The notes under the pieces: generated by a model
What the model was told of the DNA's origin: nothing
The model's input: only the letters and a program-made list of their open reading frames with translations
Database searches by the model: none
Translations under genes and position numbers: made by a program
Assembly: GCF_902168135.1 (NCBI RefSeq)
Contig: NZ_CABHOL010000015.1
Coordinates: 310,001 to 374,000, forward strand
Length of the DNA stretch: 64,000 nt
Direction: 5' to 3'
From: an uncultured Fluviicola sp.
Lineage (GTDB): Bacteria > Bacteroidota > Bacteroidia > Flavobacteriales_D > Crocinitomicaceae
Part shown: one piece after another, positions 1-64,000 of the stretch
Position numbering within the stretch: position 1 is the first letter of the stretch
How the letters are laid out: the number at the start of each line of letters is the position of its first letter

Positions 1-587
1 TTACCGGATAGTGTCAGAAAGGAAAACAATAATAGCGAACCCAAAAATTCAATGGTCATAGTCCATAATACCGGATTGTAACGGTTGTCATTATTTAGAA
101 ATACATCAATGAACACGTTTTTTATCATCACTGCAACAGTTTTCATGTCGGTGAAAAGGCAGTTCAACCAATCTTTTGATTTGGTAATATCTCCCAATTC
201 CCTGTGAGTGAAAAGTCCTGCCTCATGCAGCATATAACACAGAATGATTGATGCGCCAACAGGAATAAGCAGCCTGAAGTAACGTTTGGCGGCATATTCT
301 CTCAAAAGTTTATGACTTCCGGAGCGGTGAAATTTATAACTGAGCACAAAACCACTTAGTACGAAGAAAATAGAAACCGCAAACCCACCGTTGAAAAAGA
401 GATTGAGCGGTGTTCTGGCAATGAGTAGTTCTACCTCGCCATTTCCCAGGTGTATCTGATCCGGATTCAGATAATTAATTGCCGGGAAAAATCCCAAACC
501 GAAATGGTGGAATACGACTATTATCATAGCCACACCACGCACACCATCCAGGAAAGCCAGTTTGTTTTGGGGAGGTTCGCTATTCAT
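1..587 (-). CDS. Acyltransferase-3 family membrane protein, truncated by window edge
   Basis: The frame runs from an ATG at 587 and stays open to the left edge (195 codons visible), so the C-terminus is missing. It starts with LDGVRGVAMIIVVFHHFG, the opening helix of the acyltransferase-3 family (OafA/NolL type), including the LDGxRGxA motif and the catalytic-type histidine. Further hydrophobic helices follow, with FFVLSGFVLSYKFHR near residues 85-100 and an LWTMTIEF motif near 177-184, both family hallmarks. Members are multi-pass inner-membrane enzymes that move acetyl or other acyl groups onto surface polysaccharides or lipids. The acceptor here cannot be told. It lies 66 bp downstream of the helicase gene on the same strand. 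A TAGCTTTG box at 590-597 sits only 2 bp before the ATG, so a leaderless message or a later start is possible. Confidence 0.9.
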   Translation of the reverse strand, partial: MNSEPPQNKLAFLDGVRGVAMIIVVFHHFGLGFFPAINYLNPDQIHLGNGEVELLIARTPLNLFFNGGFAVSIFFVLSGFVLSYKFHRSGSHKLLREYAAKRYFRLLIPVGASIILCYMLHEAGLFTHRELGDITKSKDWLNCLFTDMKTVAVMIKNVFIDVFLNNDNRYNPVLWTMTIEFLGSLLLFSFLTLSG

Positions 588-653
588 TGCAAAGCTAGAA
601 TGCACAAATAATGAAATGGTTGGGAATCGGGAAACAATTTTATTTCTGTAAAA

Positions 654-2429
654 CTATTCCCGGAGATTCAATTTCTTGATTCGTGAACGAATTGCTCCAC
701 TTGTTCTTCCGAAGTGAGCGGACAATTCTTTGACTTTAGTTCCGCCGGCAACTAATGCTGAAAGCTCTGAATCAAAATCAACAGTCCAGGGCTTATAAGC
801 ATCCTGGTGCCTGGTTCTGAATTCCTCCACAGAATAAGCTTTCTTCGGGCTGGTTTCGGGAACCGTCAATTCTTCATAAGGCAAATCATGCAGCTCTTCC
901 GGGGAAGGAATGCTTAAAACAGTTATAGTTTGAGAGTTTTCGACAGGTTGGAAAGAAGTGGGAATTAATTTCTGTGGAATGAGCAGTTTGTTTTTGGTTC
1001 TGGTAATTGCAACATACAACAGGTTAATTTCTTCATTCAATTTGATTAGGTCAGGCTTGGATGCTTTGAGCTCAGGATGCAGTTTCATCAATTTTTCTTC
1101 GGATATAAAATCATTTGCCAATTCGATTGAATCGTATTCCATGCCCTTGCATCGATGTACCGTGGAAAAAATCATTTCAGCCTGGTCCTTGTCATCGTTG
1201 GTCAGGTGCTTTTCTTTAATTGTTTTGATAATCTTGGGAATTTCATTGCCATATTCCTTTACGATTTCAACCATCATCCCTAATTCGATATCTTCGGTCT
1301 TGGAAATGTATTCCTCCAGTTCCTTCAGTGATTGCATTTCCCGGATCAGTTTATCCCGGATCAATCTTCTGTTATTGTTGTATAAGTTTAGTACGTCATA
1401 AAGAGATGCTCCGTCTTCCGCATACGTGTAGGAGTGAAAGTTGCCCTCAAAGTAGATTTTTTGGACGTTTCTGTTATCAGTGACATACTGAATTGCCTTC
1501 AATAATAGACCCAAATTGCTACGTGCAATAATTGCTTTGGATTTTAGATCGGTGGTTTTTCCCTGTCCTGAAACGACCGGATTGTTTTCAAAACCCAACA
1601 GCTTTTTCCAATTTAATACAGACATTGCAAGATGGGCTATTTCCTCGTTGAATCGAAAGCTGGCAGTCAGGAAAAGGGTTTTGTAATCTGTTTTTTCAAG
1701 GGAGTTAACAGCAAACCGCCAGCTGTAAATCTGTTGATGGGTATCGCCCACAATTAGTTTAACGGCTTCTTGCTTAAAGAAAACGTCCAGCATAGCTGCA
1801 GAAGCATCCTGGCCTTCGTCGAAAAGAATATAATTGTAATGGAGTATCGGTTTGGATAACTGGAATTTTTTGAGGTAAAAATCATGGGTGATCTCTATTT
1901 TTCCGGCGTCCATTTTTTGGTACAGCTCGATTGTTTTCTTTTGAATGTAGCGATAGTGCATCCTTACAAACGCTTTGGCCTTTCGACCTGTAACAATCTC
2001 CAGGTAGTTCATCTCTTCGAAACCGGCTTTATCACTGTTGCAGAAGTACGAAAAGAATTTTTTAACATGGTTGGCCAAAACGAATTCGGAATGCTTTTCC
2101 TCACTTCCGCTTATTCCCAGAATCTCAGCTATCTCATGGATTTTATATCCCGATGCATTGATCCGGTAAATACTATTCATAACAATGTGACGAAATGCCA
2201 GGGAATGGGCAGTTTCGACCGTAACATTGGTTAATCCCTGACTTGTGAACTTTTTCTTAGCGTCCAATTTAACCGATTTGTTGAAGGCCAGGTAAAGAAT
2301 CCTGCTTTTTGGATTTCGGGTTCTGGCATATTCAATAATGGTGGTGGTTTTTCCTGAACCGGCAACCGCGTTGATTTTTAAATTTCCGGTTTCATTCAGG
2401 ATTTTTTCTTGTTCTGGGGTTAATTTCAT
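654..2429 (-). CDS. UvrD/Rep-like superfamily 1 DNA helicase
   Basis: A 591-residue protein with superfamily 1A helicase motifs in order: Walker A AVAGSGKTTT near residues 21-30, a Walker B variant FDEGQDAS near 205, motif V FSTVHRCKGMEYDSIEL, and motif VI LYVAITRTKNKL. It is shorter than UvrD (about 720), with a reduced 2B region. The last 50 residues form a separate module: PWTVDFDSELSALVAGG, then VKELSAHFGRTSGAIRSR, which reads as a small Myb/HTH-like DNA-contacting tail seen on some helicases and nucleases. The likely role is ATP-driven DNA unwinding in repair or replication. The exact subfamily is unclear, and no partner nuclease lies nearby. Confidence 0.88.
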   Translation of the reverse strand: MKLTPEQEKILNETGNLKINAVAGSGKTTTIIEYARTRNPKSRILYLAFNKSVKLDAKKKFTSQGLTNVTVETAHSLAFRHIVMNSIYRINASGYKIHEIAEILGISGSEEKHSEFVLANHVKKFFSYFCNSDKAGFEEMNYLEIVTGRKAKAFVRMHYRYIQKKTIELYQKMDAGKIEITHDFYLKKFQLSKPILHYNYILFDEGQDASAAMLDVFFKQEAVKLIVGDTHQQIYSWRFAVNSLEKTDYKTLFLTASFRFNEEIAHLAMSVLNWKKLLGFENNPVVSGQGKTTDLKSKAIIARSNLGLLLKAIQYVTDNRNVQKIYFEGNFHSYTYAEDGASLYDVLNLYNNNRRLIRDKLIREMQSLKELEEYISKTEDIELGMMVEIVKEYGNEIPKIIKTIKEKHLTNDDKDQAEMIFSTVHRCKGMEYDSIELANDFISEEKLMKLHPELKASKPDLIKLNEEINLLYVAITRTKNKLLIPQKLIPTSFQPVENSQTITVLSIPSPEELHDLPYEELTVPETSPKKAYSVEEFRTRHQDAYKPWTVDFDSELSALVAGGTKVKELSAHFGRTSGAIRSRIKKLNLRE

Positions 2430-2869
2430 AAAGTGAACAGTTAATAAATTAGTTGTTTAAATGCCTGAAAAAGAGAGTGGTGAATCTCTTCTCCAACAGC
2501 TTTCTTATTTAAGTTCAGAAATATTTTGAGAAAAAGCAACATGTGGTCAAACAAAAACATCGCCTCGAAATAGTATATTATTCTGATTTCTAATTTGATA
2601 CCGCGAACTCCCAATTACACGATACTTGGATATATAGTTCTTACTAAGATCCTTAGCCCTCCTTTTTATTGCAGGATGAAAGTAAAGGGCTTCCATTTCA
2701 GTTACTTAGACCGAAAAGTGCTTGTCATTTGGGATCCTGATCCCTTCTTTTCGTGAATAAGTCCGAAAGGGAAGACCGCTCGGAAGACGTAATTGGGATG
2801 AAGGCTACCTCGTATTACGTTTCAATGAAACTATACTTCGTCTTCAATTCACTTTGTGGCTTTCTTTTG

Positions 2870-2899
2870 CTTACTTTTTTTGCCTTGGAAAAAAGTAAG
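2870..2899. repeat. Perfect 11-bp inverted repeat (CTTACTTTTTT / AAAAAAGTAAG)
   Basis: The arms at 2870-2880 and 2889-2899 are exact complements around an 8-bp loop, TGCCTTGG. It lies 14 bp upstream of the cysS -7 box. It could be a terminator for upstream plus-strand transcription or one copy of an AT-rich dispersed palindrome. No upstream plus-strand gene is present, so a terminator role is uncertain. Confidence 0.6.
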
Positions 2900-2912
2900 A
2901 GGAATTTCTCCA

Positions 2913-2920
2913 TATCTTCG
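2913..2920 (+). promoter_or_regulatory. Bacteroidota -7 box (TATCTTCG) for cysS
   Basis: It matches TAnnTTyG, the primary sigma -7 consensus of Bacteroidota. It ends 29 bp before the cysS ATG, giving a normal short leader. Confidence 0.5.
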
Positions 2921-2949
2921 CGCATAAACTTTCAAATAACAGAGCAGCA

Positions 2950-4419
2950 ATGAGCACACATTCCAAAATTCAGATTTACAACAGCCTTTCAGGTGAAAAG
3001 GAAGTCTTTAAACCCATTATTGACGGTAAAGTTGGAATGTATGTTTGTGGTCCCACGCTCTACAGCGAGCCGCACATGGGGAACATGCGCACCTTCATCA
3101 ATTTCGATTTGATTTATCGTTACCTGATGTATGTGGGTTACCAGGTGAAATATGTCCGTAACATTACGGATGCCGGACACATTACGAATTCTGCCGGTGA
3201 AGCGGTTGATTCGATTGGAAAAGCTGCGCGTTTAGAGCAAGTTCAATCCCTGGAGATTGTTTACAAGTACAATGTGAAATTCCAGGATCTGCAACGCATT
3301 TACAACATGCTCCCTCCGGCTATTGAACCAACAGCAACCGGGCATATACAGGAACAGATCGAAGTGATTGAAAAGATTATTGAAAATGGATTTGCATACG
3401 TAGTAAACGGTTCTGTTTATTTTGACGTTCGGGCATACGGCGAGAAATTCGAGTACGGAATTCTTAGCGGTCGAAAAGTAGATGAATTGGCAGAAGAAAC
3501 CCGTGAACTGAATGCACAGGACGAAAAACGTTTCTTTGCAGATTTCGCTTTATGGAAAAAGGCAAACCCGGACGATATGCAGATCTGGCGTTCACCATGG
3601 GGTGACGGAAATCCGGGTTGGCACATCGAATGTACGGCGATGAGCACCAAATATTTGGGAGACAAGTTCGATATCCACGGAGGTGGATTGGATCTGAAAT
3701 TCCCGCATCACGAAGACGAAATTGCACAAAGCTGCGGTTCTGTGGGAATCAGTCCGGCAAATTACTGGATGCATGCAAACATGTTGAATGTAAACGGGCA
3801 AAAAATGTCCAAATCTTTGGGAAATTACTTCCTGCCAATGGAAATTGTGGAAGGAACAACGGAAGTATTTGACAAACCGTATTCTCCGCAGGTAATTCGT
3901 TTCTGCATGATGCAGGCACATTACCGCAGTACATTGGATTTTACTCCCGATTCATTGAACGCGGCTGAAAAAGGATTTACACGTTTGTCGGAAGCGTATG
4001 AAAAACTGGGTTCTCTGGAAACAAAGGCGGAATCTTCCCAGGACGTACAAGCGCTGGTAGATTCGTTTTACAAAGCAATGAACGACGATTTCAATGCTCC
4101 GATGCTCGTTGCGGGCTTATTCGAAGCGGTGAAATACATCAATACCATTTCAGAAGGAAAAGCAACGATAACCGCAGGTGATTTGGAATTATTGACGAAA
4201 GAGTTTACCGGTTTTGTGTTCGATGTACTTGGTCTGACCATTGAAAAAGCATCTACAGACAGCGCTTTGACTACTGTAATGGATTTGGTTTTGGACATGC
4301 GTAAAGATGCCCGGGAAAACAAAGACTGGAGTACTTCAGATAAGATCAGAGATCGTTTGGCAGAAGCCGGAATCGTTGTAAAAGACGGAAAAGACGGTGT
4401 TACCTGGACAGTAAAGTAG
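2950..4419 (+). CDS. cysS: Cysteine--tRNA ligase
   Basis: A 489-residue class I synthetase that charges tRNA-Cys with cysteine in the cytoplasm. The sequence shows the N-terminal YVCGPTLYSEPHMGNMRTF segment (zinc-ligand Cys and a HIGH-type motif, here HMGN), the central GWHIECTAMS and HGGGLDLKFPHHEDE blocks that carry the other zinc ligands, and the KMSKS loop in NGQKMSKSLGNYF. The C-terminal DALR-type region and short tail are present, and the length is typical. The start at 2950 is supported by immediate onset of the conserved domain and the promoter box upstream. It is followed by rnpA, separated by a palindromic repeat element. Confidence 0.97.
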   Translation: MSTHSKIQIYNSLSGEKEVFKPIIDGKVGMYVCGPTLYSEPHMGNMRTFINFDLIYRYLMYVGYQVKYVRNITDAGHITNSAGEAVDSIGKAARLEQVQSLEIVYKYNVKFQDLQRIYNMLPPAIEPTATGHIQEQIEVIEKIIENGFAYVVNGSVYFDVRAYGEKFEYGILSGRKVDELAEETRELNAQDEKRFFADFALWKKANPDDMQIWRSPWGDGNPGWHIECTAMSTKYLGDKFDIHGGGLDLKFPHHEDEIAQSCGSVGISPANYWMHANMLNVNGQKMSKSLGNYFLPMEIVEGTTEVFDKPYSPQVIRFCMMQAHYRSTLDFTPDSLNAAEKGFTRLSEAYEKLGSLETKAESSQDVQALVDSFYKAMNDDFNAPMLVAGLFEAVKYINTISEGKATITAGDLELLTKEFTGFVFDVLGLTIEKASTDSALTTVMDLVLDMRKDARENKDWSTSDKIRDRLAEAGIVVKDGKDGVTWTVK

Positions 4420-4428
4420 AATTTTTGT

Positions 4429-4500
4429 GTCTCCCCTTGAGGGGAGAATAAGAGGGGTGGCCATCCCCCTTTATCCCCTTCAAAGGGGGAGTTGGATGGT
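4429..4500 (+). repeat. Dispersed GC-rich palindromic element, copy A (cysS-rnpA spacer)
   Basis: It contains CTCCCCTTGAGGGGAG (4431-4446), a near-perfect hairpin, followed by AAGAGGGGTGG and a second hairpin with arms CCCCCTTT (4465-4472) and AAAGGGGG (4482-4489). The first 30 bases match copy B inside ileS (from 27821) with two differences. It fills the cysS-rnpA spacer and could fold as an intercistronic structure. Confidence 0.8.
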
Positions 4501-4513
4501 CTTCCTGATTAGT

Positions 4514-4903
4514 ATGAGCGAACATTTCGGAAAAGCATACAAACTCTGCAGTCGGAAAACGATTGATCGTCTCTTTAAGGAGGGAAAGCAGTTGCGTGCA
4601 TTTCCGTTAGGCGTTTATTACCTGGAAACGGAATTCCCTGAGAAAGTTCCTTTTCAGGTTGTGATTTCAGCACCGAAACGGCAATTCAAACGAGCACATG
4701 ATCGCAATTATGTCAAGCGCCTGGTAAAGGAAGTCTTACGAAGAGAAAAACAACCTTTGGAGGACGTTTTAAACGCTTCCGGAAAACAACTGGCACTTTT
4801 TATCGTTTATACCAATAAAGAAGTTTTATCCTATCCGGAATTGGAGAAATGCATGCGGAAACTGCTCGGGAAACTGCTAGCAGAACTGCAGTCAGCAGAA
4901 TAA
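4514..4903 (+). CDS. rnpA: Ribonuclease P protein component
   Basis: A 129-residue basic protein, the protein subunit of RNase P, which helps the catalytic RNA remove 5' leaders from tRNA precursors. The family signature is visible: FPLGVYYLETE, then VVISAPKRQFKRAHDRNYVKRLVKEVLR, equivalent to the RNR motif region (KRAVxRNxxKRxxRE). The open frame extends upstream to 4427, but that part translates the palindromic repeat. The ATG at 4514 (MSEHFGKAYKL) matches the usual N-terminus and length. The RNase P RNA gene is not in the window. Confidence 0.93.
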   Translation: MSEHFGKAYKLCSRKTIDRLFKEGKQLRAFPLGVYYLETEFPEKVPFQVVISAPKRQFKRAHDRNYVKRLVKEVLRREKQPLEDVLNASGKQLALFIVYTNKEVLSYPELEKCMRKLLGKLLAELQSAE

Positions 4904-5120
4904 AAAGTGCACCGACCGATCATGTGATTCAACCATTCGTCAAAAAACACAAAAAATCAAGTTTGATTACTAATCTTTCGGTATTTTTACCAGTTTGGAA
5001 TCCGTTTTTTCGGAATGATTTTTGAAATTAAAATGATCACGAAGAGATCAACCGCAACGGATCGATAAAATCCCGGGTTTCGGTATTAGAGCAGTTTAAG
5101 AAAAATAATAGTTAAGAAAT

Positions 5121-6761
5121 ATGAAGCAATTCCTGCATGTTTTTGTCCTGGTAACCATCCTTATTGGTTTCAATTCTCCATTAAAAGCACAATCGAACGG
5201 ATTCGAGGAAATTAAGTCTATGGAGCTCATGGACCTCATTTTTCAGCAGCTGGAGACCAACTATGTGGATGAGATCAAGCCCGGAGAAATGAGTAAAACA
5301 GCTATCGATGCTATGTTGAAACAATTGGATCCGTATACGGTTTATTACCACGAATCCAACATGGAAGATTACCGGATGATGACTACCGGACAATACGGAG
5401 GCATCGGTGCTTTGATCCGCAAAATGGGAGATTATACCTACATCGCAGAACCTTATGAGGGAAAACCTGCACAGGTAGCGGGAGCAATGGCCGGAGATAA
5501 AATCCTCTCCATTGACGGAAAAGACATGAAGGGAAAACCGAGCGATGAGGTTTCTGATGGGTTACGAGGCCCGAAAGGTTCGACCATTCAATTGAGAATT
5601 GAACGTGCCGGACAGGAGAAAACCATTTCCATTACACGAGATGAGATCAAGTTGGCTGACGTTCCTTACTTCGGAATGCTGAACAACGGAACAACCGGTT
5701 ACATCAAATTGAACAGCTTTACACAGACTGCTTCTGCAGAAGTTATTTCGGCTTACGGAAAACTAAAGCAGCAGGGAATGACCAACTTGGTTTTGGATTT
5801 GCGCGGAAATGGCGGAGGGTTGTTGATCGAAGCAGTGAAAATCGTGAATATTTTTGTGAAGAAAGGTCAGACAGTGGTTACCACAAAAGGCCGCATTCCT
5901 GAAGAGAACAGAACGTACGCAACTTCTGCCGATCCGCTTGATCTAACCATTCCCCTGGTTGTTTTGGTGGACGGTGGTTCGGCTTCGGCATCCGAGATCG
6001 TTTCAGGAAGTTTGCAGGATCTGGACAGAGCGGTAATCATCGGAGAGAACTCTTATGGAAAAGGCCTGGTTCAGCGTACATTTGATTTGAAATACGGATC
6101 AAAGATCAAATTGACCATCTCAAAATATTACACACCTTCCGGACGTTGCGTGCAGCGCCTGGAATACTATGACAAGGAATTGAGTGATAAGCCGAAAGCA
6201 ATTGCAGATTCCCTGTTGAAGACATTTACCACGGCAAATGGCAGAAAAGTAATAGACGGACGTGGAATTGAACCTGATATCGTGGTTGAAAAAGACGATT
6301 ATTCACGCCTGCTTTTGATGTTGGTAAGCAATAATGTGATTTTCAATTTTGCTACTGATTACAAACGCGCTCACGAAACAATTGCTCCGGCAAAGACTTT
6401 CCAGCTGAGCAAGGAAGATTACGATGCATTTAAGGCTTATGCTTTGAAGCAGGATTTTACCTATTCAACTGCTTCCGAAGAACAATTGGAACGCATGAAA
6501 AAAACGGCTGAAGATGAAGGTTATTTCGAGGACATCAAAGCTGATTATGAACAGCTCTTGTCCAAGGTAACTCCGTCTAAAGAACGTGACCTGGATAAGT
6601 TCAAAGATGAAATTACAGAGATCTTATCCAGTGAGATCGTATCGCGTTACTATTATCAAAACGGTCGTGCGGAACAAGCATTCCAATACGATAAAGATGT
6701 TCAAAAAGCATTGGAAGTTCTTTCGGATCCTAAAAGAGTAAATACTATTCTCGGAAAATAA
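5121..6761 (+). CDS. S41 family C-terminal processing protease with PDZ domain
   Basis: A 546-residue exported serine protease. Residues 1-23 form a signal peptide ending in LKAQ. An N-terminal helical region leads into a PDZ domain (roughly 90-165), which binds substrate C-termini. The catalytic core has DGGSASASEIVSGSLQD (serine within residues 287-291) and GENSYGKGLVQ (general-base lysine near 313), the Ser-Lys dyad of the CtpA/Prc family. A C-terminal extension of about 150 residues is present. It acts in the periplasm on C-terminal tails of envelope proteins. It lies 217 bp after rnpA and 28 bp before the O-antigen-ligase-like gene, probably co-transcribed with the latter. Confidence 0.94.
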   Translation: MKQFLHVFVLVTILIGFNSPLKAQSNGFEEIKSMELMDLIFQQLETNYVDEIKPGEMSKTAIDAMLKQLDPYTVYYHESNMEDYRMMTTGQYGGIGALIRKMGDYTYIAEPYEGKPAQVAGAMAGDKILSIDGKDMKGKPSDEVSDGLRGPKGSTIQLRIERAGQEKTISITRDEIKLADVPYFGMLNNGTTGYIKLNSFTQTASAEVISAYGKLKQQGMTNLVLDLRGNGGGLLIEAVKIVNIFVKKGQTVVTTKGRIPEENRTYATSADPLDLTIPLVVLVDGGSASASEIVSGSLQDLDRAVIIGENSYGKGLVQRTFDLKYGSKIKLTISKYYTPSGRCVQRLEYYDKELSDKPKAIADSLLKTFTTANGRKVIDGRGIEPDIVVEKDDYSRLLLMLVSNNVIFNFATDYKRAHETIAPAKTFQLSKEDYDAFKAYALKQDFTYSTASEEQLERMKKTAEDEGYFEDIKADYEQLLSKVTPSKERDLDKFKDEITEILSSEIVSRYYYQNGRAEQAFQYDKDVQKALEVLSDPKRVNTILGK

Positions 6762-6789
6762 GCGTTATCGATTTATATAGCGATTACTT

Positions 6790-8355
6790 ATGCTGGATAA
6801 ACTGACCGGGAAACCCGTTCATTATTATATTCAATTGGTTGCAATGATGGGAATTGCGGCGGGATTACCCTTCAGTAAGATTCCGCTTTCCATCGGAACG
6901 ATGCTTTTAGGCCTCAATGTTATCTTGCTTTGGGATTGGAAAAAAGTTTGGAAAAACTGGACTTCAAATCGCTGGATCTGGCTGCTTTTTTTGTATTTCA
7001 TCATGGAAATTTGCTCCGTTCTGTGGAGCTCAGATAAGCATGAAGCATGGAATATGATTAGAAGGGAATTGACACTTTACGCCATCCCATTAGCAATTAT
7101 CGCCATTCCTTTAACGCAGTTCAAACATTACAAATGGGTCGTTTTGAGTTTCCTGACGGCCGTTTTTCTAACCAGTTTTATCAACGTCGGGACTTATTTT
7201 CATTGGTGGGGATCTAAAGTTTACGACGATATCCGAAGTCTTTCCCTGTTCATTTCTCACCTGCGCTATGCCATGATGATCGTGCTTGCACTTGTCTTTT
7301 GTGCCGCATGGTGGATCCGCAGATTTCCCTATCGATGGGTGGCAGTTTTATTGGCAGCATGGTTCGTTTATTATACTATTATTTCCCAAATCGGAATGGG
7401 GGTTTTTACACTTTCGGGCATTGTTTTGATGATGTTTTGGTTTAAGGTAAAGTCGATCAGAACTCGTTGGATAAAAAGGACATTTATCACGGCTTTCGGA
7501 GCATGTATTTTGTTCGTCGGTGTTTTCCTGTATATCAACCTGCAGCCCGTTCCGCATAAAATAGAAGTTAAACCTGAGGATTATGTAAAGAAAACGGTCA
7601 ATGGAAATCAGTACACCTTTGATATCCTTCCAAAGATCAACTGGGAAAACGGATATCCGGTCCAGGCATTTATCGCGGATGAAGAATTGGAAAAAGAATG
7701 GTCCAAAGTTTCCGGGGTGAGCTATGATACGGGAGTGGATTTAAAAGGAAATCCGATTCGGAATATTTTGTGGAGGTACATGACTTCCAAAGGCCTGCGA
7801 AAAGATTCGTTGGATTTTCAAAAAATGAGCAAGCAGGATATCCGAAATGTGGAATTGGGATTTGCCTCCGTTGAAATGGCGAAGGGCGGAATTTCAGCAC
7901 AATTGTACCGCATGCGCAGCCAGTTGAAAGATGCAGAAGACCCGAACGGAAAATCACTCCTGGAAAAAATAGAATCCCTGAAAGCCGGGATTACCATTTT
8001 AAAATCACATCCGCTCATCGGTGTTGGTATCGGTGATATGAAACCGGCATTTGCAGAAGCATATAAATCCAATCATTCGAAGCTAACCCCTGAAAATCAG
8101 CATTTAACTCACAATCAGTTTCTCACAACCTGGATTGCGGCAGGGATCATTTGCTTTATTGCCTTTATTGCTTTGTGGTTTATTCAACTTGCTGTGGCTT
8201 TACGGATCAATGCCTTTGAATGGACCGGATTTTTGGTCATTACCATGCTGTCGTTTTTGATTGAAGATACCCTGCAGACCCAGACAGGTGTTTCGTTTGC
8301 AGCGTTTTTCTTCGCCTTTTTTATCACAGGCAGAAACTTGTTGTATAAGAAATAG
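6790..8355 (+). CDS. O-antigen ligase/polymerase-like membrane protein (Wzy/WaaL type)
   Basis: A 521-residue multi-pass inner-membrane protein. About ten hydrophobic helices are visible, with a long hydrophilic loop (roughly residues 255-430) between two membrane blocks, as in WaaL and Wzy. Near the end of that loop, ILKSHPLIGVGIGDMKPAF and LTHNQFLTTWIAAGI match the conserved HPLxGVGxGxF and HNxxL elements of the family. Such proteins join or polymerise lipid-linked polysaccharides on the periplasmic side. The large loop is unusually long and its N-terminal part is not recognised. No glycosyltransferase cluster surrounds it, so the substrate is unknown. Confidence 0.82.
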   Translation: MLDKLTGKPVHYYIQLVAMMGIAAGLPFSKIPLSIGTMLLGLNVILLWDWKKVWKNWTSNRWIWLLFLYFIMEICSVLWSSDKHEAWNMIRRELTLYAIPLAIIAIPLTQFKHYKWVVLSFLTAVFLTSFINVGTYFHWWGSKVYDDIRSLSLFISHLRYAMMIVLALVFCAAWWIRRFPYRWVAVLLAAWFVYYTIISQIGMGVFTLSGIVLMMFWFKVKSIRTRWIKRTFITAFGACILFVGVFLYINLQPVPHKIEVKPEDYVKKTVNGNQYTFDILPKINWENGYPVQAFIADEELEKEWSKVSGVSYDTGVDLKGNPIRNILWRYMTSKGLRKDSLDFQKMSKQDIRNVELGFASVEMAKGGISAQLYRMRSQLKDAEDPNGKSLLEKIESLKAGITILKSHPLIGVGIGDMKPAFAEAYKSNHSKLTPENQHLTHNQFLTTWIAAGIICFIAFIALWFIQLAVALRINAFEWTGFLVITMLSFLIEDTLQTQTGVSFAAFFFAFFITGRNLLYKK

Positions 8356-8430
8356 TTTAAATGGAACTGTTTAAACTCTTTGAGCCCTCGGAGGTCTAAG
8401 AGCGAAGAAGATTTGAACGATTGAACCTTT
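8356..8430. repeat. GTTCAAA-type imperfect palindrome, copy 1
   Basis: The segment downstream of the ligase-like gene contains GTTTAAACTCTTTGAG and, inverted, ATTTGAACGATTGAAC. The same arrangement of GTTCAA/TTGAAC-type words in two inverted halves recurs at 16964-17046 and 25478-25562. It is the weakest of the three copies. Confidence 0.4.
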
Positions 8431-8496
8431 TGGAGCATTCCTGATATTTAATATTCACGTAATCCGGCAGGGGTTGCTTCTTGGCTTTGAAAGACT

Positions 8497-8504
8497 TACT
8501 TTTG
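8497..8504 (+). promoter_or_regulatory. -7 box (TACTTTTG) for mgtE
   Basis: An exact TAnnTTTG match ending 18 bp before the mgtE ATG. No recognisable magnesium-sensing leader fits between promoter and start. Confidence 0.6.
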
Positions 8505-8522
8505 CACCAAAATTGACTATCC

Positions 8523-9872
8523 ATGCGTTTCGAACTAACGAAAGAATTTCTAGAGCGCATCCGACAAGCTATCTCGTCGGAGGATGATCAATGGATCAAA
8601 CAGCACATTACAGATCTTCACTTTGCAGATATCGCTGAGATCATGGATGAATTGTCCATGGAGCAGTCGAAGTACCTCTATTATCAATTGGATGAAGAAC
8701 TTCAGGCGGATGTCCTGATGGAATTGGAGGAGGAAGTAAGGGATCGTTTCCTGGCTTCTCTTTCTACCAAAGAAATGGCGGAGCAGCTGGAGAACCTGGA
8801 TTCTGATGATGCCGCAGATATTCTCGGAGAACTTCCGGATGAAAAGATCCAGGAGGTAATCTCTCAAATGGAAGATGACGATGCCGCGGATGATATCGTT
8901 GACCTCTTAAATTACGATGAAGATACTGCCGGGGGATTGATGCAGAAGGAGTTTATCCAGGCCCGTTTAGACTGGCCGGTAAACCGGGCATTGGTCGAAT
9001 TACGAAGACAAGCGGAAGACGTTGAACAGGTTTATACGATCTATGTTATTGATGACCTGAATAAACTGGTTGGAGTTCTTTCCCTGAAAAGACTGCTTTT
9101 TGCAAGTCCGAAAACACCGATCCGAGATTTGTATGAAGGAAAGAACCTGATTTTCGTTACTACAAGCGACTCTTCCGAAAAGGTTGCCAAAGTGATGGAG
9201 AAATACGACTTGGTTTCTGTGCCGGTTGTAGACCTGCAGGGAAAACTGGTTGGCCGCATTACGATTGATGACGTAGTCGATGTGATCAAGGAAGAGGCAG
9301 ATAAAGATTTCCAGTTGGCTTCTGGGATCTCCGAGAAAGTAGAATCGAATTCAAGTGTTTTCCGTATTTCAAGAGCGAGACTTCCCTGGCTTCTGATCGG
9401 AATGCTGGGAGGGATCCTGAGTGCACAGGTGATTTCGCGTTTCGAAACAAACATTACCCATCTTCCTGCATTGGCATTCTTTATTCCGCTTATTACGGCA
9501 ATGGGCGGAAATGTCGGAGTACAGTCATCTGCAATTGTAGTACAGTCGCTGGCGCGCGGCAATGATCCTTTTGATAGTATCCTTTCGAAAGTTGGAAAAG
9601 AAGCTATAGTAGGTTTGGTAAACGGGCTGCTTTGTTCTTCCCTGATTTTTGGAATATCTTATTTCTTTAATGATTACCGCCTGGCGCTTGTGGTGAGTAT
9701 TTCCTTATTAACAGTAACGATTTTTGCAGCAATCTTCGGAACGATGATCCCGCTGATCTTAAATCGCTATAAAATTGATCCTGCACTCGCAACCGGGCCG
9801 TTCGTTACTACCACCAATGATGTGTTGGGGCTGTTTATCTACTTTACCGTAGGACTTTTGCTTTTGAACTAA
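8523..9872 (+). CDS. mgtE: MgtE-type magnesium transporter
   Basis: A 449-residue magnesium channel of the inner membrane. Residues about 10-125 form the acidic helical MgtE N domain (for example the DDAADILGELPDE and DDDAADDIVDLL repeats). Two CBS domains follow (about 130-255), ending in GRITIDDVVDVIKEEADKD. A C-terminal block of five transmembrane helices (about 285-449) carries the pore, including ALAFFIPLITAMGGNVGVQS and PFVTTTNDVLGL with the conserved channel aspartate. The family is gated by Mg2+ binding between the N and CBS domains. Length and order are canonical. Confidence 0.96.
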   Translation: MRFELTKEFLERIRQAISSEDDQWIKQHITDLHFADIAEIMDELSMEQSKYLYYQLDEELQADVLMELEEEVRDRFLASLSTKEMAEQLENLDSDDAADILGELPDEKIQEVISQMEDDDAADDIVDLLNYDEDTAGGLMQKEFIQARLDWPVNRALVELRRQAEDVEQVYTIYVIDDLNKLVGVLSLKRLLFASPKTPIRDLYEGKNLIFVTTSDSSEKVAKVMEKYDLVSVPVVDLQGKLVGRITIDDVVDVIKEEADKDFQLASGISEKVESNSSVFRISRARLPWLLIGMLGGILSAQVISRFETNITHLPALAFFIPLITAMGGNVGVQSSAIVVQSLARGNDPFDSILSKVGKEAIVGLVNGLLCSSLIFGISYFFNDYRLALVVSISLLTVTIFAAIFGTMIPLILNRYKIDPALATGPFVTTTNDVLGLFIYFTVGLLLLN

Positions 9873-9996
9873 TCTGCTGAATAAAAGTAGTTTATAAGGT
9901 TTAGAAAAAATAAGTTCAATTTTTTTTCATTTTCTGAAATCCAAAACTTTTTTCAGGTCGTAACTGAGTCAAATTTAAAATTCAAAACTTACGATT

Positions 9997-10557
9997 ATGA
10001 AAAAGGGATTATTATCAATTGCGTTAATTGCTTCAACAGCATTGTTTTCTAACTCATTCGCTCAGAATGTAACAGTTATGGTAGGGGGTGAATCTATGTA
10101 TCCTGCAAAGAACATTGTTGAGAATGCGGTAAATTCAAAAGATCACACAACATTGGTTGCAGCGGTAAAAGCAGCTGGTTTGGTGGAAACTTTACAAGGG
10201 AAAGGACCTTTCACAGTGTTTGCACCGGTAAATGATGCATTCGAAAACCTTCCTGCCGGAACAGTAGAGACTTTGTTAAAACCTGAAAACAAAGCGACGT
10301 TAACAAAAGTATTGACTTATCACGTAGTTGCCGGAAAGATGGACTTTAATACGATTGCTGCAGCGATTAAAAAGGGAGGTGGAAAGGCAGAAATGGCGAC
10401 CGTTTCCGGAGGTAAATTGTGGGCAATGATGAATGGTGACCACAACATTACTCTTAAAGACGAGGCGGGAAACGTTGCAAACATCTCTACTTACGATGTT
10501 TACCAGTCTAATGGAGTAATTCACGTAGTAGACAAAGTATTGATGCCTAAAATGTAA
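9997..10557 (+). CDS. Secreted fasciclin (FAS1) domain protein
   Basis: A 186-residue exported protein. A 22-residue signal peptide (MKKGLLSIALIASTALFSNSFA) precedes one FAS1 domain covering about residues 45-184. Hallmarks are FTVFAPVNDAFENLP (H1 motif), LTYHVVAGKM (YH motif region) and a closing SNGVIHVVDKVLMP. FAS1 proteins are cell-surface or periplasmic adhesion modules. In Bacteroidota they are often controlled by ECF sigma/anti-sigma pairs; such a pair lies 16 kb away, but a link is only speculation. A strong terminator follows at 10645. Confidence 0.94.
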   Translation: MKKGLLSIALIASTALFSNSFAQNVTVMVGGESMYPAKNIVENAVNSKDHTTLVAAVKAAGLVETLQGKGPFTVFAPVNDAFENLPAGTVETLLKPENKATLTKVLTYHVVAGKMDFNTIAAAIKKGGGKAEMATVSGGKLWAMMNGDHNITLKDEAGNVANISTYDVYQSNGVIHVVDKVLMPKM

Positions 10558-10644
10558 TTTCTGCGGTAAAATCTTGAACAAATTGTAAAACTGAGTTACT
10601 TCGACCGAATTCAGGATAAAACCGCTAACTCATAGCAAGAGTGA

Positions 10645-10687
10645 CCCTGGCTCCCGGCGATCCTGTCGCGGGACGCCAGGGTTTTTT
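10645..10687 (+). terminator. Rho-independent terminator after the fasciclin gene
   Basis: The arms CCCTGGC and GCCAGGG enclose a second stem (TCCC-GCGA paired with TCGC-GGGA, one bulged G), followed by TTTTTT. It closes the plus-strand unit and faces the convergent minus-strand gene ending at 10722. Confidence 0.9.
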
Positions 10688-10721
10688 ATTGGAATAAGCT
10701 GAAAAAGTTCAGAAATAAAAC

Positions 10722-12965
10722 CTATTCCACTACCAATTTATCTTCCAGGGAGATTTTCCCTTTCCGGATACAGATAATGTAAGTGCCTTTCTGCAGGTTC
10801 AATTTATGGAACGGAATTACCTGGCTGCCTTTCTCGAACGAATACATTTGTTGCAGTTCTACTTTTCCGGCTATAGATATCACTGAAACTGTATAGTCTC
10901 CATTTTCAGGAATATCTGCACTAACGGTAAAATTGCCTTTTGATGGGTTCGGTGAAATAGAAATTGGTTTGGAAGAAACCTTTTTCTCCAGTGATCGGAT
11001 ATCTGAAAGTTTCTCCTCGTTATTGATATCTATTGTTGCCAATTGGTAGTAATTGATACCGTCCAGTGGATTTCGGTCTACAAAGGAATAGGATTGCGGG
11101 CTCTCGGAATCTCCCTGGCTTGGGATCCGTCCGATTTCTTCGAATTGCAAATTGTTTCCGGCTCGTAAGATGATAAAGTGACGATTCTCCTTTTCGAAAC
11201 TCGTGGTCCAGTTGACTAATGCATCATCTCCCGAATGAGAAACTTCAAAAGCGCTTAGATTTACTGCCAAAGGACAGGTAATTGTAAATGTGGCTGTTCT
11301 GACAGTACCACAGGCGTCCGTTACTGTGGCCGTGTAAGTGCCCGGACCGTTGGTAACAGTTAAGGTACTGCTGTTTGCACCTGTATTCCACGAATAAGTA
11401 TATCCCGGAACTCCGTATTGGGCCAATGGATTTAAAAGGGTTGTTCCGGAAGCGCAAGTTGCAGCCGCAATGGTTGTAGAACCATTTCCGGTAGCGGTAT
11501 TTCCCAGCGTTTCTGCATTTCTTCCCTGGATGGTTACTCTCCAGTTGTACATGACATTGCAGGAATTTGAGGCATAGTTGCAGTTATCGTATCCGTAAAA
11601 ATTACTGCAGTAGGAACGGTTGCTCAGGATAGTAAATGATAAATTCTGGTTGCTGCAGGATGGAGTATAACATTGAGCAAGAGACTGGGTTCCGGAACTG
11701 GCAAATGGAAGGGTTGGATTCCATTGCCCGTAATCGTCACAGGTTGGAGCTGCGCAGGTCCAAATAGTTCCAGGTGCTGCAGTGGGAGAAATTCCGCCGC
11801 AAGACGAGGTGATCCAAATTTGTGCTTCGGACATCCAGCAATCAATAATGGCCCCAAAATCCAGGTAATCATCCGAGCAAAAATCGGTGCGTACGTCCCA
11901 ATAAGCGGAAACATCCCATGGTGTGGTTCCCCCGGGAAATGTAACGTTCAGGGTGTTTGAACAAGAGGAAGGTGATGGCAGTGAACCCAATAAATTATTC
12001 GCTGAAGAAATAGGTCCGACAACAGTTACCAGCGGATCAACTGTAATTGGATATACTTTTGCCGGATCATTCAATTGGGAAGAATCACATAAAATTTCAA
12101 GATTACTTCCGTTCAATGTATATGGATTGATCCAGGAGTTTTTATTCCCGGAAGCATCATGACACCTTGCCAGGTTGAATTTTATTTCAGCTTCTCCGGT
12201 ATAAATATTTTCAAAAATTACCGGTCCGTTTGCAACCAATCCGCCTGTATGGATAAAACCATTCAAATGGTCAGGAATGTCAAGCTGGTCAATAAAAGTA
12301 AGCTGCTTTACATGCAGGTTCTCCCGGATAATGAAATCCGATTTGATGCCGCCTTCCATAAAGATGATTTTTAGATCAATTCCGGGAAAAACATCCGTGA
12401 TATAGGCTCCCTCGTTTCCAATGGTGATCTGGGACCAGTTTGATTGGTAAACTGAAACGGAATTGTCCGTGTTAACGACTCTGAGCTTGTAATTGTTGAA
12501 GGAAAAATAGACTTCTCCCAGTTTGAAAGAGGTAAGTTTGCCGGCTACATCCAGAGTTGTTTGGCAAGCCTGCGTTCCGGATTCATAAAGCTGGGGAGAA
12601 ACAGCATGAAGTGTAGGATCGATAGCGCGCCATAACCCATCTTTAAGTAGATTGATAGGACCGGCCGCTTTTTCTATGTAAAAATAAGTCGGGTTATCCA
12701 GATCGATGTAATAGCGGGAATCATAAGTCCTTTTGCTGATATCTTCCACCACATTCTTACCGTATGGAGCACCAAAAGTCAATTTTCCGAAATCCGGATG
12801 AGTGTGAAAACTTTCCGGATTGTATTTTTTCCCATTTTCTGATGAATAGGTGCGTGGATTGATGAAATCAATGTTTGCAGACATTGGTTCAAAAATACTT
12901 ACTTGTGCCAGAGACTGAAGCAGAAAAGATCCTGAGAAAATTGCGCAAAGAGTCAATTTATTCAT
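10722..12965 (-). CDS. Large exported protein with T9SS type-A sorting domain
   Basis: About 747 residues. I take the ATG at 12965, which begins a good signal peptide (MNKLTLCAIFSGSFLLQSLAQ); the open frame continues 13 codons upstream with a Thr-rich run. The N-terminal part (about 60-330) resembles the repeat-like beta-sandwich region found in SprB-type and other gliding-surface proteins, with GLWRAIDPTLHAVS and VFPGIDLKIIFMEGGIKSDFI. A cysteine-rich middle section and a PKD/Ig-like segment (SWNTGANSSTLTVTNGPGTY) follow. The C-terminus carries ISISPNPSKGNFTVSADIP and ends KLVVE, a T9SS type-A sorting signal. It is expected at or beyond the cell surface. Function is unknown. Confidence 0.85.
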   Translation of the reverse strand: MNKLTLCAIFSGSFLLQSLAQVSIFEPMSANIDFINPRTYSSENGKKYNPESFHTHPDFGKLTFGAPYGKNVVEDISKRTYDSRYYIDLDNPTYFYIEKAAGPINLLKDGLWRAIDPTLHAVSPQLYESGTQACQTTLDVAGKLTSFKLGEVYFSFNNYKLRVVNTDNSVSVYQSNWSQITIGNEGAYITDVFPGIDLKIIFMEGGIKSDFIIRENLHVKQLTFIDQLDIPDHLNGFIHTGGLVANGPVIFENIYTGEAEIKFNLARCHDASGNKNSWINPYTLNGSNLEILCDSSQLNDPAKVYPITVDPLVTVVGPISSANNLLGSLPSPSSCSNTLNVTFPGGTTPWDVSAYWDVRTDFCSDDYLDFGAIIDCWMSEAQIWITSSCGGISPTAAPGTIWTCAAPTCDDYGQWNPTLPFASSGTQSLAQCYTPSCSNQNLSFTILSNRSYCSNFYGYDNCNYASNSCNVMYNWRVTIQGRNAETLGNTATGNGSTTIAAATCASGTTLLNPLAQYGVPGYTYSWNTGANSSTLTVTNGPGTYTATVTDACGTVRTATFTITCPLAVNLSAFEVSHSGDDALVNWTTSFEKENRHFIILRAGNNLQFEEIGRIPSQGDSESPQSYSFVDRNPLDGINYYQLATIDINNEEKLSDIRSLEKKVSSKPISISPNPSKGNFTVSADIPENGDYTVSVISIAGKVELQQMYSFEKGSQVIPFHKLNLQKGTYIICIRKGKISLEDKLVVE

Positions 12966-13148
12966 AGTAGTAGCTGTTGTAGTAGTATATTGCCATTCAG
13001 GCAATTAATGGGGTAAAAGTATGTTTTTTTTTAGTGAACAGCTTTATTTTTCCTGTTAAAAAAATATTGATATATCATTGATTTTCAACTGGGAGGACTT
13101 GCTTTTCAGAAAGTATGAGGCTTATCGGGCATTCAAAAATGGATTGCT

Positions 13149-13156
13149 TACCTTTG
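13149..13156 (+). promoter_or_regulatory. -7 box (TACCTTTG) for the DEAD-box helicase gene
   Basis: An exact TAnnTTTG match ending 15 bp before the ATG at 13172. Confidence 0.6.
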
Positions 13157-13171
13157 TAAAAAATTTCCCGC

Positions 13172-14503
13172 ATGACATTTCACGATCTGAATATTAAGAA
13201 ACCGATCTTAACGGCTTTAGATGAGCTTGAATATACTACACCAACTACTATTCAATCTGCTGGATTTTCAGTGATGATGTCCGGAAAGGATGTGATCGGA
13301 TTGGCTCAAACCGGTACGGGAAAAACCCTTGCTTACCTGCTTCCGATGCTTTCTTTATGGAAGTTTTCGAAAGAACCGCATCCGCAGATACTGATCATTG
13401 TTCCAACAAGAGAATTGGTGGTCCAGGTAGTCCGTGAGGTCGAAAAACTGACTCCATATATGAATGTCGTTGTTGGTGGTGTTTACGGTGGAGCGAATAT
13501 CAATACACAAGCAGCAATGGTTTTGCAGGGATTAGATGTCCTGGTAGGAACCCCTGGTCGTATTTTCGATTTGACAGCCAATGGTTCTTTGCAGTTGAAA
13601 CACGTGAAAAAAGTGGTTATTGATGAAGTGGATGAAACTTTGAATCTTGGATTCAGACCGCAATTGATGCGCATTTTTGAACTGCTTCCGGAAAAAAGAC
13701 AGAACCTGTTGTTCTCGGCAACACTTTCGGAAGAAGTAGAGGCTTTTCTCGATAGTTATTTTGACAATCCGGTGAGAGTTGAAGCTGCTCGTGCAGGAAC
13801 TCCGCTTGAAAAGATCAGGCAGGAAGCAATTGCAGTCCCGAATTTTACTTCCAAAGTCAATTTACTCAAGCATCTGCTTGAAGAAAATAAAGAAATGACC
13901 AAAGTGCTGGTTTTTGTCTCTTCGCGTGTCTTAGCAGAAAAATTATTTGATGAGCTGGAGCCGATTTTCAATGTCGAATTGGGAATCATCCACTCACAGA
14001 AAGCACAAAATTTCCGATTCAACACCGTTAATCACTTTGAGAATGGTATTTACCGGGTATTGATTGCTACTGATTTGATCGCTCGCGGTATTGATGTGAC
14101 TGACGTGACACATGTTTTCAACTTTGATATTCCGGATAATGTCGAAAATTACATCCACCGGATTGGTAGAACCGGCCGTCAGGATAAAGAAGGGCATGCA
14201 ATCAGTTTTGTTACGGAGAAGGATAAAGAATTCTTTGGCCAGATAGAGAAGTTCATGAATAAACAGGTAGCAATCAGCGAATTTCCGGATGAGGTGGAGC
14301 TGTCCGAACTGATTTTGGAGTTCGAGAAGCCACAGGTTGCTATGAAAAACACCCTGGTGAAAACACCTTCCAAAGATGAGGCAGGGCCTGCATTCCACGA
14401 AAAGAAAGCTAAGAACAAAAAGGTCAATGTGCGCTACAATCACAAGAAGGCGATGCAGGAGAAATACGGGAAGCCGAAAAAACGAGGGACTAAAAAAAAG
14501 TAA
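13172..14503 (+). CDS. DEAD-box RNA helicase (DEVD variant)
   Basis: A 443-residue ATP-dependent RNA helicase. The Q motif region, AQTGTGKT (Walker A, about residues 47-54), PTRELVVQV, TPGR, motif II as IDEVDETLNLGF, SAT, ARGID and HRIGRTGR are all present in order, giving two RecA-like domains plus a short basic tail rich in Lys (KKAKNKKVNVRYNHKKAMQ). Motif II reads DEVD rather than DEAD, a tolerated variant in some Bacteroidota helicases. The likely role is ribosome assembly or RNA turnover (RhlE/CshA group). It has its own promoter and is monocistronic. Confidence 0.93.
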   Translation: MTFHDLNIKKPILTALDELEYTTPTTIQSAGFSVMMSGKDVIGLAQTGTGKTLAYLLPMLSLWKFSKEPHPQILIIVPTRELVVQVVREVEKLTPYMNVVVGGVYGGANINTQAAMVLQGLDVLVGTPGRIFDLTANGSLQLKHVKKVVIDEVDETLNLGFRPQLMRIFELLPEKRQNLLFSATLSEEVEAFLDSYFDNPVRVEAARAGTPLEKIRQEAIAVPNFTSKVNLLKHLLEENKEMTKVLVFVSSRVLAEKLFDELEPIFNVELGIIHSQKAQNFRFNTVNHFENGIYRVLIATDLIARGIDVTDVTHVFNFDIPDNVENYIHRIGRTGRQDKEGHAISFVTEKDKEFFGQIEKFMNKQVAISEFPDEVELSELILEFEKPQVAMKNTLVKTPSKDEAGPAFHEKKAKNKKVNVRYNHKKAMQEKYGKPKKRGTKKK

Positions 14504-14505
14504 TT

Positions 14506-14600
14506 TGAATTGAAAATGTAGAATTGACAATTGAAAAGAAGAAACCGAAGCTTTTGATCGAGAAAGGCTCCATCCTTTTCAATTCTTTTCATTTCCCAAA
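14506..14600. repeat. AATTGAAAATGTA-type inverted repeat, copy 1
   Basis: The left part, AATTGAAAATGTAGAATTG followed by ACAATTGAAAAG, is mirrored by CCTTTTCAATTCTTTTCATTT on the right. The left arm is nearly identical to the reverse complement of 57505-57540. It lies between the helicase gene and the kinase promoter and could also slow or end transcription. Confidence 0.6.
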
Positions 14601-14636
14601 AAACGTTAAGTGAATCGTTAATTTTAACATTTCACC

Positions 14637-14644
14637 TACATTCG
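14637..14644 (+). promoter_or_regulatory. -7 box (TACATTCG) for the histidine kinase gene
   Basis: It matches TAnnTTyG and ends 6 bp before the ATG at 14651. This implies a very short or absent leader. Confidence 0.45.
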
Positions 14645-14650
14645 TTATCT

Positions 14651-16267
14651 ATGATTAAGATTCGGATCAATCTCGTAATTACAGCAGTATGGATTGCCAT
14701 GCTGGCACTTTTGTTGATCCAGATCTTTCAAACGCTGCAATTGTATGACCGAAAATCGGATGATTTTAAAAGTAAGGTCAATACCGCCCTGGAACGCATA
14801 GCGATCCGTTACGAAAAAATTGAAGACGTACGCAGGTATTCAAGCCTGATGAGTAAAGATGTATCCGGTCAATACAAAGATGTGCTGAAGGAGGAATTCC
14901 AAAACCTGTTCGAAGTAAAAGAATCCATTTCAATAAGAGACACCGTGCTTTCTGTAAAGGGAAAGTTGGAAAATTACCTGATCGTAACCGGGAATAGCTA
15001 CGATTCCATTTCAGGGTTATACTCAAAACAGGAAGTTCTGGCGCGGGATGTGCGGCAGATCCACGAATTATTCGACGGCGGGGGAATGAGCTTGTTCCAT
15101 AAGGATTCCGTTCGGGCGGCTTATCACCTGGATCAGCGCGTGATGCATAAAATTGTCAAAAAAGCGAAGTACATCAACGAATTGATGGTGGAAACGTTTA
15201 GGGACAATATGTACCTGGATCCGGAGAAAAGAATCGATTTGAAAATCCTGGATTCGGTGATCCGGAAAGAGCTTGTGACGGATAAACTTCCGGATGATTT
15301 CAAGTTTGTGATCGTGGAAGAGAACAATGAACCGGTGAAATTCAAACAGCAACTCGCAGATTACGATGCAAAGCTGGATACTGTTAAGACGCATACCACG
15401 ATGTTGTTCCCCAATAAGATTTTGGAAGACAAATTGTTTTTGCATGTGAATTTCCCGAAGAGTAAGTTTTTCGTCCTGAAGTCGATGGGAAGCCTGCTCA
15501 TCGTGAGTCTCATTCTTGCAGTCTTGATTATCATCACCATTTCGTACATGTTCCGTACCATTTTGACCCAAAAGAAATTATTCGAAATGAAAAACGATTT
15601 CATCTCGAATATGACGCACGAGTTTAAAACACCGATTTCAACTATTTCACTGGCTTGTGAGGCAATGCATGATCCGGCAATGATGGGCGGACAAACAGAA
15701 AATGCAGCGCCATTCGTGAAAATGATCCAGGAAGAGAATAAAAGATTAAGCGTTTTGGTGGAATCTATCCTGCAAAGTGCAGTGATCGACCGGGGTGAAT
15801 TGAAAGTAAAAATGGAACAGGTTCCGGTCGTTGAAATCATTCAATCCGTTGCTAAAACAGCGTCCTTCCGGATTGCCGGTTTGGATGGCGAACTGATCCT
15901 CCAAATGCCCAAAGAAGAAGTCTATATTGAGGCAGATCGCATGCATTTTACCAATATGGTGAACAATTTAGTTGATAATGCGATTAAATACAGTAAAGAC
16001 AAGATCCATGTTACGGTGAAACTGGAAGTTTTTGCCGATCGACTCGAATTGTCCGTGATTGATAAAGGAATTGGAATAAAACGTGAACATATCTCGAAAA
16101 TATTTGATAAATTGTACCGAGTTCCGACCGGAAACGTTCATAATGTGAAGGGCTTCGGTTTAGGACTAAGTTATGTGAAAGCGCTTTCTGACATGTTCGG
16201 ATGGAGTGTACATGTGACAAGTCAAGTGGGAGAGGGTTCAGAATTTCGTGTAACAATAAAAAGATAA
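14651..16267 (+). CDS. Two-component sensor histidine kinase
   Basis: A 538-residue membrane kinase. A first transmembrane helix lies at about residues 8-26, a periplasmic sensor region of about 250 residues (no known fold recognised) follows, and a second helix sits near 278-298. The cytoplasmic HisKA domain has the phospho-acceptor histidine in NMTHEFKTPIS (about residue 321). The HATPase domain shows the N box NNLVDNAIKYS, the G1 box DKGIGI and the G2 region GFGLGLSYVK. It phosphorylates itself in response to an envelope signal and passes the phosphate to the regulator encoded 2 bp downstream. The stimulus is unknown. Confidence 0.95.
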   Translation: MIKIRINLVITAVWIAMLALLLIQIFQTLQLYDRKSDDFKSKVNTALERIAIRYEKIEDVRRYSSLMSKDVSGQYKDVLKEEFQNLFEVKESISIRDTVLSVKGKLENYLIVTGNSYDSISGLYSKQEVLARDVRQIHELFDGGGMSLFHKDSVRAAYHLDQRVMHKIVKKAKYINELMVETFRDNMYLDPEKRIDLKILDSVIRKELVTDKLPDDFKFVIVEENNEPVKFKQQLADYDAKLDTVKTHTTMLFPNKILEDKLFLHVNFPKSKFFVLKSMGSLLIVSLILAVLIIITISYMFRTILTQKKLFEMKNDFISNMTHEFKTPISTISLACEAMHDPAMMGGQTENAAPFVKMIQEENKRLSVLVESILQSAVIDRGELKVKMEQVPVVEIIQSVAKTASFRIAGLDGELILQMPKEEVYIEADRMHFTNMVNNLVDNAIKYSKDKIHVTVKLEVFADRLELSVIDKGIGIKREHISKIFDKLYRVPTGNVHNVKGFGLGLSYVKALSDMFGWSVHVTSQVGEGSEFRVTIKR

Positions 16268-16269
16268 TT

Positions 16270-16962
16270 ATGGCTAAGCAAAAATCAATTTTATTAGCAG
16301 AAGATGATGACAATTTAGGTCAATTATTACAGACATTCCTTAAAACGAAAGGTTATCAGGTAGAACTTGCACGTAACGGAAAGCATGCATATGAAAAGTA
16401 CACAGACGGACATTTCGATTTCTGTATTTTTGATGTGATGATGCCTGAAATGGATGGTTTTACCCTTGCTAAGGAAGTAAGGTTGATTGATCCTAAAATT
16501 CCGATCCTTTTCCTGACTGCAAAAGCAATGAAAGAAGATAAACTGGAAGGTTTTGAAAGCGGTGCGGATGATTATATGACGAAACCTTTCACCATGGAAG
16601 AGTTATTGGCACGAATCGAAGCAATTTTAAGACGAACAGCTCCTTCTGATAATGATGAAAATGAAATGCAGCAAATCGGGAATATCCAGTACGAACCGGT
16701 ATCGCGCATTCTTCACCTGAAAGAAGAAAATAAAAAGCTTACCACGAAAGAAGGACAGCTGCTTCACCTTTTGTGCAAGAACCGAAACGAAGTGCTTGAC
16801 AGACAGGCAGCTTTGCGCGCAATCTGGGGAGATGACAACTATTTCAACGGTCGTTCGATGGACGTGTACATTGCAAAACTGCGTAAACTGCTGAAAGAAG
16901 ACGAGCGTATTGAGATTTTGAATATCCACGGAAAAGGATTCAAATTGATTGTTCACGAATAA
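16270..16962 (+). CDS. OmpR/PhoB-family response regulator
   Basis: A 230-residue DNA-binding response regulator. The ATG at 16270 (MAKQKSILLAEDDDNLG) is preferred over a frame opening at 16201, which would overlap the kinase gene by 67 bp and add unrelated residues. The receiver domain (about 5-120) has the acidic pocket EDDD, phospho-acceptor D55 in FDVMMPEMDGF, the switch threonine and lysine in FLTAK and YMTKPF. The C-terminal winged helix (about 135-228) ends in IEILNIHGKGFKL. It is the cognate partner of the upstream kinase. Confidence 0.95.
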   Translation: MAKQKSILLAEDDDNLGQLLQTFLKTKGYQVELARNGKHAYEKYTDGHFDFCIFDVMMPEMDGFTLAKEVRLIDPKIPILFLTAKAMKEDKLEGFESGADDYMTKPFTMEELLARIEAILRRTAPSDNDENEMQQIGNIQYEPVSRILHLKEENKKLTTKEGQLLHLLCKNRNEVLDRQAALRAIWGDDNYFNGRSMDVYIAKLRKLLKEDERIEILNIHGKGFKLIVHE

Positions 16963-16963
16963 G

Positions 16964-17046
16964 AAACAAGTTCAATAGTTCGGGAAGTTCAAAATTCCAA
17001 TAGCTATTGGTGTCAAATTTGAACATTGAAACTTTTTGAACGTTTT
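16964..17046. repeat. GTTCAAA-type imperfect palindrome, copy 2
   Basis: The left half (AAGTTCAATAGTTCGGGAAG, then TTCAAAATTC) and the right half (AAATTTGAACATTGAAACTT, then TTTGAACG) are imperfect reverse complements separated by CAATAGCTATTG, itself a 12-bp palindrome. The layout closely resembles the copy at 25478-25562. Confidence 0.55.
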
Positions 17047-17051
17047 TACAG

Positions 17052-17059
17052 TATATTCG
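17052..17059 (+). promoter_or_regulatory. -7 box (TATATTCG) upstream of the OmpA-domain gene
   Basis: It fits TAnnTTyG. It lies 8 bp before the ATG at 17068 and upstream of a terminator-like hairpin at 17087-17119, an arrangement discussed as possible attenuation. Confidence 0.45.
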
Positions 17060-17067
17060 CTTTTGTG

Positions 17068-18699
17068 ATGCGAAAGAGAAACTTGAAGACTCGTCTGCCG
17101 CAGTGGACGGGTCTTTTTTCATTTCAGGTGAAAACTGCCTTGTTACTGCTGCTATTGGTTAGCAAACAAGATGCTTTTGCACAGGAAACATTCTCTATCT
17201 ACTATCCGAGCGGCGATTATAAATTGCTGGAAGATAATAAGCAGGAAATCAATAAGTACATCTTTTCCCAAAACCTGAAAAAGATCGATAGCCTGCAAGT
17301 CATCGGATATGCAGACTCCACCGGAAAGAAACGCCTGAACATGCGGCTTTCCCGGAAGCGGGCAGAAAAAGTCAAAGAGTACCTGGAAAAGATCCTCCCG
17401 ACTAAAACTCCCGTTTCGAGTTTTGCCCGCGGCGAAGAAAACGCTCTCCGTAATCCAAATGAAAATCATAGAAGGGTTGAAATCCACCTGTTCTTCGCGG
17501 GTAAAAGATTGGTAGAAGACTCAACGGAACTTTATGAGTACTTCGGAAATACCAAAACCTGCTTCGTGCTTTCCGATTCGATCATGAAGAATTGCAACAT
17601 CATCCGTTTTAATGACGGCAGGTCCAATATGGTGATCCTTGAAATGGAACCGCATTTATTCTCTAAAAACCAGGTTTATTATACGCTTACGAAGGGTTCG
17701 CAATACGCTAAAATCATTAAATGGAAACTGGAAATGAGCGGAGAGGGCTGGTGGCGTCACGAACGTTACAGGGCCCTTGTAAAAGAAGCGGATTTTGAAG
17801 CTTACGGTGTTCTAACCAAGCGGAAAGTCCAGGTTGATTACAACGAATGCATTATCTGTGAAAAAGACATGAATGCTCCTTTGAAGTTGAAATCCGAATT
17901 ACTTCCGGAAGTTTATGTCATGCAGCATCTGCAGTTGAGAAAGAAAATGCTGGATGGAGAATACCTGGTAATAGTTCCCCGGGATTACGTTACACCTTCG
18001 AGATCCTATTATTTCGATCGAAATTATGATCAGCCGATTGAATGGCGCACCAGGTTTGGGATCAGGAACAGACCTTATTATTTCGCAAGTGTTCCGGCGG
18101 AATTTCTGAAACATAAAGATTGGAATGTTTACTCCAATCGCTCTACCTGCATTCCAACGGGAGATTCATTAAAGATCAATTATCCCCTGGATACCCTTGG
18201 TCCGCATCCATGTCTGCCCGAATCCAGAGGCGGATTGAATGCCCTGGAATATGGAGCGGAAACTTCCTACTGGAATTACGATTTTCGGGCAGCAGCTATT
18301 TCTGCTTATGTGCAGTACTCAGGTACGCGTTTTGAGTATAGTTTGAATGTTGGCGTGGACCTTAAAGCAAGAATCCAGGCGATGGTGAAAACGGATTATT
18401 TGATTTTCTCCTTCGATCCTTACAAGCAAATAGTTATTGGAAATGCCAACCGGTCTATGATCCACGATTTCCACCCCACATTGGCTGCCTACGCGGGAAC
18501 AAACCTGACTTTCCTGAATGACCGTTCAAATGCCGGGCTAATCCATGCTTTGTACATCGGTGCGGCTTACAAGAACAATCCGTTTTCGTTTGCATTCGAC
18601 CGTTTCTACACGAATGTGGGGATTTCTACGAATTACCTCCATTCCGGCGGATTGAACTTTTCATTGTACTTGCAAGTCGGCGTGAAATTTAAGATCTAG
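17068..18699 (+). CDS. OmpA-domain exported protein
   Basis: About 543 residues from the ATG at 17068. The signal peptide core is LLLLLLVSKQDAFAQ. An OmpA-like peptidoglycan-binding domain follows directly (SLQVIGYADSTGKKRLNMRL, then SRKRAEKVKEYL, then NHRRVEIHLFF), which is unusual because this domain is normally C-terminal. The remaining 400 residues are not recognised; the end is beta-rich with alternating hydrophobics and may form an outer-membrane barrel. Start choice is uncertain: a terminator-like hairpin lies at 17087-17119, and a GTG at 17128 would give a compact signal peptide (MKTALLLLLLVSKQDAFAQ). The protein is probably envelope-located. Confidence 0.78.
   Translation: MRKRNLKTRLPQWTGLFSFQVKTALLLLLLVSKQDAFAQETFSIYYPSGDYKLLEDNKQEINKYIFSQNLKKIDSLQVIGYADSTGKKRLNMRLSRKRAEKVKEYLEKILPTKTPVSSFARGEENALRNPNENHRRVEIHLFFAGKRLVEDSTELYEYFGNTKTCFVLSDSIMKNCNIIRFNDGRSNMVILEMEPHLFSKNQVYYTLTKGSQYAKIIKWKLEMSGEGWWRHERYRALVKEADFEAYGVLTKRKVQVDYNECIICEKDMNAPLKLKSELLPEVYVMQHLQLRKKMLDGEYLVIVPRDYVTPSRSYYFDRNYDQPIEWRTRFGIRNRPYYFASVPAEFLKHKDWNVYSNRSTCIPTGDSLKINYPLDTLGPHPCLPESRGGLNALEYGAETSYWNYDFRAAAISAYVQYSGTRFEYSLNVGVDLKARIQAMVKTDYLIFSFDPYKQIVIGNANRSMIHDFHPTLAAYAGTNLTFLNDRSNAGLIHALYIGAAYKNNPFSFAFDRFYTNVGISTNYLHSGGLNFSLYLQVGVKFKI
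17087..17119 (+). terminator. Hairpin plus T-tract: terminator or attenuator
   Basis: AGACTCGTC (17087-17095) pairs with GACGGGTCT (17106-17114) with one G-T wobble, followed by TTTTTT. It can end the kinase/regulator transcript. If the next gene starts at 17068 the hairpin lies inside coding sequence; if it starts at the GTG at 17128 it lies in the leader. Confidence 0.7.
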
Positions 18700-18769
18700 G
18701 ATAGATTGGTTTCCTAACCGTTAAACACAATACTGTGCAATTCGTAATTACTCCCCAATCACTTTCGCA

Positions 18770-18842
18770 CTAACGCTTACGCAGTAGCTTGTGCCGCCGC
18801 TAAAGCTTTGGCGACATGCGGTCAGCGAAGGCGCAACGTTTG
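18770..18842 (+). repeat. Dispersed repeat with core TAGCTTGTGCC...GGCGACATGCG, copy 1
   Basis: The core at 18785-18820 matches the reverse complement of 47619-47655 over about 36 bases, differing by two adjacent substitutions, one indel and few other changes; weaker similarity extends about 15 bases on both sides. It lies in the spacer before the aldehyde dehydrogenase promoter. Confidence 0.65.
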
Positions 18843-18877
18843 TCGTGATTGCGTCTTCAAAAGCGTTCGCTTTTTCT

Positions 18878-18885
18878 TATCTTTG
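18878..18885 (+). promoter_or_regulatory. -7 box (TATCTTTG) for the aldehyde dehydrogenase gene
   Basis: An exact TAnnTTTG match ending 18 bp before the ATG at 18904. It supports that start over an upstream in-frame ATG at 18808, which would read through the dispersed repeat. Confidence 0.65.
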
Positions 18886-18903
18886 CAAAAGAAAATAGAA
18901 ATT

Positions 18904-20346
18904 ATGATTCGTCTTCAAAACTTTATCAACGGAGAATTACTTGCACCTGTTAAAGGCCAGTACATCGATAATTACGAACCTGCAACGGGTAAAGTGTATG
19001 GTGAGATACCAAATTCAACGGAAGAGGACGTGGAATTAGCTGTTCAGGCGGCTGAAAAAGCATTTCCCGTTTGGTCCAATATGACCAATGAAGAACGCGG
19101 GGCAATTATGATGCGCATCAGTTTGGGAATTGAAAAACGCATGGATGAATTCGTGGCTGCAGAATCCCGCGATAACGGAAAACCGCTTTCATTGGCAGCA
19201 CATGTGGATATTCCGCGTGCTGTTTCCAATTTTCATTTTTTCGCAACTGCGGTAGAGCACTTTGCCTCCGAATCGCATTACATGGAAGGAATGGGAATCA
19301 ATTACACCACCCGCAAACCGATCGGAGTAGTGGGCTGTATTTCTCCCTGGAACCTTCCTTTGTATTTGTTTTCCTGGAAAATTGCACCGGCTTTGGCTTC
19401 CGGAAACTGTGTCATTGCAAAACCTTCTGAGATTACGCCATACACAGCTTACTTACTGAGTGAAGTGGTAAAGGATAGCGGTATGCCGGCAGGTGTACTG
19501 AATATCGTTCACGGTTTAGGCCAGCATGCCGGAGATGCAATCGTCAAACATCCGAAGATCAAGGCAATTTCATTTACAGGTGGAACTAAAACAGGTGAGT
19601 ACATTGCCAGAACTGCCGGACCTATGTTCAAGAAATTATCCCTGGAACTGGGAGGAAAGAACCCGAATATCATTTTTGCAGATTGTGATTTTGATGAAAT
19701 GATCAAAACAACCGTACGTTCCTCATTTGCCAATCAAGGGCAGATCTGTTTATGCGGATCGCGCATTTTTATCGAACGAAGCATATACGATAAGTTCAAA
19801 ACGGCTTTTGTAGACCGTGTAAATCAATTAACGGTATCCAATCCTTCTGATCCGAACGCAAAAATGGGAGCCGTTGTTTCCAAACCGCACATGGAGAAAG
19901 TACTTTCGTACATTGATTTGGCAAAAGAAGAGGGCGGAACAATCCTTACAGGCGGAAAACGGGTAGTTTTAGATACTCCGTACGACGAAGGTTATTACAT
20001 CGCTCCTACAGTAATCGAAGGTCTTTCATACGACTGCAGAACGAACCAGGAAGAAATTTTCGGACCGGTAGTGACTCTGACACCTTTCGATACGGAAGAA
20101 GAGGTCCTTATGATGGCCAACAGCACACAATACGGACTCAGTGCGACTATTTGGACATCCGACTTGAAAAGAGCGCACAGAACAGCAGATAAAGTGCAGG
20201 CCGGGATTGTTTGGATCAACTCCTGGCTGGTTCGTGATCTGAGAACACCGTTCGGAGGAGTAAAAGCATCCGGAGTAGGAAGAGAAGGCGGCTGGGAAGC
20301 CCTGCGTTTCTTTACCGAAGCGAAAAATGTGTTTGTTCCTTATTAA
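18904..20346 (+). CDS. NAD(P)-dependent aldehyde dehydrogenase (ALDH8/HMSD-like)
   Basis: A 480-residue cytosolic aldehyde dehydrogenase that oxidises an aldehyde to the acid. Visible elements: PWNLPLYLFSWKIAPALASG (cofactor site), FTGGTKTGEYIA (Rossmann turn), LELGGKNP with the general-base glutamate, the catalytic cysteine in NQGQICLCGSR (the Cys after Ile), EEIFGPVV, and a C-terminal WLVRDLRTPFGGVKASGVGREGG. The last motif is close to hydroxymuconic or aminomuconic semialdehyde dehydrogenases, so aromatic or tryptophan breakdown is possible. No kynurenine or meta-cleavage genes lie nearby, so the substrate is not settled. Confidence 0.93.
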   Translation: MIRLQNFINGELLAPVKGQYIDNYEPATGKVYGEIPNSTEEDVELAVQAAEKAFPVWSNMTNEERGAIMMRISLGIEKRMDEFVAAESRDNGKPLSLAAHVDIPRAVSNFHFFATAVEHFASESHYMEGMGINYTTRKPIGVVGCISPWNLPLYLFSWKIAPALASGNCVIAKPSEITPYTAYLLSEVVKDSGMPAGVLNIVHGLGQHAGDAIVKHPKIKAISFTGGTKTGEYIARTAGPMFKKLSLELGGKNPNIIFADCDFDEMIKTTVRSSFANQGQICLCGSRIFIERSIYDKFKTAFVDRVNQLTVSNPSDPNAKMGAVVSKPHMEKVLSYIDLAKEEGGTILTGGKRVVLDTPYDEGYYIAPTVIEGLSYDCRTNQEEIFGPVVTLTPFDTEEEVLMMANSTQYGLSATIWTSDLKRAHRTADKVQAGIVWINSWLVRDLRTPFGGVKASGVGREGGWEALRFFTEAKNVFVPY

Positions 20347-20404
20347 TGCAAAATGCAAAATGGAAATGAAAAATGATTTCCCCTTTAAATAATTGATTAT
20401 AAAT

Positions 20405-20465
20405 TAATTCGTAATTCGTAATTCGTAATTCGTAATTCGTAATTCGTAATTCGTAATTCGTAATT
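20405..20465. repeat. Heptamer tandem repeat, (TAATTCG)x8 plus a partial unit
   Basis: Eight exact TAATTCG units run from 20405 to 20460, followed by TAATT. The array abuts the stop codon of the minus-strand gene ending at 20464, so it forms that gene's immediate 3' untranslated region. Seven is not a multiple of three, but the array lies outside the coding region except for the stop codon itself. Confidence 0.95.
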
Positions 20466-21810
20466 ATCTTTTAAGTTTCCCCTTCCGGAGCAGGCTCGCA
20501 ACTTCGAATTCTAAAGAACCATAAATCTCTTTTTTCTTTAGTGAGTCGATATGGAACAAAATATCCGTTCCGCGATAATTCCATAATCCGTTGCAGGAAG
20601 ATCCGGATGTCATTTTAGGGGATTTCCCGGCGGTGTAAGCACTGATGCTTTTCGGAAGTATATTGAGTGTTAACGGAGGAGAAAACAGGAAATGATAGTA
20701 TTTTCCCTGTTTGGTCACAATTCCTTTCGCAAACAGTGCAGAAACCAATTTTTGCCCGTTTTCATTGACAGAAAATAACAGCGAATATCCGGGAACAGCT
20801 ACCTTATTGATTTTATGGACTTCTACCGGATTAAATTCCTCATCATAACCGATTTCCACGACCTCTTCGTCGATTAGCTGTGTGCCGCCTTCCTGGAAGG
20901 AAAGATCGCCATCCCATGCGTCGAAGAATGCGGCTGTAGGAAAACTGACTTTTTTCCCAAGTCCAACTATCCACTTGTAAAGCGGTCCGTTCGGATCTTT
21001 TTTGAATTCGGAAATATCCAGGTGTATATCCAAAGCTTTCGTAGAATGTTTACTCCGTTCAAAACTCATTCCTGACTCCTTCTCTTTTATTTTAAGCGGG
21101 GCACTGGAATGCAGGTAAGTTTTAAGCCTGATATTGGACGAATCACTATCGTGTGCGCACAGCGCATAATCCAACCCGAATTTCCGCAGCCTCGGTGAAT
21201 GGGAATAAAGCACAATATCTTCATCTTTAAAAATTGGGTTCTTCAGGAATTTCTCCCAGGAAGTTTCGATGTCCCCTTCGTGCGCAAAAATGGCTTTTCC
21301 AATCCGTCTTTTGATCCGGGAACCTTTGTAGACCAGGAGATAATCCTTGTCATAAAAAATATACAGTCCGAGTTCGTCGATTTTCTTGACTTTCCGGTTG
21401 TAAACAAGGGTGTCGGAAATGTGAGTATATTGTTCCAATCGGGTTAAACCATTTTTAATCTTGGAACTATCCATAACGGTGACAAAAGTTCCCCATTCGT
21501 CTTTTCCGTTCGAGAAGAAATAACCGGTACTTTGAATATCGATCCCGATGCCCTTAGCCTGTCCAAGCAGGAAATCATAAGTCATGTATTCCCGGAAAGG
21601 GACTTTATTCTTAAACATCAGGGAGTTTGTTTCCCGAGCGATATTCAACAAATTGTACCTTCCAACGATCTCACTTTCCGGAAGGCGGTCCAGCAGGCTT
21701 GGAGGCGGGTCCGGAGCAAACAGGCGCGGACGGATATAGAGGAATAAAGCCAATGCTGCACACAGCAATGCGATTAACATAACTTTATTTCCTACCCCTT
21801 CGGTTTTCAT
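20464..21810 (-). CDS. Uncharacterised membrane-anchored protein, distant relative of its DUF4836-like neighbour
   Basis: A 448-residue protein with one N-terminal membrane anchor (VMLIALLCAALALFLYI) and the rest outside the cytoplasm. It is not a recognised enzyme. The opening pattern (PESEIVGRYNLLNIARE, then MTYDFLLGQAKGIGIDIQS) parallels the upstream gene product (PKDAVTVFSLNNISILQK, then YDFMTELQSELF and AGIDFNQ), so the two look like diverged paralogues. The genes are one base apart and surely co-transcribed. The stop codon touches a heptamer tandem repeat. Confidence 0.75.
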   Translation of the reverse strand: MKTEGVGNKVMLIALLCAALALFLYIRPRLFAPDPPPSLLDRLPESEIVGRYNLLNIARETNSLMFKNKVPFREYMTYDFLLGQAKGIGIDIQSTGYFFSNGKDEWGTFVTVMDSSKIKNGLTRLEQYTHISDTLVYNRKVKKIDELGLYIFYDKDYLLVYKGSRIKRRIGKAIFAHEGDIETSWEKFLKNPIFKDEDIVLYSHSPRLRKFGLDYALCAHDSDSSNIRLKTYLHSSAPLKIKEKESGMSFERSKHSTKALDIHLDISEFKKDPNGPLYKWIVGLGKKVSFPTAAFFDAWDGDLSFQEGGTQLIDEEVVEIGYDEEFNPVEVHKINKVAVPGYSLLFSVNENGQKLVSALFAKGIVTKQGKYYHFLFSPPLTLNILPKSISAYTAGKSPKMTSGSSCNGLWNYRGTDILFHIDSLKKKEIYGSLEFEVASLLRKGKLKR

Positions 21811-21811
21811 G

Positions 21812-23710
21812 TTATCTTTTCGTAGATACCAGGTAAGCGGTGTTTACTAAGTCTAATAAGTATTTTCCTGCATTGTCGAAAGTCCCGTCGAAGCTGTACG
21901 TCAAATTGTATGTTGTTTTCTGACGTGTTGTTTTGGAAGAAATTACTTCCACTTCTCCTTTTTTACCTTTCATAGAAGCCAGTACGTCAAAACGATGGTC
22001 ATTTAAGATCGTTTCAGGCAAACGGTTGATCATATCTCCCAGGTTCATATACGCATAAATAGATCCGCTTTTCGCAGCATTTTTGACCTGTTTTCCGGTA
22101 ATTGCCTCTGCTCCGTATCCGTTGGAATGGTTTTTAGCCAGATCCTCATCATTGGTGAAAATAAATAATCCGTTTTTATTGATCATGTATAAAGGAACGG
22201 AGTTCAGGATCGCTTCTTCGTACACCCAGTAATCTCCCATGTTCTTGAATTGGGAAGTGATACGCGACATGTGCTTCAGGATCTTGTTAGGGACATCCGG
22301 GCGGCCGGTTGTAAATCCTAATGTGAAAACAGGCATATCTTCTTCAGCCTCTATTTCTTTCTCACCGTACTCAAACGTTTCTTCGTCGTAGAAAAACTCT
22401 ACACGTTTTGTTTTCACACGTTTAATTCCGTTAAAAGTACCGAACATACTCCCTTTGTAAGTATTGAAAACTTCATCCGTGTTAATGAAATCGTTCAATA
22501 ATTCGATGGTCAGTACATTGGCAGAAATGCGTGCATTCTTTTCTTCGCTCAAGATCGGCATAATAACTTCATAAGCCTTTTCGTAGCCTTTCTTCAAATC
22601 GATCTTGTAAGTAAAGAATCCTGTATTGTTGTTCGGAATGTATTTCAATACGTTTTTGTCAAATTTTGCACTGTTCAGTTCTTCGTAAATACTTCCCAAT
22701 CCGTCACCGTAATAAGCTTCCACTTTCAGATCAATGGATTTTTGGTTCAAAACGATATCGCCCAGCATGACATTTCCGGTATACAATTCGTTTAGATCAC
22801 GGTATAAGTCAGGGAACATTGCCTGCAGGTAGAACAAGCTGTTTGTGTTTTTGAAATTCCGGCTGTTGTCCAGGTAAAAGATTCCGTCGGAAGGATGCGT
22901 TAATTGTGCCGCCAAACGCGGATCCTGTGCTTTCAGGTTCAGTTTTTTGGCAAAAAGTTCTTCGGTAATCAATTCCAGGCGCTTGCGGGAATATTCGGAT
23001 TCGATACTGTCTCGTAGTTCGTAGTAATTCTTGAAAAGATCATTTGTTTCATCCACCGCGATAGGGGTTTCGTCCACTTCTTCCTCGATAATCTCTTCTA
23101 CTTCATCACCCTCTTCATTTAAGGTAGGATCATCATCTGTGAATTCTTCTTCGTCATATTCGCCCATCGGTTCTTCGTCGAAGTACTCATCTTCATACCA
23201 GGGAAGCTCTAATCCCCTGGAAGTCCAGATAGAATCTGTGATTTCCGTCAATTTATCCTGATCCGTATCTACGCGTATCAACAGGCCTACATTGCCCTGG
23301 ATCATTAAATGATTGAAGTAATTATTGTAATATTCCGTTCCTGCAACCAAACTTTCTTTGCGGTCAAAATCATCAAATACCGTGAAAAGCTTTTCTTTGT
23401 CAGTGATCCCGAAAGTAAACCCTGAAATTTCAAATTCCGGATTTTTACCGTAGAAAATATTCATCTTCTGGTTGAAGTCGATTCCTGCATCTTTCAAGGT
23501 TTTTCCCTGGGTAGAACCATCAAATAATTCAGACTGCAATTCAGTCATGAAATCATAAGAAACCAATTCATCCATGGATACCTTCTGAAGAATGGAAATA
23601 TTGTTCAGACTAAAGACAGTAACTGCATCTTTAGGAATGATATCTTCGGATTTCTGTCCCCATGAGATCGCTCCCAAAAGGGTTATCGGAATTAAGATTT
23701 TAATTTTCAT
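21812..23710 (-). CDS. DUF4836-like exported protein
   Basis: A 632-residue protein with a short signal peptide (MKIKILIPITLLGAISWGQ) and a start IIPKDAVTVFSLNNISILQK typical of the DUF4836 family in Bacteroidota. A very acidic linker sits near residues 185-220 (runs of Glu and Asp), followed by more beta-rich sequence. The function of the family is unknown. The acidic stretch could bind cations. It is one base upstream of its putative paralogue and 134 bp downstream of a lipoprotein gene on the same strand; a TACTTTCG box just upstream suggests its own promoter. Confidence 0.8.
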   Translation of the reverse strand: MKIKILIPITLLGAISWGQKSEDIIPKDAVTVFSLNNISILQKVSMDELVSYDFMTELQSELFDGSTQGKTLKDAGIDFNQKMNIFYGKNPEFEISGFTFGITDKEKLFTVFDDFDRKESLVAGTEYYNNYFNHLMIQGNVGLLIRVDTDQDKLTEITDSIWTSRGLELPWYEDEYFDEEPMGEYDEEEFTDDDPTLNEEGDEVEEIIEEEVDETPIAVDETNDLFKNYYELRDSIESEYSRKRLELITEELFAKKLNLKAQDPRLAAQLTHPSDGIFYLDNSRNFKNTNSLFYLQAMFPDLYRDLNELYTGNVMLGDIVLNQKSIDLKVEAYYGDGLGSIYEELNSAKFDKNVLKYIPNNNTGFFTYKIDLKKGYEKAYEVIMPILSEEKNARISANVLTIELLNDFINTDEVFNTYKGSMFGTFNGIKRVKTKRVEFFYDEETFEYGEKEIEAEEDMPVFTLGFTTGRPDVPNKILKHMSRITSQFKNMGDYWVYEEAILNSVPLYMINKNGLFIFTNDEDLAKNHSNGYGAEAITGKQVKNAAKSGSIYAYMNLGDMINRLPETILNDHRFDVLASMKGKKGEVEVISSKTTRQKTTYNLTYSFDGTFDNAGKYLLDLVNTAYLVSTKR

Positions 23711-23736
23711 AAACAGATGAATGAACGGATTCTACA

Positions 23737-23744
23737 CGAAAGTA
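23737..23744 (-). promoter_or_regulatory. -7 box (TACTTTCG, minus strand) for the DUF4836-like pair
   Basis: It matches TAnnTTyG on the minus strand, with 26 bp between the box and the ATG at 23710. Confidence 0.45.
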
Positions 23745-23844
23745 AAATCATTTTTTGAATTGAAAACGCTATTTGGTTTATCAACGGGTATTTGGTTGAT
23801 AACTTGTGTTAAAATGAAGTCTTTTTCGAACAATCTGCAAAAAA

Positions 23845-24504
23845 CTAGTTCGAAATAACAAAGGTACTCTTCAGGATGGAAGGATTTGTTCCAACCGAAT
23901 AAGTAGTTGATTCGATCAAACCTGCTACTTTCGACGGAGAAATTTTTGCCTGCGGATTATCACATTTTGCAATTGGTTTGTCAAAGCGCGAAACACAGGT
24001 GTATTTTCCTTTTTTCAACTTTTCCTGGTCTTCCGCTTTCATTTTATGGACGACACTTTGAAAATTCGGAACAATGCGTGTGAGTGTTTTTCCGTCCCAG
24101 GTAAGCCAGTTCTCATTCAGGGCCGGATCGTTTTTTTCCTTGATCTCTTCTTTGATAATTTCACGGATGCCGCTTTGTAAGTCTGAAACAGATTCGAAAT
24201 CAACAATAATCTTGAAAATAAAATTATCGAAATCGGATTCTACCCGAACATTGGAAATTCCTTCTTTCTCCTGCAGTTTATTGCGGTAATATTCAATTTT
24301 CTCCTTGATTTCAGGGATTTTGGGAATGCGTTTTCCGTCTACGCTGTCCAAAGCAAGGATCGAATTGATCTTTACCTTGCTTGCGCTCATGTTTACGGTA
24401 TATTTATAAGTACCGGTCCCGTCAGCGTGAAGGGTAATATCATCCCAAATATCCACGCACGACGAAAGTGCAAGAATCAGAAACCCAATTAGAAAAATAC
24501 GCAT
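23845..24504 (-). CDS. Uncharacterised lipoprotein
   Basis: A 219-residue lipoprotein with a clear lipobox (ILALSSC, cysteine near residue 16). The mature part begins VDIWDDITLHADGTGTYKYTVNMS, a pattern common in small Bacteroidota lipoproteins that form a beta-sheet followed by a helical region (IKEKIEYYRNKLQEKEG). No catalytic motif is seen. It precedes the DUF4836-like pair and may work with it at the cell envelope. The function is unknown. Confidence 0.8.
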   Translation of the reverse strand: MRIFLIGFLILALSSCVDIWDDITLHADGTGTYKYTVNMSASKVKINSILALDSVDGKRIPKIPEIKEKIEYYRNKLQEKEGISNVRVESDFDNFIFKIIVDFESVSDLQSGIREIIKEEIKEKNDPALNENWLTWDGKTLTRIVPNFQSVVHKMKAEDQEKLKKGKYTCVSRFDKPIAKCDNPQAKISPSKVAGLIESTTYSVGTNPSILKSTFVISN

Positions 24505-24573
24505 AAGTCAAATTTCAGGTGTAAAAATACAGAACTGGACGAAGCAAAAACAGTACCAACTAAGAAATATTTC

Positions 24574-25467
24574 CTATTGAGTGAAAGAAATGTGGTTTTC
24601 CGTAATGGTCAATGTGGCTTTCCTCCCGCAAATAAATGCTCGATTGTCGGGAATATGTCCAACGGGAGCATCAAATGCAATCGGAAATGAGCGGTATCGG
24701 GTGTGCTCCAGGATTAATTCTTCCACGCACCATTCAGTAGGTTTTGCAGTGTCTTTTAGGTCAGTCATTCCGCCAACAACCAGTCCGGCGATTCGGTCAA
24801 ATACACCCGCAAAGCGGAAAGCCCAAAGCATGCGGTCCAAATGATAGACCTGTTCTCCGATATCTTCAATAAATAGAATGGCATTTTCGTAATTCGGGGA
24901 ATAGGGAGTTCCCAATAAGGAATACAAAATTGATAAGTTTCCTCCGACTACATTTCCGGTTGCTGTTCCGGGTTTATTAGAGGCGTTGGTCTGCCAGGTG
25001 TATGCGTTCGGTATTCCGCGGAGCACATTTAAAAGGGACTCCAGGGATTCCGGGGTGTTCTCCCGGAAATTCAAAGGCATCGTGGTGTGAGCTGTTTCAA
25101 TGCCAAGTTTCAAACCTAAGCAGTGGAAATTGGTAATATCGGAAAAACCCAATATCCATCTTGGTTCGCGAAGCAGGTTCGCCCAATTCACAAGATCAAA
25201 CAAACGGATCGCTCCGTAACCGCCCCGATTGCAGATAATTGCTTTGACATCCGGATGATCGATCGCCCATTGCAGATCTTCTGCTCTTTCCATATCCGTT
25301 CCGGAAAAATAGCGGTATTCGTTTGCCGAATGCGGAGCAACAAGCACTTTAAAGCCGTGCTCTTCAAAATACGCTTTTGCGAAATCAATGTGGGTTGCTT
25401 CAATCGCTTTTGCAGGAGAAACCAATGCAATAGCATCGCCGGGAACCAATTCTGGAGGACAAATCAT
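24574..25467 (-). CDS. LD-carboxypeptidase (S66, muramoyltetrapeptide type)
   Basis: A 297-residue serine peptidase of the MccF/LdcA family. The N-terminal domain has GDAIALVSPAKAIE and NRGGYGAIRLFDLVNW, then the nucleophile serine in LGFSDIT (about residue 123). The C-terminal part has VVGGNLSILYSLLGTPY, FIEDIGEQVYHLDRML with the catalytic glutamate region, and APVGHIPDNRAF with the catalytic histidine. The enzyme removes the terminal D-alanine from tetrapeptides during murein recycling in the cytoplasm. The length is standard. The spacer downstream of the next genes holds a palindromic repeat. Confidence 0.93.
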   Translation of the reverse strand: MICPPELVPGDAIALVSPAKAIEATHIDFAKAYFEEHGFKVLVAPHSANEYRYFSGTDMERAEDLQWAIDHPDVKAIICNRGGYGAIRLFDLVNWANLLREPRWILGFSDITNFHCLGLKLGIETAHTTMPLNFRENTPESLESLLNVLRGIPNAYTWQTNASNKPGTATGNVVGGNLSILYSLLGTPYSPNYENAILFIEDIGEQVYHLDRMLWAFRFAGVFDRIAGLVVGGMTDLKDTAKPTEWCVEELILEHTRYRSFPIAFDAPVGHIPDNRAFICGRKATLTITENHISFTQ

Positions 25468-25477
25468 GACCTAAAGG

Positions 25478-25562
25478 TAATTCAAAAGTTCAAAGAGTTG
25501 AAAGCGTTCAAAATAGATTCACGGTTTGAACCGTTTAATAGTTGAACATTTTTGAACGGATT
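25478..25562. repeat. GTTCAAA-type imperfect palindrome, copy 3
   Basis: The left half, TTCAAAAGTTCAAAGAGTTG followed by AAAGCGTTCAAAATAG, is an imperfect reverse complement of the right half, GGTTTGAACCGTTTAATAGT followed by TGAACATTTTTGAACGG. The same layout occurs at 16964-17046. It lies just after the anti-sigma gene and could act as its terminator. Confidence 0.6.
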
Positions 25563-26426
25563 TTATCCGTTGATCGGTCCCATCACCACCATTTTTTCCA
25601 TAGTTGGTGTCGGGCTTCCGCCCATTTTTTCCAGTGTGATGGCAAAAGCAGTAATGTTTTGTGCATTTACGTCGAATGGTTCTGTCATTTGCTCCACTTC
25701 GTCGTAGTTGAAAAGTCCCACAGAAACCGGTTTTCCGTCAGCGATCACCCACAATTGGTATTGCATATTTGCCGGCGGAGGTGTGATTTTTTCCGCATGC
25801 ATCACCGCTTTTTTCATGTCCTTGCTCCACATGACTTTCACCGTTGCTTCCGGTTCCATAGCGGTTCCGGTCATTTTTACAGTGCGCAGGCTTTCTGCGG
25901 CAAGAACTTCCTGGACGGTTTGTAAATGATCTTTTTCTACAATCATTGCCTGAAGAATCTGCTCATTCTTCAACTGGTCTTTTTCCATAGAAGCCATGAT
26001 CTTGTCGAGGCGTTTTACTTCCTGATTCGATATAAACCAAAGCGCACAGACTCCAATGGTAAGAATCACAGATGCTGCTGCCATCATTTTCCACATCGGG
26101 CTCACTCCTTTCACTTCCGGAGTGGTGTTCATAGCAATGATTTTTGCTTCTTCCTTTTTAGCGGGAGCTTGTTCCTGTGGTGTTTCGGCAATGGTTTTTA
26201 GCAGGGATGCACGAACGGAAGGATCAGGTGCCTGGGCACTTTCAAGCATCATCTCTTCGCAGCGTTTTTGAACGCGGATGAACTCAGCCTGAATTTCCGG
26301 GTAGATTTTAGACAGGCAAGCTACTTCCTGAACTTCCTGTGGGGAAGCAAGACCGAGCGTTACCGACTCCAAAATTCCTGATGCTATGTATTCGTTTATA
26401 TCCACAATATCAATACTATAAACCAT
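25563..26426 (-). CDS. Anti-sigma factor, RskA family
   Basis: A 287-residue membrane protein. The N-terminal cytoplasmic zone (about 1-75, EYIASGILESVTLGLAS) resembles the anti-sigma domain that holds an ECF sigma factor. A single transmembrane helix, MMAAASVILTIGVCALWFI, lies near 112-130, then a coiled-coil stretch and a C-terminal RskA domain (MWSKDMKKAVMHAEKI, then NMQYQLWVIADGKPVSVGLF) outside the membrane. It overlaps the upstream sigma gene by 31 bp, indicating translational coupling. It should silence the sigma factor until an envelope signal triggers release. Confidence 0.92.
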   Translation of the reverse strand: MVYSIDIVDINEYIASGILESVTLGLASPQEVQEVACLSKIYPEIQAEFIRVQKRCEEMMLESAQAPDPSVRASLLKTIAETPQEQAPAKKEEAKIIAMNTTPEVKGVSPMWKMMAAASVILTIGVCALWFISNQEVKRLDKIMASMEKDQLKNEQILQAMIVEKDHLQTVQEVLAAESLRTVKMTGTAMEPEATVKVMWSKDMKKAVMHAEKITPPPANMQYQLWVIADGKPVSVGLFNYDEVEQMTEPFDVNAQNITAFAITLEKMGGSPTPTMEKMVVMGPING

Positions 26427-26950
26427 TTTCTCAACTCCGCCATGGCAGCGCGCGAACGTGTTTTCACAGTTCCGAGCGGAAGATCCAGCTCATCTGCTAC
26501 TTCTTGTTGCGTATACCCTTTGAAGTATAAGTATTCTATCATCGTCTGTTGTTCAACCGGAAGGCGGTCTACCAGCTGTCTTAAACCGATGGTACTCACG
26601 TTCTGCTGAACAGTTGTTGAGCTACTTACGACAGTCTCCAGGGTTTGGATTTCAGATTTCGCTTCTTTTTTCAATTTTCGCAATGCGTCAATGGAAGTGT
26701 TCCGCGCAATGTTGAGCATCCAGGTGAAAAAACTGCCTTTGGTGTCATCATACATCTGAATGTTTTTCCAGACCTTGATAAAGGTGTCCTGCAGTACATC
26801 CTGTGCAATTGCTTCATCCGTAATGAAACGGTTGATCACACCGTTAATTGCCCCGCAATAGCGATCATAGACTTCTCCGAAAGCAGTTTGGTCTCCCGCC
26901 TTCACTTTTTGAACCAAGTCATTAATCTCTATGCTATTCAATGAATCCAA
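26396..26950 (-). CDS. ECF RNA polymerase sigma factor (sigma-70 family)
   Basis: A 184-residue ECF sigma factor. Region 2 (about 15-80: DRYCGAINGVINRFITDE, then AQDVLQDTFIKVWKNI and FTWMLNIARNTSID) recognises the -10 element; region 4 (about 125-178: RLPVEQQTMIEYLYFKGYTQ, then EVADELDLPLGTVKTR) recognises the -35. The first possible start codon is TTG at 26950 (another at 26941); no ATG exists before the conserved region, so initiation is non-canonical. It overlaps its anti-sigma gene and diverges from ileS. Its targets are unknown. Confidence 0.93.
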   Translation of the reverse strand: MDSLNSIEINDLVQKVKAGDQTAFGEVYDRYCGAINGVINRFITDEAIAQDVLQDTFIKVWKNIQMYDDTKGSFFTWMLNIARNTSIDALRKLKKEAKSEIQTLETVVSSSTTVQQNVSTIGLRQLVDRLPVEQQTMIEYLYFKGYTQQEVADELDLPLGTVKTRSRAAMAELRKWFIVLILWI

Positions 26951-26989
26951 CGGAACGAATTTAATTATAAATAATTGAAAAGTCTGGTC

Positions 26990-27019
26990 AGTAAGGGCGA
27001 AAATTTTTTCACCCTTACT
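26990..27019. repeat. REP-like palindrome, copy 1 (AGTAAGGG...CCCTTACT)
   Basis: A 30-bp imperfect palindrome: AGTAAGGG-C-GAAAA-TT-TTTTC-A-CCCTTACT. It has the same plan and similar bases as the hairpin at 59235-59266. It lies between the divergent sigma-factor and ileS promoters. Confidence 0.65.
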
Positions 27020-27058
27020 CTACATGCAGGCAGACTCCGAAATCCAATAGGAAATTCG

Positions 27059-27066
27059 TAACTTTG
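27059..27066 (+). promoter_or_regulatory. -7 box (TAACTTTG) for ileS
   Basis: An exact TAnnTTTG match, with 39 bp to the ileS ATG at 27106. Confidence 0.6.
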
Positions 27067-27105
27067 CATCTGTTTTGAAAATTACCTTTAATCGATTTAA
27101 AGTTT

Positions 27106-30100
27106 ATGAGTCAGAAGTATAACGAGTATTCAGGGCTGAACCTGCCGAATGTAGCGCAGTCAGTTCTTGAAAAGTGGAAAAATGAGCGCGTTTTCGAAGC
27201 TTCCGTGTCTACACGTGAAGGGGCTGAGCCGTTTGTTTTCTTTGAAGGGCCGCCATCAGCAAACGGGCTGCCGGGTATTCACCACGTAATGGCTCGTTCG
27301 ATTAAAGATATTTTCTGCCGCTACCAAACCCTGAAAGGGAAACAGGTAAAGCGTAAGGCCGGATGGGATACGCATGGATTGCCTGTGGAACTGGGTGTGG
27401 AAAAAGAATTGGGAATCACCAAAGAAGATATCGGGAAGAAAATCTCGGTAGATGATTACAATAGAGCGTGTCGTGAGGCAGTAATGCGCTACACGGATAT
27501 CTGGAACCGTCTGACGGAAGAAATGGGTTACTGGGTGGATATGGACGATCCATACATCACTTACGACCCGAAATACATGGAATCTGTTTGGTGGTTATTG
27601 GGCCAGTTGTATGAGAAAAACTTATTGTACAAGGGTTACACCATTCAGCCGTATTCGCCGATGGCAGGGACCGGTTTGTCGTCTCATGAATTGAACCAGC
27701 CGGGCTGTTACCGCGATGTGAAAGACACCACAGTGGTGGCGCAATTTAAAATAAAAGAGGACCAGGTTCTGCCTGCCACCCTCCTCAATCCTCCCTCAAG
27801 GGAGGAGGCAGTTTCCAACTCTCCCCTTGAGGGGAGACAAAGAGGGGTGGAAACGTTTTTCTTGGCCTGGACCACCACTCCATGGACTTTATCTTCCAAT
27901 ACCGCATTGTGTGTTGGACCGAATATTGATTACGTCCTGGTTTCGACTTTCAATCCTTACACCCACGAACCGGTTCAGGTGGTTTTGGCGAAGGATTTGG
28001 TGAAAAACCATTTTGGGAAAGGTTTTGTTGCGGTTGAAGATGTATCCGGATTGGAAGGATATGATAAATCCGGGAAAAATATTCCATTTGTTGTATTGGG
28101 CGAATGCAAAGGTTCTGACCTGGTCGGAATCCGTTACGAACAACTTTTGAAAGGGGCTTTGCCTTACGAAAACGCGGATCAGGCATTCCGTGTGATATCA
28201 GGTGATTTCGTAACTACTTCGGATGGTACGGGAATCGTGCACATTGCGCCTACTTTTGGTGCGGATGATGCGCGTGTGGCTGCTGAAGCAGGTGTTCCTG
28301 CCATGCTTGTGCTTGACGAAAAAGGTGTTCCTGTTCCATTGGTTGACCTGCGAGGCCGTTTCCGCCAGGAAGTTTCCGACTCGCTTTTCGGGCTGGGTGG
28401 TGAATATGTGAAAGCAGATTACTTGACAGACGAAGAAACACAGACGGAATTTCTTAAGCAGCGGGAAGGGTTGAAATCCGTTATCCCGGATTTGAAAGCA
28501 TACATGTCGGTGGATGAGCGCATTGCTTTGAAATTGAAGATAGAGAACAGAGCATTTAAGATCGAAAAATACGAACACAGTTACCCGCATTGCTGGAGAA
28601 CTGATAAGTCGGTATTGTATTACCCATTGGATTCCTGGTTTATCCGGGTAACGGATGTGAAAGACCGCATGATCGCATTGAATAATACGATTAACTGGAA
28701 ACCGGCTTCAACAGGAAGCGGACGATTCGGTGAATGGCTGAAAAACGCGAATGACTGGAACTTATCCCGTTCACGTTACTGGGGAATCCCAATTCCGATC
28801 TGGTCAACAGAAGATGGCGACGAGCGCGTTTGTATTTCATCTGTAGAACAATTGAAAGCGGAATGTGAGAAGGCAGTTGCAGCAGGTTTGATGACTGCAA
28901 ATCCGCTGGAGGCATTCAAGCCGAATAATTTCTCCAAGGAGAATTACGCACAAATCGACCTGCACAAGAATTACGTGGATGAAATCACGCTGGTTTCTCC
29001 GTCGGGTAAGCCGATGAAACGAGAAAGTGATTTGATTGACGTGTGGTTTGATTCCGGTGCGATGCCTTATGCACAATGGCATTATCCGTTCGAGAATAAA
29101 GAATTGATCGATAATAACAAATCGTATCCTGCAGATTTCATTGCGGAAGGTGTCGACCAGACTCGCGGATGGTTTTATACCCTGCATGCAATCGCAACGA
29201 TGTGTTTTGATTCGGTGGCATACAAAAATGTGGTGTCAAACGGATTGGTATTGGATAAGAACGGGCAAAAAATGTCCAAGCGTTTAGGAAATGCAGTGGA
29301 TCCGTTTGAAACATTGTCGAAATACGGTCCGGATGCAACACGCTGGTACATGATCACGAATGCGCAGCCATGGGATAACCTGAAGTTCGATACGGAAGGA
29401 ATTACGGAGGTACAGCGCAAATTCTTCGGAACGCTTTACAACACGTATTCGTTCTTTGCATTGTATGCGAATATTGACGGATTTAACTACTCCGAAGCTG
29501 AAATCCCGTTGGAAGAACGCCCGGAAATCGATCGCTGGATCTTGTCAAAACTGAATTCACTGATTGCGCAGGTAGATGAAGCTTATGCTTCTTTCGAACC
29601 GACAAAAGCGGGTCGTTTGATCCAGGATTTCGTGACTGATCAATTGTCGAACTGGTACGTAAGACTTTGCCGCAGACGTTTCTGGAAAGGCGATTACGAA
29701 GCAGATAAGATCTCGGCATACCAGACCTTGTATACTTGTTTGGAAGCTGTTGCAATTATGGGTTCCCCGATTGCGCCGTTCTATTTGGACCAGTTATTCT
29801 CGGATTTAAATGCAATTTCGGGTCGTCATCCTGTAAATTCTGTGCATTTGGCTTTCTTTCCGAAATCCAATACGGATTTAATTGATCTGGAACTCGAAGC
29901 ACAAATGGAGATTGCTCAGAATGTTTCTTCACTGGTACTTGCATTACGTGCGAAAGAAAAGATCCGTGTGCGCCAGCCGCTTCAAAAGATCATGGTTCCT
30001 GTTCTAAACGCGCAGTTTGCAAAAAATATCGAACACGTTCAGGCATTGATCCTTTCGGAAGTGAATGTGAAAGAACTGGAATTGTTGGATGCATCAAATA

Positions 30101-30633
30101 ACATCTTTGTAAAGTCCATCAAGGCGAACTTTAAGACCATCGGTCCTAAATACGGCAAACAAATGAAGTCAATTGCTGCAATGGTGGCTCAAATGGACCA
30201 GGATGGAATTGCTCAAATCGAGCAAAACCAGGGTTGGAGAGGAGTTATTGACGGAGAAGAAGTAATCCTTGATCTGAGTGATTTCGAGATTCGCGCGGAA
30301 GACATCCCGGGATGGCTGGTTGCATCTGAGAACGGTTTGACTGTTGCCTTGGATTCCACTATTACCGAGGCTTTGCGCATGGAAGGAGTTGCCAGAGAAT
30401 TGGTGAACCGTATTCAGAACCTGCGCAAAGATTCCGGGTTGGAGGTAACGGATAAAATCCGTCTGACACTTAAATCATCCGAATTCATTCAGCTTGCTGC
30501 CGAAACGAACAAGCAGTTTATCTGCGATGAGGTATTGGCAACAGATTTAATGATTTCAGCGGATGCCTTTGAAGGACTTTCAACGGATATCGAAGCAGAT
30601 GCTGATACCTTGATCCGTGTGGAAAGAGTTTAA
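27106..30633 (+). CDS. ileS: Isoleucine--tRNA ligase carrying an in-frame palindromic repeat
   Basis: A 1175-residue class I synthetase that charges tRNA-Ile. The HIGH motif appears as GIHH (PPSANGLPGIHHV, near residues 49-61) and the KMSKS loop as NGQKMSKRLGNAVDP (about 719-733). The CP1 editing domain holds WTTTPWTLSSNTALCVGP. The anticodon-binding domain and long C-terminus follow. The length is slightly above the usual 1100-1150 of the Bacteroidota form. Just before the WTTTPWTL editing motif, residues about 222-248 (27771-27850) are encoded by a GC-rich palindromic repeat also found at 4429 and 47475. The frame is intact across it. The peptide reads NPPSREEAVSNSPLEGRQRG, foreign to the family. 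Confidence 0.96.
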   Translation: MSQKYNEYSGLNLPNVAQSVLEKWKNERVFEASVSTREGAEPFVFFEGPPSANGLPGIHHVMARSIKDIFCRYQTLKGKQVKRKAGWDTHGLPVELGVEKELGITKEDIGKKISVDDYNRACREAVMRYTDIWNRLTEEMGYWVDMDDPYITYDPKYMESVWWLLGQLYEKNLLYKGYTIQPYSPMAGTGLSSHELNQPGCYRDVKDTTVVAQFKIKEDQVLPATLLNPPSREEAVSNSPLEGRQRGVETFFLAWTTTPWTLSSNTALCVGPNIDYVLVSTFNPYTHEPVQVVLAKDLVKNHFGKGFVAVEDVSGLEGYDKSGKNIPFVVLGECKGSDLVGIRYEQLLKGALPYENADQAFRVISGDFVTTSDGTGIVHIAPTFGADDARVAAEAGVPAMLVLDEKGVPVPLVDLRGRFRQEVSDSLFGLGGEYVKADYLTDEETQTEFLKQREGLKSVIPDLKAYMSVDERIALKLKIENRAFKIEKYEHSYPHCWRTDKSVLYYPLDSWFIRVTDVKDRMIALNNTINWKPASTGSGRFGEWLKNANDWNLSRSRYWGIPIPIWSTEDGDERVCISSVEQLKAECEKAVAAGLMTANPLEAFKPNNFSKENYAQIDLHKNYVDEITLVSPSGKPMKRESDLIDVWFDSGAMPYAQWHYPFENKELIDNNKSYPADFIAEGVDQTRGWFYTLHAIATMCFDSVAYKNVVSNGLVLDKNGQKMSKRLGNAVDPFETLSKYGPDATRWYMITNAQPWDNLKFDTEGITEVQRKFFGTLYNTYSFFALYANIDGFNYSEAEIPLEERPEIDRWILSKLNSLIAQVDEAYASFEPTKAGRLIQDFVTDQLSNWYVRLCRRRFWKGDYEADKISAYQTLYTCLEAVAIMGSPIAPFYLDQLFSDLNAISGRHPVNSVHLAFFPKSNTDLIDLELEAQMEIAQNVSSLVLALRAKEKIRVRQPLQKIMVPVLNAQFAKNIEHVQALILSEVNVKELELLDASNNIFVKSIKANFKTIGPKYGKQMKSIAAMVAQMDQDGIAQIEQNQGWRGVIDGEEVILDLSDFEIRAEDIPGWLVASENGLTVALDSTITEALRMEGVARELVNRIQNLRKDSGLEVTDKIRLTLKSSEFIQLAAETNKQFICDEVLATDLMISADAFEGLSTDIEADADTLIRVERV
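27771..27850 (+). repeat. Dispersed GC-rich palindromic element, copy B, inside ileS
   Basis: It has two hairpins, CCTCCCTCAAGGGAGG (27790-27805) and CTCCCCTTGAGGGGAG (27821-27836), framed by imperfect outer arms (CCACCCTCCTC and GAGGGGTGG). The right half matches copy A at 4431 onward with two differences in 30 bases. The left half matches copy C at 47475. It adds about 26 codons to the editing domain without breaking the frame. Confidence 0.9.
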
Positions 30634-30647
30634 TAGAAAGGTTATTC

Positions 30648-30679
30648 CGGCTCCTATGGAAGTGGTTTCATGGGAGCCG
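30648..30679 (+). repeat. Stable hairpin after ileS
   Basis: CGGCTCCTATG (30648-30658) pairs with CATGGGAGCCG (30669-30679) over 11 bp with one wobble. No T-tract follows, so it is not a terminator by itself; it may protect the ileS 3' end. Confidence 0.6.
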
Positions 30680-30690
30680 AAACCATATCA

Positions 30691-30726
30691 AAATGTCCGT
30701 TAGTTAACGGGCATTTCTTATTTTTA
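30691..30726 (+). terminator. Rho-independent terminator after ileS
   Basis: AAATGTCCGTTA (30691-30702) pairs with TAACGGGCATTT (30705-30716), 12 bp with one G-T wobble, followed by CTTATTTTT. It ends only 15 bp before the next gene's ATG, so it may also limit read-through into that gene. Confidence 0.75.
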
Positions 30727-30740
30727 AGAAAAATAAGGGA

Positions 30741-32771
30741 ATGCAATTATTTAAAAGGACCAAAAGAAAACGGCTGGACGAACTATTCGATGAGTTTTAC
30801 AACGAAGCAGATTACACATCCAACAATTTGGAGTTCCTCGTTGACCTGGTTGCATATTTTCGTCCCGATAAAATTGAAAAAGACAAACCGGTCAGCATCC
30901 GGCCACTTTTGGATTACCTGAATGAAAACGCTGTAAGACGTTATGCAATGGCTGTTTACCTGCGGAATGTTTTTCAAAACCGCAAATTCACATCCATTTT
31001 AACGGATTCAGGAATTATCCGGGATGCATATTTCATCCGGGAGATCCGGGAACGTTTAGGATCGAAGATTTTGCCGGAGCAACCGGAACCTGATACCCTT
31101 CAGTTTTTGCTGAACCAGGTTTTTTACAGGCAGAACGATTTTGAGTGGGTGCAGGAAATTGCACTGACCGAGATCAACGAGCTAATTGTTTTACTGGATT
31201 TGCGGACAATTTATGACTCGGAGGAAGACAGCCAGAACACGGCAATAACGGAAATCATCAGCGGGATCAGCCTGCTCATTCAACGTATCAGCGGAAGAGC
31301 ACTCGAACAGGATGTTTTGATCATGGTACCCGAATACGAACATGTGCAAAGTCCTTTTGAATCGTTCGAGAAAAAACTGGATCTCATTGTTTCAAAGATC
31401 ATTCAGGGAGACAGGCTCTCTATCTCCGCCACAGATCCCGATTTCCAGGAACTGGTTCAGTTGCTTCAGGGCTGTCATCAGATTATTAATAACGCATTTG
31501 AGAACAGTGCAAAGTTTGGGATTTCCATTCGCGTGAACCAGAGTTTGCTGCGTATCCGACAGCAATTGTTCCGGATAGAAGCTTTATTGCCGCTGCTTGC
31601 CACCGATTCTGAAGAAGATAAACGGGATAATTCCATATATCTGGCAATCCGTTTGATTAAATACAATTGCAGAAAAAATAATATCCGTCGTTTGCTGCTC
31701 GACAGCACACAGACAATTGCTTATGAAGTAACGCAGCATACCGCCAGAACCGGTGAACATTACATTACTCAGTCGAAAAAGGAATATGTTCACATGCTTC
31801 TGACTGCTATGGGTGGAGGATTGATCGTTGGTTTCCTGTGTTTGTTCAAAGTGGTTTTGGGAAAGGCAGTTATCAGTGATTTTGGTCATGCGTTCCTATA
31901 CAGTTTGAATTACGCTTTCGGATTTATCCTGATTTACTTACTGGGTTTTACGCTGGCAACCAAACAGCCGGCTATGACTGCAGCTACTATTGTTAAGTCG
32001 ATTGAAAATGGGTTGAACAGCTCAGCAGATGAAGCTGACAGGCACCGCTCTTTCGCAATCTTGTTCTCTCACCTTTTCCGTTCACAGTTCATTGCTTTTG
32101 TGGGGAATGTACTGATCGCTTTTCCGGTTGCCATGCTGTTGATTTGGTCTTTGCAGGGATTGGCAGGTTTCCAAATTGTGGATGAAGCAAAAAGCGAGCA
32201 TTTGATGACCGATTTGAACCCGATAGCTTCCTGGGCAATCCTGCATGCAGCCATTGCAGGAGTTTTTCTTTTTCTTTCCGGGATTATTGCCGGGTCGGTT
32301 TCCAACAAGATCAAGCACAAGAAGATTTACAACCGGATTAAGGAACATCCGGTGCTAAAGATTTCACTGGGGAAAGAAAGCACCAAAAAATTTGCCGATT
32401 GGATCGAACGAAAATGGGCCGGAGTAGCATCTAACTTCTGGTTTGGAGTGTTTCTGGGTTCCACTGCATCCATCGGGATTTTCCTTGGACTGAACCTGGA
32501 TATCCGACACATCACCTTTGCTGCCGGAAATATGGCTTTGGGATTATTCGGCGGGCATTTCGAAACAGGCTGGTATCCGATTATTATGGGAATCCTGGGA
32601 ATCGGCGTGATCGGTTTTGTGAACTTCATTGTAAGCTTTGCACTTTCGCTTTGGCTGGCACTTCGTTCACGTGATATTCCGATCTCTGAACTGAAATATC
32701 TTTTTAAGTCTGTTTGGCTGTATTTCAAGTACGAACCATTGGCATTTTTCTTCCCTTTAAAGAATTCCTGA
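30741..32771 (+). CDS. Gcr-like multi-pass membrane protein (annotated in databases as 'site-specific recombinase')
   Basis: A 676-residue protein. The N-terminal half (about 1-340) is soluble and helical (FLVDLVAYFRPDKIEKDKPV, then IRPLLDYLNENAVRRYA). The C-terminal half holds six to seven membrane helices, with the family block YALNYAFGFILIYLLGFTLA-like segment near 385-405 followed by TKQPAMTAATIVKSIENG. This matches the SpecificRecomb/Gcr family, named after a gonococcal gene linked to pilin recombination. Nothing in the sequence looks like a recombinase active site; it is an integral membrane protein. The true function is unknown. A stem-loop terminator separates it from ileS. Confidence 0.8.
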   Translation: MQLFKRTKRKRLDELFDEFYNEADYTSNNLEFLVDLVAYFRPDKIEKDKPVSIRPLLDYLNENAVRRYAMAVYLRNVFQNRKFTSILTDSGIIRDAYFIREIRERLGSKILPEQPEPDTLQFLLNQVFYRQNDFEWVQEIALTEINELIVLLDLRTIYDSEEDSQNTAITEIISGISLLIQRISGRALEQDVLIMVPEYEHVQSPFESFEKKLDLIVSKIIQGDRLSISATDPDFQELVQLLQGCHQIINNAFENSAKFGISIRVNQSLLRIRQQLFRIEALLPLLATDSEEDKRDNSIYLAIRLIKYNCRKNNIRRLLLDSTQTIAYEVTQHTARTGEHYITQSKKEYVHMLLTAMGGGLIVGFLCLFKVVLGKAVISDFGHAFLYSLNYAFGFILIYLLGFTLATKQPAMTAATIVKSIENGLNSSADEADRHRSFAILFSHLFRSQFIAFVGNVLIAFPVAMLLIWSLQGLAGFQIVDEAKSEHLMTDLNPIASWAILHAAIAGVFLFLSGIIAGSVSNKIKHKKIYNRIKEHPVLKISLGKESTKKFADWIERKWAGVASNFWFGVFLGSTASIGIFLGLNLDIRHITFAAGNMALGLFGGHFETGWYPIIMGILGIGVIGFVNFIVSFALSLWLALRSRDIPISELKYLFKSVWLYFKYEPLAFFFPLKNS

Positions 32772-32872
32772 CAGTATCATTAATTGTTGTGTCAATTGTT
32801 AAAAATCAACTTATTGCGAAGTTTAAAATGTTAAATAACTCAGAAATTAGTTGCTGATTGATTATCTTCGAG

Positions 32873-32880
32873 CCACATTA
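32873..32880 (+). promoter_or_regulatory. -7 box (TATCTTCG) for the 904-residue exported protein gene
   Basis: It fits TAnnTTyG and ends 16 bp before the ATG at 32897. Confidence 0.5.
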
Positions 32881-32896
32881 ATTTTATTAACTTACT

Positions 32897-35611
32897 ATGA
32901 AAAAATCATTACTGGTTTTCTCGCTTATAGCGGGAAGTACTTTGTGTTTTGCGCAGCAAGGCCTTAAAATGGGTTTAAATCATGTTCTAAATCCCCAACT
33001 CAAACAAGCCCCTGTTTCTTCTCAACCTTCATTGGTTAAAACCTTGGTTTGTCAGGATACTTTGCGTTATCCACAAGCTAAAGAACAGATTTTGGGAACG
33101 GATAATTTTTATTCATTTAACGCTTATGCTTCAGATAATGAAGTGGTTTCTCAAACTTATTTAAACTCAGGAAATTTAACAATCAATGGAATTGAGTTTT
33201 TCGGTGCAAAAGGTTCAGCTACCGATGTTACGGTAAATGCTGCTATTTATAATGTGGATGCTTCAAATGTACCAACAACATTGGTAGGGAGCGGTAATAT
33301 TACGATTACGGGAGCTTACACGAATACGAATGCAGATTATGCTTATCGCTATGTTAATTTTTCTACACCGCTTACCGTAACCGGAAATTATGCGATAGTT
33401 CTTACACCGAGTACAGGGATTCTAAATTTCTATGTAACGGATCTTGCTTTTGGACAAACTTACGATGAAGACTTCTTACGTTATAAATCATCCTATTACC
33501 CGAATTCTGCTAATGCTTATGTTAGTATTCCGGTATTGACAAATGATGCAACGAATTTCCCCGGAAATGGTTCAACAATTCCTCCCGGACCATACAATTT
33601 TGAATTGTTGGCAGGGCCCATTGTGAATTATACAATCAATACACAATTCACACCATCTGCAACTACGGTTTGCCAGGGTACACCGGTTACTTATACGAAT
33701 GGAACCACTCCGATGTCTGTTTTAGGTAATAGAATGTCGAACTACAATACGTTTATGTCCTATTTCGGAGTAGCTGCAACAGATTCCACATTCGTTTATG
33801 ATATGGATAACAGCGCTGTAGTTTGGAATGGTACTACTACGTATACGCATCCTGCAGCAGGAACATACGATGTTATGTTAATTACAATCGGAGGATTTTT
33901 TAATAGCTGTGTGGATAACACGGTACAAACAATTACGGTTAATCCGGCTCCGGCAGCACCGACAGTTACACCTGGTGGACCGACGACTTTCTGTTCCGGA
34001 GGAAACGTAGTGCTTACTTCGTCTGCCGCTACTGGAAATACCTGGTCAAACGGAGCAACCACTCAATCCATTACGGTGAACACTGCCGGAACATATACGG
34101 TTACTGCTACAGCTTTGGGTTGTACTTCTCCGGCATCTGCAGGGCAAACTATTACGGTGAATGCGTTGGATAATGCTTCCTATAATTACCCGACCAATTC
34201 TATTTGCGACGCATCTCCGAACCAAACGCCTACAACATCGGTTGCCGGAACATTCTCATCTACTCCTGCAGGATTAACTTTTGTAAGCACTGCGACCGGA
34301 GAAATTGATGTAGCAAACAGTACTTCAGGAAGTTATACAGTAACTTATACAACTTCCGGAGCTTGTCCGAATACAAATACGCAAACTATAGTTATTTCAG
34401 GGGCTCCTGATGCAACATTTAGCTACGCAATGCCAAGCTATTGTACGAACGGAACGAACCCAAGCCCGGTATACGGTGCAGGAGCAAGCGCAGGAGCATT
34501 CAGCTCTACAGCAGGATTGGTAATCAATTCTTCTACAGGAGAGATTAACCTGGCTTCTAGTACTGCCGGAGTGTATACGGTAACAAACTCAATTGCTGCG
34601 AACGGATCATGTCCGGCGGATGCTCAAACATTTAGTGTTACCATTGCTGCAGCACCGACAGCTGCCGTTTCCGGTGGTGGTACACAATGTGGAACAGGTT
34701 CTATTGATGTAACTATTGCACTAACCGGCGCTGGTCCTTGGGATGTGACTTATACGGACGGTACAACTCCAACAACAGTTAACGGGATCACAGCTTCACC
34801 TTATACGGTAAGTGCTACTGCAAACGGAACATTTACCGTTACGAATGTAACAATGGGTGGATGTTCTGCAACAGGAACAGGTGCTGCAACGGTAGTGTTC
34901 AATCCGAACCCAACTGTAACATTTACACCAGTTGGCAATGTATGTGATAATGAAAGTCCGGTAGCATTGACTGCATCTCCTGCGGGAGGAACTTTCTCCG
35001 GTTCAACGGGAGTTTCCGGTTCCACTTTTGACCCGGCTGGCTTGACAGCAGGTTCAATTACTTTGACATATAATTATACAGATGGAAACGGATGTTCAGG
35101 ATCTGCAACTTCTACATTTACCTTGAACGCAGCGCCAACAGCAAGCCTTGCAGCATTTACAGATGTATGTTTGCAGGATCCGTCATTTGGTTTAACGGGT
35201 GGTTTACCTGCTGGCGGAACGTATAGCGGAACAGGTGTTTCGGGAGGAAACTTCAGCCCGGCAACTGCAGGAGCAGGAATCCAGACAATTACGTACACGG
35301 TGACTGAGAACGGGTGTTCGGATGCAGTTTCCCAGTCAATTAATGTGGAAGATTGTGCCGGAATTGAAGAAATGGCTGATTTCGGGTTGGAAATCTATCC
35401 AAATCCTGCAAGTTCAGTAGTAGTAATCAAGGCAGGAAAAGACGTGAATTTCTCCATGGTATCCGAGGATGGAAAAATGGTTTATCCGTTATCTTCTTTA
35501 GCGATGAATACTGAAACACAATTGGAGGTTTCTCACCTGGCAAAAGGAATCTACTTCCTTCACTTTAACAATGCTCAGGGAAGCCTTGTTGAAAAAGTGA
35601 TTGTAAAATAA
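32897..35611 (+). CDS. Large T9SS-secreted adhesin-like protein with Ig-like repeats
   Basis: A 904-residue exported protein. The signal peptide ends near residue 19 (LCFAQ). An N-terminal jelly-roll-like region is followed by several Ser/Thr/Gly-rich Ig/PKD-like modules; one contains TWSNGATTQSITVNTAGTYT, and later ones repeat a SPAGGTFSGSTGVSGSTF pattern and its variants (PAGGTYSGTGVSGGNFSPAT). The C-terminus has LEIYPNPASSVVVIKA and ends VEKVIVK, a T9SS type-A sorting domain. It is expected on the cell surface as an adhesin or matrix component. Base use drifts to more A/T and repeats relative to its neighbours. A perfect 11-bp terminator follows. Confidence 0.88.
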   Translation: MKKSLLVFSLIAGSTLCFAQQGLKMGLNHVLNPQLKQAPVSSQPSLVKTLVCQDTLRYPQAKEQILGTDNFYSFNAYASDNEVVSQTYLNSGNLTINGIEFFGAKGSATDVTVNAAIYNVDASNVPTTLVGSGNITITGAYTNTNADYAYRYVNFSTPLTVTGNYAIVLTPSTGILNFYVTDLAFGQTYDEDFLRYKSSYYPNSANAYVSIPVLTNDATNFPGNGSTIPPGPYNFELLAGPIVNYTINTQFTPSATTVCQGTPVTYTNGTTPMSVLGNRMSNYNTFMSYFGVAATDSTFVYDMDNSAVVWNGTTTYTHPAAGTYDVMLITIGGFFNSCVDNTVQTITVNPAPAAPTVTPGGPTTFCSGGNVVLTSSAATGNTWSNGATTQSITVNTAGTYTVTATALGCTSPASAGQTITVNALDNASYNYPTNSICDASPNQTPTTSVAGTFSSTPAGLTFVSTATGEIDVANSTSGSYTVTYTTSGACPNTNTQTIVISGAPDATFSYAMPSYCTNGTNPSPVYGAGASAGAFSSTAGLVINSSTGEINLASSTAGVYTVTNSIAANGSCPADAQTFSVTIAAAPTAAVSGGGTQCGTGSIDVTIALTGAGPWDVTYTDGTTPTTVNGITASPYTVSATANGTFTVTNVTMGGCSATGTGAATVVFNPNPTVTFTPVGNVCDNESPVALTASPAGGTFSGSTGVSGSTFDPAGLTAGSITLTYNYTDGNGCSGSATSTFTLNAAPTASLAAFTDVCLQDPSFGLTGGLPAGGTYSGTGVSGGNFSPATAGAGIQTITYTVTENGCSDAVSQSINVEDCAGIEEMADFGLEIYPNPASSVVVIKAGKDVNFSMVSEDGKMVYPLSSLAMNTETQLEVSHLAKGIYFLHFNNAQGSLVEKVIVK

Positions 35612-35630
35612 ATAACTGAATGATAGTTGG

Positions 35631-35665
35631 AATGCCGTTCGCCAATCGACGAACGGCATTTTTTT
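35631..35665 (+). terminator. Rho-independent terminator
   Basis: AATGCCGTTCG (35631-35641) and CGAACGGCATT (35650-35660) are perfect 11-bp arms around an 8-base loop, followed by a T-tract. Confidence 0.95.
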
Positions 35666-35752
35666 ATTAACTGAGCCTGCGAAATCCACTATCCTTTATA
35701 AGCTCATCAAACCATTCCTTCGTGTCCCTGGTGATCTTTGTGGTTTTTTTAC

Positions 35753-35760
35753 TAATTTCG
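35753..35760 (+). promoter_or_regulatory. -7 box (TAATTTCG) before the Ppx/GppA gene
   Basis: It fits TAnnTTyG and ends 6 bp before the ATG at 35767, again implying a near-leaderless message. Confidence 0.4.
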
Positions 35761-35766
35761 GTTTTA

Positions 35767-36645
35767 ATGCCAAAAAAGTACGCAGCCATAGATATCGGAT
35801 CGAATGCAGCTCGATTGTTAATAGGTGAGATCGCCAAAGAAAACGGGCATCCTTATGTCAAGAAAATTTCTTACACGCGTCTTCCGCTTCGTTTAGGGGG
35901 AGAAGTGTTCGATTCCGGTGAGATCAGCGTGCAAAAAGCAGAAGATTTCATTAAGACAATGAAAGCTTTCAGCCTGATTGCGGATATTTTTGATGTTGCT
36001 GCAATCCGGGCATGTGCTACCAGTGCGATGCGGGATGCCAGTAATGGGATGGAAGTTATACAGCAGATCAAACGAAATACGGGTATCGAAATCGAGATCA
36101 TTTCCGGTGACGAAGAAGCGCGATTGATCTTCGGTACTTTTGCCTTACTTGATATTGCCCGTTCCGAATCTTATTTAGTCATTGATGTAGGTGGAGGATC
36201 TACCGAGATTAACGTCTTTGAGCATGGAAAACGCGTAGCGGCAAAAAGCTTTGATATCGGCACGGTTCGTATGCTCAAGAACAAGGTTGACAAGAAAGAC
36301 TGGCGGGAACTCAAAGACTGGATCAAGGAACACGTGGAAGATAATCCGCACGCGGTCTATGCAACCGGAGGAAATATCAATAAGATTCACAAAATTCTCG
36401 GTTTTAAAGAAAAAGCTCCGGTTACTTTGAGGGCCATGAACCAATTGTATGCCGAACTGGAACCCTTAAGCGTCGGTCAGCGCATGGATTTGTTCCAGTT
36501 AAAGCCCGATAGAGCCGATGTAATCGTTCCGGCACTGGAAATCTTCCGTTTCTGTATGAATGCGCTTAAATGCAAGGAAATGTACGTTCCCAAGATCGGA
36601 TTGTCGGACGGAATCGTTTACGATCTGCATAAGAAGAAGATTTAA
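35767..36645 (+). CDS. Exopolyphosphatase / guanosine pentaphosphate phosphatase (Ppx/GppA)
   Basis: A 292-residue cytosolic phosphatase of the ASKHA superfamily. I use the ATG at 35767 (MPKKYAAIDIGSNAARLLI) rather than an in-frame ATG at 35722, because the extra 15 residues are hydrophobic and not part of the family. PHOSPHATE-1 (AIDIGSNAARLLIGEI), the middle SGDEEARLIF and IDVGGGSTEINVF (phosphate-2), and GNINKIHKILG are seen. It lacks the extra C-terminal domain of E. coli Ppx, as in the short Bacteroidota form. It cleaves terminal phosphate from polyphosphate or pppGpp, linked to the stringent response. Confidence 0.92.
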   Translation: MPKKYAAIDIGSNAARLLIGEIAKENGHPYVKKISYTRLPLRLGGEVFDSGEISVQKAEDFIKTMKAFSLIADIFDVAAIRACATSAMRDASNGMEVIQQIKRNTGIEIEIISGDEEARLIFGTFALLDIARSESYLVIDVGGGSTEINVFEHGKRVAAKSFDIGTVRMLKNKVDKKDWRELKDWIKEHVEDNPHAVYATGGNINKIHKILGFKEKAPVTLRAMNQLYAELEPLSVGQRMDLFQLKPDRADVIVPALEIFRFCMNALKCKEMYVPKIGLSDGIVYDLHKKKI

Positions 36646-36658
36646 TTATTCTTACTGG

Positions 36659-36844
36659 ATGTACAAAATCATTATTTTCGGTCTTGGGATTCTGTTGATA
36701 TTTGCCGGACTACAGTTCAGGATGATGCATTGGCCCTATGCTAAACTGGTATACTTTTCCGGGCAGATTCTTTCCATAGCGGCATTACTTGTTTTCATAG
36801 TTCAAAGGATGAAGCAGAAGAGAAAATCCAGCAGGCATCTTTGA
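36659..36844 (+). CDS. Small membrane protein with GldL-like HWPxA motif
   Basis: A 61-residue protein starting at the ATG at 36659, 13 bp after the phosphatase stop. Two transmembrane helices (about 3-19 and 29-47) flank a short turn carrying FRMMHWPYA. This resembles the GxxFKIxHWPGA turn at the N-terminus of GldL, the T9SS/gliding motor subunit, but lacks GldL's cytoplasmic tail. Similar tiny proteins are common in this phylum. It ends in a basic tail (RMKQKRKSSRH). The function is unknown. It is probably co-transcribed with the phosphatase gene. Confidence 0.7.
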   Translation: MYKIIIFGLGILLIFAGLQFRMMHWPYAKLVYFSGQILSIAALLVFIVQRMKQKRKSSRHL

Positions 36845-36897
36845 TAAGGAGTAGAATCCTTCAGAACTTACTTGTTTAACTATTGTAAATAGGAGTA

Positions 36898-37308
36898 ATG
36901 AAAAAAGACCTTGAATTATTACTCAAAGGAACATATGATGGACTTTCAATCGGAGATACCATTGATAAGTTCAAGAATACGATCAAAGATGCGTTTCACA
37001 ACCTATCGCAAGGTGACACAGAAATCTATTCGGATGAAGAGCAAACAGAGTTTACTTTTATCAATAATAAACTCCATTTTATTGTCCTCAAATCATTCGA
37101 AAAAGGGTTTCTTTCCCCCAAGTTCAAAAAGACCATCAAGAGACTTAATAAAAAAGGAATAGCATGGAGTTTTTATGGTGAACTGACTATGCATGACCAA
37201 TTGACAATTCGTATAGAAGAAACATCAGTGGATTTAATCTTTTCAGTCAATCATAAAAACGAACTGATTTTGGGAAAAGCCGGACTTTATAAAATTCCCG
37301 TGCAATAA
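36898..37308 (+). CDS. Hypothetical 136-residue soluble protein
   Basis: It starts MKKDLELLLKGTYDGLSIGD with no signal peptide or membrane segment. It shows an alpha/beta pattern with two strand-rich parts (TEFTFINNKLHFIVLKSF and SVDLIFSVNHKNELILG). I do not recognise the family; the size and pattern are compatible with immunity-type or SMI1-like small proteins, but no toxin gene is adjacent. It sits 53 bp after the small membrane gene on the same strand and converges with the phosphatase gene beyond. Confidence 0.65.
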   Translation: MKKDLELLLKGTYDGLSIGDTIDKFKNTIKDAFHNLSQGDTEIYSDEEQTEFTFINNKLHFIVLKSFEKGFLSPKFKKTIKRLNKKGIAWSFYGELTMHDQLTIRIEETSVDLIFSVNHKNELILGKAGLYKIPVQ

Positions 37309-37368
37309 TTACGGCTTATACGAATTACAATCCATTTAGTTGATGCGAGTTTCGAACTCGTGTCATGA

Positions 37369-39168
37369 TTATCCAATCCTAATCCCCAACACCGTAATAT
37401 CGTCCACCTGCTCCAACCCTTCGCCATAAGCAGATTTCCATTCCTCGATTGTTGTATCCAGGATTTTGCCCTGCTCATTCATCGGTTTGTGAGCATTTTC
37501 AGCAAGCAGGTTCTTGAAGTTGCGGCTCATGAATTTCTTTCCTCTTTCACCGCCAAACTGATCCGAATAACCATCTGTGAACAAGTAGAAGATATCTCCC
37601 TTATTGGCTACCATTTCGTGGTTCGTGAATTCACTCATATCCGGGTAGATAGCGATCGGACGCTTATCGGGCTTTAATTCCTCCAGTTTCTTGCTTTTCG
37701 AAGAAACAATGTACAGCGGATTATTTGCTCCGGACCAATGACATTTGTAGGTTTTGTTGTTGATCAGAAGCAGGGAAATATCCATTCCGTCCATTTGTTC
37801 GCCCTGGATTCCTTTTTGCTGTAGAGAATCGATTACTTTGTCGCGCAGCTCATTCAAAATGATATCTGCACGTGTAATTTCCTGCTGTTTCACGATCTCA
37901 TTCAGCAAACTGATACACAACATGCTTACAAATGCTCCCGGAACACCATGTCCGGTACAATCTGCTACTGCAACCAGTGTCCAGTCGCCCCGGCGGTCTA
38001 CGAAGAAGAAATCCCCGCTGACAATATCCTTGGGTTTGTACATTACGAAGAAATCCCCGGGAATTGTTCCGCGAATGGTTTGTTCATTGGGTAAAACCGC
38101 ATTTTGGATGCGTAAAGCATAACGGATACTGTCCGTCAATTCATACAGGATCTTTTCGATCTGGTCTTTCTGTGAACTGACAATAGCGTGCTGTTCCGAA
38201 AGTTCCTGGATAGATTTTTTACGGTGAACCGAGCTGCGGTACAAAATATAGGAAATTCCCAGGATCAGGATCAGAACAACCAATCCCATGATCAGGATAA
38301 CCCGCTGCATGCCGAGTTTTTGCAATTGCTCGTTAATCTGTCCTTTTTGCAATTCAATATTTCGCTTCTGCTCGAACAGGATGTCTTCCTGGTCAGAAAT
38401 AGCCTGCGATTGATCCTCCAGTTTTTGCGCCTGTTCTTCCAGAATAGTTCCCTGTTCATCCAGCATTTTGACCTTTTCCTGCAGGGTCATTTTCTGGTAG
38501 TTGATCTTAGCCTTCTGATTTTTGATCGTTTCCTCCTTGGCGGCAACTTTTTCACGCTCCTTTTCCAGTTTTTCGGTCGACTCATTGAGTAGTTCTTCCC
38601 AGGCAACCGTTCCTTCCATGTATTGTTCGAACTGATTGGTCAATTTCAACCCGGCACTTTCCATATTTGCCTGGTTGACCGTGAAATCGTCTTTTTTCAA
38701 GCGCCCGTTAAAGTTAACCATCACGTAATCTTCATCCTTGCAGGAGTTTGTGATTAAGAGCGTGTGATTTCCGGCGATAGCTTTCGCAACTTTCTCAATT
38801 TTCTTGTTGAATTTTTTGTCTACGCAAAGAACCTGTGTTGCACCTATGGCATCCAAACTTTTGAAGTGGACAACACTTACCTTTTTTCCTTTCAGCGAAA
38901 TGCCGTCGTATTTTTTTCGAAGAGCGCTGTAAAACGAGGTATCACTATCGAGTACACCGATCTGAAATGTTTGAAATGAAGTCTGGTTTTCCCAGCTAGT
39001 ATTCAGCATGATGGGATAAATGCTTGTGGCAACTGATTCATCGGATCGTGAAAATTGTGCGGAAGCATTGGATGCACAGATAAAGCAAACCAAAAAGAAT
39101 GCGAAAATAGGTTTCAATCGGATTCCGAATGAGCCGGCAACGTGTATAATGTTCAAGTTCACGATCAA
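37369..39168 (-). CDS. SpoIIE/RsbU-type PP2C phosphatase with YfiR-like sensor region
   Basis: A 599-residue membrane protein. A signal peptide (FAFFLVCFICASNASAQ) is followed by a periplasmic YfiR/DUF4154-like domain (about 50-175), a long coiled coil rich in Gln/Glu (about 190-285), a transmembrane helix (VILIMGLVVLILILGISYILY, near 290), a linker coil, and a SpoIIE phosphatase domain with metal ligands in SGDFFFVDRR, VADCTGHGVPGAFVS, DGMDISLLLI and LFTDGYSDQFGG. It should remove phosphate from an anti-sigma antagonist-type partner in response to an outside signal. No partner switch gene is nearby. The first start codon is TTG, and no ATG lies before the signal peptide. Confidence 0.88.
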   Translation of the reverse strand: MIVNLNIIHVAGSFGIRLKPIFAFFLVCFICASNASAQFSRSDESVATSIYPIMLNTSWENQTSFQTFQIGVLDSDTSFYSALRKKYDGISLKGKKVSVVHFKSLDAIGATQVLCVDKKFNKKIEKVAKAIAGNHTLLITNSCKDEDYVMVNFNGRLKKDDFTVNQANMESAGLKLTNQFEQYMEGTVAWEELLNESTEKLEKEREKVAAKEETIKNQKAKINYQKMTLQEKVKMLDEQGTILEEQAQKLEDQSQAISDQEDILFEQKRNIELQKGQINEQLQKLGMQRVILIMGLVVLILILGISYILYRSSVHRKKSIQELSEQHAIVSSQKDQIEKILYELTDSIRYALRIQNAVLPNEQTIRGTIPGDFFVMYKPKDIVSGDFFFVDRRGDWTLVAVADCTGHGVPGAFVSMLCISLLNEIVKQQEITRADIILNELRDKVIDSLQQKGIQGEQMDGMDISLLLINNKTYKCHWSGANNPLYIVSSKSKKLEELKPDKRPIAIYPDMSEFTNHEMVANKGDIFYLFTDGYSDQFGGERGKKFMSRNFKNLLAENAHKPMNEQGKILDTTIEEWKSAYGEGLEQVDDITVLGIRIG

Positions 39169-39537
39169 AAATTGTTCGAAACGGTTTGTTTAGCATTTAA
39201 TTGCCGCAAAGGTATGAAAAACAAAAGTTTTGCAGGAAAAGTTCTTTGTTAAGAATCAGTGAAATTGTGAGAATGGCAGATTGAGTAGAGTTTTGACCCA
39301 CCATGGCCAGTAGGATGATTGGATCGAATTGTATGTGGCACCGACGTTGTTGAGAATGTGTCTTTTGTAAAAACCAATGAGTAATCGTTAGTTAAAATTC
39401 ACATTTTACCCGGATTCGAATAGAAAGTGTGATTAAAAGTGTTGAATTTCACAGATCGAGCTTGTTTCTCATCCTGTTACACGATTCTCAATTTATTTTT
39501 CCATTTTTGACACCTAAACTTACGCATACACCGCGCT
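39169..39537. other. 369-bp divergent spacer without a gene
   Basis: It separates the phosphatase gene (minus) from the lipoprotein gene (plus). It holds a TACCTTTG minus-strand box at 39207-39214 and a weak dyad TGTGA...TCACA at 39430-39455, whose 16-bp spacing is wrong for a CRP-type site. I see no open frame, RNA gene or repeat worth calling. Confidence 0.6.
39207..39214 (-). promoter_or_regulatory. -7 box (TACCTTTG, minus strand) for the SpoIIE-type phosphatase gene
   Basis: An exact consensus on the minus strand, 38 bp before the TTG codon at 39168 that opens the coding frame. Confidence 0.55.
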
Positions 39538-40832
39538 ATGAAAAACCTTTTCTACGTCCTCACTTTGTTCCTTTTAAGTGCCTGCTCTTCCGAAAAAACA
39601 GATGAAGAATTGCTGGAACAGGATCGAATTGCTTTAAATGAAAGCCTGGTTTCAGGGAAAGTGGTTCCTTACAAATTTGTAAAACTCATGGTTCGGGGTT
39701 ACGCTTCTGAAGATACTACTTCTGCAAAATTCAAAGCATTTAAGCGCGATTCCGATAAGTTAGTTCAAAAAATACTGGCGCTCAATCACGCGGATGAATT
39801 GTCGGTAAAGGATTATTGGGCGATGTACCAGGTGTACGATCAAATGGATGAATTCGTGATGCAAACAGACGAAGATGAGTTCCCGGTAGTAGTAGATGCC
39901 TTCCGGAAATTTTGGGACGGAACGAAAAGTACCCATTATTTCAAAGGAAAGGAAAAAGCAGCACAAGAAGCAAGGGAGCATGCTTTTCTGTCGGTATTGG
40001 CAATGGCAAGCAGCAGTTTGGGAAGTGATGTCGCATTGTATGAATGTGCAGAAACAGATGTGGAATTGCTTCCCGATTCGGAATTGAAAGGCCAGCTTCG
40101 TTTTGTAAGAGGGTTTGTGTTTATGCAAAAAGGATTTTACTATTTATCCGAAAACGAATATTCGAACAACCTGGAATGGCTCAAAAACAACAAGAACCTG
40201 GATTTGACTTATACCATCAATGCCTTGCAACTTGGAAAATTCAATCAGGAAGAGTCGTATACCGCATTCCGGGCGATGAACCATTTGTACCGGGGATAGA
40301 CCGGTTGATGATGGAACGGGAAATTGATCAGGAACGTGCACTGGAGGATTTTGAGCAGGTTTTGAAAGATTGTAAAAAATTGAAAATGGATAATGAAGCC
40401 GTTTGGGCTGTTGAAATATATGTTTACCTGGAGAAAGGGAAGAATGATAAAGCAATTGCTTCACTCAATAAATTGAAGAAAAGTAAACAGCTCACAGCAG
40501 ATGATAAAGCACTTGTTGATGAATGCATCGGGTACCTGCAAAAAGACGATTCGGAAAGTGCTTTGAAAGAAGTTTATGACAAGGTTTTCATGTTGAAGAT
40601 CGCAAGTTCATTCACATATAACCGGATTAAAAACGTGAATACAAATAAATTACTGAAAAACAATAAGGTTCCGAAGGCTTCCAAAATAGCTAAGAAAACC
40701 AAAGTATTGGAAAACGCGGTTGAGCAGATTTACAGCTTCAGCAACGGAGAAACACTGAAAGAATCTACGAAGAAAGCGGGCGAAGAGGGAGAAAGCCTGT
40801 TGGAAGAAGTAAAGGGATTGGTTGATTTTTAA
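39538..40832 (+). pseudogene. Frameshifted lipoprotein gene (one base short in a G-run)
   Basis: The first frame encodes a lipoprotein (lipobox LLSAC, cysteine near 16; then SSEKTDEELLEQDRIALNES) of 253 residues and stops at 40297. The protein continues in the next frame from about 40290 (GIDRLMMEREIDQERALEDF) to 40832, giving about 430 residues in all. One extra G in GGGG at 40292-40295 would join them (TAC CGG GGG ATA GAC). The second-frame sequence before this point is Cys/Arg-rich nonsense, which places the break here. The helical composition suggests TPR-like packing. This could be a true mutation, a phase-variable tract or a sequencing error. The function is unknown. Confidence 0.75.
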
Positions 40833-40854
40833 GATACGTAGTAGACAAAAAGTA

Positions 40855-40886
40855 AAAAAGCGAATTACGGTAGTAGTTCGCTTTTT
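40855..40886. terminator. Bidirectional terminator between the lipoprotein gene and tRNA-Ala
   Basis: AAAAAGCGAA (40855-40864) and TTCGCTTTTT (40877-40886) are exact 10-bp arms. A/T tracts on both sides allow it to stop the plus-strand lipoprotein message and the minus-strand tRNA transcript. Confidence 0.85.
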
Positions 40887-40894
40887 CTTTTTCG

Positions 40895-40968
40895 TGGAAA
40901 ATATCGGACTCGAACCGATCACCTCAACACTGCCAGCGTTGCGCTCTAGCCAGATGAGCTAATTTCCC
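40895..40968 (-). tRNA. tRNA-Ala(GGC)
   Basis: On the minus strand the molecule folds as a full cloverleaf of 74 bases. The acceptor stem GGGAAAT pairs with ATTTTCC and includes G3-U70, the alanine identity pair. The D arm is GCTC...GAGC, the anticodon arm is CAACG-CTGGCAG-TGTTG with anticodon GGC, and the T arm is ATCGG-TTCGAGT-CCGAT. The discriminator is A. CCA is not encoded. Its 5' side is preceded by three tandem repeats that copy its first 19 bases. Confidence 0.95.
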
Positions 40969-40969
40969 A

Positions 40970-41304
40970 TTTATTTTTTTTAGTTGTCACAACTAATTTG
41001 TATTAGCCCTAGTGCTGATGCTTCGATCAGCATCCTGACACGACCACTGGGCGTCGTCAGGACCAGATGAGCTAATTTCCCATTTATTTTTAGTCGTCAC
41101 AACTAATTTGTATTAGCTCTAGTGCTGATGCTTCGATCAGCATCCTGACACGACCACTGGGCGTCGTCAGGACCAGATGAGCTAATTTCCCATTTATTTT
41201 CTTCTAGTTATCTCAACTAATTGGTATTAGCTCTAGTGCTGATGCTCCGATCAGCATCCTGACACGACCATTGGGCGTCGTCAGGACCAGATGAGCTAAT
41301 TCCC
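40970..41304 (-). repeat. Three tandem 110-114-bp structured repeats derived from the tRNA-Ala 5' end
   Basis: Read on the minus strand, each unit begins GGGAAATTAGCTCATCTGG (the tRNA-Ala 5' end; the distal copy lacks one A), followed by about 50 bases that split the D-loop sequence, then CTAGAGC as in the tRNA, then a new tail. The tRNA-like segments repeat at plus-strand positions 40950, 41063, 41173 and 41287. Predicted pairings per unit: TTAGCTC with GAGCTAA; TCCTGACGAC with GTCGTGTCAGGA (2-base bulge); TGCTGAT with ATCAGCA; and TTAGTTG with CAACTAA. Differences between copies fall in loops or keep G-U pairing. They lie upstream of tRNA-Ala in its own direction and may be part of its leader. 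Confidence 0.9.
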
Positions 41305-41394
41305 GTGTTTCAATATTAATACAAATCTCGCAATTACAAATAACTATTTCGCAAAAAATGATGGTTTTAATTCGATCGGAAGTGTTTGTTTCGC

Positions 41395-42570
41395 TTAACT
41401 TTCGAAATTGTCCAACCAGTCAGGATCACTCATTTGTTCTTTAATGCGGTCAATTTTTCCAAAGGCAGTGACTAAAAGTTCTTTTTTGTTTTCGTCCACC
41501 AGGTCTTTCTTGAATTTTCCACCTTTCGGATCATTCATGATGTATTCTACAACCGCCTCTCCGATCACTTTCATCAGGTCGAATTTAGATACATCATCCA
41601 ATTCGATCCCTTTCAGGTCTTCGTTTTTTAATTCACTCAGCCAATCAGCTTCCATGTTTAATTGAGAGATGTTTTTATCCGGGATTTTTTCCAGGGTGTT
41701 TTCGTCCAGTGAAATTTGAAATCTTCTGAAATCAAGCTCAGGAATGATCTCGGAGCGGATGAGGTTGCTTTGCATCTTACTGGCATCCTGGCTTGATTCC
41801 CGCATCACCACATCCAGCCAGAACAAGACATCCGGTCCGTCCGGATTCTTGATACCTTTTGGTTCAATGAACTCAATGGTTGTTCCGGTACCAAAACTAA
41901 ACACACAAAGTTTGGAAAGATCGTATTTCTTTTCGGGGCCGTAATAAACGGCTTCCATAATTGCGGATAGCGTAGGGTTGTTGTAAGTTGTTGTACCACC
42001 GTCAACAAATCGCTCAAGAGGTGAGAAATAAGTTGGTGCCGACATGGTTGCTTCCATAACTGCCCGTAATAACACGTCTTTGTATGTTCCGATGTATTCT
42101 CCTTCATCGCAGAAACAGGTAAAGAAAGTTTCTTCACCGGCCGCCACATCTTTCGCCGTGATCAAAAGGTCCGTATCCGTTTTTGCACATACATCTTTCA
42201 ATGTGGTATTGCCCAGAATATCAGAAAGGGCCCGGCGGTAGTTTATCTTATCGTATAAGGGCGGATTTAATTTTCTGTTGGCGAGAATTCCCCTGCGCTT
42301 AAAGACTTTCGTAACGAGATTGATGTATAACTCTTCGATTTCCGCAGCACTTTTCCCGGAAGCTATAAGTCCGGCAATGATACCGCCTGTTGAAGTGCCC
42401 GATACCATGTCAAAAAGTTCGTGACAGGGAATTCCGGCGATTTCTTCCATTTTTTTCAATAATTGCAAGGTGAAAATTCCACGGATTCCTCCACCGTCGA
42501 GGGAAAGTATGGTTTTTCTATTCGGATCAATGCCTAATGCTTTGAAAGCTTTTTTTCGGGAATCGTTCAT
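41395..42570 (-). CDS. Patatin-like phospholipase
   Basis: A 391-residue lipid acyl hydrolase. The oxyanion loop DGGGIRG (LSLDGGGIRGIFTLQLLKKM, from about residue 22), nucleophile serine in GTSTGG (about residue 60) and catalytic aspartate in FVDGG (about 193) form the Ser-Asp dyad. There is no signal peptide. The C-terminal 150 residues are helical and not recognised. It hydrolyses acyl chains from phospholipids. CBASS effectors (CapV) belong to the same family, but there is no CD-NTase, E1/E2 or Cap gene beside it, so a defence role is not supported here. It stands alone between the tRNA-Ala repeat array and the arsenic operon. Confidence 0.9.
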   Translation of the reverse strand: MNDSRKKAFKALGIDPNRKTILSLDGGGIRGIFTLQLLKKMEEIAGIPCHELFDMVSGTSTGGIIAGLIASGKSAAEIEELYINLVTKVFKRRGILANRKLNPPLYDKINYRRALSDILGNTTLKDVCAKTDTDLLITAKDVAAGEETFFTCFCDEGEYIGTYKDVLLRAVMEATMSAPTYFSPLERFVDGGTTTYNNPTLSAIMEAVYYGPEKKYDLSKLCVFSFGTGTTIEFIEPKGIKNPDGPDVLFWLDVVMRESSQDASKMQSNLIRSEIIPELDFRRFQISLDENTLEKIPDKNISQLNMEADWLSELKNEDLKGIELDDVSKFDLMKVIGEAVVEYIMNDPKGGKFKKDLVDENKKELLVTAFGKIDRIKEQMSDPDWLDNFES

Positions 42571-42688
42571 AGTGTTTAAGTTATTTGGTAGTAAATATAT
42601 AAAAATCAGGTGCTTTTTATCAGAAGTGAAAATAAAACTTCGCTGAAACCTGTTTTACGAGTCCAAATGGTTCTTTTGATTGCACAAA

Positions 42689-43756
42689 TTAAGCTTTGCG
42701 GTATAGTTTCTTTTTCAGCCAAAATGAAATGCGCACCATGATGATTAAAGCAGGAACTTCTACCAACGGTCCGATAACTCCTGCAAAGGCCTGACCTGAA
42801 TTAATCCCGAAAACACCGATGGCTACTGCAATGGCCAGTTCAAAATTGTTCCCTGAAGCGGTAAAAGATAAGGCCGCGTTGTCCGAATAATCTGCTCCTG
42901 CCCATTTTCCGACCAAAAACATGAGAAAGAACATAATGGCAAAGAAAATGACCAATGGTATAGCAACACGTACCACATCCATAGGTATACGTATGATCAT
43001 TTCACCTTTCAGACTAAACATCACCACAATCGTGAATAATAACGCAATTAATGTGATAGGAGAAATGAATGGCAGGTACTTGTTTTTGAACCATTCTTCC
43101 CCTTTTAAACGAATCAAAGCAAAGCGGCTAATGACTGCTATTGCAAACGGGATTCCGAGGTAAATACCGACAGTTTTGGCGATTTCTACAATAGTAATGT
43201 CAATATTCAAGGCATTAATTCCGAATAGGGGCAAAACAATTTCCAAGTAAAAATAGGCATACAAACTGAAGAAAAAGACCTGTAGCAAACTGTTGATCCC
43301 AACCAATCCTGCAACCAATTCCCGGTTTCCTTCTGCCAATTCGTTCCAGACAATGACCATGGCAATGCAGGGAGCCAAACCAATGATGATGAGTCCGGTC
43401 ATGTATTCCGGGTAATCTTTCAGGAATAAGACCGCCAGGCTGAACATTAGAAACGGTCCAACAACCCAGGTGATGAAAAATGACACGACAAGTAGTTTGG
43501 GCTTTGCCATCACTTTTGGGATCTTCGAGAATTGCACTTTGGTTAAAGGCGGCACCATCATCAAAATAAGGCCTATTGCCAGGGGCAAATTGGTTGTTCC
43601 ATTTGAAAATGAGTTGATAAATTCATCGGCATCCGGAACAAAATAACCGATTGAAATGCCAATTCCCATAGCCAGGAAAATCCATAGGGTTAAAAATCGA
43701 TCTAAAAATCCGAGTTTTTTTCTTTCTGCTGCCGGAGCACAATTCGTTGCTGACAT
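42689..43756 (-). CDS. ACR3-family arsenite efflux transporter
   Basis: A 355-residue inner-membrane protein with ten helices, the arsenite exporter of the ACR3 type. The conserved MMVPPLTKVQF, GLAPCIAMVIVWNELAEG (the essential cysteine) and LSFTASGNNFELAIAVAIGVFG segments are seen. It exports As(III) using the proton motive force. It is the last gene of the arsenic operon, 8 bp after the arsenate reductase fusion gene. The N-terminal MSATNCAPAAERKK contains an extra cysteine. Confidence 0.95.
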   Translation of the reverse strand: MSATNCAPAAERKKLGFLDRFLTLWIFLAMGIGISIGYFVPDADEFINSFSNGTTNLPLAIGLILMMVPPLTKVQFSKIPKVMAKPKLLVVSFFITWVVGPFLMFSLAVLFLKDYPEYMTGLIIIGLAPCIAMVIVWNELAEGNRELVAGLVGINSLLQVFFFSLYAYFYLEIVLPLFGINALNIDITIVEIAKTVGIYLGIPFAIAVISRFALIRLKGEEWFKNKYLPFISPITLIALLFTIVVMFSLKGEMIIRIPMDVVRVAIPLVIFFAIMFFLMFLVGKWAGADYSDNAALSFTASGNNFELAIAVAIGVFGINSGQAFAGVIGPLVEVPALIIMVRISFWLKKKLYRKA

Positions 43757-43764
43757 AGGAATAA

Positions 43765-44736
43765 TTAATTGATTAATGAAAATGCGTACAATGTTTCGAG
43801 CGCAATTTGTTTGCAGCGCTCGTCGTATTTTTCTTCTTGAAACGGTGTGTTATCAAATGCTTTCGGATCATCGTAAGTGGTTCCGATCCTTAATTCTACA
43901 CCCGGAATAAACGGACAGTTTTCTTCTGCGTCACTGCAGGTCATAATTGCTGCGAATTCGGACATGGGGTTTTGCGAAGCATCATATACTTTGGAAAAAC
44001 AAACACTCGGCTCCCGGTCGTCCGCATAATAAACGTGGTAAACAGGGTTTTCGGTTTCAGTTGTCTTCTGAACCTCCATTCCTGCGCGTTTCACCGCTTC
44101 AATTGCATTGTGGTTGAAAGCGGTGGCTTCAGTACCTCCGGAATACGTGTGAACATTCGGGATTCCGTAGAAATCTGCAGCGGCTTTTGCCCAGATCTGT
44201 CCAAAATGGCTTCTTCGGGAATTGTGAGTGCAGATATATACCAAATGCGCTGGTTTGTTTTGATGTTGTTTCTCGGAAATATAGCTTCCGATTTTCTTTA
44301 GGATTGCCTTCCTCTCTTCTGAAATGCTGTCAAATTGAGGAATTAATTCTTCAAGGTACTTTTTTACATGAGGGTACATTGCTGTTTCTTTTTTTGGTTC
44401 TTCAATGAAAACTTCACCCGAAGCAAGTTTGTAGAACTCATCGAATTGAGCCTTGAACCGGTGGAGTTCTTTGTAATTGATTTGGTAAAACAGGTTTTGA
44501 TTTGAGCGCAGTTTACCTGTAAGAATTTGATGCTTTTTGAGCAGAGCAAGATTGTTTTTTATAGTCGAATCATGTAAACTGTTTACGGGTATAAGGTAAC
44601 CTTCCACGCTTCCACCATGTTTGGCAATTTCCAGGAAAGTCGCCAACCGGTTTGAATGAGAAAACAGCGAAAAATACCTGGACAATTCAAGCCAGTTCTT
44701 TTCGCTGTTATCAGTATCTGTTTCAAATTCATTCAT
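43765..44736 (-). CDS. Winged-helix domain fused to LMW-phosphatase-type arsenate reductase
   Basis: About 323 residues from the ATG at 44736, which leaves 16 bp after the upstream gene; the open frame runs on to 44814 and would overlap that gene. Residues about 15-100 are a winged-helix, ArsR-like domain (LFSHSNRLATFLEIAKHGGS, then STIKNNLALLKKHQI). Residues about 165-323 are a low-molecular-weight protein phosphatase fold with the CX5RS loop as CTHNSRRS, matching ArsC, plus SGGTEATAFN and TCSDAEENCPFIPG (the resolving cysteines). It should reduce arsenate to arsenite for export. The fused DNA-binding domain suggests self-regulation, but this is inferred. Confidence 0.85.
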   Translation of the reverse strand: MNEFETDTDNSEKNWLELSRYFSLFSHSNRLATFLEIAKHGGSVEGYLIPVNSLHDSTIKNNLALLKKHQILTGKLRSNQNLFYQINYKELHRFKAQFDEFYKLASGEVFIEEPKKETAMYPHVKKYLEELIPQFDSISEERKAILKKIGSYISEKQHQNKPAHLVYICTHNSRRSHFGQIWAKAAADFYGIPNVHTYSGGTEATAFNHNAIEAVKRAGMEVQKTTETENPVYHVYYADDREPSVCFSKVYDASQNPMSEFAAIMTCSDAEENCPFIPGVELRIGTTYDDPKAFDNTPFQEEKYDERCKQIALETLYAFSLIN

Positions 44737-44752
44737 CAGAAATGAATCTTTC

Positions 44753-45232
44753 TTAGCAACAACCTCCGCCCGGTGTGCAACAACCCGATTGTTCATTTGT
44801 TGGCGTAAGCTCACTCAAAGACAACTTTTGCTTATCTGCCGGAATTCCGCAAGCGTCCGAAGCTAAACAAGCCGTGTTTTTCGAAACCAGCACGAAATTT
44901 TCACCATTGAAGGAAAGGTCGTATTTCCCGATAGTATCACCCTGGTATTCTACTTCGATTTCATTGTCTTCAATCCCCAATTTCTCTTCAGAAAGCTGAA
45001 TGATTTTCAACAGTTTTCCCGGTTTCAGCCGGTGTTCGAAATCGTTGGCGTTCCACAATTGGAAATTAACCACCTGTTCCTTTCGGATTGTTCCCCCGCA
45101 ATCAATAAAGTGTTTTTGAATGCTTCCAACCTCAGTTACATGGAAATGTTCCGGTACAAATGACCCGTCGGGGGTTTGAAATGCTACGTTGTCTAACGTT
45201 GGCAAAATTGCTTTTATCTCAGATAACTTCAT
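44753..45232 (-). CDS. DUF6428-like protein with a C-terminal Cys-rich tail
   Basis: A 159-residue soluble protein that opens MKLSEIKAILPTLDNVAFQT and has PEHFHVTEVG and IDCGGTIRKEQVVNFQLW, the pattern of the DUF6428 family found in Bacteroidota arsenic operons. It ends QSGCCTPGGGCC, a four-cysteine tail suited to binding As(III) or another soft metal. Two further cysteines (TACLASDAC) lie upstream. It is between arsR and the arsenate reductase gene. A metallochaperone or sensor role is plausible but untested. Confidence 0.85.
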   Translation of the reverse strand: MKLSEIKAILPTLDNVAFQTPDGSFVPEHFHVTEVGSIQKHFIDCGGTIRKEQVVNFQLWNANDFEHRLKPGKLLKIIQLSEEKLGIEDNEIEVEYQGDTIGKYDLSFNGENFVLVSKNTACLASDACGIPADKQKLSLSELTPTNEQSGCCTPGGGCC

Positions 45233-45249
45233 CGTTTAAAAAATTTGAT

Positions 45250-45582
45250 TTAACAACATGATTTTTCTTTATGCTCCAATTGAAGAGTAGTATTGGCCAG
45301 ATACCTCTGTAATTCGGCAATAGCATCTTTGTCCACACAATAGCAGATTGCGGTTCCTTCAATATTTCCTTTTATCAGCCCTGCATTTTTCAACTCTTTC
45401 AAATGTTGTGAAACCGTTGGCTGTGCTAAAGGCAATACATTCACAAGATCTCCACAGATACAAGAATCAACCGAAATCAGGTGTTCCATGATTGCTATTC
45501 GCGCAGGATGCCCCAAGGCTTTCATCATGACTGCCAGTTTGTTTTGCTCTTCTGAAAAGTGATCCGTTTTAGTTGCTCCCAT
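45250..45582 (-). CDS. arsR: ArsR-family arsenic-responsive repressor
   Basis: About 110 residues from the ATG at 45582 (MGATKTDHFSEEQNKLAV). The frame extends 34 codons upstream through promoter-like sequence, so I reject that start. The winged-helix core is ALGHPARIAIMEHLIS and AQPTVSQHLKELKNAGLIKG. A CxCxDL-type motif, SCICGDLV, sits in the position of the As(III) site of classical ArsR, and the protein ends KSCC. It should repress the operon until arsenite binds. A dyad lies just upstream at 45601. Confidence 0.92.
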   Translation of the reverse strand: MGATKTDHFSEEQNKLAVMMKALGHPARIAIMEHLISVDSCICGDLVNVLPLAQPTVSQHLKELKNAGLIKGNIEGTAICYCVDKDAIAELQRYLANTTLQLEHKEKSCC

Positions 45583-45600
45583 GTTTATTGCATTAATACT

Positions 45601-45620
45601 ATATTGCAATATTACGATAT
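45601..45620 (-). promoter_or_regulatory. Probable ArsR operator
   Basis: ATATTGCAATAT (45601-45612) is a perfect 12-bp palindrome. It is extended by TACGATAT to give an imperfect inverted repeat ATTGCAATATTACGAT, 18 bp before the arsR start. A TAATATTG box on the minus strand overlaps it, so repressor binding would block the promoter. Confidence 0.55.
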
Positions 45621-45690
45621 AATGCTTTTGGTTCAACAAAAAATCAAAAAAATATCTGAAATCCGATAAGCTTTTAGGAAGCAACTTAAG

Positions 45691-47226
45691 CTATATGCCG
45701 TTTTCCATTACCTGGTAAGAAGGATCTTCCATCACGTTGATTTCAATGATCTTATCGGCATTGGTTAAGAGTTTTCTGCAATCGTCACTTAAATGACGCA
45801 AATGAAGCGTTTTACCCGCTTTTTGGTAGCGCTCTGTCAACCCATTCAATGCTTCAATGGCCGACATATCTGCAACCCTGCTTTCAGAAAAATCGACAAC
45901 AACCTTTTGAGGATCATTTGCGACATCAAACTTTTCGTTGAACGCAGAAACAGAACCAAAGAATAACGGTCCGAAGATCTCGTAATGCTTTACGCCCTGG
46001 TCGTCTGTAAACTTACGCGCCCGGATCCGTTTGGCATTTTCCCATGCAAAAACCAGTGCAGAAATGATCACCCCGATCAAAACAGCCAACGCCAGGTTGT
46101 GCATGAATACGGTAATCAAAGTTACAATGAGCATGATAATAATATCGGCTTTTGGCATTCTGCCAAAGATGCGTAAACTCGTCCATTCAAAAGTGCCGAT
46201 TGCTACCATGATCATCACTCCTGTTAATGCTGCAATGGGTAATTTTCCAATTACGGGTGCACCGAAAAGAACGATGATCAGAATGGTTAATGCAGAAACA
46301 ATTCCCGAAAGCCTTGCTCTTGCTCCGGCTGATAAATTAACAAGTGTTTGAGCGATCATCGGGCAGCCTCCCATTCCGAAAAAGAACCCGTTCAGCATAT
46401 TAGCGCCTCCCTGGGCAATACTTTCACGGTTTCCGTTTCCTTTGGTTTGGGTTATTTCATCTACTAAATTCAAGGTCAGCAAGCCTTCTGTCAAACCAAC
46501 TCCCGCCATGATGGCAGCATACGGAGCGATGATCCACAATGTATTCCATTCCATCGGAACAAGCGGAATATGGAAAGGTGGTAATCCTCCCTGAACAGAT
46601 GCAATGTCGCCAACGGTTTTAGTATCTATTCCAATGAAATATACCAATCCGAATATCACCACAATTGCCAAAAGTGATGCAGGAACCGCTTTGGTGATTT
46701 TCGGGATCAGGATTACCAATCCGATTGTCAAAGCAACTAATCCCATCATAACCCAGAGCGTTGAGCCTGTCATCCATTCGGAATTTTTACCTGTTGTTTT
46801 AAATTGTGAGATCTGTGCAAGAAAAATAATGATTGCCAAACCGTTTACAAAACCATACATCACGGACTGCGGCACTAAACGAATAAACTTTGCCAGTTTG
46901 AAAAGACCAACGAGAATTTGGAATACTCCCGCAAGTGCAACCGCAGCAAAAACATATTCCAGCCCATGAGATTGCATCAAGGCTATGAGAACAATAACGG
47001 TTGCGCCTGCACCACCGGAAATCAATCCCGGTCTTCCGCCAAAAATAGATGTAAATATCCCCATGATAAATGCTCCGTAAAGTCCTGCAAGCGGTGGAAA
47101 TCCTGCCAATAAGGCAAAGGAAAGGGATTCGGGGATCATAGTCATTGCAACGGTTAATCCTGCCAGGATTTCGGTCTTGTAATTTACCTCTTGTTTGAGG
47201 TCAAATAAATTAAAGTACTTTTTCAT
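45691..47226 (-). CDS. SulP-family anion transporter with STAS domain
   Basis: A 511-residue inner-membrane transporter. About 12 to 14 helices cover residues 20-400, with the SulP signature region ESLSFALLAGFPPLAGLYGA and a GGAGATVIVLIALM segment. A cytoplasmic STAS domain follows (about 410-505: VDFSESRVADMSAIEALNG). Bacterial members carry sulfate, bicarbonate or dicarboxylates; no gene here settles the substrate, and it may simply neighbour the arsenic operon. The leader of about 140 bases has mutually exclusive pairing options. Confidence 0.92.
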   Translation of the reverse strand: MKKYFNLFDLKQEVNYKTEILAGLTVAMTMIPESLSFALLAGFPPLAGLYGAFIMGIFTSIFGGRPGLISGGAGATVIVLIALMQSHGLEYVFAAVALAGVFQILVGLFKLAKFIRLVPQSVMYGFVNGLAIIIFLAQISQFKTTGKNSEWMTGSTLWVMMGLVALTIGLVILIPKITKAVPASLLAIVVIFGLVYFIGIDTKTVGDIASVQGGLPPFHIPLVPMEWNTLWIIAPYAAIMAGVGLTEGLLTLNLVDEITQTKGNGNRESIAQGGANMLNGFFFGMGGCPMIAQTLVNLSAGARARLSGIVSALTILIIVLFGAPVIGKLPIAALTGVMIMVAIGTFEWTSLRIFGRMPKADIIIMLIVTLITVFMHNLALAVLIGVIISALVFAWENAKRIRARKFTDDQGVKHYEIFGPLFFGSVSAFNEKFDVANDPQKVVVDFSESRVADMSAIEALNGLTERYQKAGKTLHLRHLSDDCRKLLTNADKIIEINVMEDPSYQVMENGI

Positions 47227-47367
47227 TTGAATAAAATATCATTCATGAGGAACTATGTCCTCAATAAAAACTATGGGATTGTGTGGCGTTAGGGAAGAGA
47301 AATCAATTCCTCACGGTGGAGTAACCTGTGAATGATAAATAGTTCTTTTTGTTTGCATAGATGGGCG

Positions 47368-47375
47368 CAAAGATA
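47368..47375 (-). promoter_or_regulatory. -7 box (TATCTTTG, minus strand) for the SulP gene
   Basis: An exact consensus on the minus strand, about 140 bp upstream of the ATG at 47226. This gives an unusually long leader for this window. Confidence 0.6.
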
Positions 47376-47474
47376 GCAAATTCATGGAGATTGTTGGTGT
47401 TGAAAGCTGTATTCGAACTGCCGGAATAGTTGAAAAGCACATTAAAATCAAAGGTTTGTGGGAGATTGAAGTTT

Positions 47475-47510
47475 GTCATCCTCCTCAGTCCTCCTTCAAA
47501 GAAGGAAGTT
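47475..47510 (+). repeat. Dispersed GC-rich palindromic element, copy C (partial)
   Basis: GTCATCCTCCTCAGTCCTCC followed by TTCAAAGAAGGAAG resembles the left half of copy B in ileS (from 27773) closely, including the hairpin position, but with fewer G/C pairs. It looks like a decayed copy. Confidence 0.6.
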
Positions 47511-47597
47511 AAATCTCAGTTTCGAACACAAATCCCGCTCTCACACTCCGTTCTCGCTCTGAAGAAAAAAGCATCTGGGAAAATCGGTCGGAATGAG

Positions 47598-47672
47598 AAA
47601 CAGACCGCGTTCGCTAATCGCATGTCGCCAATAGCTTTAGCGATGGCACAAGCTATAGCGGTAGCGAAATGA
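47598..47672 (-). repeat. Dispersed repeat with core TAGCTTGTGCC...GGCGACATGCG, copy 2
   Basis: On the minus strand the core at 47619-47655 matches 18785-18820, with extended weaker similarity on both sides. It lies next to the RND operon terminator. Confidence 0.65.
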
Positions 47673-47681
47673 AAATGATGT

Positions 47682-47719
47682 AAAAGAAAAAGCATCGCTA
47701 TAGCGATGCTTTTTCTTTT
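47682..47719. terminator. 38-bp perfect palindrome, terminator of the RND operon
   Basis: AAAAGAAAAAGCATCGCTA (47682-47700) is followed directly by its exact reverse complement (47701-47719). On the minus strand it is a GC stem with a T-rich tail, placed 118 bp after the stop of the TolC-like gene. It works in both directions. Confidence 0.9.
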
Positions 47720-47836
47720 GTGACCTCTAGCGGGGAAACTTCTAACTTTTTAATGGAGGATTTGGAGCGGGTATTACAACTTGAAACATTGGAAAGCGCA
47801 ATACTATGAAACGGAAACTAAAGTTCCGATAAGCAA

Positions 47837-49270
47837 TTATTTCCATCCTCCCCCAATAGACTTATACAGATACACTTTCCATGTAAATTGATTTTTCTGC
47901 AATTCAATAAATTCCAGTTCAGCCGAAAGCGCTGCTTGCTGTGCAAACAAAACTTCTACATAACTTGCTCGGTTGGTATTGAACAAGTCGCCAGCAATTT
48001 CACGCGAACTTTGAAGCAAATCCATTTCTGCTTTTTTGTTGCTGATCATTCGGTCGGTATTCTTTATCACAAACAACGCATTGTTCACTTCTGTGAATGC
48101 TGTGAGCAAAGCTTCCTGATAACCGTAATACGCATCCAACTGGGTTGCTGTTGCACGTTTGAAATTTGCTTTCAATTCACCTCGATTAATCAACGGAGCC
48201 ATCAGGTTTCCGAATAAACCATATGCAATGGATTCAGGTGATGAAAACAAAAACCGTGTTTTGTACGCCTGATAACCAATGTTTCCATTGATAGAAAGAC
48301 TTGGATAGAATGCTGTTCGAGCCGCTTTTATGTCAGCTTTCGAAGCAACAATCAATTGTTCTGCCTGACGAATATCCGGACGATTCGCAATAATTTGAGA
48401 TGGTAATCCCGCATCAATTTTGAGCGTAGCTAAACCGTTTCCAGTCAAGGAAGATCGTTTGATTTCTCCGTCAAATTTTCCTGACAATCTGCGTAACTCG
48501 TTCTCAGAAGCATTTATTTCCTGCTCCAAAAGGATTAGCTGATTGCTGTAATTCAGTATCAAGGCTTCAAATTGCTGAATGCTCAATTGATTTGCTCTTC
48601 CGGCTGTTTTCTGTTCTTTTAAAACATCCACCAAACTTGCATTCAATTCGATGTTCTGCTCAATTATTTTTTTGGTTTCATCTAAACTTACCAAATTGAA
48701 ATAATTGATAACCGTTTGTTCTATCACCCATGTTTTAATCATGTTCTGAGATTCTTTCGCTGCTAAAAAGCGAGCCATGGCAGCCTTCTTTTGGGCACGT
48801 AGTTTACCCCAAACATCAATTTCCCATGAAGTCTGCAATCCCAAATTGAAATCGTTCAGGTTGATTGGAATCAATTCACCATCACCAATTGGAGTAGTGA
48901 TGTTTCCCGCTCCATCCATGGTCTGCAACCCGAATTTGCGATTGGAATAACCTGCATAAGCACCCGCCTTTGGAATCAGGTTGGTTCGTGCTTGTAAAAC
49001 ATCTGCTTCCAATTGAAGCAAGGTTGTTTGTGAACGCAACAAGGATAAGTTGTGAACCAAAACTGTATCAATCAAGTCGATTAGCAAGGGATCATTGAAC
49101 AATTCTTTGGGCGTAACAACTCCTGTATTGCTTGAATCCGTTGCATCTACAGTAAATCCGCTTGGCATTGGAGCAAAATCTGGAGCCACAGGGTCTTTTA
49201 ACGATTTACATCCTACTGCAATCAGTATTATTGGAAGTAAAATCGCAATGGTATTTTTATATAGTTTCAT
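47837..49270 (-). CDS. TolC/NodT-family outer-membrane efflux channel (lipoprotein)
   Basis: A 477-residue outer-membrane factor. A lipoprotein signal (IILIAVGC) precedes the channel repeats. Conserved features are LLRSQTTLLQLEADVLQART (alpha barrel), LGLQTSWEIDVWGKLR, LPSQIIANRPDIRQAEQLI (the family RPDIRxAE motif) and ARTAFYPSLSINGNIG. It forms the exit duct of the pump encoded upstream. The gene is one base after the RND gene, the third member of the operon. Confidence 0.95.
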   Translation of the reverse strand: MKLYKNTIAILLPIILIAVGCKSLKDPVAPDFAPMPSGFTVDATDSSNTGVVTPKELFNDPLLIDLIDTVLVHNLSLLRSQTTLLQLEADVLQARTNLIPKAGAYAGYSNRKFGLQTMDGAGNITTPIGDGELIPINLNDFNLGLQTSWEIDVWGKLRAQKKAAMARFLAAKESQNMIKTWVIEQTVINYFNLVSLDETKKIIEQNIELNASLVDVLKEQKTAGRANQLSIQQFEALILNYSNQLILLEQEINASENELRRLSGKFDGEIKRSSLTGNGLATLKIDAGLPSQIIANRPDIRQAEQLIVASKADIKAARTAFYPSLSINGNIGYQAYKTRFLFSSPESIAYGLFGNLMAPLINRGELKANFKRATATQLDAYYGYQEALLTAFTEVNNALFVIKNTDRMISNKKAEMDLLQSSREIAGDLFNTNRASYVEVLFAQQAALSAELEFIELQKNQFTWKVYLYKSIGGGWK

Positions 49271-49271
49271 T

Positions 49272-52200
49272 TTATTGTTCTGTTAATGGGTTTCGTTCTC
49301 TCAACCGTCTTTTGCTGAAGCGTTCTGAAATGGAAGCAAAAACAACATACAAGCCTGGAATAATAACCAAACCGAAAATGGTTCCGATCAACATTCCGCC
49401 TGCAGCCGCCGAACCAATGGTTTTGTTACCAATTGCACCTGCTCCCGAAGCAAACATGAGCGGGATCAATCCGACCACAAAGGCAAATGAGGTCATGAGA
49501 ATCGGACGTAAACGCAGTTTTGTTGCTTCAATTGCAGCTTCAACAGGCGTTGCGCCTTGCTTGTGTTTCATGCTGGCAAACTCAATAATCAGGATCGCAT
49601 TTTTTCCTAAAAGTCCGATCAACATGATGATGGCAACTTGTGCATAAATGTTGTTTTCCAACCCAAAGCACCATAAGAAGAAAAACGCTCCGAATACTCC
49701 AGTAGGTAAGGATAGGATAACAGGCATTGGAAGCAATAAACTTTCGTACTGTGCTACCAAAAGCAAATACACGAAAATCAAACAAATGATGAAAATGTAC
49801 ATTGCCTCGTTTCCAGTTGCGACTTCATCACGGGTAATACCTGCCCAGTCAATGTCATATCCTTTTGGCAATTTCGTTTTCGCAACTTCCTGAATGGCGG
49901 TAATGGCGCTTCCACTACTGAAACCTGCTGTGGGTTCACCATTCAACTCGGCTGAAGGGAACATATTATATCGGGTAATCTGATCCACTCCATACACCCG
50001 TTCAATGGATGCAAAGGCTGACAACGGAACCATTTCTCCTAAATCATTTTTAACCGTCAGGTTCATGACATCTTCGGGTTTCGATCGGTATTCAGGCAAT
50101 GCTTGGATCATCACCTTGTACATTTGCCCGAATCGGATGAAATTGGTTGCGTATTCACTTCCCAATAAGGTTTGTAATGTTCCCATGGCATTGTTTACCG
50201 TAACTCCTTTTTGAGCCGTTTTATCGTAATCTACTTTCAATAAATATTGCGGATAACTGGCATCAAAAATGGAGAATGCAGCACCGATTTCAGGACGTGC
50301 TTCCAAATCTTTGATAAACTGTTTCACCGTTGTTTCCATTTCCTTGAAGTCGTTGCTTCCTGTTTTATCCAACAAGCGTAACTCAAAACCACTGGCATTT
50401 CCATAGCCAGGGACAGCAGGCGGTGGGAACATTTCAATTTTCGCCGTTTTAATGGAATTCGTTTTTTCGGTCAAAGCTTCAATGACATCATCAACTGAAA
50501 CTTTTCTCTCATCCCATTTCTTCAAGTTCACAAGAACAGTTCCGTAAGTTGCACCTGTACCATCACTTAAAATATTGGTTCCCGAAAGAGTTGAAACAGA
50601 CTCAACACCTTCTAAATGTTGTGCATTTGCCTGTATCGTGTTCACTACTTCTTTGGTTCGTTCCAAAGTTGATCCCGAAGGAGTAGTAACAGAAACATAG
50701 AACATTCCCTGATCTTCATTCGGGATAAAACTGCCGGGCAAGATCTTGCCTAAAACTCCAGTAGCTAAACAGAAAAGGACCAATACGCCAAAAGTGAATG
50801 CCCTCCTGTTTACAAAAGCACCTAAAAACCGTTGGTATCTGTTGGATAAACCATCGTACCATTTGTTGAACCCATGAAAGAATTTGTTCAACAAACCTTT
50901 TGTCGAATGTTGGTGATTTGCCTTCAACAAGATGGCACACAACGCAGGTGTAAGTGTTAAAGCGGTAACTCCCGACAAGACAATAGCAATTGCCATTGTT
51001 AAGGAAAACTGCTTGTAGAAAATCCCGACAGGACCGCTCATAAACGCCGTTGGAACGAATACCGCCGACATCACCAAGGTGATCGCAATAATTGCACCTG
51101 TGATTTCACGCATAGCTGATTCGGTTGCCTTTCTTGGCGTTAATCCTTCCTGTATTTTCGAGTGGACGGCTTCAACTACCACAATGGCGTTATCGATCAC
51201 AATTCCGATTGCCAATACCAATGCGAAAAGAGTAATCAGGTTCAGGGAGAAGCCCATTAATTGCATGAAGAAAAATGTTCCAATGAGGGAAACAGGTACG
51301 GTCAAAGCAGGAATCAAAGTAGAGCGTAAATCCTGCAAAAAGAGGAATACCACCAAAGACACCAAAATGAATGCTTCGATCAGGGTTTTAATTACTTCAT
51401 GAACCGAAGCATCCAAGAAACGGCTCACATCATAGCTAATGGAATAGTCCATTCCTTCAATGAAGGTATTTTCTTTCAGACCCGCCATTTTCTCTTTCAC
51501 GTCTGCAATTACTTCACTCGCATTGGAACCTGGTAATTGCTTCAACATAATGGAGGCACAAGGCTGACCATTTAGTTTCGCTTCCACATCGAAATAGGTA
51601 GTTCCAAATTCCACGTCTGCAATATCCTTCATTCTTAGAATATGTCCTTCCTCCGTAGATTTAATAGGGATGTTTCGGTATTCTTCTTCCGAGCTGAATT
51701 TCCCTGTATATTTCACGACATACTGTAACGAGTAGTTGTTGTCACGATCCGAATTCTCACCAATTTTTCCCGGTGCAGCTTCCACGTTTTGTTCGTCCAA
51801 TGCTTGATTGATTTCTTCTGTTGAAACGCCGTAAGCCAGCATTTTATCAGGCTTTAACCAAATGCGCATGGCATATTCCTTAGCCCCGAGAATGTCGGCA
51901 TAACCAACTCCCTTTACACGCTTCAATTCGGCAAGTACGTTGATGTCGGCGTAGTTGTAAAGGAACTTTTCGGAAAGCGACGGGTCTTTGCTATAGATGT
52001 TCAGATACATCAACATAGCATTTTCTTCTTTCGCAATCTTCACCCCGTTTTTAATCACTTCTTCGGGAAGTTCCCCCATTACTGCAGCCACACGGTTTTG
52101 AACGTTTACGGCAGCTTCATTGGGATCGGTTCCCACTTCGAAAATGACTTGAACAACTCCAACACCGTCGTTTCCTGCATCGGAAGACATGTATTTCATC

Positions 52201-52421
52201 CCCGGAACGCCGTTTATTGCCCGTTCCAATGGAACAATTGCCGCTTTGGTTACGGTTTCGGCGTTTGCTCCTGTGTACTCAATGGTTACGTTGACCTCTG
52301 GCGGGGCAACACTTGGAAATTGAGCCATGGGCAATGCAACCATAGCTAGAACTCCGAGCAGGGATATAATAACGGAAATAACAACCGATAAAAGAGGTCG
52401 TTTTATAAATGTTGATACCAT
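49272..52421 (-). CDS. RND multidrug efflux pump, inner-membrane subunit (HAE-1 type)
   Basis: A 1049-residue proton-driven transporter with 12 helices and two large periplasmic loops, as in AcrB/MexB. It begins MVSTFIKRPLLSVVISVIIS. The TM4 motif reads AIGIVIDNAIVVVEAV, so the proton-relay pair of AcrB (Asp407-Asp408) appears as Asp-Asn; one acidic residue is retained. Other blocks such as PVSLIGTFFFMQLMGFSLN and AKNAILIIEFA-like GKNAILIIEFA are canonical. It exports drugs, dyes or detergents from the periplasm. It is the second gene of the operon. Confidence 0.96.
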   Translation of the reverse strand: MVSTFIKRPLLSVVISVIISLLGVLAMVALPMAQFPSVAPPEVNVTIEYTGANAETVTKAAIVPLERAINGVPGMKYMSSDAGNDGVGVVQVIFEVGTDPNEAAVNVQNRVAAVMGELPEEVIKNGVKIAKEENAMLMYLNIYSKDPSLSEKFLYNYADINVLAELKRVKGVGYADILGAKEYAMRIWLKPDKMLAYGVSTEEINQALDEQNVEAAPGKIGENSDRDNNYSLQYVVKYTGKFSSEEEYRNIPIKSTEEGHILRMKDIADVEFGTTYFDVEAKLNGQPCASIMLKQLPGSNASEVIADVKEKMAGLKENTFIEGMDYSISYDVSRFLDASVHEVIKTLIEAFILVSLVVFLFLQDLRSTLIPALTVPVSLIGTFFFMQLMGFSLNLITLFALVLAIGIVIDNAIVVVEAVHSKIQEGLTPRKATESAMREITGAIIAITLVMSAVFVPTAFMSGPVGIFYKQFSLTMAIAIVLSGVTALTLTPALCAILLKANHQHSTKGLLNKFFHGFNKWYDGLSNRYQRFLGAFVNRRAFTFGVLVLFCLATGVLGKILPGSFIPNEDQGMFYVSVTTPSGSTLERTKEVVNTIQANAQHLEGVESVSTLSGTNILSDGTGATYGTVLVNLKKWDERKVSVDDVIEALTEKTNSIKTAKIEMFPPPAVPGYGNASGFELRLLDKTGSNDFKEMETTVKQFIKDLEARPEIGAAFSIFDASYPQYLLKVDYDKTAQKGVTVNNAMGTLQTLLGSEYATNFIRFGQMYKVMIQALPEYRSKPEDVMNLTVKNDLGEMVPLSAFASIERVYGVDQITRYNMFPSAELNGEPTAGFSSGSAITAIQEVAKTKLPKGYDIDWAGITRDEVATGNEAMYIFIICLIFVYLLLVAQYESLLLPMPVILSLPTGVFGAFFFLWCFGLENNIYAQVAIIMLIGLLGKNAILIIEFASMKHKQGATPVEAAIEATKLRLRPILMTSFAFVVGLIPLMFASGAGAIGNKTIGSAAAGGMLIGTIFGLVIIPGLYVVFASISERFSKRRLRERNPLTEQ

Positions 52422-52429
52422 GGTGCGAA

Positions 52430-53518
52430 CTAGTTAAAAGATTGTTTGGTCTTGATTTTCTGTCCGTCCTTCACCAGTTGAATTCCTTCCAACAAGAATC
52501 GGTCTTTGGTAGTGAGTCCTTTGGAGATCACATAACTGTCTCTCAAAGACAGTTTCGGGTAAATACGTCTTAAATGAACCGTATTGGAAGCATCAATTAC
52601 ATAGACGTAGTAATTTTCCTGAACTTCGAAGGTGGCACTCATCGGAACCAGTGTTGCTTTTCTCAGATCGAAATCAATACTCACTTTCCCCGAAGAGCCA
52701 TGTTTAATCAGTCGTTTCGGATTGGTAAATTTGGCACGGAAAGCAATGTTCCCAGTTGACTTGTCTACTTCACCTTCAACCGTCTCCACAACTCCCAATT
52801 CGGTATGCTGCGTATTATCAGCAAGCACCAAATGCAAGTCCTTTTTGTTCGATAATCCTTTGGTTTTCATGAAACTTAGATACTCGAATTCGGCCACACG
52901 GAAATAGGCATAAATGTCCTGATTATCCGAAATAGTGGTGAGCATGGTTCCTTCTTCTACCAAACTTCCCAATTTGTTTGGAATGCGGTTGATGTAGCCT
53001 GAAAACGGTGCTTTTATTTGCGTAAACGAAACGTTCATTTGAGCCGTTGAAACATCTGATTTGGATTCCTGGCATTTCGCTTCTGCGGCATCCAGTTTTG
53101 CTTCTGCCAGTTCCACTTCGGTTTTTGAAATGATATTTTTGGCAAACAAGGCTTTGACGTTTCTCAATTCCACTTCCAGCGACTTCATTTCAGCTTGTGC
53201 ACTTTTTAATTGTGCTTTGGCACGCTGTAAATCGTCGGTGTACTCTTGTGCGCTGATGGAGAACAACAATTGCCCTTCTTTCACCAATTGCCCTTCGTCT
53301 ACATGAATTTTATCTACAAATCCTTTTACCCGACAGCGTATTTCTACATTTCTCACCGCTTGAATATCGGCAACGTATTCTTTTGAAAATAGGGTGTCTT
53401 TTTGAACTGGATGCGCTACAGCAAAGGCTTCCAATTGTTTTTCCTTGCTTTCATTTGAAGAACAAGAAAGTATTATAAACGGCAATAAGATTGCCAGTTG
53501 ACTGATTGTTTTTGACAT
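52430..53518 (-). CDS. RND efflux periplasmic adaptor (membrane fusion protein)
   Basis: A 362-residue lipoprotein adaptor linking pump and channel. The lipobox is FIILSC. A lipoyl-type half (IRCRVKGFVDKIHVDEGQLV), a helical hairpin rich in Ala/Glu (about 90-155), the second lipoyl half (IKAPFSGYINRIPNKLGSLV) and a beta-barrel domain follow in the usual order. It ends 8 bp before the pump gene. It is the first gene of the three-gene operon. Confidence 0.95.
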   Translation of the reverse strand: MSKTISQLAILLPFIILSCSSNESKEKQLEAFAVAHPVQKDTLFSKEYVADIQAVRNVEIRCRVKGFVDKIHVDEGQLVKEGQLLFSISAQEYTDDLQRAKAQLKSAQAEMKSLEVELRNVKALFAKNIISKTEVELAEAKLDAAEAKCQESKSDVSTAQMNVSFTQIKAPFSGYINRIPNKLGSLVEEGTMLTTISDNQDIYAYFRVAEFEYLSFMKTKGLSNKKDLHLVLADNTQHTELGVVETVEGEVDKSTGNIAFRAKFTNPKRLIKHGSSGKVSIDFDLRKATLVPMSATFEVQENYYVYVIDASNTVHLRRIYPKLSLRDSYVISKGLTTKDRFLLEGIQLVKDGQKIKTKQSFN

Positions 53519-53615
53519 TTTTTGAATAAATTAAATAAACACGAGAAACACATCGCTTCGGAAGAAGAAATGCAATCTACAGTCCCAATGAAATGGGAAC
53601 TAAACGTTATTTAAT

Positions 53616-53975
53616 TTATGCCTGCGGTGGTTTATGCACTCCTGTAATGAACGGAGGTTCGGGTGCAGTAATGGCGTATCGGAAATAATGCCCCGTGTTT
53701 GGAATAGTGCTTTCAGGAAGGACCTCAAAGGTAATTGATCGTAATACAAAAGCCACTTCAATTTTCTTGGCAAATCCTCCATCATCGTCCGGATCGTCTT
53801 CATCGTGCTCAGGCACGAAATTGTCCCAGCCCAAACAGTACTCGAAGATTAACTCGGTTACTGACTCCATATCATTATAGGAAAGGTCTTCTTCAACCGA
53901 ATCATTATGTGGATCGGGAACGTCGATACTGTAATTTAAAATCATAGCGGCAAGAAACAGCCAAAAGGCTGACAT
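53616..53975 (-). CDS. Small acidic exported protein upstream of the RND operon
   Basis: 119 residues from the ATG at 53975. A GTG at 54002 opens the frame earlier but sits only 5 bp after the -7 box at 54007, so the ATG fits better. It has one N-terminal helix or signal (MSAFWLFLAAMILNYSIDV), then an acidic segment (EHDEDDPDDDGG) and a C-terminal FRYAITAPEPPFITGVHKPP, a motif seen in small Bacteroidota proteins next to transport genes. It has no known domain. It lies 97 bp before the adaptor gene on the same strand, and metal binding by the acidic part is a guess. Confidence 0.7.
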   Translation of the reverse strand: MSAFWLFLAAMILNYSIDVPDPHNDSVEEDLSYNDMESVTELIFEYCLGWDNFVPEHDEDDPDDDGGFAKKIEVAFVLRSITFEVLPESTIPNTGHYFRYAITAPEPPFITGVHKPPQA

Positions 53976-54006
53976 GATTTTGCTATGACGAAGAAATTCC
54001 ACGGTG

Positions 54007-54014
54007 CAAAGTTA
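54007..54014 (-). promoter_or_regulatory. -7 box (TAACTTTG, minus strand) for the small acidic protein gene and RND operon
   Basis: An exact consensus on the minus strand, 31 bp before the ATG at 53975. Confidence 0.6.
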
Positions 54015-54048
54015 CATTTGATTTTGATAGATACTAGCTTAAAAGCGC

Positions 54049-54077
54049 AAAAAAAACCTGACAGGATTCAAACCTGT
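54049..54077 (-). other. tRNA T-arm-like hairpin with T-tract
   Basis: On the minus strand ACAGG-TTTGAAT-CCTGT has the 5-bp stem and 7-base loop of a tRNA T arm, followed by CAGG and eight T. The bases upstream do not give a convincing anticodon arm. It is either a degraded tRNA 3' end or a plain terminator. Confidence 0.4.
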
Positions 54078-54136
54078 ATCGACAAAAATCTAACTTATCT
54101 GAATTGCTTTAAGTCGAATAAACATTAGTTATCGAA

Positions 54137-54168
54137 ATAAAAAAAGCCAACCCTTAACGGATTGGCTT
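54137..54168 (-). terminator. Terminator of tRNA-Arg
   Basis: On the minus strand AAGCCAATCCGTTAAGGGTTGGCTT forms a stem with a seven-T tail, 8 bp downstream of the tRNA 3' end. Confidence 0.85.
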
Positions 54169-54175
54169 GTGTTCG

Positions 54176-54249
54176 TGACCCCGGAGGGATTCTAACCCCC
54201 AACCCTCAGAGCCGAAATCTGATGCGCTATACAGTTGCGCCACGGAGCC
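54176..54249 (-). tRNA. tRNA-Arg(TCG)
   Basis: The minus strand gives a cloverleaf of 74 bases: acceptor GGCTCCG with CGGGGTC (two G-U pairs), D arm GCGC...GCGC, anticodon arm TCAGA-TTTCGGC-TCTGA with anticodon TCG, and T arm GGGGG-TTAGAAT-CCCTC. The discriminator is A. It reads CGA arginine codons. Its first 16 bases plus 6 bases of 5' flank are repeated at 54286-54307. Confidence 0.93.
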
Positions 54250-54285
54250 AGTTTGGTTCGTGGTGCAAAAATCTTTAAAAAAGAG

Positions 54286-54307
54286 GTTGCGCCACGGAGC
54301 CAGTTTG
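54286..54307 (-). repeat. Duplicate of the tRNA-Arg 5' end (22 bp)
   Basis: The 22 bases match 54234-54255 exactly: the first 16 bases of tRNA-Arg plus 6 bases of its 5' flank. The copies are 52 bp apart. On the minus strand the copy is followed by CTCTTTTTT, and a GATTTTTG near-consensus -7 box lies between the copies. Confidence 0.9.
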
Positions 54308-54370
54308 ATTGAGTTCACAATCTTCCCCCAAAATTAGTTCCTTTTTTCACTTCTCTTGCGATTTTTCCAA

Positions 54371-54378
54371 TAATTTTG
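54371..54378 (+). promoter_or_regulatory. -7 box (TAATTTTG) for porZ-recO
   Basis: An exact TAnnTTTG match. It ends 6 bp before an ATG at 54385 and 33 bp before the ATG at 54412, favouring the latter as start. Confidence 0.55.
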
Positions 54379-54411
54379 AATAGTATGCGTTTATTCACCA
54401 AAACAAATTTC

Positions 54412-56733
54412 ATGCGAAGTCTTCTTTTAGTGGTTTTAACAGGGTTATCTTCCGCAGCATTTGCGCAATTGGGAACTGGTCAGTGGCGTATGCATGTGGC
54501 TGCTTCACAGGCAATTGATGTGGCTTATGGTGACGGACTTGCTATGGCAGCCCTAAAAACCGGGGTGATCGAATACGATGAAGCGGCCGGGGAAACTAAA
54601 ATTTACAACGACCAAAATGGACTTTCGGATATTGTTGTTTCTTGCATTTCCTATGATGCCGGAACAAAATCTTTTTTTATCGGGTACGATAACGGGAATA
54701 TCGATCAGTTGTATTCGGATGGAAGTATCGTAAATATTCCGGCCGTGAAACTGGCTGCGATAACGGGAAACAAACGGATCAACAGCTTTACATCCAAAAA
54801 CGGAAGGGTATTTGCCGCAACCGGGTTTGCAATTATTGTACTCGACCCGATCAAACACGAGGTAAAAGACACTTACAATCCTTTTAGCGTTCCTAAAAAT
54901 TACCAGTCGGTATTATTTGTGAACGATTCCATCTACGCACTCCACAATGACGGAATGGTGAAGGCCTTTACAAATAACCCCCTTCTGGGAGATCCGAATA
55001 ACTGGAGTGTTGACACGCGCGTTGCCCCGCCGGCATTGGATGTTTCTTATATGAAGGGTGGAATTCTAAATAATGAAATCTATGTTTTGGCTAAAAAACA
55101 GGCGTATGGAGGTGATTCGATCATGAGAGTTACTTCCGCAGGATTACAGGAGTTTGTGGGTCACCAGTTTAGCCCGATGGAAATTGTAAACTTTCAAATA
55201 GTAAACGATAAGATGGGAGTGAGTTTTTCGAATTCTTACCTGCTTTTTAATCCGGACAGCTCAATCCATTTCAGTATTTCCGGTTATTCAAACCCTTCTC
55301 CTGAGATCCGCTCGGTTACTTTCGGAGCTAATAGTTACTGGATTGCCGATTATAAGAACGGATTGGTTAAATACGATCTGTTCGGTACTCCGAAGATCAT
55401 TTCTACCGAAGGACCGCCCAAGAATGATTTCTTCAGTATCAATGGAAATGACGGAAAAATCGTGGTTACGGCGGGAACAATAGATCGTGTTTCGCTCAAC
55501 TTCAGTCTTCCGGGAGCCTATACAATGGATGAAGAAAACTGGACCTTATTCGATAATGCGACGCAGCCGGCACAATGGTCAAGCGGCGTTTGGGATATCG
55601 GTACTGCGGCAATTAATCCGAAAAATGTAGATGAAGTTGCCCTCGGGGGGTATTGTCTCAATGGACTAACAATAACCAATGGTTCAGAGATTACGAATGT
55701 TTACGGGGCTTCCAATTCCATTTTGGAAAATACTGCTTTGGGAAATAACATGACTTGTATCACAGGAGTTGAGTACGATGAGGACGGAAATCTGTGGATT
55801 GTAAATGCTTACTCTTCGAAACCTCTTAAAGTTCGTGCTGCAGACGGAAGCTGGTATGCTATGTCAACGAATTCGTTAATCTCCAATGCATTTGCTTCCG
55901 AATTGGCCATCGACTACAACGGCAATAAGTGGGTGGGGATTTATGGAAAAGGATTGATGGGATATAAGGACAATGGAACTATTTCAAATACTTCAGACGA
56001 CATCATTAAAGTGATGCTGACAGGAGAAGGATCCGGGAATATGCCTTCGGATAATGTGACGGCTTTAGCTGCCGATTTCGACAATGAGATCTGGATCGGA
56101 ACGGATAACGGACTGGGTGTTTTGTACAATAGCGAAGGAGTTTTCTCCGCTGCCGGAACAACCGATGTGTCACGCATTTTGGTTACTTATGACGGAAACG
56201 TGGAGATGCTTCTTGGGAATTCCTACATCTCAGACATTGAAATAGACGGAGGAAACAGGAAATGGATCGGAACAGCTGAATCCGGAATATTCCTGGTTTC
56301 TGCTGACGGTCAGGAAGTGATTGCAAACTACAACAAAGAGAATTCACCGATGATTTCCAATACCGTTTTGGACATGGAATTCAATCACATTACCGGGGAA
56401 TTGTTTATTATCACCGATAACGGAATGGTCTCTTACCGAACAGATGCAACCTATGAAGATCCTGATTACGCTTCAACGAAGGTTTTTCCGAATCCGGTAA
56501 AACCCGATTTTTCCGGGCCCATCACTATTCAGGGAATTAAGTACGGAAGTGACGTGAAAATTACGGATGCCGCCGGGAATTTAGTATACAAAACAACTTC
56601 AAACGGTGGAACTGCAACCTGGAACGGTAAAAGATTAACCGGTGAGGATGTGAGTTCCGGTGTTTATTTTATCTGGACTGCTCCAAGTGAGGGGAAGGGC
56701 AAAAAAGTGGGTAAAGTAGTTGTAATCCGATGA
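54412..56733 (+). CDS. porZ: PorZ-like T9SS cell-surface component
   Basis: About 773 residues from the ATG at 54412 (signal peptide MRSLLLVVLTGLSSAAFAQ); an ATG at 54385 is also in frame. The mature N-terminus GTGQWRMHVAASQAIDVAYG opens a two-propeller fold of YVTN/two-component-regulator-like repeats (for example DNGLGVLYNSEGVFSAAGT). The C-terminal domain has KVFPNPVKPDFSGPITIQG and ends KKVGKVVVIR, a T9SS sorting-type domain as in PorZ. PorZ sits on the surface with the attachment complex and delivers anionic lipopolysaccharide to PorU for cargo modification. The next gene, recO, overlaps its stop codon. Confidence 0.83.
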   Translation: MRSLLLVVLTGLSSAAFAQLGTGQWRMHVAASQAIDVAYGDGLAMAALKTGVIEYDEAAGETKIYNDQNGLSDIVVSCISYDAGTKSFFIGYDNGNIDQLYSDGSIVNIPAVKLAAITGNKRINSFTSKNGRVFAATGFAIIVLDPIKHEVKDTYNPFSVPKNYQSVLFVNDSIYALHNDGMVKAFTNNPLLGDPNNWSVDTRVAPPALDVSYMKGGILNNEIYVLAKKQAYGGDSIMRVTSAGLQEFVGHQFSPMEIVNFQIVNDKMGVSFSNSYLLFNPDSSIHFSISGYSNPSPEIRSVTFGANSYWIADYKNGLVKYDLFGTPKIISTEGPPKNDFFSINGNDGKIVVTAGTIDRVSLNFSLPGAYTMDEENWTLFDNATQPAQWSSGVWDIGTAAINPKNVDEVALGGYCLNGLTITNGSEITNVYGASNSILENTALGNNMTCITGVEYDEDGNLWIVNAYSSKPLKVRAADGSWYAMSTNSLISNAFASELAIDYNGNKWVGIYGKGLMGYKDNGTISNTSDDIIKVMLTGEGSGNMPSDNVTALAADFDNEIWIGTDNGLGVLYNSEGVFSAAGTTDVSRILVTYDGNVEMLLGNSYISDIEIDGGNRKWIGTAESGIFLVSADGQEVIANYNKENSPMISNTVLDMEFNHITGELFIITDNGMVSYRTDATYEDPDYASTKVFPNPVKPDFSGPITIQGIKYGSDVKITDAAGNLVYKTTSNGGTATWNGKRLTGEDVSSGVYFIWTAPSEGKGKKVGKVVVIR

Positions 56734-57437
56734 AAACAACAGATAAAGCAATTGTTTTATCGCGCCTGTCCTATTCTGAAACCAGTTTAATAGTGAATCT
56801 TTTTACGCTGGAATCAGGCCTTCAAACCTTTTTGTTCCAGGGAGCTAAAAAGAAAAAAGGGCTCATCCTTTTTCCATTGGAATTGGTAGAAATAACTTAT
56901 TACAAAAGAAACGACAGCAGCTTATTGAAGCTGACGGAAATGCAGAGCCTGGAACCTTTGCATCAATTGCTGGAGAATCCGTTGAAATCAAGTATTGCCT
57001 TTTTTGTTTCCGAGCTGATGCTGATCTGCCTAAGGGACAATCACCAGGATAAAAAGCTGTTCCAATTCTTAGGAGCAGAGATTCATTGGCTAAATGCAAG
57101 TGAAGAACTCAGTAATTACCTGATTTGGTTTTTGGCGCAGGTTTCAAAACTGGAGGGTTTCCAGCCGGAAGTACAAAACAAAAATCCAAAGTATTTTGAA
57201 TTGCAGGATGGAAAGTTTACGAATGAACTGCCTTTTTTACCTTCGTATTTAGAAGAACCCTGGCTTCATTGGTTAACGGACAGCCTGGAATTTGAGAAAT
57301 TGGATTTCCTGGCACTTTCAATTCCAAAAGAAGAACGTGTGAAACTCATTGATGCCTGGCTGGAATACTATCAATTCCATGTAAGCGGCATGCGGAAAAT
57401 GAAATCACTGGAGATAATCCGGACTGTTTTTAATTAA
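56730..57437 (+). CDS. recO: DNA repair protein RecO
   Basis: A 235-residue recombination mediator that helps load RecA on gapped DNA with RecF and RecR. The N-terminal OB fold begins MKTTDKAIVLSRLSYSETSL, followed by LFQGAKKKKGLILFPLELVE (the family AxGxxxx-Kxxxxxxxxp region). The helical C-terminal part is divergent and lacks a clear Cys4 zinc motif. The ATG overlaps the porZ stop codon (ATGA), so the two are translationally coupled. Confidence 0.9.
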   Translation: MKTTDKAIVLSRLSYSETSLIVNLFTLESGLQTFLFQGAKKKKGLILFPLELVEITYYKRNDSSLLKLTEMQSLEPLHQLLENPLKSSIAFFVSELMLICLRDNHQDKKLFQFLGAEIHWLNASEELSNYLIWFLAQVSKLEGFQPEVQNKNPKYFELQDGKFTNELPFLPSYLEEPWLHWLTDSLEFEKLDFLALSIPKEERVKLIDAWLEYYQFHVSGMRKMKSLEIIRTVFN

Positions 57438-57540
57438 TTGAAAATTGATAATGTAAAAATTGAAAAGTTGCGATTTGTTTCAGCCGGTCGATGCGAAACA
57501 TTTACTTCTTGAATTGTCAATTTTACATTTTCAATTCTTT
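57438..57540. repeat. AATTGAAAATGTA-type inverted repeat, copy 2
   Basis: AATTGAAAATTGATAATGTA followed by AAAATTGAAAAG on the left and the inverted form TTGAATTGTCAATTTTACAT followed by TTTCAATTC on the right bracket about 40 bp. The right arm is nearly identical to the reverse complement of 14510-14536. It fills the spacer between convergent recO and the ABC-F gene. Confidence 0.6.
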
Positions 57541-59168
57541 CTTTCAATCTCTTTTAGATTCTCCATTTTCTTGGTTGCCAGGAATCCGTTGATATCATCG
57601 AAATGGGTTTTTACCTGCTTGTTCCCGAATTCATAAACCTTGGTAACCAAACCGTCCAGGAAATCACGGTCGTGGGAAACCAAAATAAGGGTTCCGTCGA
57701 AAGCATTCAGGGCATCTTTGATGATATCCTTCGTTTTCATATCAAGGTGGTTCGTAGGCTCATCGAGAATCAGCAAATTGACTGGCTCAAGGAGTAATTT
57801 GATCAGTGCCAAACGTGTTTTTTCTCCTCCTGAGAGTACTTTAACCTTTTTGGTGGAAGAATCCCCGCCAAACATGAAAGCACCCAGGAGATCTTTTATT
57901 TTCGTGCGGATATCGCCTTCAGCAATGCGGTCGATTGTTTCAAAGATGGTTAATTCTTCGTCCAGCAAAGAAGCCTGGTTCTGCGCAAAATACCCGATTT
58001 GGACATTGTGGCCCAATTCCAGGTTACCTTCATACCCGATTTCTTTCATGATGGCCTTCACCAGCGTTGATTTTCCTTCCCCGTTCCTTCCTACAAAAGC
58101 CACTTTTTCTCCACGTTCGATCGTTACATTCACATCCCGGAATACAACATGATCGTCGTAATTCTTTTGAAGGTCTGTAATCACAACCGGGTAGGATCCG
58201 GAACGCGGGGCAGGAGGGAACTTCAAACGAAGCGCAGAATTGTCTACTTCATCCACTTCAATAATATCCAGTTTTTCCAGCATTTTTACCCGCGATTGTA
58301 CCTGTAGTGTTTTGGAATAAGTTCCTTTGAAACGCTCAATGAATTCGGTTGTTTCGGCAATGAACTTTTGCTGTTCTTCGTATTGTTTTTGCTGTTGAGC
58401 TCTCCTTTCTTTGCGTAATTCCAGGTAATGGGAATACTTCGCTTTGTAATCGTAGATACGGCCCATGGTTACTTCAATGGTGCGGTTGGTAATTGCATCA
58501 ACGAAAGCGCGGTCGTGGGAAATTACTACTACTGCTTTTGCACTGTTTACAAGAAAGTCTTCGAGCCATTGAATGGATTCGATATCCATGTGGTTAGTAG
58601 GCTCATCCAATAAAATCAAATCCGGTTTTTGAAGCAGGATTTTAGCCAATTCGATACGCATACGCCATCCACCGCTGAATTCAGAAGTAGGCCGGGTAAA
58701 ATCTTCGCGTTCGAACCCCATTCCTTTGAGCACTTTTTCTACTTCACCGTCATAATTGATCTCTTCGATGGAGTAAAACTTCTCGCTCAGCTCGGAAACG
58801 CGTTCGATCAGCTTCATATAATCATCCGAATCATAATCCGTTCGGACTGTTAATTCCTGGTTCAATGCTTCAATCTCATCGCGCATGGCGAAAATACCTG
58901 CAAATGCTTTACTGGTTTCTTCAAAAACGGTACAATTGTCTTCTGTAAGCAAGTGCTGAGGCAAGTAAGCAATTACGGCATCTTTGGGAGCTGAAACACC
59001 GCCTTTGGTCGCTTTGTTTACTCCGGCAAGGATTTTCAATAAGGTCGATTTCCCGGCACCGTTCTTTCCCATCAATGCAATTTTATCCGTGTCATTGATG
59101 ACAAAGGAAACATCACTGAACAAAACTTTCCCGCTGAATTCTACCGTTACACTGTCTACTGAGATCAT
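57531..59168 (-). CDS. ABC-F family ATPase (ribosome-associated)
   Basis: A 545-residue protein with two ABC domains and no membrane part. I use the ATG at 59168 (MISVDSVTVEFSGKVLFSD), next to an exact promoter box; a longer frame to 59246 is unlikely. Domain 1 has GKNGAGKST, EFSGGWRMRIELA and LILLDEPTNHMD. The linker (about 240-310) is rich in charged helix (RRAQQKQYEEQQKF). Domain 2 has GRNGEGKST, VLSGGEKTRLALIK and LLILDEPTNHLD. ABC-F proteins act on ribosomes stalled or blocked by antibiotics. The subgroup (Uup/YbiT/EttA) is not settled. Confidence 0.92.
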   Translation of the reverse strand: MISVDSVTVEFSGKVLFSDVSFVINDTDKIALMGKNGAGKSTLLKILAGVNKATKGGVSAPKDAVIAYLPQHLLTEDNCTVFEETSKAFAGIFAMRDEIEALNQELTVRTDYDSDDYMKLIERVSELSEKFYSIEEINYDGEVEKVLKGMGFEREDFTRPTSEFSGGWRMRIELAKILLQKPDLILLDEPTNHMDIESIQWLEDFLVNSAKAVVVISHDRAFVDAITNRTIEVTMGRIYDYKAKYSHYLELRKERRAQQQKQYEEQQKFIAETTEFIERFKGTYSKTLQVQSRVKMLEKLDIIEVDEVDNSALRLKFPPAPRSGSYPVVITDLQKNYDDHVVFRDVNVTIERGEKVAFVGRNGEGKSTLVKAIMKEIGYEGNLELGHNVQIGYFAQNQASLLDEELTIFETIDRIAEGDIRTKIKDLLGAFMFGGDSSTKKVKVLSGGEKTRLALIKLLLEPVNLLILDEPTNHLDMKTKDIIKDALNAFDGTLILVSHDRDFLDGLVTKVYEFGNKQVKTHFDDINGFLATKKMENLKEIERKN

Positions 59169-59189
59169 AATTTCCCGATTTTGGAGGTG

Positions 59190-59197
59190 CAAAGGTA
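59190..59197 (-). promoter_or_regulatory. -7 box (TACCTTTG, minus strand) for the ABC-F gene
   Basis: An exact consensus, 21 bp before the ATG at 59168. Confidence 0.6.
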
Positions 59198-59234
59198 CTG
59201 ACAACTTTGGAATTGGCAGGATTGAACACATAAA

Positions 59235-59266
59235 AAGTAGGGGCAAAAAACTTTTTGCCCCTACTT
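59235..59266 (-). terminator. Terminator and REP-like palindrome, copy 2
   Basis: The arms AAGTAGGGGCAAAAA and TTTTTGCCCCTACTT are exact 15-bp complements with a two-base loop. On the minus strand a TTTTTA tail follows, so it ends the small membrane gene at 59287. It shares plan and most bases with the palindrome at 26990-27019. Confidence 0.85.
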
Positions 59267-59286
59267 CCTGTTAGTGTAGTAAGTTT

Positions 59287-59568
59287 TTATACGATAAGAA
59301 TAACCGTGATGTCCACTAAAAGAGTGACAATGAATGCATTCAGAATCCATCTCATTGGAGCTACTGCTAGAAGCAAACTAAGGGTTGTCATGGTCGGAAT
59401 AACTACTGCGATCAAAGACCACATATGGAGTGCGGCTCCGTAACTCATCGCGACACCGCCTAAACATCCTATAATTAATAATGTGATCGCAATTACTCCG
59501 AATCGGTATTGAGTTGCCAGATTTTCAAGTTTTATCCAGGTGCTTTGTTTTATTTCCTTCGTTTCCAT
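59287..59568 (-). CDS. Small hydrophobic membrane protein
   Basis: 93 residues beginning METKEIKQSTWIKLENLATQ, with three predicted helices (FGVIAITLLIIGCLGGVAM, then LHMWSLIAVVIPTMTTLSLL and WILNAFIVTLLVDITVILIV). No family is recognised. It lies between a terminator and the divergent beta-barrel gene and is probably expressed alone. Confidence 0.7.
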   Translation of the reverse strand: METKEIKQSTWIKLENLATQYRFGVIAITLLIIGCLGGVAMSYGAALHMWSLIAVVIPTMTTLSLLLAVAPMRWILNAFIVTLLVDITVILIV

Positions 59569-59708
59569 AATCTTCTGATTGTATAGGACAAAGGTCCGTA
59601 TGAGGAAAAAAAATTAAAATGAGCCAAATCACAAAAAAAGTTGATTTATCTCAACTTTTTGGTCTACTTGTTTATATTTGATTTAACAAATAAGAGTAAA
59701 AATTGGTT

Positions 59709-60341
59709 ATGAAGAAGGTAAAATTGATGCTGGTGTTGGCAACAGTTGTGTTGTTGGCAGGCAATTCCCAGGCTCAAGGGTTTGGAGGAAGTGGTAGTAA
59801 GTATTTGCAGTTAGGATTAGGTTATAATCAGCATTATTCTTTGTATTCGGATTATGACCGTGCCTATAACACTTCTTACGGAGCATTTAATCTGCAAATG
59901 GAGTTTGGGATTCACAAGTACATTGGACTGGGATTTGTTGTAGGAGCTGAAGTTTCTGCAAGGACTGCCGGTTATTATTACGGAGGTGTTTACGCACCGG
60001 GGTATATCAAACCTTCCAATTCTCCTTATTGGAGTGTGGGTGTTCCGATCGGGTTTATTGCTAATTTCCACTTCTTGCAATTGATTGCAGATAAAGCAGG
60101 AAAAGGATTTGCAAATTCACTGGATGTTTACGGAGGGTTGAATATCGGCAGCGGGCCGGTTTTCAGAAATGTTCGTGATAAATACGATAATGATCCTTAC
60201 TATGATTCTCATGTAGGAGCTTTGTTCTTTTTCGGACCGCATGTGGGTATTCGTTATTTCCCAAGCGAAAAAGTGGGTATTTATGCAGAAGCCGGTTACG
60301 GAAAGTCTTTAATTACCGGAGGTGTCGTTTTTAAAATGTAA
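59709..60341 (+). CDS. Outer-membrane beta-barrel protein
   Basis: About 210 residues from the ATG at 59709 (MKKVKLMLVLATVVLLAGNS signal peptide ending QAQ). An aromatic-rich repeated pattern follows (YLQLGLGYNQHYSLYSDYD, FNLQMEFGIHKYIGLGFVVG, GIRYFPSEKVGIYAEAGYG), the alternating strands of an eight-stranded barrel of the OmpW/porin-like family. It ends with a beta strand, ITGGVVFKM, consistent with C-terminal insertion into the outer membrane. The ligand is unknown. A terminator follows. Confidence 0.85.
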   Translation: MKKVKLMLVLATVVLLAGNSQAQGFGGSGSKYLQLGLGYNQHYSLYSDYDRAYNTSYGAFNLQMEFGIHKYIGLGFVVGAEVSARTAGYYYGGVYAPGYIKPSNSPYWSVGVPIGFIANFHFLQLIADKAGKGFANSLDVYGGLNIGSGPVFRNVRDKYDNDPYYDSHVGALFFFGPHVGIRYFPSEKVGIYAEAGYGKSLITGGVVFKM

Positions 60342-60356
60342 TTTTTTATAAAGCAT

Positions 60357-60399
60357 AAAAAATGGGTGTCCAGGTTTAGCTGAGACACCCATTTTTTTT
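60357..60399. terminator. Bidirectional terminator
   Basis: AAAAAATGGGTGTC (60357-60370) pairs with GACACCCATTTTTT (60384-60397), followed by further T. It separates the convergent beta-barrel and FG-GAP genes. Confidence 0.9.
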
Positions 60400-60415
60400 G
60401 GATTCAATTGTTTTA

Positions 60416-62434
60416 TTACATCTTGATGAATGATTCGGAGTACTTTTCTCCGTTCTTCGTGTGAATGACTAAGAAATAACGCCCACTGGTCAAGCCTGTA
60501 AGAGAAATTTTCGCGTCTTTCATTTCGGTGTTCATTACACGACCGCCCAATTGAGAGTAGATCTCGATACTGCTTGCATCCAACAGATCAAAGTTCTCCA
60601 CAGTTAAGTAGTCTGTTGTCGGGTTCGGATAAAGTGCAATTTTCTTTCCGTCAACTTCCAGTAAGCTTAAAGGATGAGACCCTTCTACTACAGTGATCGG
60701 TTCATTGATTGTTGGATTGTTGATCTGATCAATATGTCCGGAAGGCCATTTGATGAACATGGAATCGATAACGGTTGCAGTTCCCAAACCAAAATGTGCG
60801 TTCAGAGTGTTCATGTATCTGAAACCGTCACCGCTGCGGATATCACGGATCTGTTTTCCCCATGAACCGTAAATTTCCACACGCGCACCAATTCCATTGG
60901 AATTACTTTCAATTCCCTGAAGGTTAATAGTAATCCAGTTATTGCTGTTTTTATCACTCATATAAACCGTGTTCCCGTTTCTGATATCCAGGAATCCGTC
61001 GTTGTTCAAATCTCCTACGGCACCGTTCGTAAAGGGATAAACCATCGGGAAGAAAGTCATATCACCGTTTCCGAACATGATTTTATTCCCTCCGCCTAAT
61101 ACATCCGTGAAGCCGTCATTATCGAAATCAAAAGATACATGCTCGATATTCAAACTGGGATTGGTGTCCCAACCTGATCCGGCAGTCACGTCTGAGAATG
61201 TTCCGTTGCCGTTATTTTTCATTAGTTTATGAGGACCATCATCTGTGGAGCTGGCCCCAATTAAAGCATCCATCCATCCGTCGTTGTTGAAATCATTCCA
61301 TGCTGAAGACCAGGTCTGGATAGGATCTGCCATATTGGAAGAGATGGAAACGTCGGTGAATACACCTGCTCCGTCATTTCTGTGCAACTCATTGATTTTT
61401 GCTGTAGAAGCACCACCACGGCATTTTGCGATGAAAAGGTCCTGGTCTCCGTCGTTATCGTAATCCATCCAGATCGAACCGTAATTCCCTCCTTCCGGGT
61501 GGTCACCTAATCCTCCCTGATGATAAGTAAGGTTCCCGCTTCCGTCGTTGATGTAGTAAACATTCGGATCGACGTCGTGGCAGGAAAAAGCATCCAGGTT
61601 TCCATCGTTATTGATGTCTACGAAGTTTGTACGCTGACAGAATACATATTCGGTACCGGAAATTTCAGTATATCCTGTTCCTGTTGCATTTGCTTTCATA
61701 AATGTTACACCTGAACCACCTCCGTAAAGCATGTCGTTGAAACCGTTCTTATCGATATCACCGATTGCCATGCTCCAGGATGGCTGGAACATCGTTGTAG
61801 AAGTCGGGATGTTATTCGTTACATAAGCTCCGCTGATTTGCTGATACAGGATTTGTACGCTGGAAGCAGAAACAGTAACGATATCATCCAGGTGGTCTCC
61901 GTTCATGTCCGTTGTTGCAAGTCCGTAATTCCCGCTGATAGCAGGGAAAGTATTTGCCGTAAAAGTAATTGGAGGCGTTGGTGGAACAACAATCGGGCTT
62001 TCTGTTAATTCAAAGCTGAATCCGCTTGCTGACCATCGGTTGTCAAAAGCAATGGTGTATGTTGTTCCGGCTGTAACATTGAAAGAAGCCAGTGATGTTA
62101 AACCGCTTCCTCCGTCATCATCCCCGGAAACACAAACAAGTGATCCGCAAGTTCCCGAGTAAACGTGGAATCGTGTATCGGCTCCCGCTGAAGCTGCTAA
62201 ATCAGTTGTAATGGTAACCGTATAGTTTGCACTTGGCGTGTAAGTGTACCATTCGCCGGCCGTTACGTTCGTTAACCCGTTTAATGCGCAGGCAAGTGTC
62301 GGAGCTTCGGTTCCGTCAACAGCAGTGACGACATAAGTTCCCGCCGTGACCGGCAGGGCAGTAGCACAGGTATTTTGTGCATGGGAAAGCAAGGGCATTC
62401 CCATCAAAAGAAAAAGAGTAAAATTAATTTTCAT
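60416..62434 (-). CDS. FG-GAP/ASPIC-UnbV domain protein with T9SS sorting signal
   Basis: A 672-residue exported protein. The signal peptide ends near residue 19 (LLSHAQ). A PPC-like domain (about 20-145: GEWYTYTPSANYTVTITTDL) is followed by FG-GAP/VCBS propeller repeats with calcium-type DxDxDG loops (DYDNDGDQDLFIAK, DFNNDGWMDALIG, DFDNDGFTDVLGG). An ASPIC/UnbV domain (about 510-590: NGIGARVEIYGSWGKQIRDI, then FIKWPSGHIDQI) follows, and the C-terminus (IALYPNPTTDYLTVENFDL, ending SESFIKM) is a type-A sorting domain. It is a likely surface or secreted carbohydrate- or calcium-binding protein. Confidence 0.9.
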   Translation of the reverse strand: MKINFTLFLLMGMPLLSHAQNTCATALPVTAGTYVVTAVDGTEAPTLACALNGLTNVTAGEWYTYTPSANYTVTITTDLAASAGADTRFHVYSGTCGSLVCVSGDDDGGSGLTSLASFNVTAGTTYTIAFDNRWSASGFSFELTESPIVVPPTPPITFTANTFPAISGNYGLATTDMNGDHLDDIVTVSASSVQILYQQISGAYVTNNIPTSTTMFQPSWSMAIGDIDKNGFNDMLYGGGSGVTFMKANATGTGYTEISGTEYVFCQRTNFVDINNDGNLDAFSCHDVDPNVYYINDGSGNLTYHQGGLGDHPEGGNYGSIWMDYDNDGDQDLFIAKCRGGASTAKINELHRNDGAGVFTDVSISSNMADPIQTWSSAWNDFNNDGWMDALIGASSTDDGPHKLMKNNGNGTFSDVTAGSGWDTNPSLNIEHVSFDFDNDGFTDVLGGGNKIMFGNGDMTFFPMVYPFTNGAVGDLNNDGFLDIRNGNTVYMSDKNSNNWITINLQGIESNSNGIGARVEIYGSWGKQIRDIRSGDGFRYMNTLNAHFGLGTATVIDSMFIKWPSGHIDQINNPTINEPITVVEGSHPLSLLEVDGKKIALYPNPTTDYLTVENFDLLDASSIEIYSQLGGRVMNTEMKDAKISLTGLTSGRYFLVIHTKNGEKYSESFIKM

Positions 62435-62464
62435 AATTCTCGGTTTTAAGTTATCAATAGTGTA

Positions 62465-63589
62465 TCAGTTACAGGTTTGTTTCCAGGCAATCCATTCTTC
62501 CAGGAGCTGCAGGCCTTCTTCGTGAACGATGGTCCGGCCGAGTAACGGCATACGCTCACTTGGTTCAACGGATCCAAGTCGGTAATGCATCATGGAGCGG
62601 TTTTTATCATTTGGTTTAATGATGTAAACATAGGCAGCATCAATAACTTCTTCCGGTTCTACACATAAGCCTAAGTTAATGGGATCTGATGTTTCTGAAA
62701 ATGCTAAACGCATTGGTCGGTAGGAACAATGTTTGTTTTCGGCATGGCAATGCGCACAATTGATGTCTACATAGGAGCGGAACCGTTGATCTACCGACTT
62801 TGTCTGATCCATGTAATTCACAGTAGAAACAATGTTTCCGGGAAGATTATTCTGCAGATATCCGACAGCAACCAACTTTTGAAGCTGGTTTTGGGTACCA
62901 TCCTCATAAGTGTAATCAATATTCAGGTTCTGAGGTTTGATCCCGATCGGAATAGGTTCGTCATTTAATTTATGACAAGTGTGACATTCCGTTTGGTTTG
63001 GAATCCGGTAAGCGGTGCTTTTTGGAACACCATTTTCAAGCCAGCTGACGTTGGTATAGCTTCCGTTCATGTCCAGATAAGCTTCTGTTTGCTCGGTATT
63101 CCAAACATAATTGGCGAAAACCCAGCCGGATGATTTACGGATCATTATACGAGTTTCGATGATCCGGGTGTTTCCTGCCGGCTGCACATTGTCATAATAG
63201 AAGGTTTTGATCAATGCCGCTCCAACCGGAAGCTCAAGTACATTATGATCACCGTTGTAAGTTGCCTGCGTTCCGTTTGGCATCCAAATGAAGCGTTTCT
63301 TATGGGCATAATCCGTGAAAAGACCGGATGCCGGTTGGTACGGAATCACTTTTTCAGCGGGTACCTGGTTTTTCATTTCACCTTCGAAAAAGCGGTAATC
63401 AGACAATTTGGTGTAGGGAACAGTGGTGAGATCCACAGAAACTCCCGTTTCTTCTTCCACCGGCGGATCAATAGGTTCCACTGTGGGTTTCTTTTTACAG
63501 GCAGGGACTGAAAAAAGCACCAAAGCCAGCGTGGCAATGGCACAAGCAGAGATTAACAGTCGGTTCCAATCAGTTCTTTTTCGGTTCAT
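62465..63589 (-). CDS. Diheme c-type cytochrome-like lipoprotein (SO2930/HNE_0200 family)
   Basis: A 374-residue lipoprotein (lipobox FSVPAC) with two CXXCH haem motifs, C202HTCH206 and C278AHCH282, in the order seen in the SO2930/HNE_0200 family. The first sits in NQTECHTCHKLNDEPIPIG. Upstream is FIWMPNGTQATYNGDHNVLE, the family beta domain. It should bind two haems on the outer face of a membrane and pass electrons, but its partner is not in the window. It lies 30 bp upstream of the FG-GAP gene on the same strand, a likely operon. Confidence 0.85.
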   Translation of the reverse strand: MNRKRTDWNRLLISACAIATLALVLFSVPACKKKPTVEPIDPPVEEETGVSVDLTTVPYTKLSDYRFFEGEMKNQVPAEKVIPYQPASGLFTDYAHKKRFIWMPNGTQATYNGDHNVLELPVGAALIKTFYYDNVQPAGNTRIIETRIMIRKSSGWVFANYVWNTEQTEAYLDMNGSYTNVSWLENGVPKSTAYRIPNQTECHTCHKLNDEPIPIGIKPQNLNIDYTYEDGTQNQLQKLVAVGYLQNNLPGNIVSTVNYMDQTKSVDQRFRSYVDINCAHCHAENKHCSYRPMRLAFSETSDPINLGLCVEPEEVIDAAYVYIIKPNDKNRSMMHYRLGSVEPSERMPLLGRTIVHEEGLQLLEEWIAWKQTCN

Positions 63590-63911
63590 ATAGCGTATTG
63601 TAGCTTTACCTTTCGGTAAGTCAGGGATAAGGTAGTATTTATTTTGAATAAATGTTCTTTCCCTGAAATAATTGTTTTGTAGGTATATAGATACAACTTT
63701 GATAAAAATAGTTGCTTTGAAAGGCGGCTTTGTGAGAATTTTGTTGATTTATCAATGTGAGAATAAATTCTTAACAAATTATTCCAGGTGTTGGAATTTA
63801 ATCCTCTAACCACTTTCGGAAGTACACACCCATTTTAAGGGCGCTTACCAGAAATAAAAATCCCTGATCTACCTTAGCAAATCAGGGACTTCAATGTATT
63901 TCATTTAAGGA
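63590..63911. other. 322-bp spacer with a terminator and no gene
   Basis: It contains the terminator at 63855-63888 for the next minus-strand gene and the upstream region of the diheme gene. A 75-codon minus-strand frame at 63586-63813 has unlikely composition and overlaps the diheme start. Nothing else is visible. Confidence 0.55.
63855..63888 (-). terminator. Terminator of the gene at the right edge
   Basis: On the minus strand TCCCTGAT and ATCAGGGA form an 8-bp stem with a 12-base loop, followed by TTTTTATTT, 24 bp after the stop at 63912. Confidence 0.88.
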
Positions 63912-64000
63912 TTATCCTACCAGGTCCACGTTCAGAATATCATCTGTTTTGGTCACTTTCAATAATCCGTGTTTTGTCAATCCTTTGATACTTGTATCCC
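63912..64000 (-). CDS. C-terminal fragment of an unidentified protein (window edge)
   Basis: The last 29 codons are visible, ending LTKHGLLKVTKTDDILNVDL and then VG before the stop. The frame is open to the right edge. The fragment is too short to name. A strong terminator follows, which supports a real gene end. Confidence 0.6.
   Translation of the reverse strand, partial: DTSIKGLTKHGLLKVTKTDDILNVDLVG

Follow-up and report, generated by a model that had tools for sequence, protein, structure and literature searches.

We consider it likely that the three tandem units that precede the tRNA-Ala(GGC) gene of the window (the whole 64,000-nucleotide stretch of uncultured Fluviicola DNA analysed here) are ORF-less copies of a mobile element of the Bacteroidota, a double hairpin that enters the loops of tRNA genes and was probably spread by GIY-YIG nucleases. 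Among homologues, the hairpins covary, the sites in tRNA loops recur, and the borders lie mostly at tRNA ends. Furthermore, occupancy varies between relatives, near identical hairpin pairs occur in two different tRNAs, and the hairpins are linked to GIY-YIG genes.

The array reads on the minus strand and comprises three head-to-tail units (41304-40969; 113, 110, and 113 nt). Each is built in the same order, with nucleotides 1-19 of tRNA-Ala followed by two hairpins (H1 and H2), the heptamer CTAGAGC, which is again tRNA sequence, and a tail hairpin. H1 and H2 together are referred to as H, which is ~50 nt long in the window units. The features are as follows.

41304-41192, minus strand: unit 1 (distal), with tRNA-Ala nucleotides 1-19 lacking one A in GGGAAATTAGC, then H1 and H2, CTAGAGC, and the tail hairpin
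41236..41286, minus strand: H of unit 1 (covariance model R2, 59.5 bits)
41191-41082, minus strand: unit 2, same build, limits set by reading
41122..41172, minus strand: H of unit 2 (R2, 59.5 bits)
41081-40969, minus strand: unit 3 (proximal), GAGC changed to GGGC, limits set by reading
41012..41062, minus strand: H of unit 3 (R2, 59.5 bits)
40968-40894, minus strand: intact tRNA-Ala(GGC), called by ARAGORN and cmscan
40855..40886, minus strand: inverted repeat 3′ of tRNA-Ala, a possible terminator, from the repeat search

Sequence reading, tRNA calls, and the repeat search all bear out the original prediction of three tandem units before tRNA-Ala, and the A said to be missing from the distal copy is indeed absent, in GGGAAATTAGC. 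The repeat search returned three copies of 110 nt, spaced by 110 and 114 nt, the other two being 97% and 89% identical to the proximal one. Folding of a single unit reproduced the proposed structure (a closing stem, a pair of inner hairpins, and the hairpin of the tail), at a predicted −37.3 kcal/mol compared with a shuffled mean of −24.2 (z −3.94; none of 200 shuffles was as low). The units contain no ORF of at least 60 amino acids and are not called as tRNA, ARAGORN and cmscan reporting the intact tRNA alone at the array; nor did they match any Rfam family at the gathering score or at E≤5. tRNA-Ala(GGC) gave a single match for this tRNA genome-wide at E≤1e-8, the only full-length BLAST matches to the units in their own genome were these three, and R2 added one further weak match there (contig C52, 26 bits). 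The inverted repeat at 40855..40886 was scored as terminator-like on the plus strand only; on the minus strand, too, it is followed by a run of T. Elsewhere in the window, positions 42689-47226 (minus strand) resemble, by eye, an arsenic resistance cluster (an ArsR-like regulator, a transporter, and a reductase-like protein) with a SulP-like transporter.

When 59 genomes (G000 and relatives) were searched at the DNA level, a two-unit array was identified before tRNA-Val in G050, which belongs to another family of the order. Since each of these units opens with the first 19 nt of the G050 tRNA-Val, the architecture is common to G050 and the window even though the tRNA differs. In the G050 region, the intact tRNA alone exceeded the Rfam threshold; the many sub-threshold matches were taken as chance. 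Homologous units also precede tRNA-Asn, Val, Met, and Ala elsewhere, and the closest parallel to the window is L223, a two-unit array before tRNA-Ala in which H is inverted. A first covariance model, R1, matched 197 of 299 genomes; most among the matches listed were 25-27 nt tRNA starts, which we did not count as elements. R2, which was then built from 13 hairpin cores, matched 39 of the 240 genomes searched in the family.

A DNA pattern for H retrieved 67 stretches in named genomes. Seven of these have titles outside the Bacteroidota (Deltaproteobacteria, Pseudorhodobacter, Gammaproteobacteria, Krumholzibacteriota, Rhodobacteraceae, Granulicella, and Micrarchaeota), lie near no tRNA, and were taken as chance. 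The other 60, none with a title outside the Bacteroidota, bear the titles of Flavobacteriales and genera or families within it, Chitinophagaceae, Chitinophagales, Saprospiraceae, Cytophagales and relatives, Bacteroidales, Sphingobacteriales, Bacteroidota at large, or simply "bacterium"; isolates with the pattern are Fulvivirga imtechensis AK7, Phaeodactylibacter xiamenensis, Niastella soli, Terrimonas pollutisoli, and Flavobacterium dankookense. The full pattern set of 77 rows in 68 loci was reduced to 67 rows in 58 loci by removing, as chance, eight rows in eight loci (title outside the Bacteroidota, or viral, with a tRNA near none), as well as L171 and L205, in which the second hairpin was not found (L205 has a tRNA-Met nearby). 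Carriage by phages or plasmids was rejected: five plasmid and five phage matches were confined to query positions 328-411, where 337-411 is the tRNA itself, and in the sole viral contig with the pattern the second hairpin was not found and no tRNA lay nearby. At several sites, namely L197/L224, L199, L220, and the group L184/L201/L206/L209/L213/L217, no tRNA was found within 1.5 kb of H. Near identical H is shared by L184, L201, L206, L213, and L217, all from one Chitinophagaceae MAG, and by L209; the sequence after it is TGCGACGCAA in the five from the MAG and TGCGATG in L209. A search of titles and abstract starts in open-access PMC returned no description of the arrangement.

As the three window copies are too alike for a test of structure, homologues were used instead. 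In 13 distinct cores, 96.2% of pair cells are standard pairs, and 36 cells show two-sided changes, a count that none of 500 shuffles reached, compared with 11.7 in shuffles; slid controls of the same test gave 25-51% pairing. The 107 aligned matches (92 distinct rows) yielded 205 two-sided cells, in which some matches found on both strands are counted twice; the 13-core test is free of such double counting. Among rows with tRNA-fitting flanks, G-U exceeds A-C mismatches by 36:10 in the tRNA-sense strand (D-arm 21:10, T-arm 15:0), with a p-value that is too small given that the sequences are related. This excess hints at pairing of the tRNA-sense strand, as RNA or as single-stranded DNA. Judged by these alignments, the two adjacent hairpins are under structural constraint. 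The suggestion that selection acts on RNA structure holds up as far as hairpin constraint is concerned, through covariation and the G-U excess, and the proposed comparison of homologues turned up covarying stems. By eye, a hammerhead-like reading of CTGACGA in H1 was discarded: the first bases vary (CATGACGA, CAGACGA) and GAAA does not follow.

The flanks of H were compared with 94 distinct tRNA sequences taken from the same loci. With a threshold of 10.5, which is the best score of 119 random controls and was set after seeing them, 40 of 67 rows (33 of 58 loci) scored higher compared with 0 of the 119 controls; these rows are 27 D-arm and 13 T-arm cases, and the remaining 27 rows did not outscore the best control. 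Intact tRNAs were found no further than 1.5 kb from 40/58 pattern loci versus 34/832 control positions. From these junction scores, where the flanks fit a tRNA, the partial tRNA copies are interrupted by H in the D-arm or in the T-loop. D-arm copies mostly precede the intact gene and T-loop copies mostly follow it. Of the 24 D-arm rows to which an intact tRNA could be assigned, 23 are upstream of that tRNA; the exception is one of the two L192 copies, which is downstream. Borders were located by the point at which identity with the intact gene ends, since a count of alignments covering tRNA nucleotide 1 cannot show a border when the alignment cannot extend past the tRNA. In the D-arm class, identity ends no more than 8 nt before nucleotide 1 in 19/24 rows, and 20-53 nt before it in the other five, all of which are in multi-unit loci. 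All ten T-arm rows with an assigned intact tRNA lie downstream, and identity ends at most 6 nt past the tRNA 3′ end in seven; it continues for 35-256 nt past that end in L210 (two rows) and L211, and the duplication runs beyond it in L082 and L062 too.

Within the T-arm class, H is directly before TTCGA or TTCGAT in 10 of 13 rows, and on the other side of the T-loop in L208, L211, and L214. Exceptions to the usual order, in which a T-loop copy is upstream of the intact tRNA, are found outside the tested set in L084 and L024/L107. At L024/L107 (G153:C1), the tRNA-Met copy upstream of the intact gene is interrupted by H in the T-loop and by a further hairpin-like stretch in the D-loop; a GIY-YIG gene and another copy of H follow. 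There is also a third kind of site, with H between CAG and CCAT near a terminator-like hairpin (L022/L053, L028/L056, L062/L105, L086, and L092); these sites in part adjoin tRNA-Asp and GIY-YIG genes.

The presence or absence of H units varies among relatives. In genus g22, the tRNA-Asn locus was matched in 43 of 86 genomes, with 31 loci parsed, 27 of them flanked by SSB. Five of these 27 hold units (one each in G208, G261, and G265, two in G174, and three in G160, the distal unit of both G174 and G160 being H1 only), and 22 are without units in the 130 nt before the tRNA; the tRNA-Asn site of G245 is uninterrupted and has a similar promoter. In the genus of the window, the tRNA-Val locus was matched in 11 of 14 genomes (not G000) and parsed in ten. 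A GIY-YIG gene and a second tRNA 3′ motif are located downstream in G002, G003, G008, and G013, with H itself observed in G002 and G008; G001 retains a GIY-YIG remnant, G007 has a different GIY-YIG gene and a degenerate tRNA piece, and G009, G010, G011, and G012 have neither. A third locus lies within the window.

54286..54307, minus strand: 5′ piece of tRNA-Arg(TCG), 22 bp identical (start plus 6 nt of leader), no hairpins
54175..54249, minus strand: intact tRNA-Arg(TCG), with the 5′ piece just upstream

The orthologous site of G002 contains, in order, a tRNA-Arg copy whose T-loop holds H, a GIY-YIG gene, and the intact tRNA. The 58-nt H of tRNA-Val and that of tRNA-Arg in G002 are the same at 56/58 positions, and their outer flanks differ. 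At the array locus, where a neighbouring protein is 98% identical, G002 is missing the promoter, the array, and the tRNA start, so this genome offers no intact empty site for the window locus. A truncated tRNA-Ala remnant follows a patatin-like gene in G002:C257 (L117, L167), and an intact tRNA-Ala is present elsewhere in G002. G001 and G012 have tRNA-Ala without the array, in other surroundings.

GIY-YIG ORFs, which were detected by regular expression (Pfam PF01541 confirmed 4/4 proteins tried), lie within 1.2 kb of 24/58 loci versus 15/832 control positions. The two sets are not matched: the 58 loci come from the model scan and include the window and G050, and the 832 controls are repeated draws from pattern loci, >3 kb from H. 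An intact tRNA is near 35 of the 58 model-scan loci and neither a tRNA nor a GIY-YIG ORF is near 17; in the pattern set, a GIY-YIG ORF is near eight of 58 loci. The genes are chromosomal in the Bacteroidota and encode about 80-110 amino acids; at L210 (Flavobacterium dankookense DSM 25687), two copies stand next to tRNA-Val. In nine loci (L074, L076, L082, L089, L093, L094, L097, L100, and L106), the ORF ends inside the matched H, for example with PDELLLIKQLSGC, and in L082 and L097 a piece of tRNA T-stem is located just before the part of the ORF that lies in H. The ORF of L077 stops within H1; that of L087 stops in a different hairpin-like copy, which lies upstream of the matched one. At two loci, L082 and L062, the repeat goes on into a truncated second ORF start. 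It could be that H and GIY-YIG genes are linked only because both gather at tRNA genes. No GIY-YIG ORF was found in the array or the window, and the genome to which they belong has seven matches. The window units are at most ORF-less derivatives, since the ORF is absent there and present at related loci. In the same genome, GIY-YIG genes stand beside tRNA-Asp and tRNA-Leu (L110 and L115, on C44 and C17), where partial tRNA 3′ copies have a T-loop with a hairpin different from H.

Could the array have arisen without any dedicated mobility machinery, from an old hairpin insertion in a tRNA copy that was amplified by slippage or unequal crossing-over? The near identity of the units, the variable copy number at the tRNA-Asn locus, and the lack of an ORF of 60 amino acids in the units would all fit such a neutral tandem duplication. 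However, it does not readily account for the recurrence of H, with covarying stems, in several tRNAs at recurrent sites, for the 56/58 identity between two tRNAs of G002, or for the GIY-YIG association, and we regard it as unlikely. Among the possibilities first raised for the array, that of a recombination product came nearest the truth, as the homologues show insertion together with tandem duplication.

No E. coli-type promoter was found in 40700-41700. The consensus of the Bacteroidota −7 element is TAnnTTTG, and a candidate is found in the window.

41318-41311, minus strand: candidate Bacteroidota −7 element TAATATTG, shortly before the array, one mismatch to TAnnTTTG

By reading, TTTG is absent from the unit sequence. 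TAnnTTTG occurs no more than 70 nt upstream of the distal copy at 11/21 D-arm loci versus 171/4000 random windows, where for three of the 21 (L176, L191, and L207) another hairpin copy lies further upstream than the one counted as distal. Based on these motifs and the window candidate, the units probably lie within the tRNA transcription unit and are co-transcribed; those of the window would probably be transcribed with tRNA-Ala as an inert leader, which processing then removes.

A position between a candidate promoter and the only match for tRNA-Ala(GGC), the strong predicted fold, and a conserved structure with a 36:10 G-U bias in the tRNA-sense strand would also suit a cis-acting structured leader that controls the processing or expression of tRNA-Ala. 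The structural constraint and the position stand from the original interpretation, and its dedicated leader and RNase P decoy are not supported, because T-loop copies of the hairpins lie downstream of tRNAs, other copies lie at sites near which no tRNA was found, and orthologous tRNA loci of relatives lack them. The leader is further weakened by the congeners G001 and G012, which have the same tRNA and no array, by the mostly downstream position of the T-loop copies, and by a presence that varies among relatives; we judge it improbable. A tRNA mimic that titrates RNase P or another tRNA enzyme is very improbable: the unit does start at, or a few nucleotides from, the mature tRNA 5′ end, but the units are not called as tRNA, the copied 5′ end has, by inspection, no acceptor or T-arm partner, and T-loop copies usually lack the tRNA 5′ end altogether.

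We therefore return to the mobile double hairpin. Its core H (two adjacent hairpins, mostly 47-60 nt, and longer where a loop is long) would enter a loop of a tRNA gene, either in the D-arm or in the T-loop, there usually between G and TTCGA. Part of the tRNA would be copied along with the insertion, which usually leaves an intact tRNA next to H; entry into the D-arm would add the tRNA 5′ part and a new leader, and entry into the T-loop mostly the 3′ part. We infer the cutting and the movement. Small GIY-YIG nucleases encoded by fuller versions of the element would cut tRNA loops, and recombination repair would fill the break with copies of H and of the tRNA piece. Tandem units would result, in a way similar to the amplification of tRNA loci by SegB. 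The window units may have been left after loss of the ORF, or may have been moved by a nuclease encoded elsewhere.

The proposal in its entirety is one that we put forward tentatively, with slightly less than even confidence. It envisages a minimal mobile element spread throughout the Bacteroidota, with the hairpin pair as the mobile unit, which would enter both elbow loops of tRNAs and bring a piece that usually ends at the mature tRNA end, while the intact tRNA survives. It would be driven by small GIY-YIG nucleases, some with the hairpin fused in frame as their C-terminus, and ORF-less copies moved in trans would form tandem arrays linked to tRNAs. If true, this would account for the clustering of small GIY-YIG genes and tRNA fragments at Bacteroidota tRNA genes, would supply a candidate enzyme for bacterial counterparts of mitochondrial double-hairpin elements, and would provide natural substrates for studying how a nuclease can land in a conserved, needed gene while the host survives. 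That question is made testable by the orthologous sites, occupied and empty, described above.

Several known systems share some of these properties. The rtT repeats of the E. coli tyrT locus (Rfam RF00391) are tandem repeats with a piece of the tRNA 3′ end; the window repeats likewise contain part of a tRNA, whereas here it is a 5′ piece and there is no Rfam match. Integrative elements that target tRNA genes insert in the gene and restore an intact tRNA. Here, too, an intact tRNA remains after insertion, but the units are ~110 bp and have no ORF of at least 60 amino acids, and so no recombinase within, and the D-arm class duplicates the 5′ side of the tRNA.

A closer parallel in enzymology is SegB, a phage GIY-YIG nuclease which, in the available part of its description, cuts in tRNA genes at the motif RAWTSGAAC (23/83 sites) and is needed, along with recombination genes, for segmental amplification (PMC13096335). 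As with SegB and related free-standing phage GIY-YIG homing nucleases, a GIY-YIG protein is found here beside tRNA genes, and by inspection the reverse complement of the SegB motif fits the T-loop GTTCGAATC, the place that H interrupts. Unlike here, that part of the SegB account mentions neither a double hairpin nor partial tRNA copies.

In form, a close parallel is offered by the mitochondrial double-hairpin elements (DHE) of Allomyces and repetitive hairpin elements (RHE) of sponges, which, according to the portion of PMC2800124 available, are short, repeated insertions of a hairpin or double hairpin in intergenic regions and structural RNA genes, with stems more conserved than loops and numbers that differ among close relatives; the Allomyces elements are described there as lacking flanking duplications. 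In contrast, the H elements are bacterial, are flanked by duplicated parts of a tRNA with an intact tRNA alongside, and are linked to a GIY-YIG ORF. As for dispersed copies, the genome of the window has one full H locus and other T-loop hairpins at tRNA-Asp and tRNA-Leu. On the comparison that this source allows, H resembles DHE/RHE in being a structurally constrained pair of hairpins whose presence varies among relatives.
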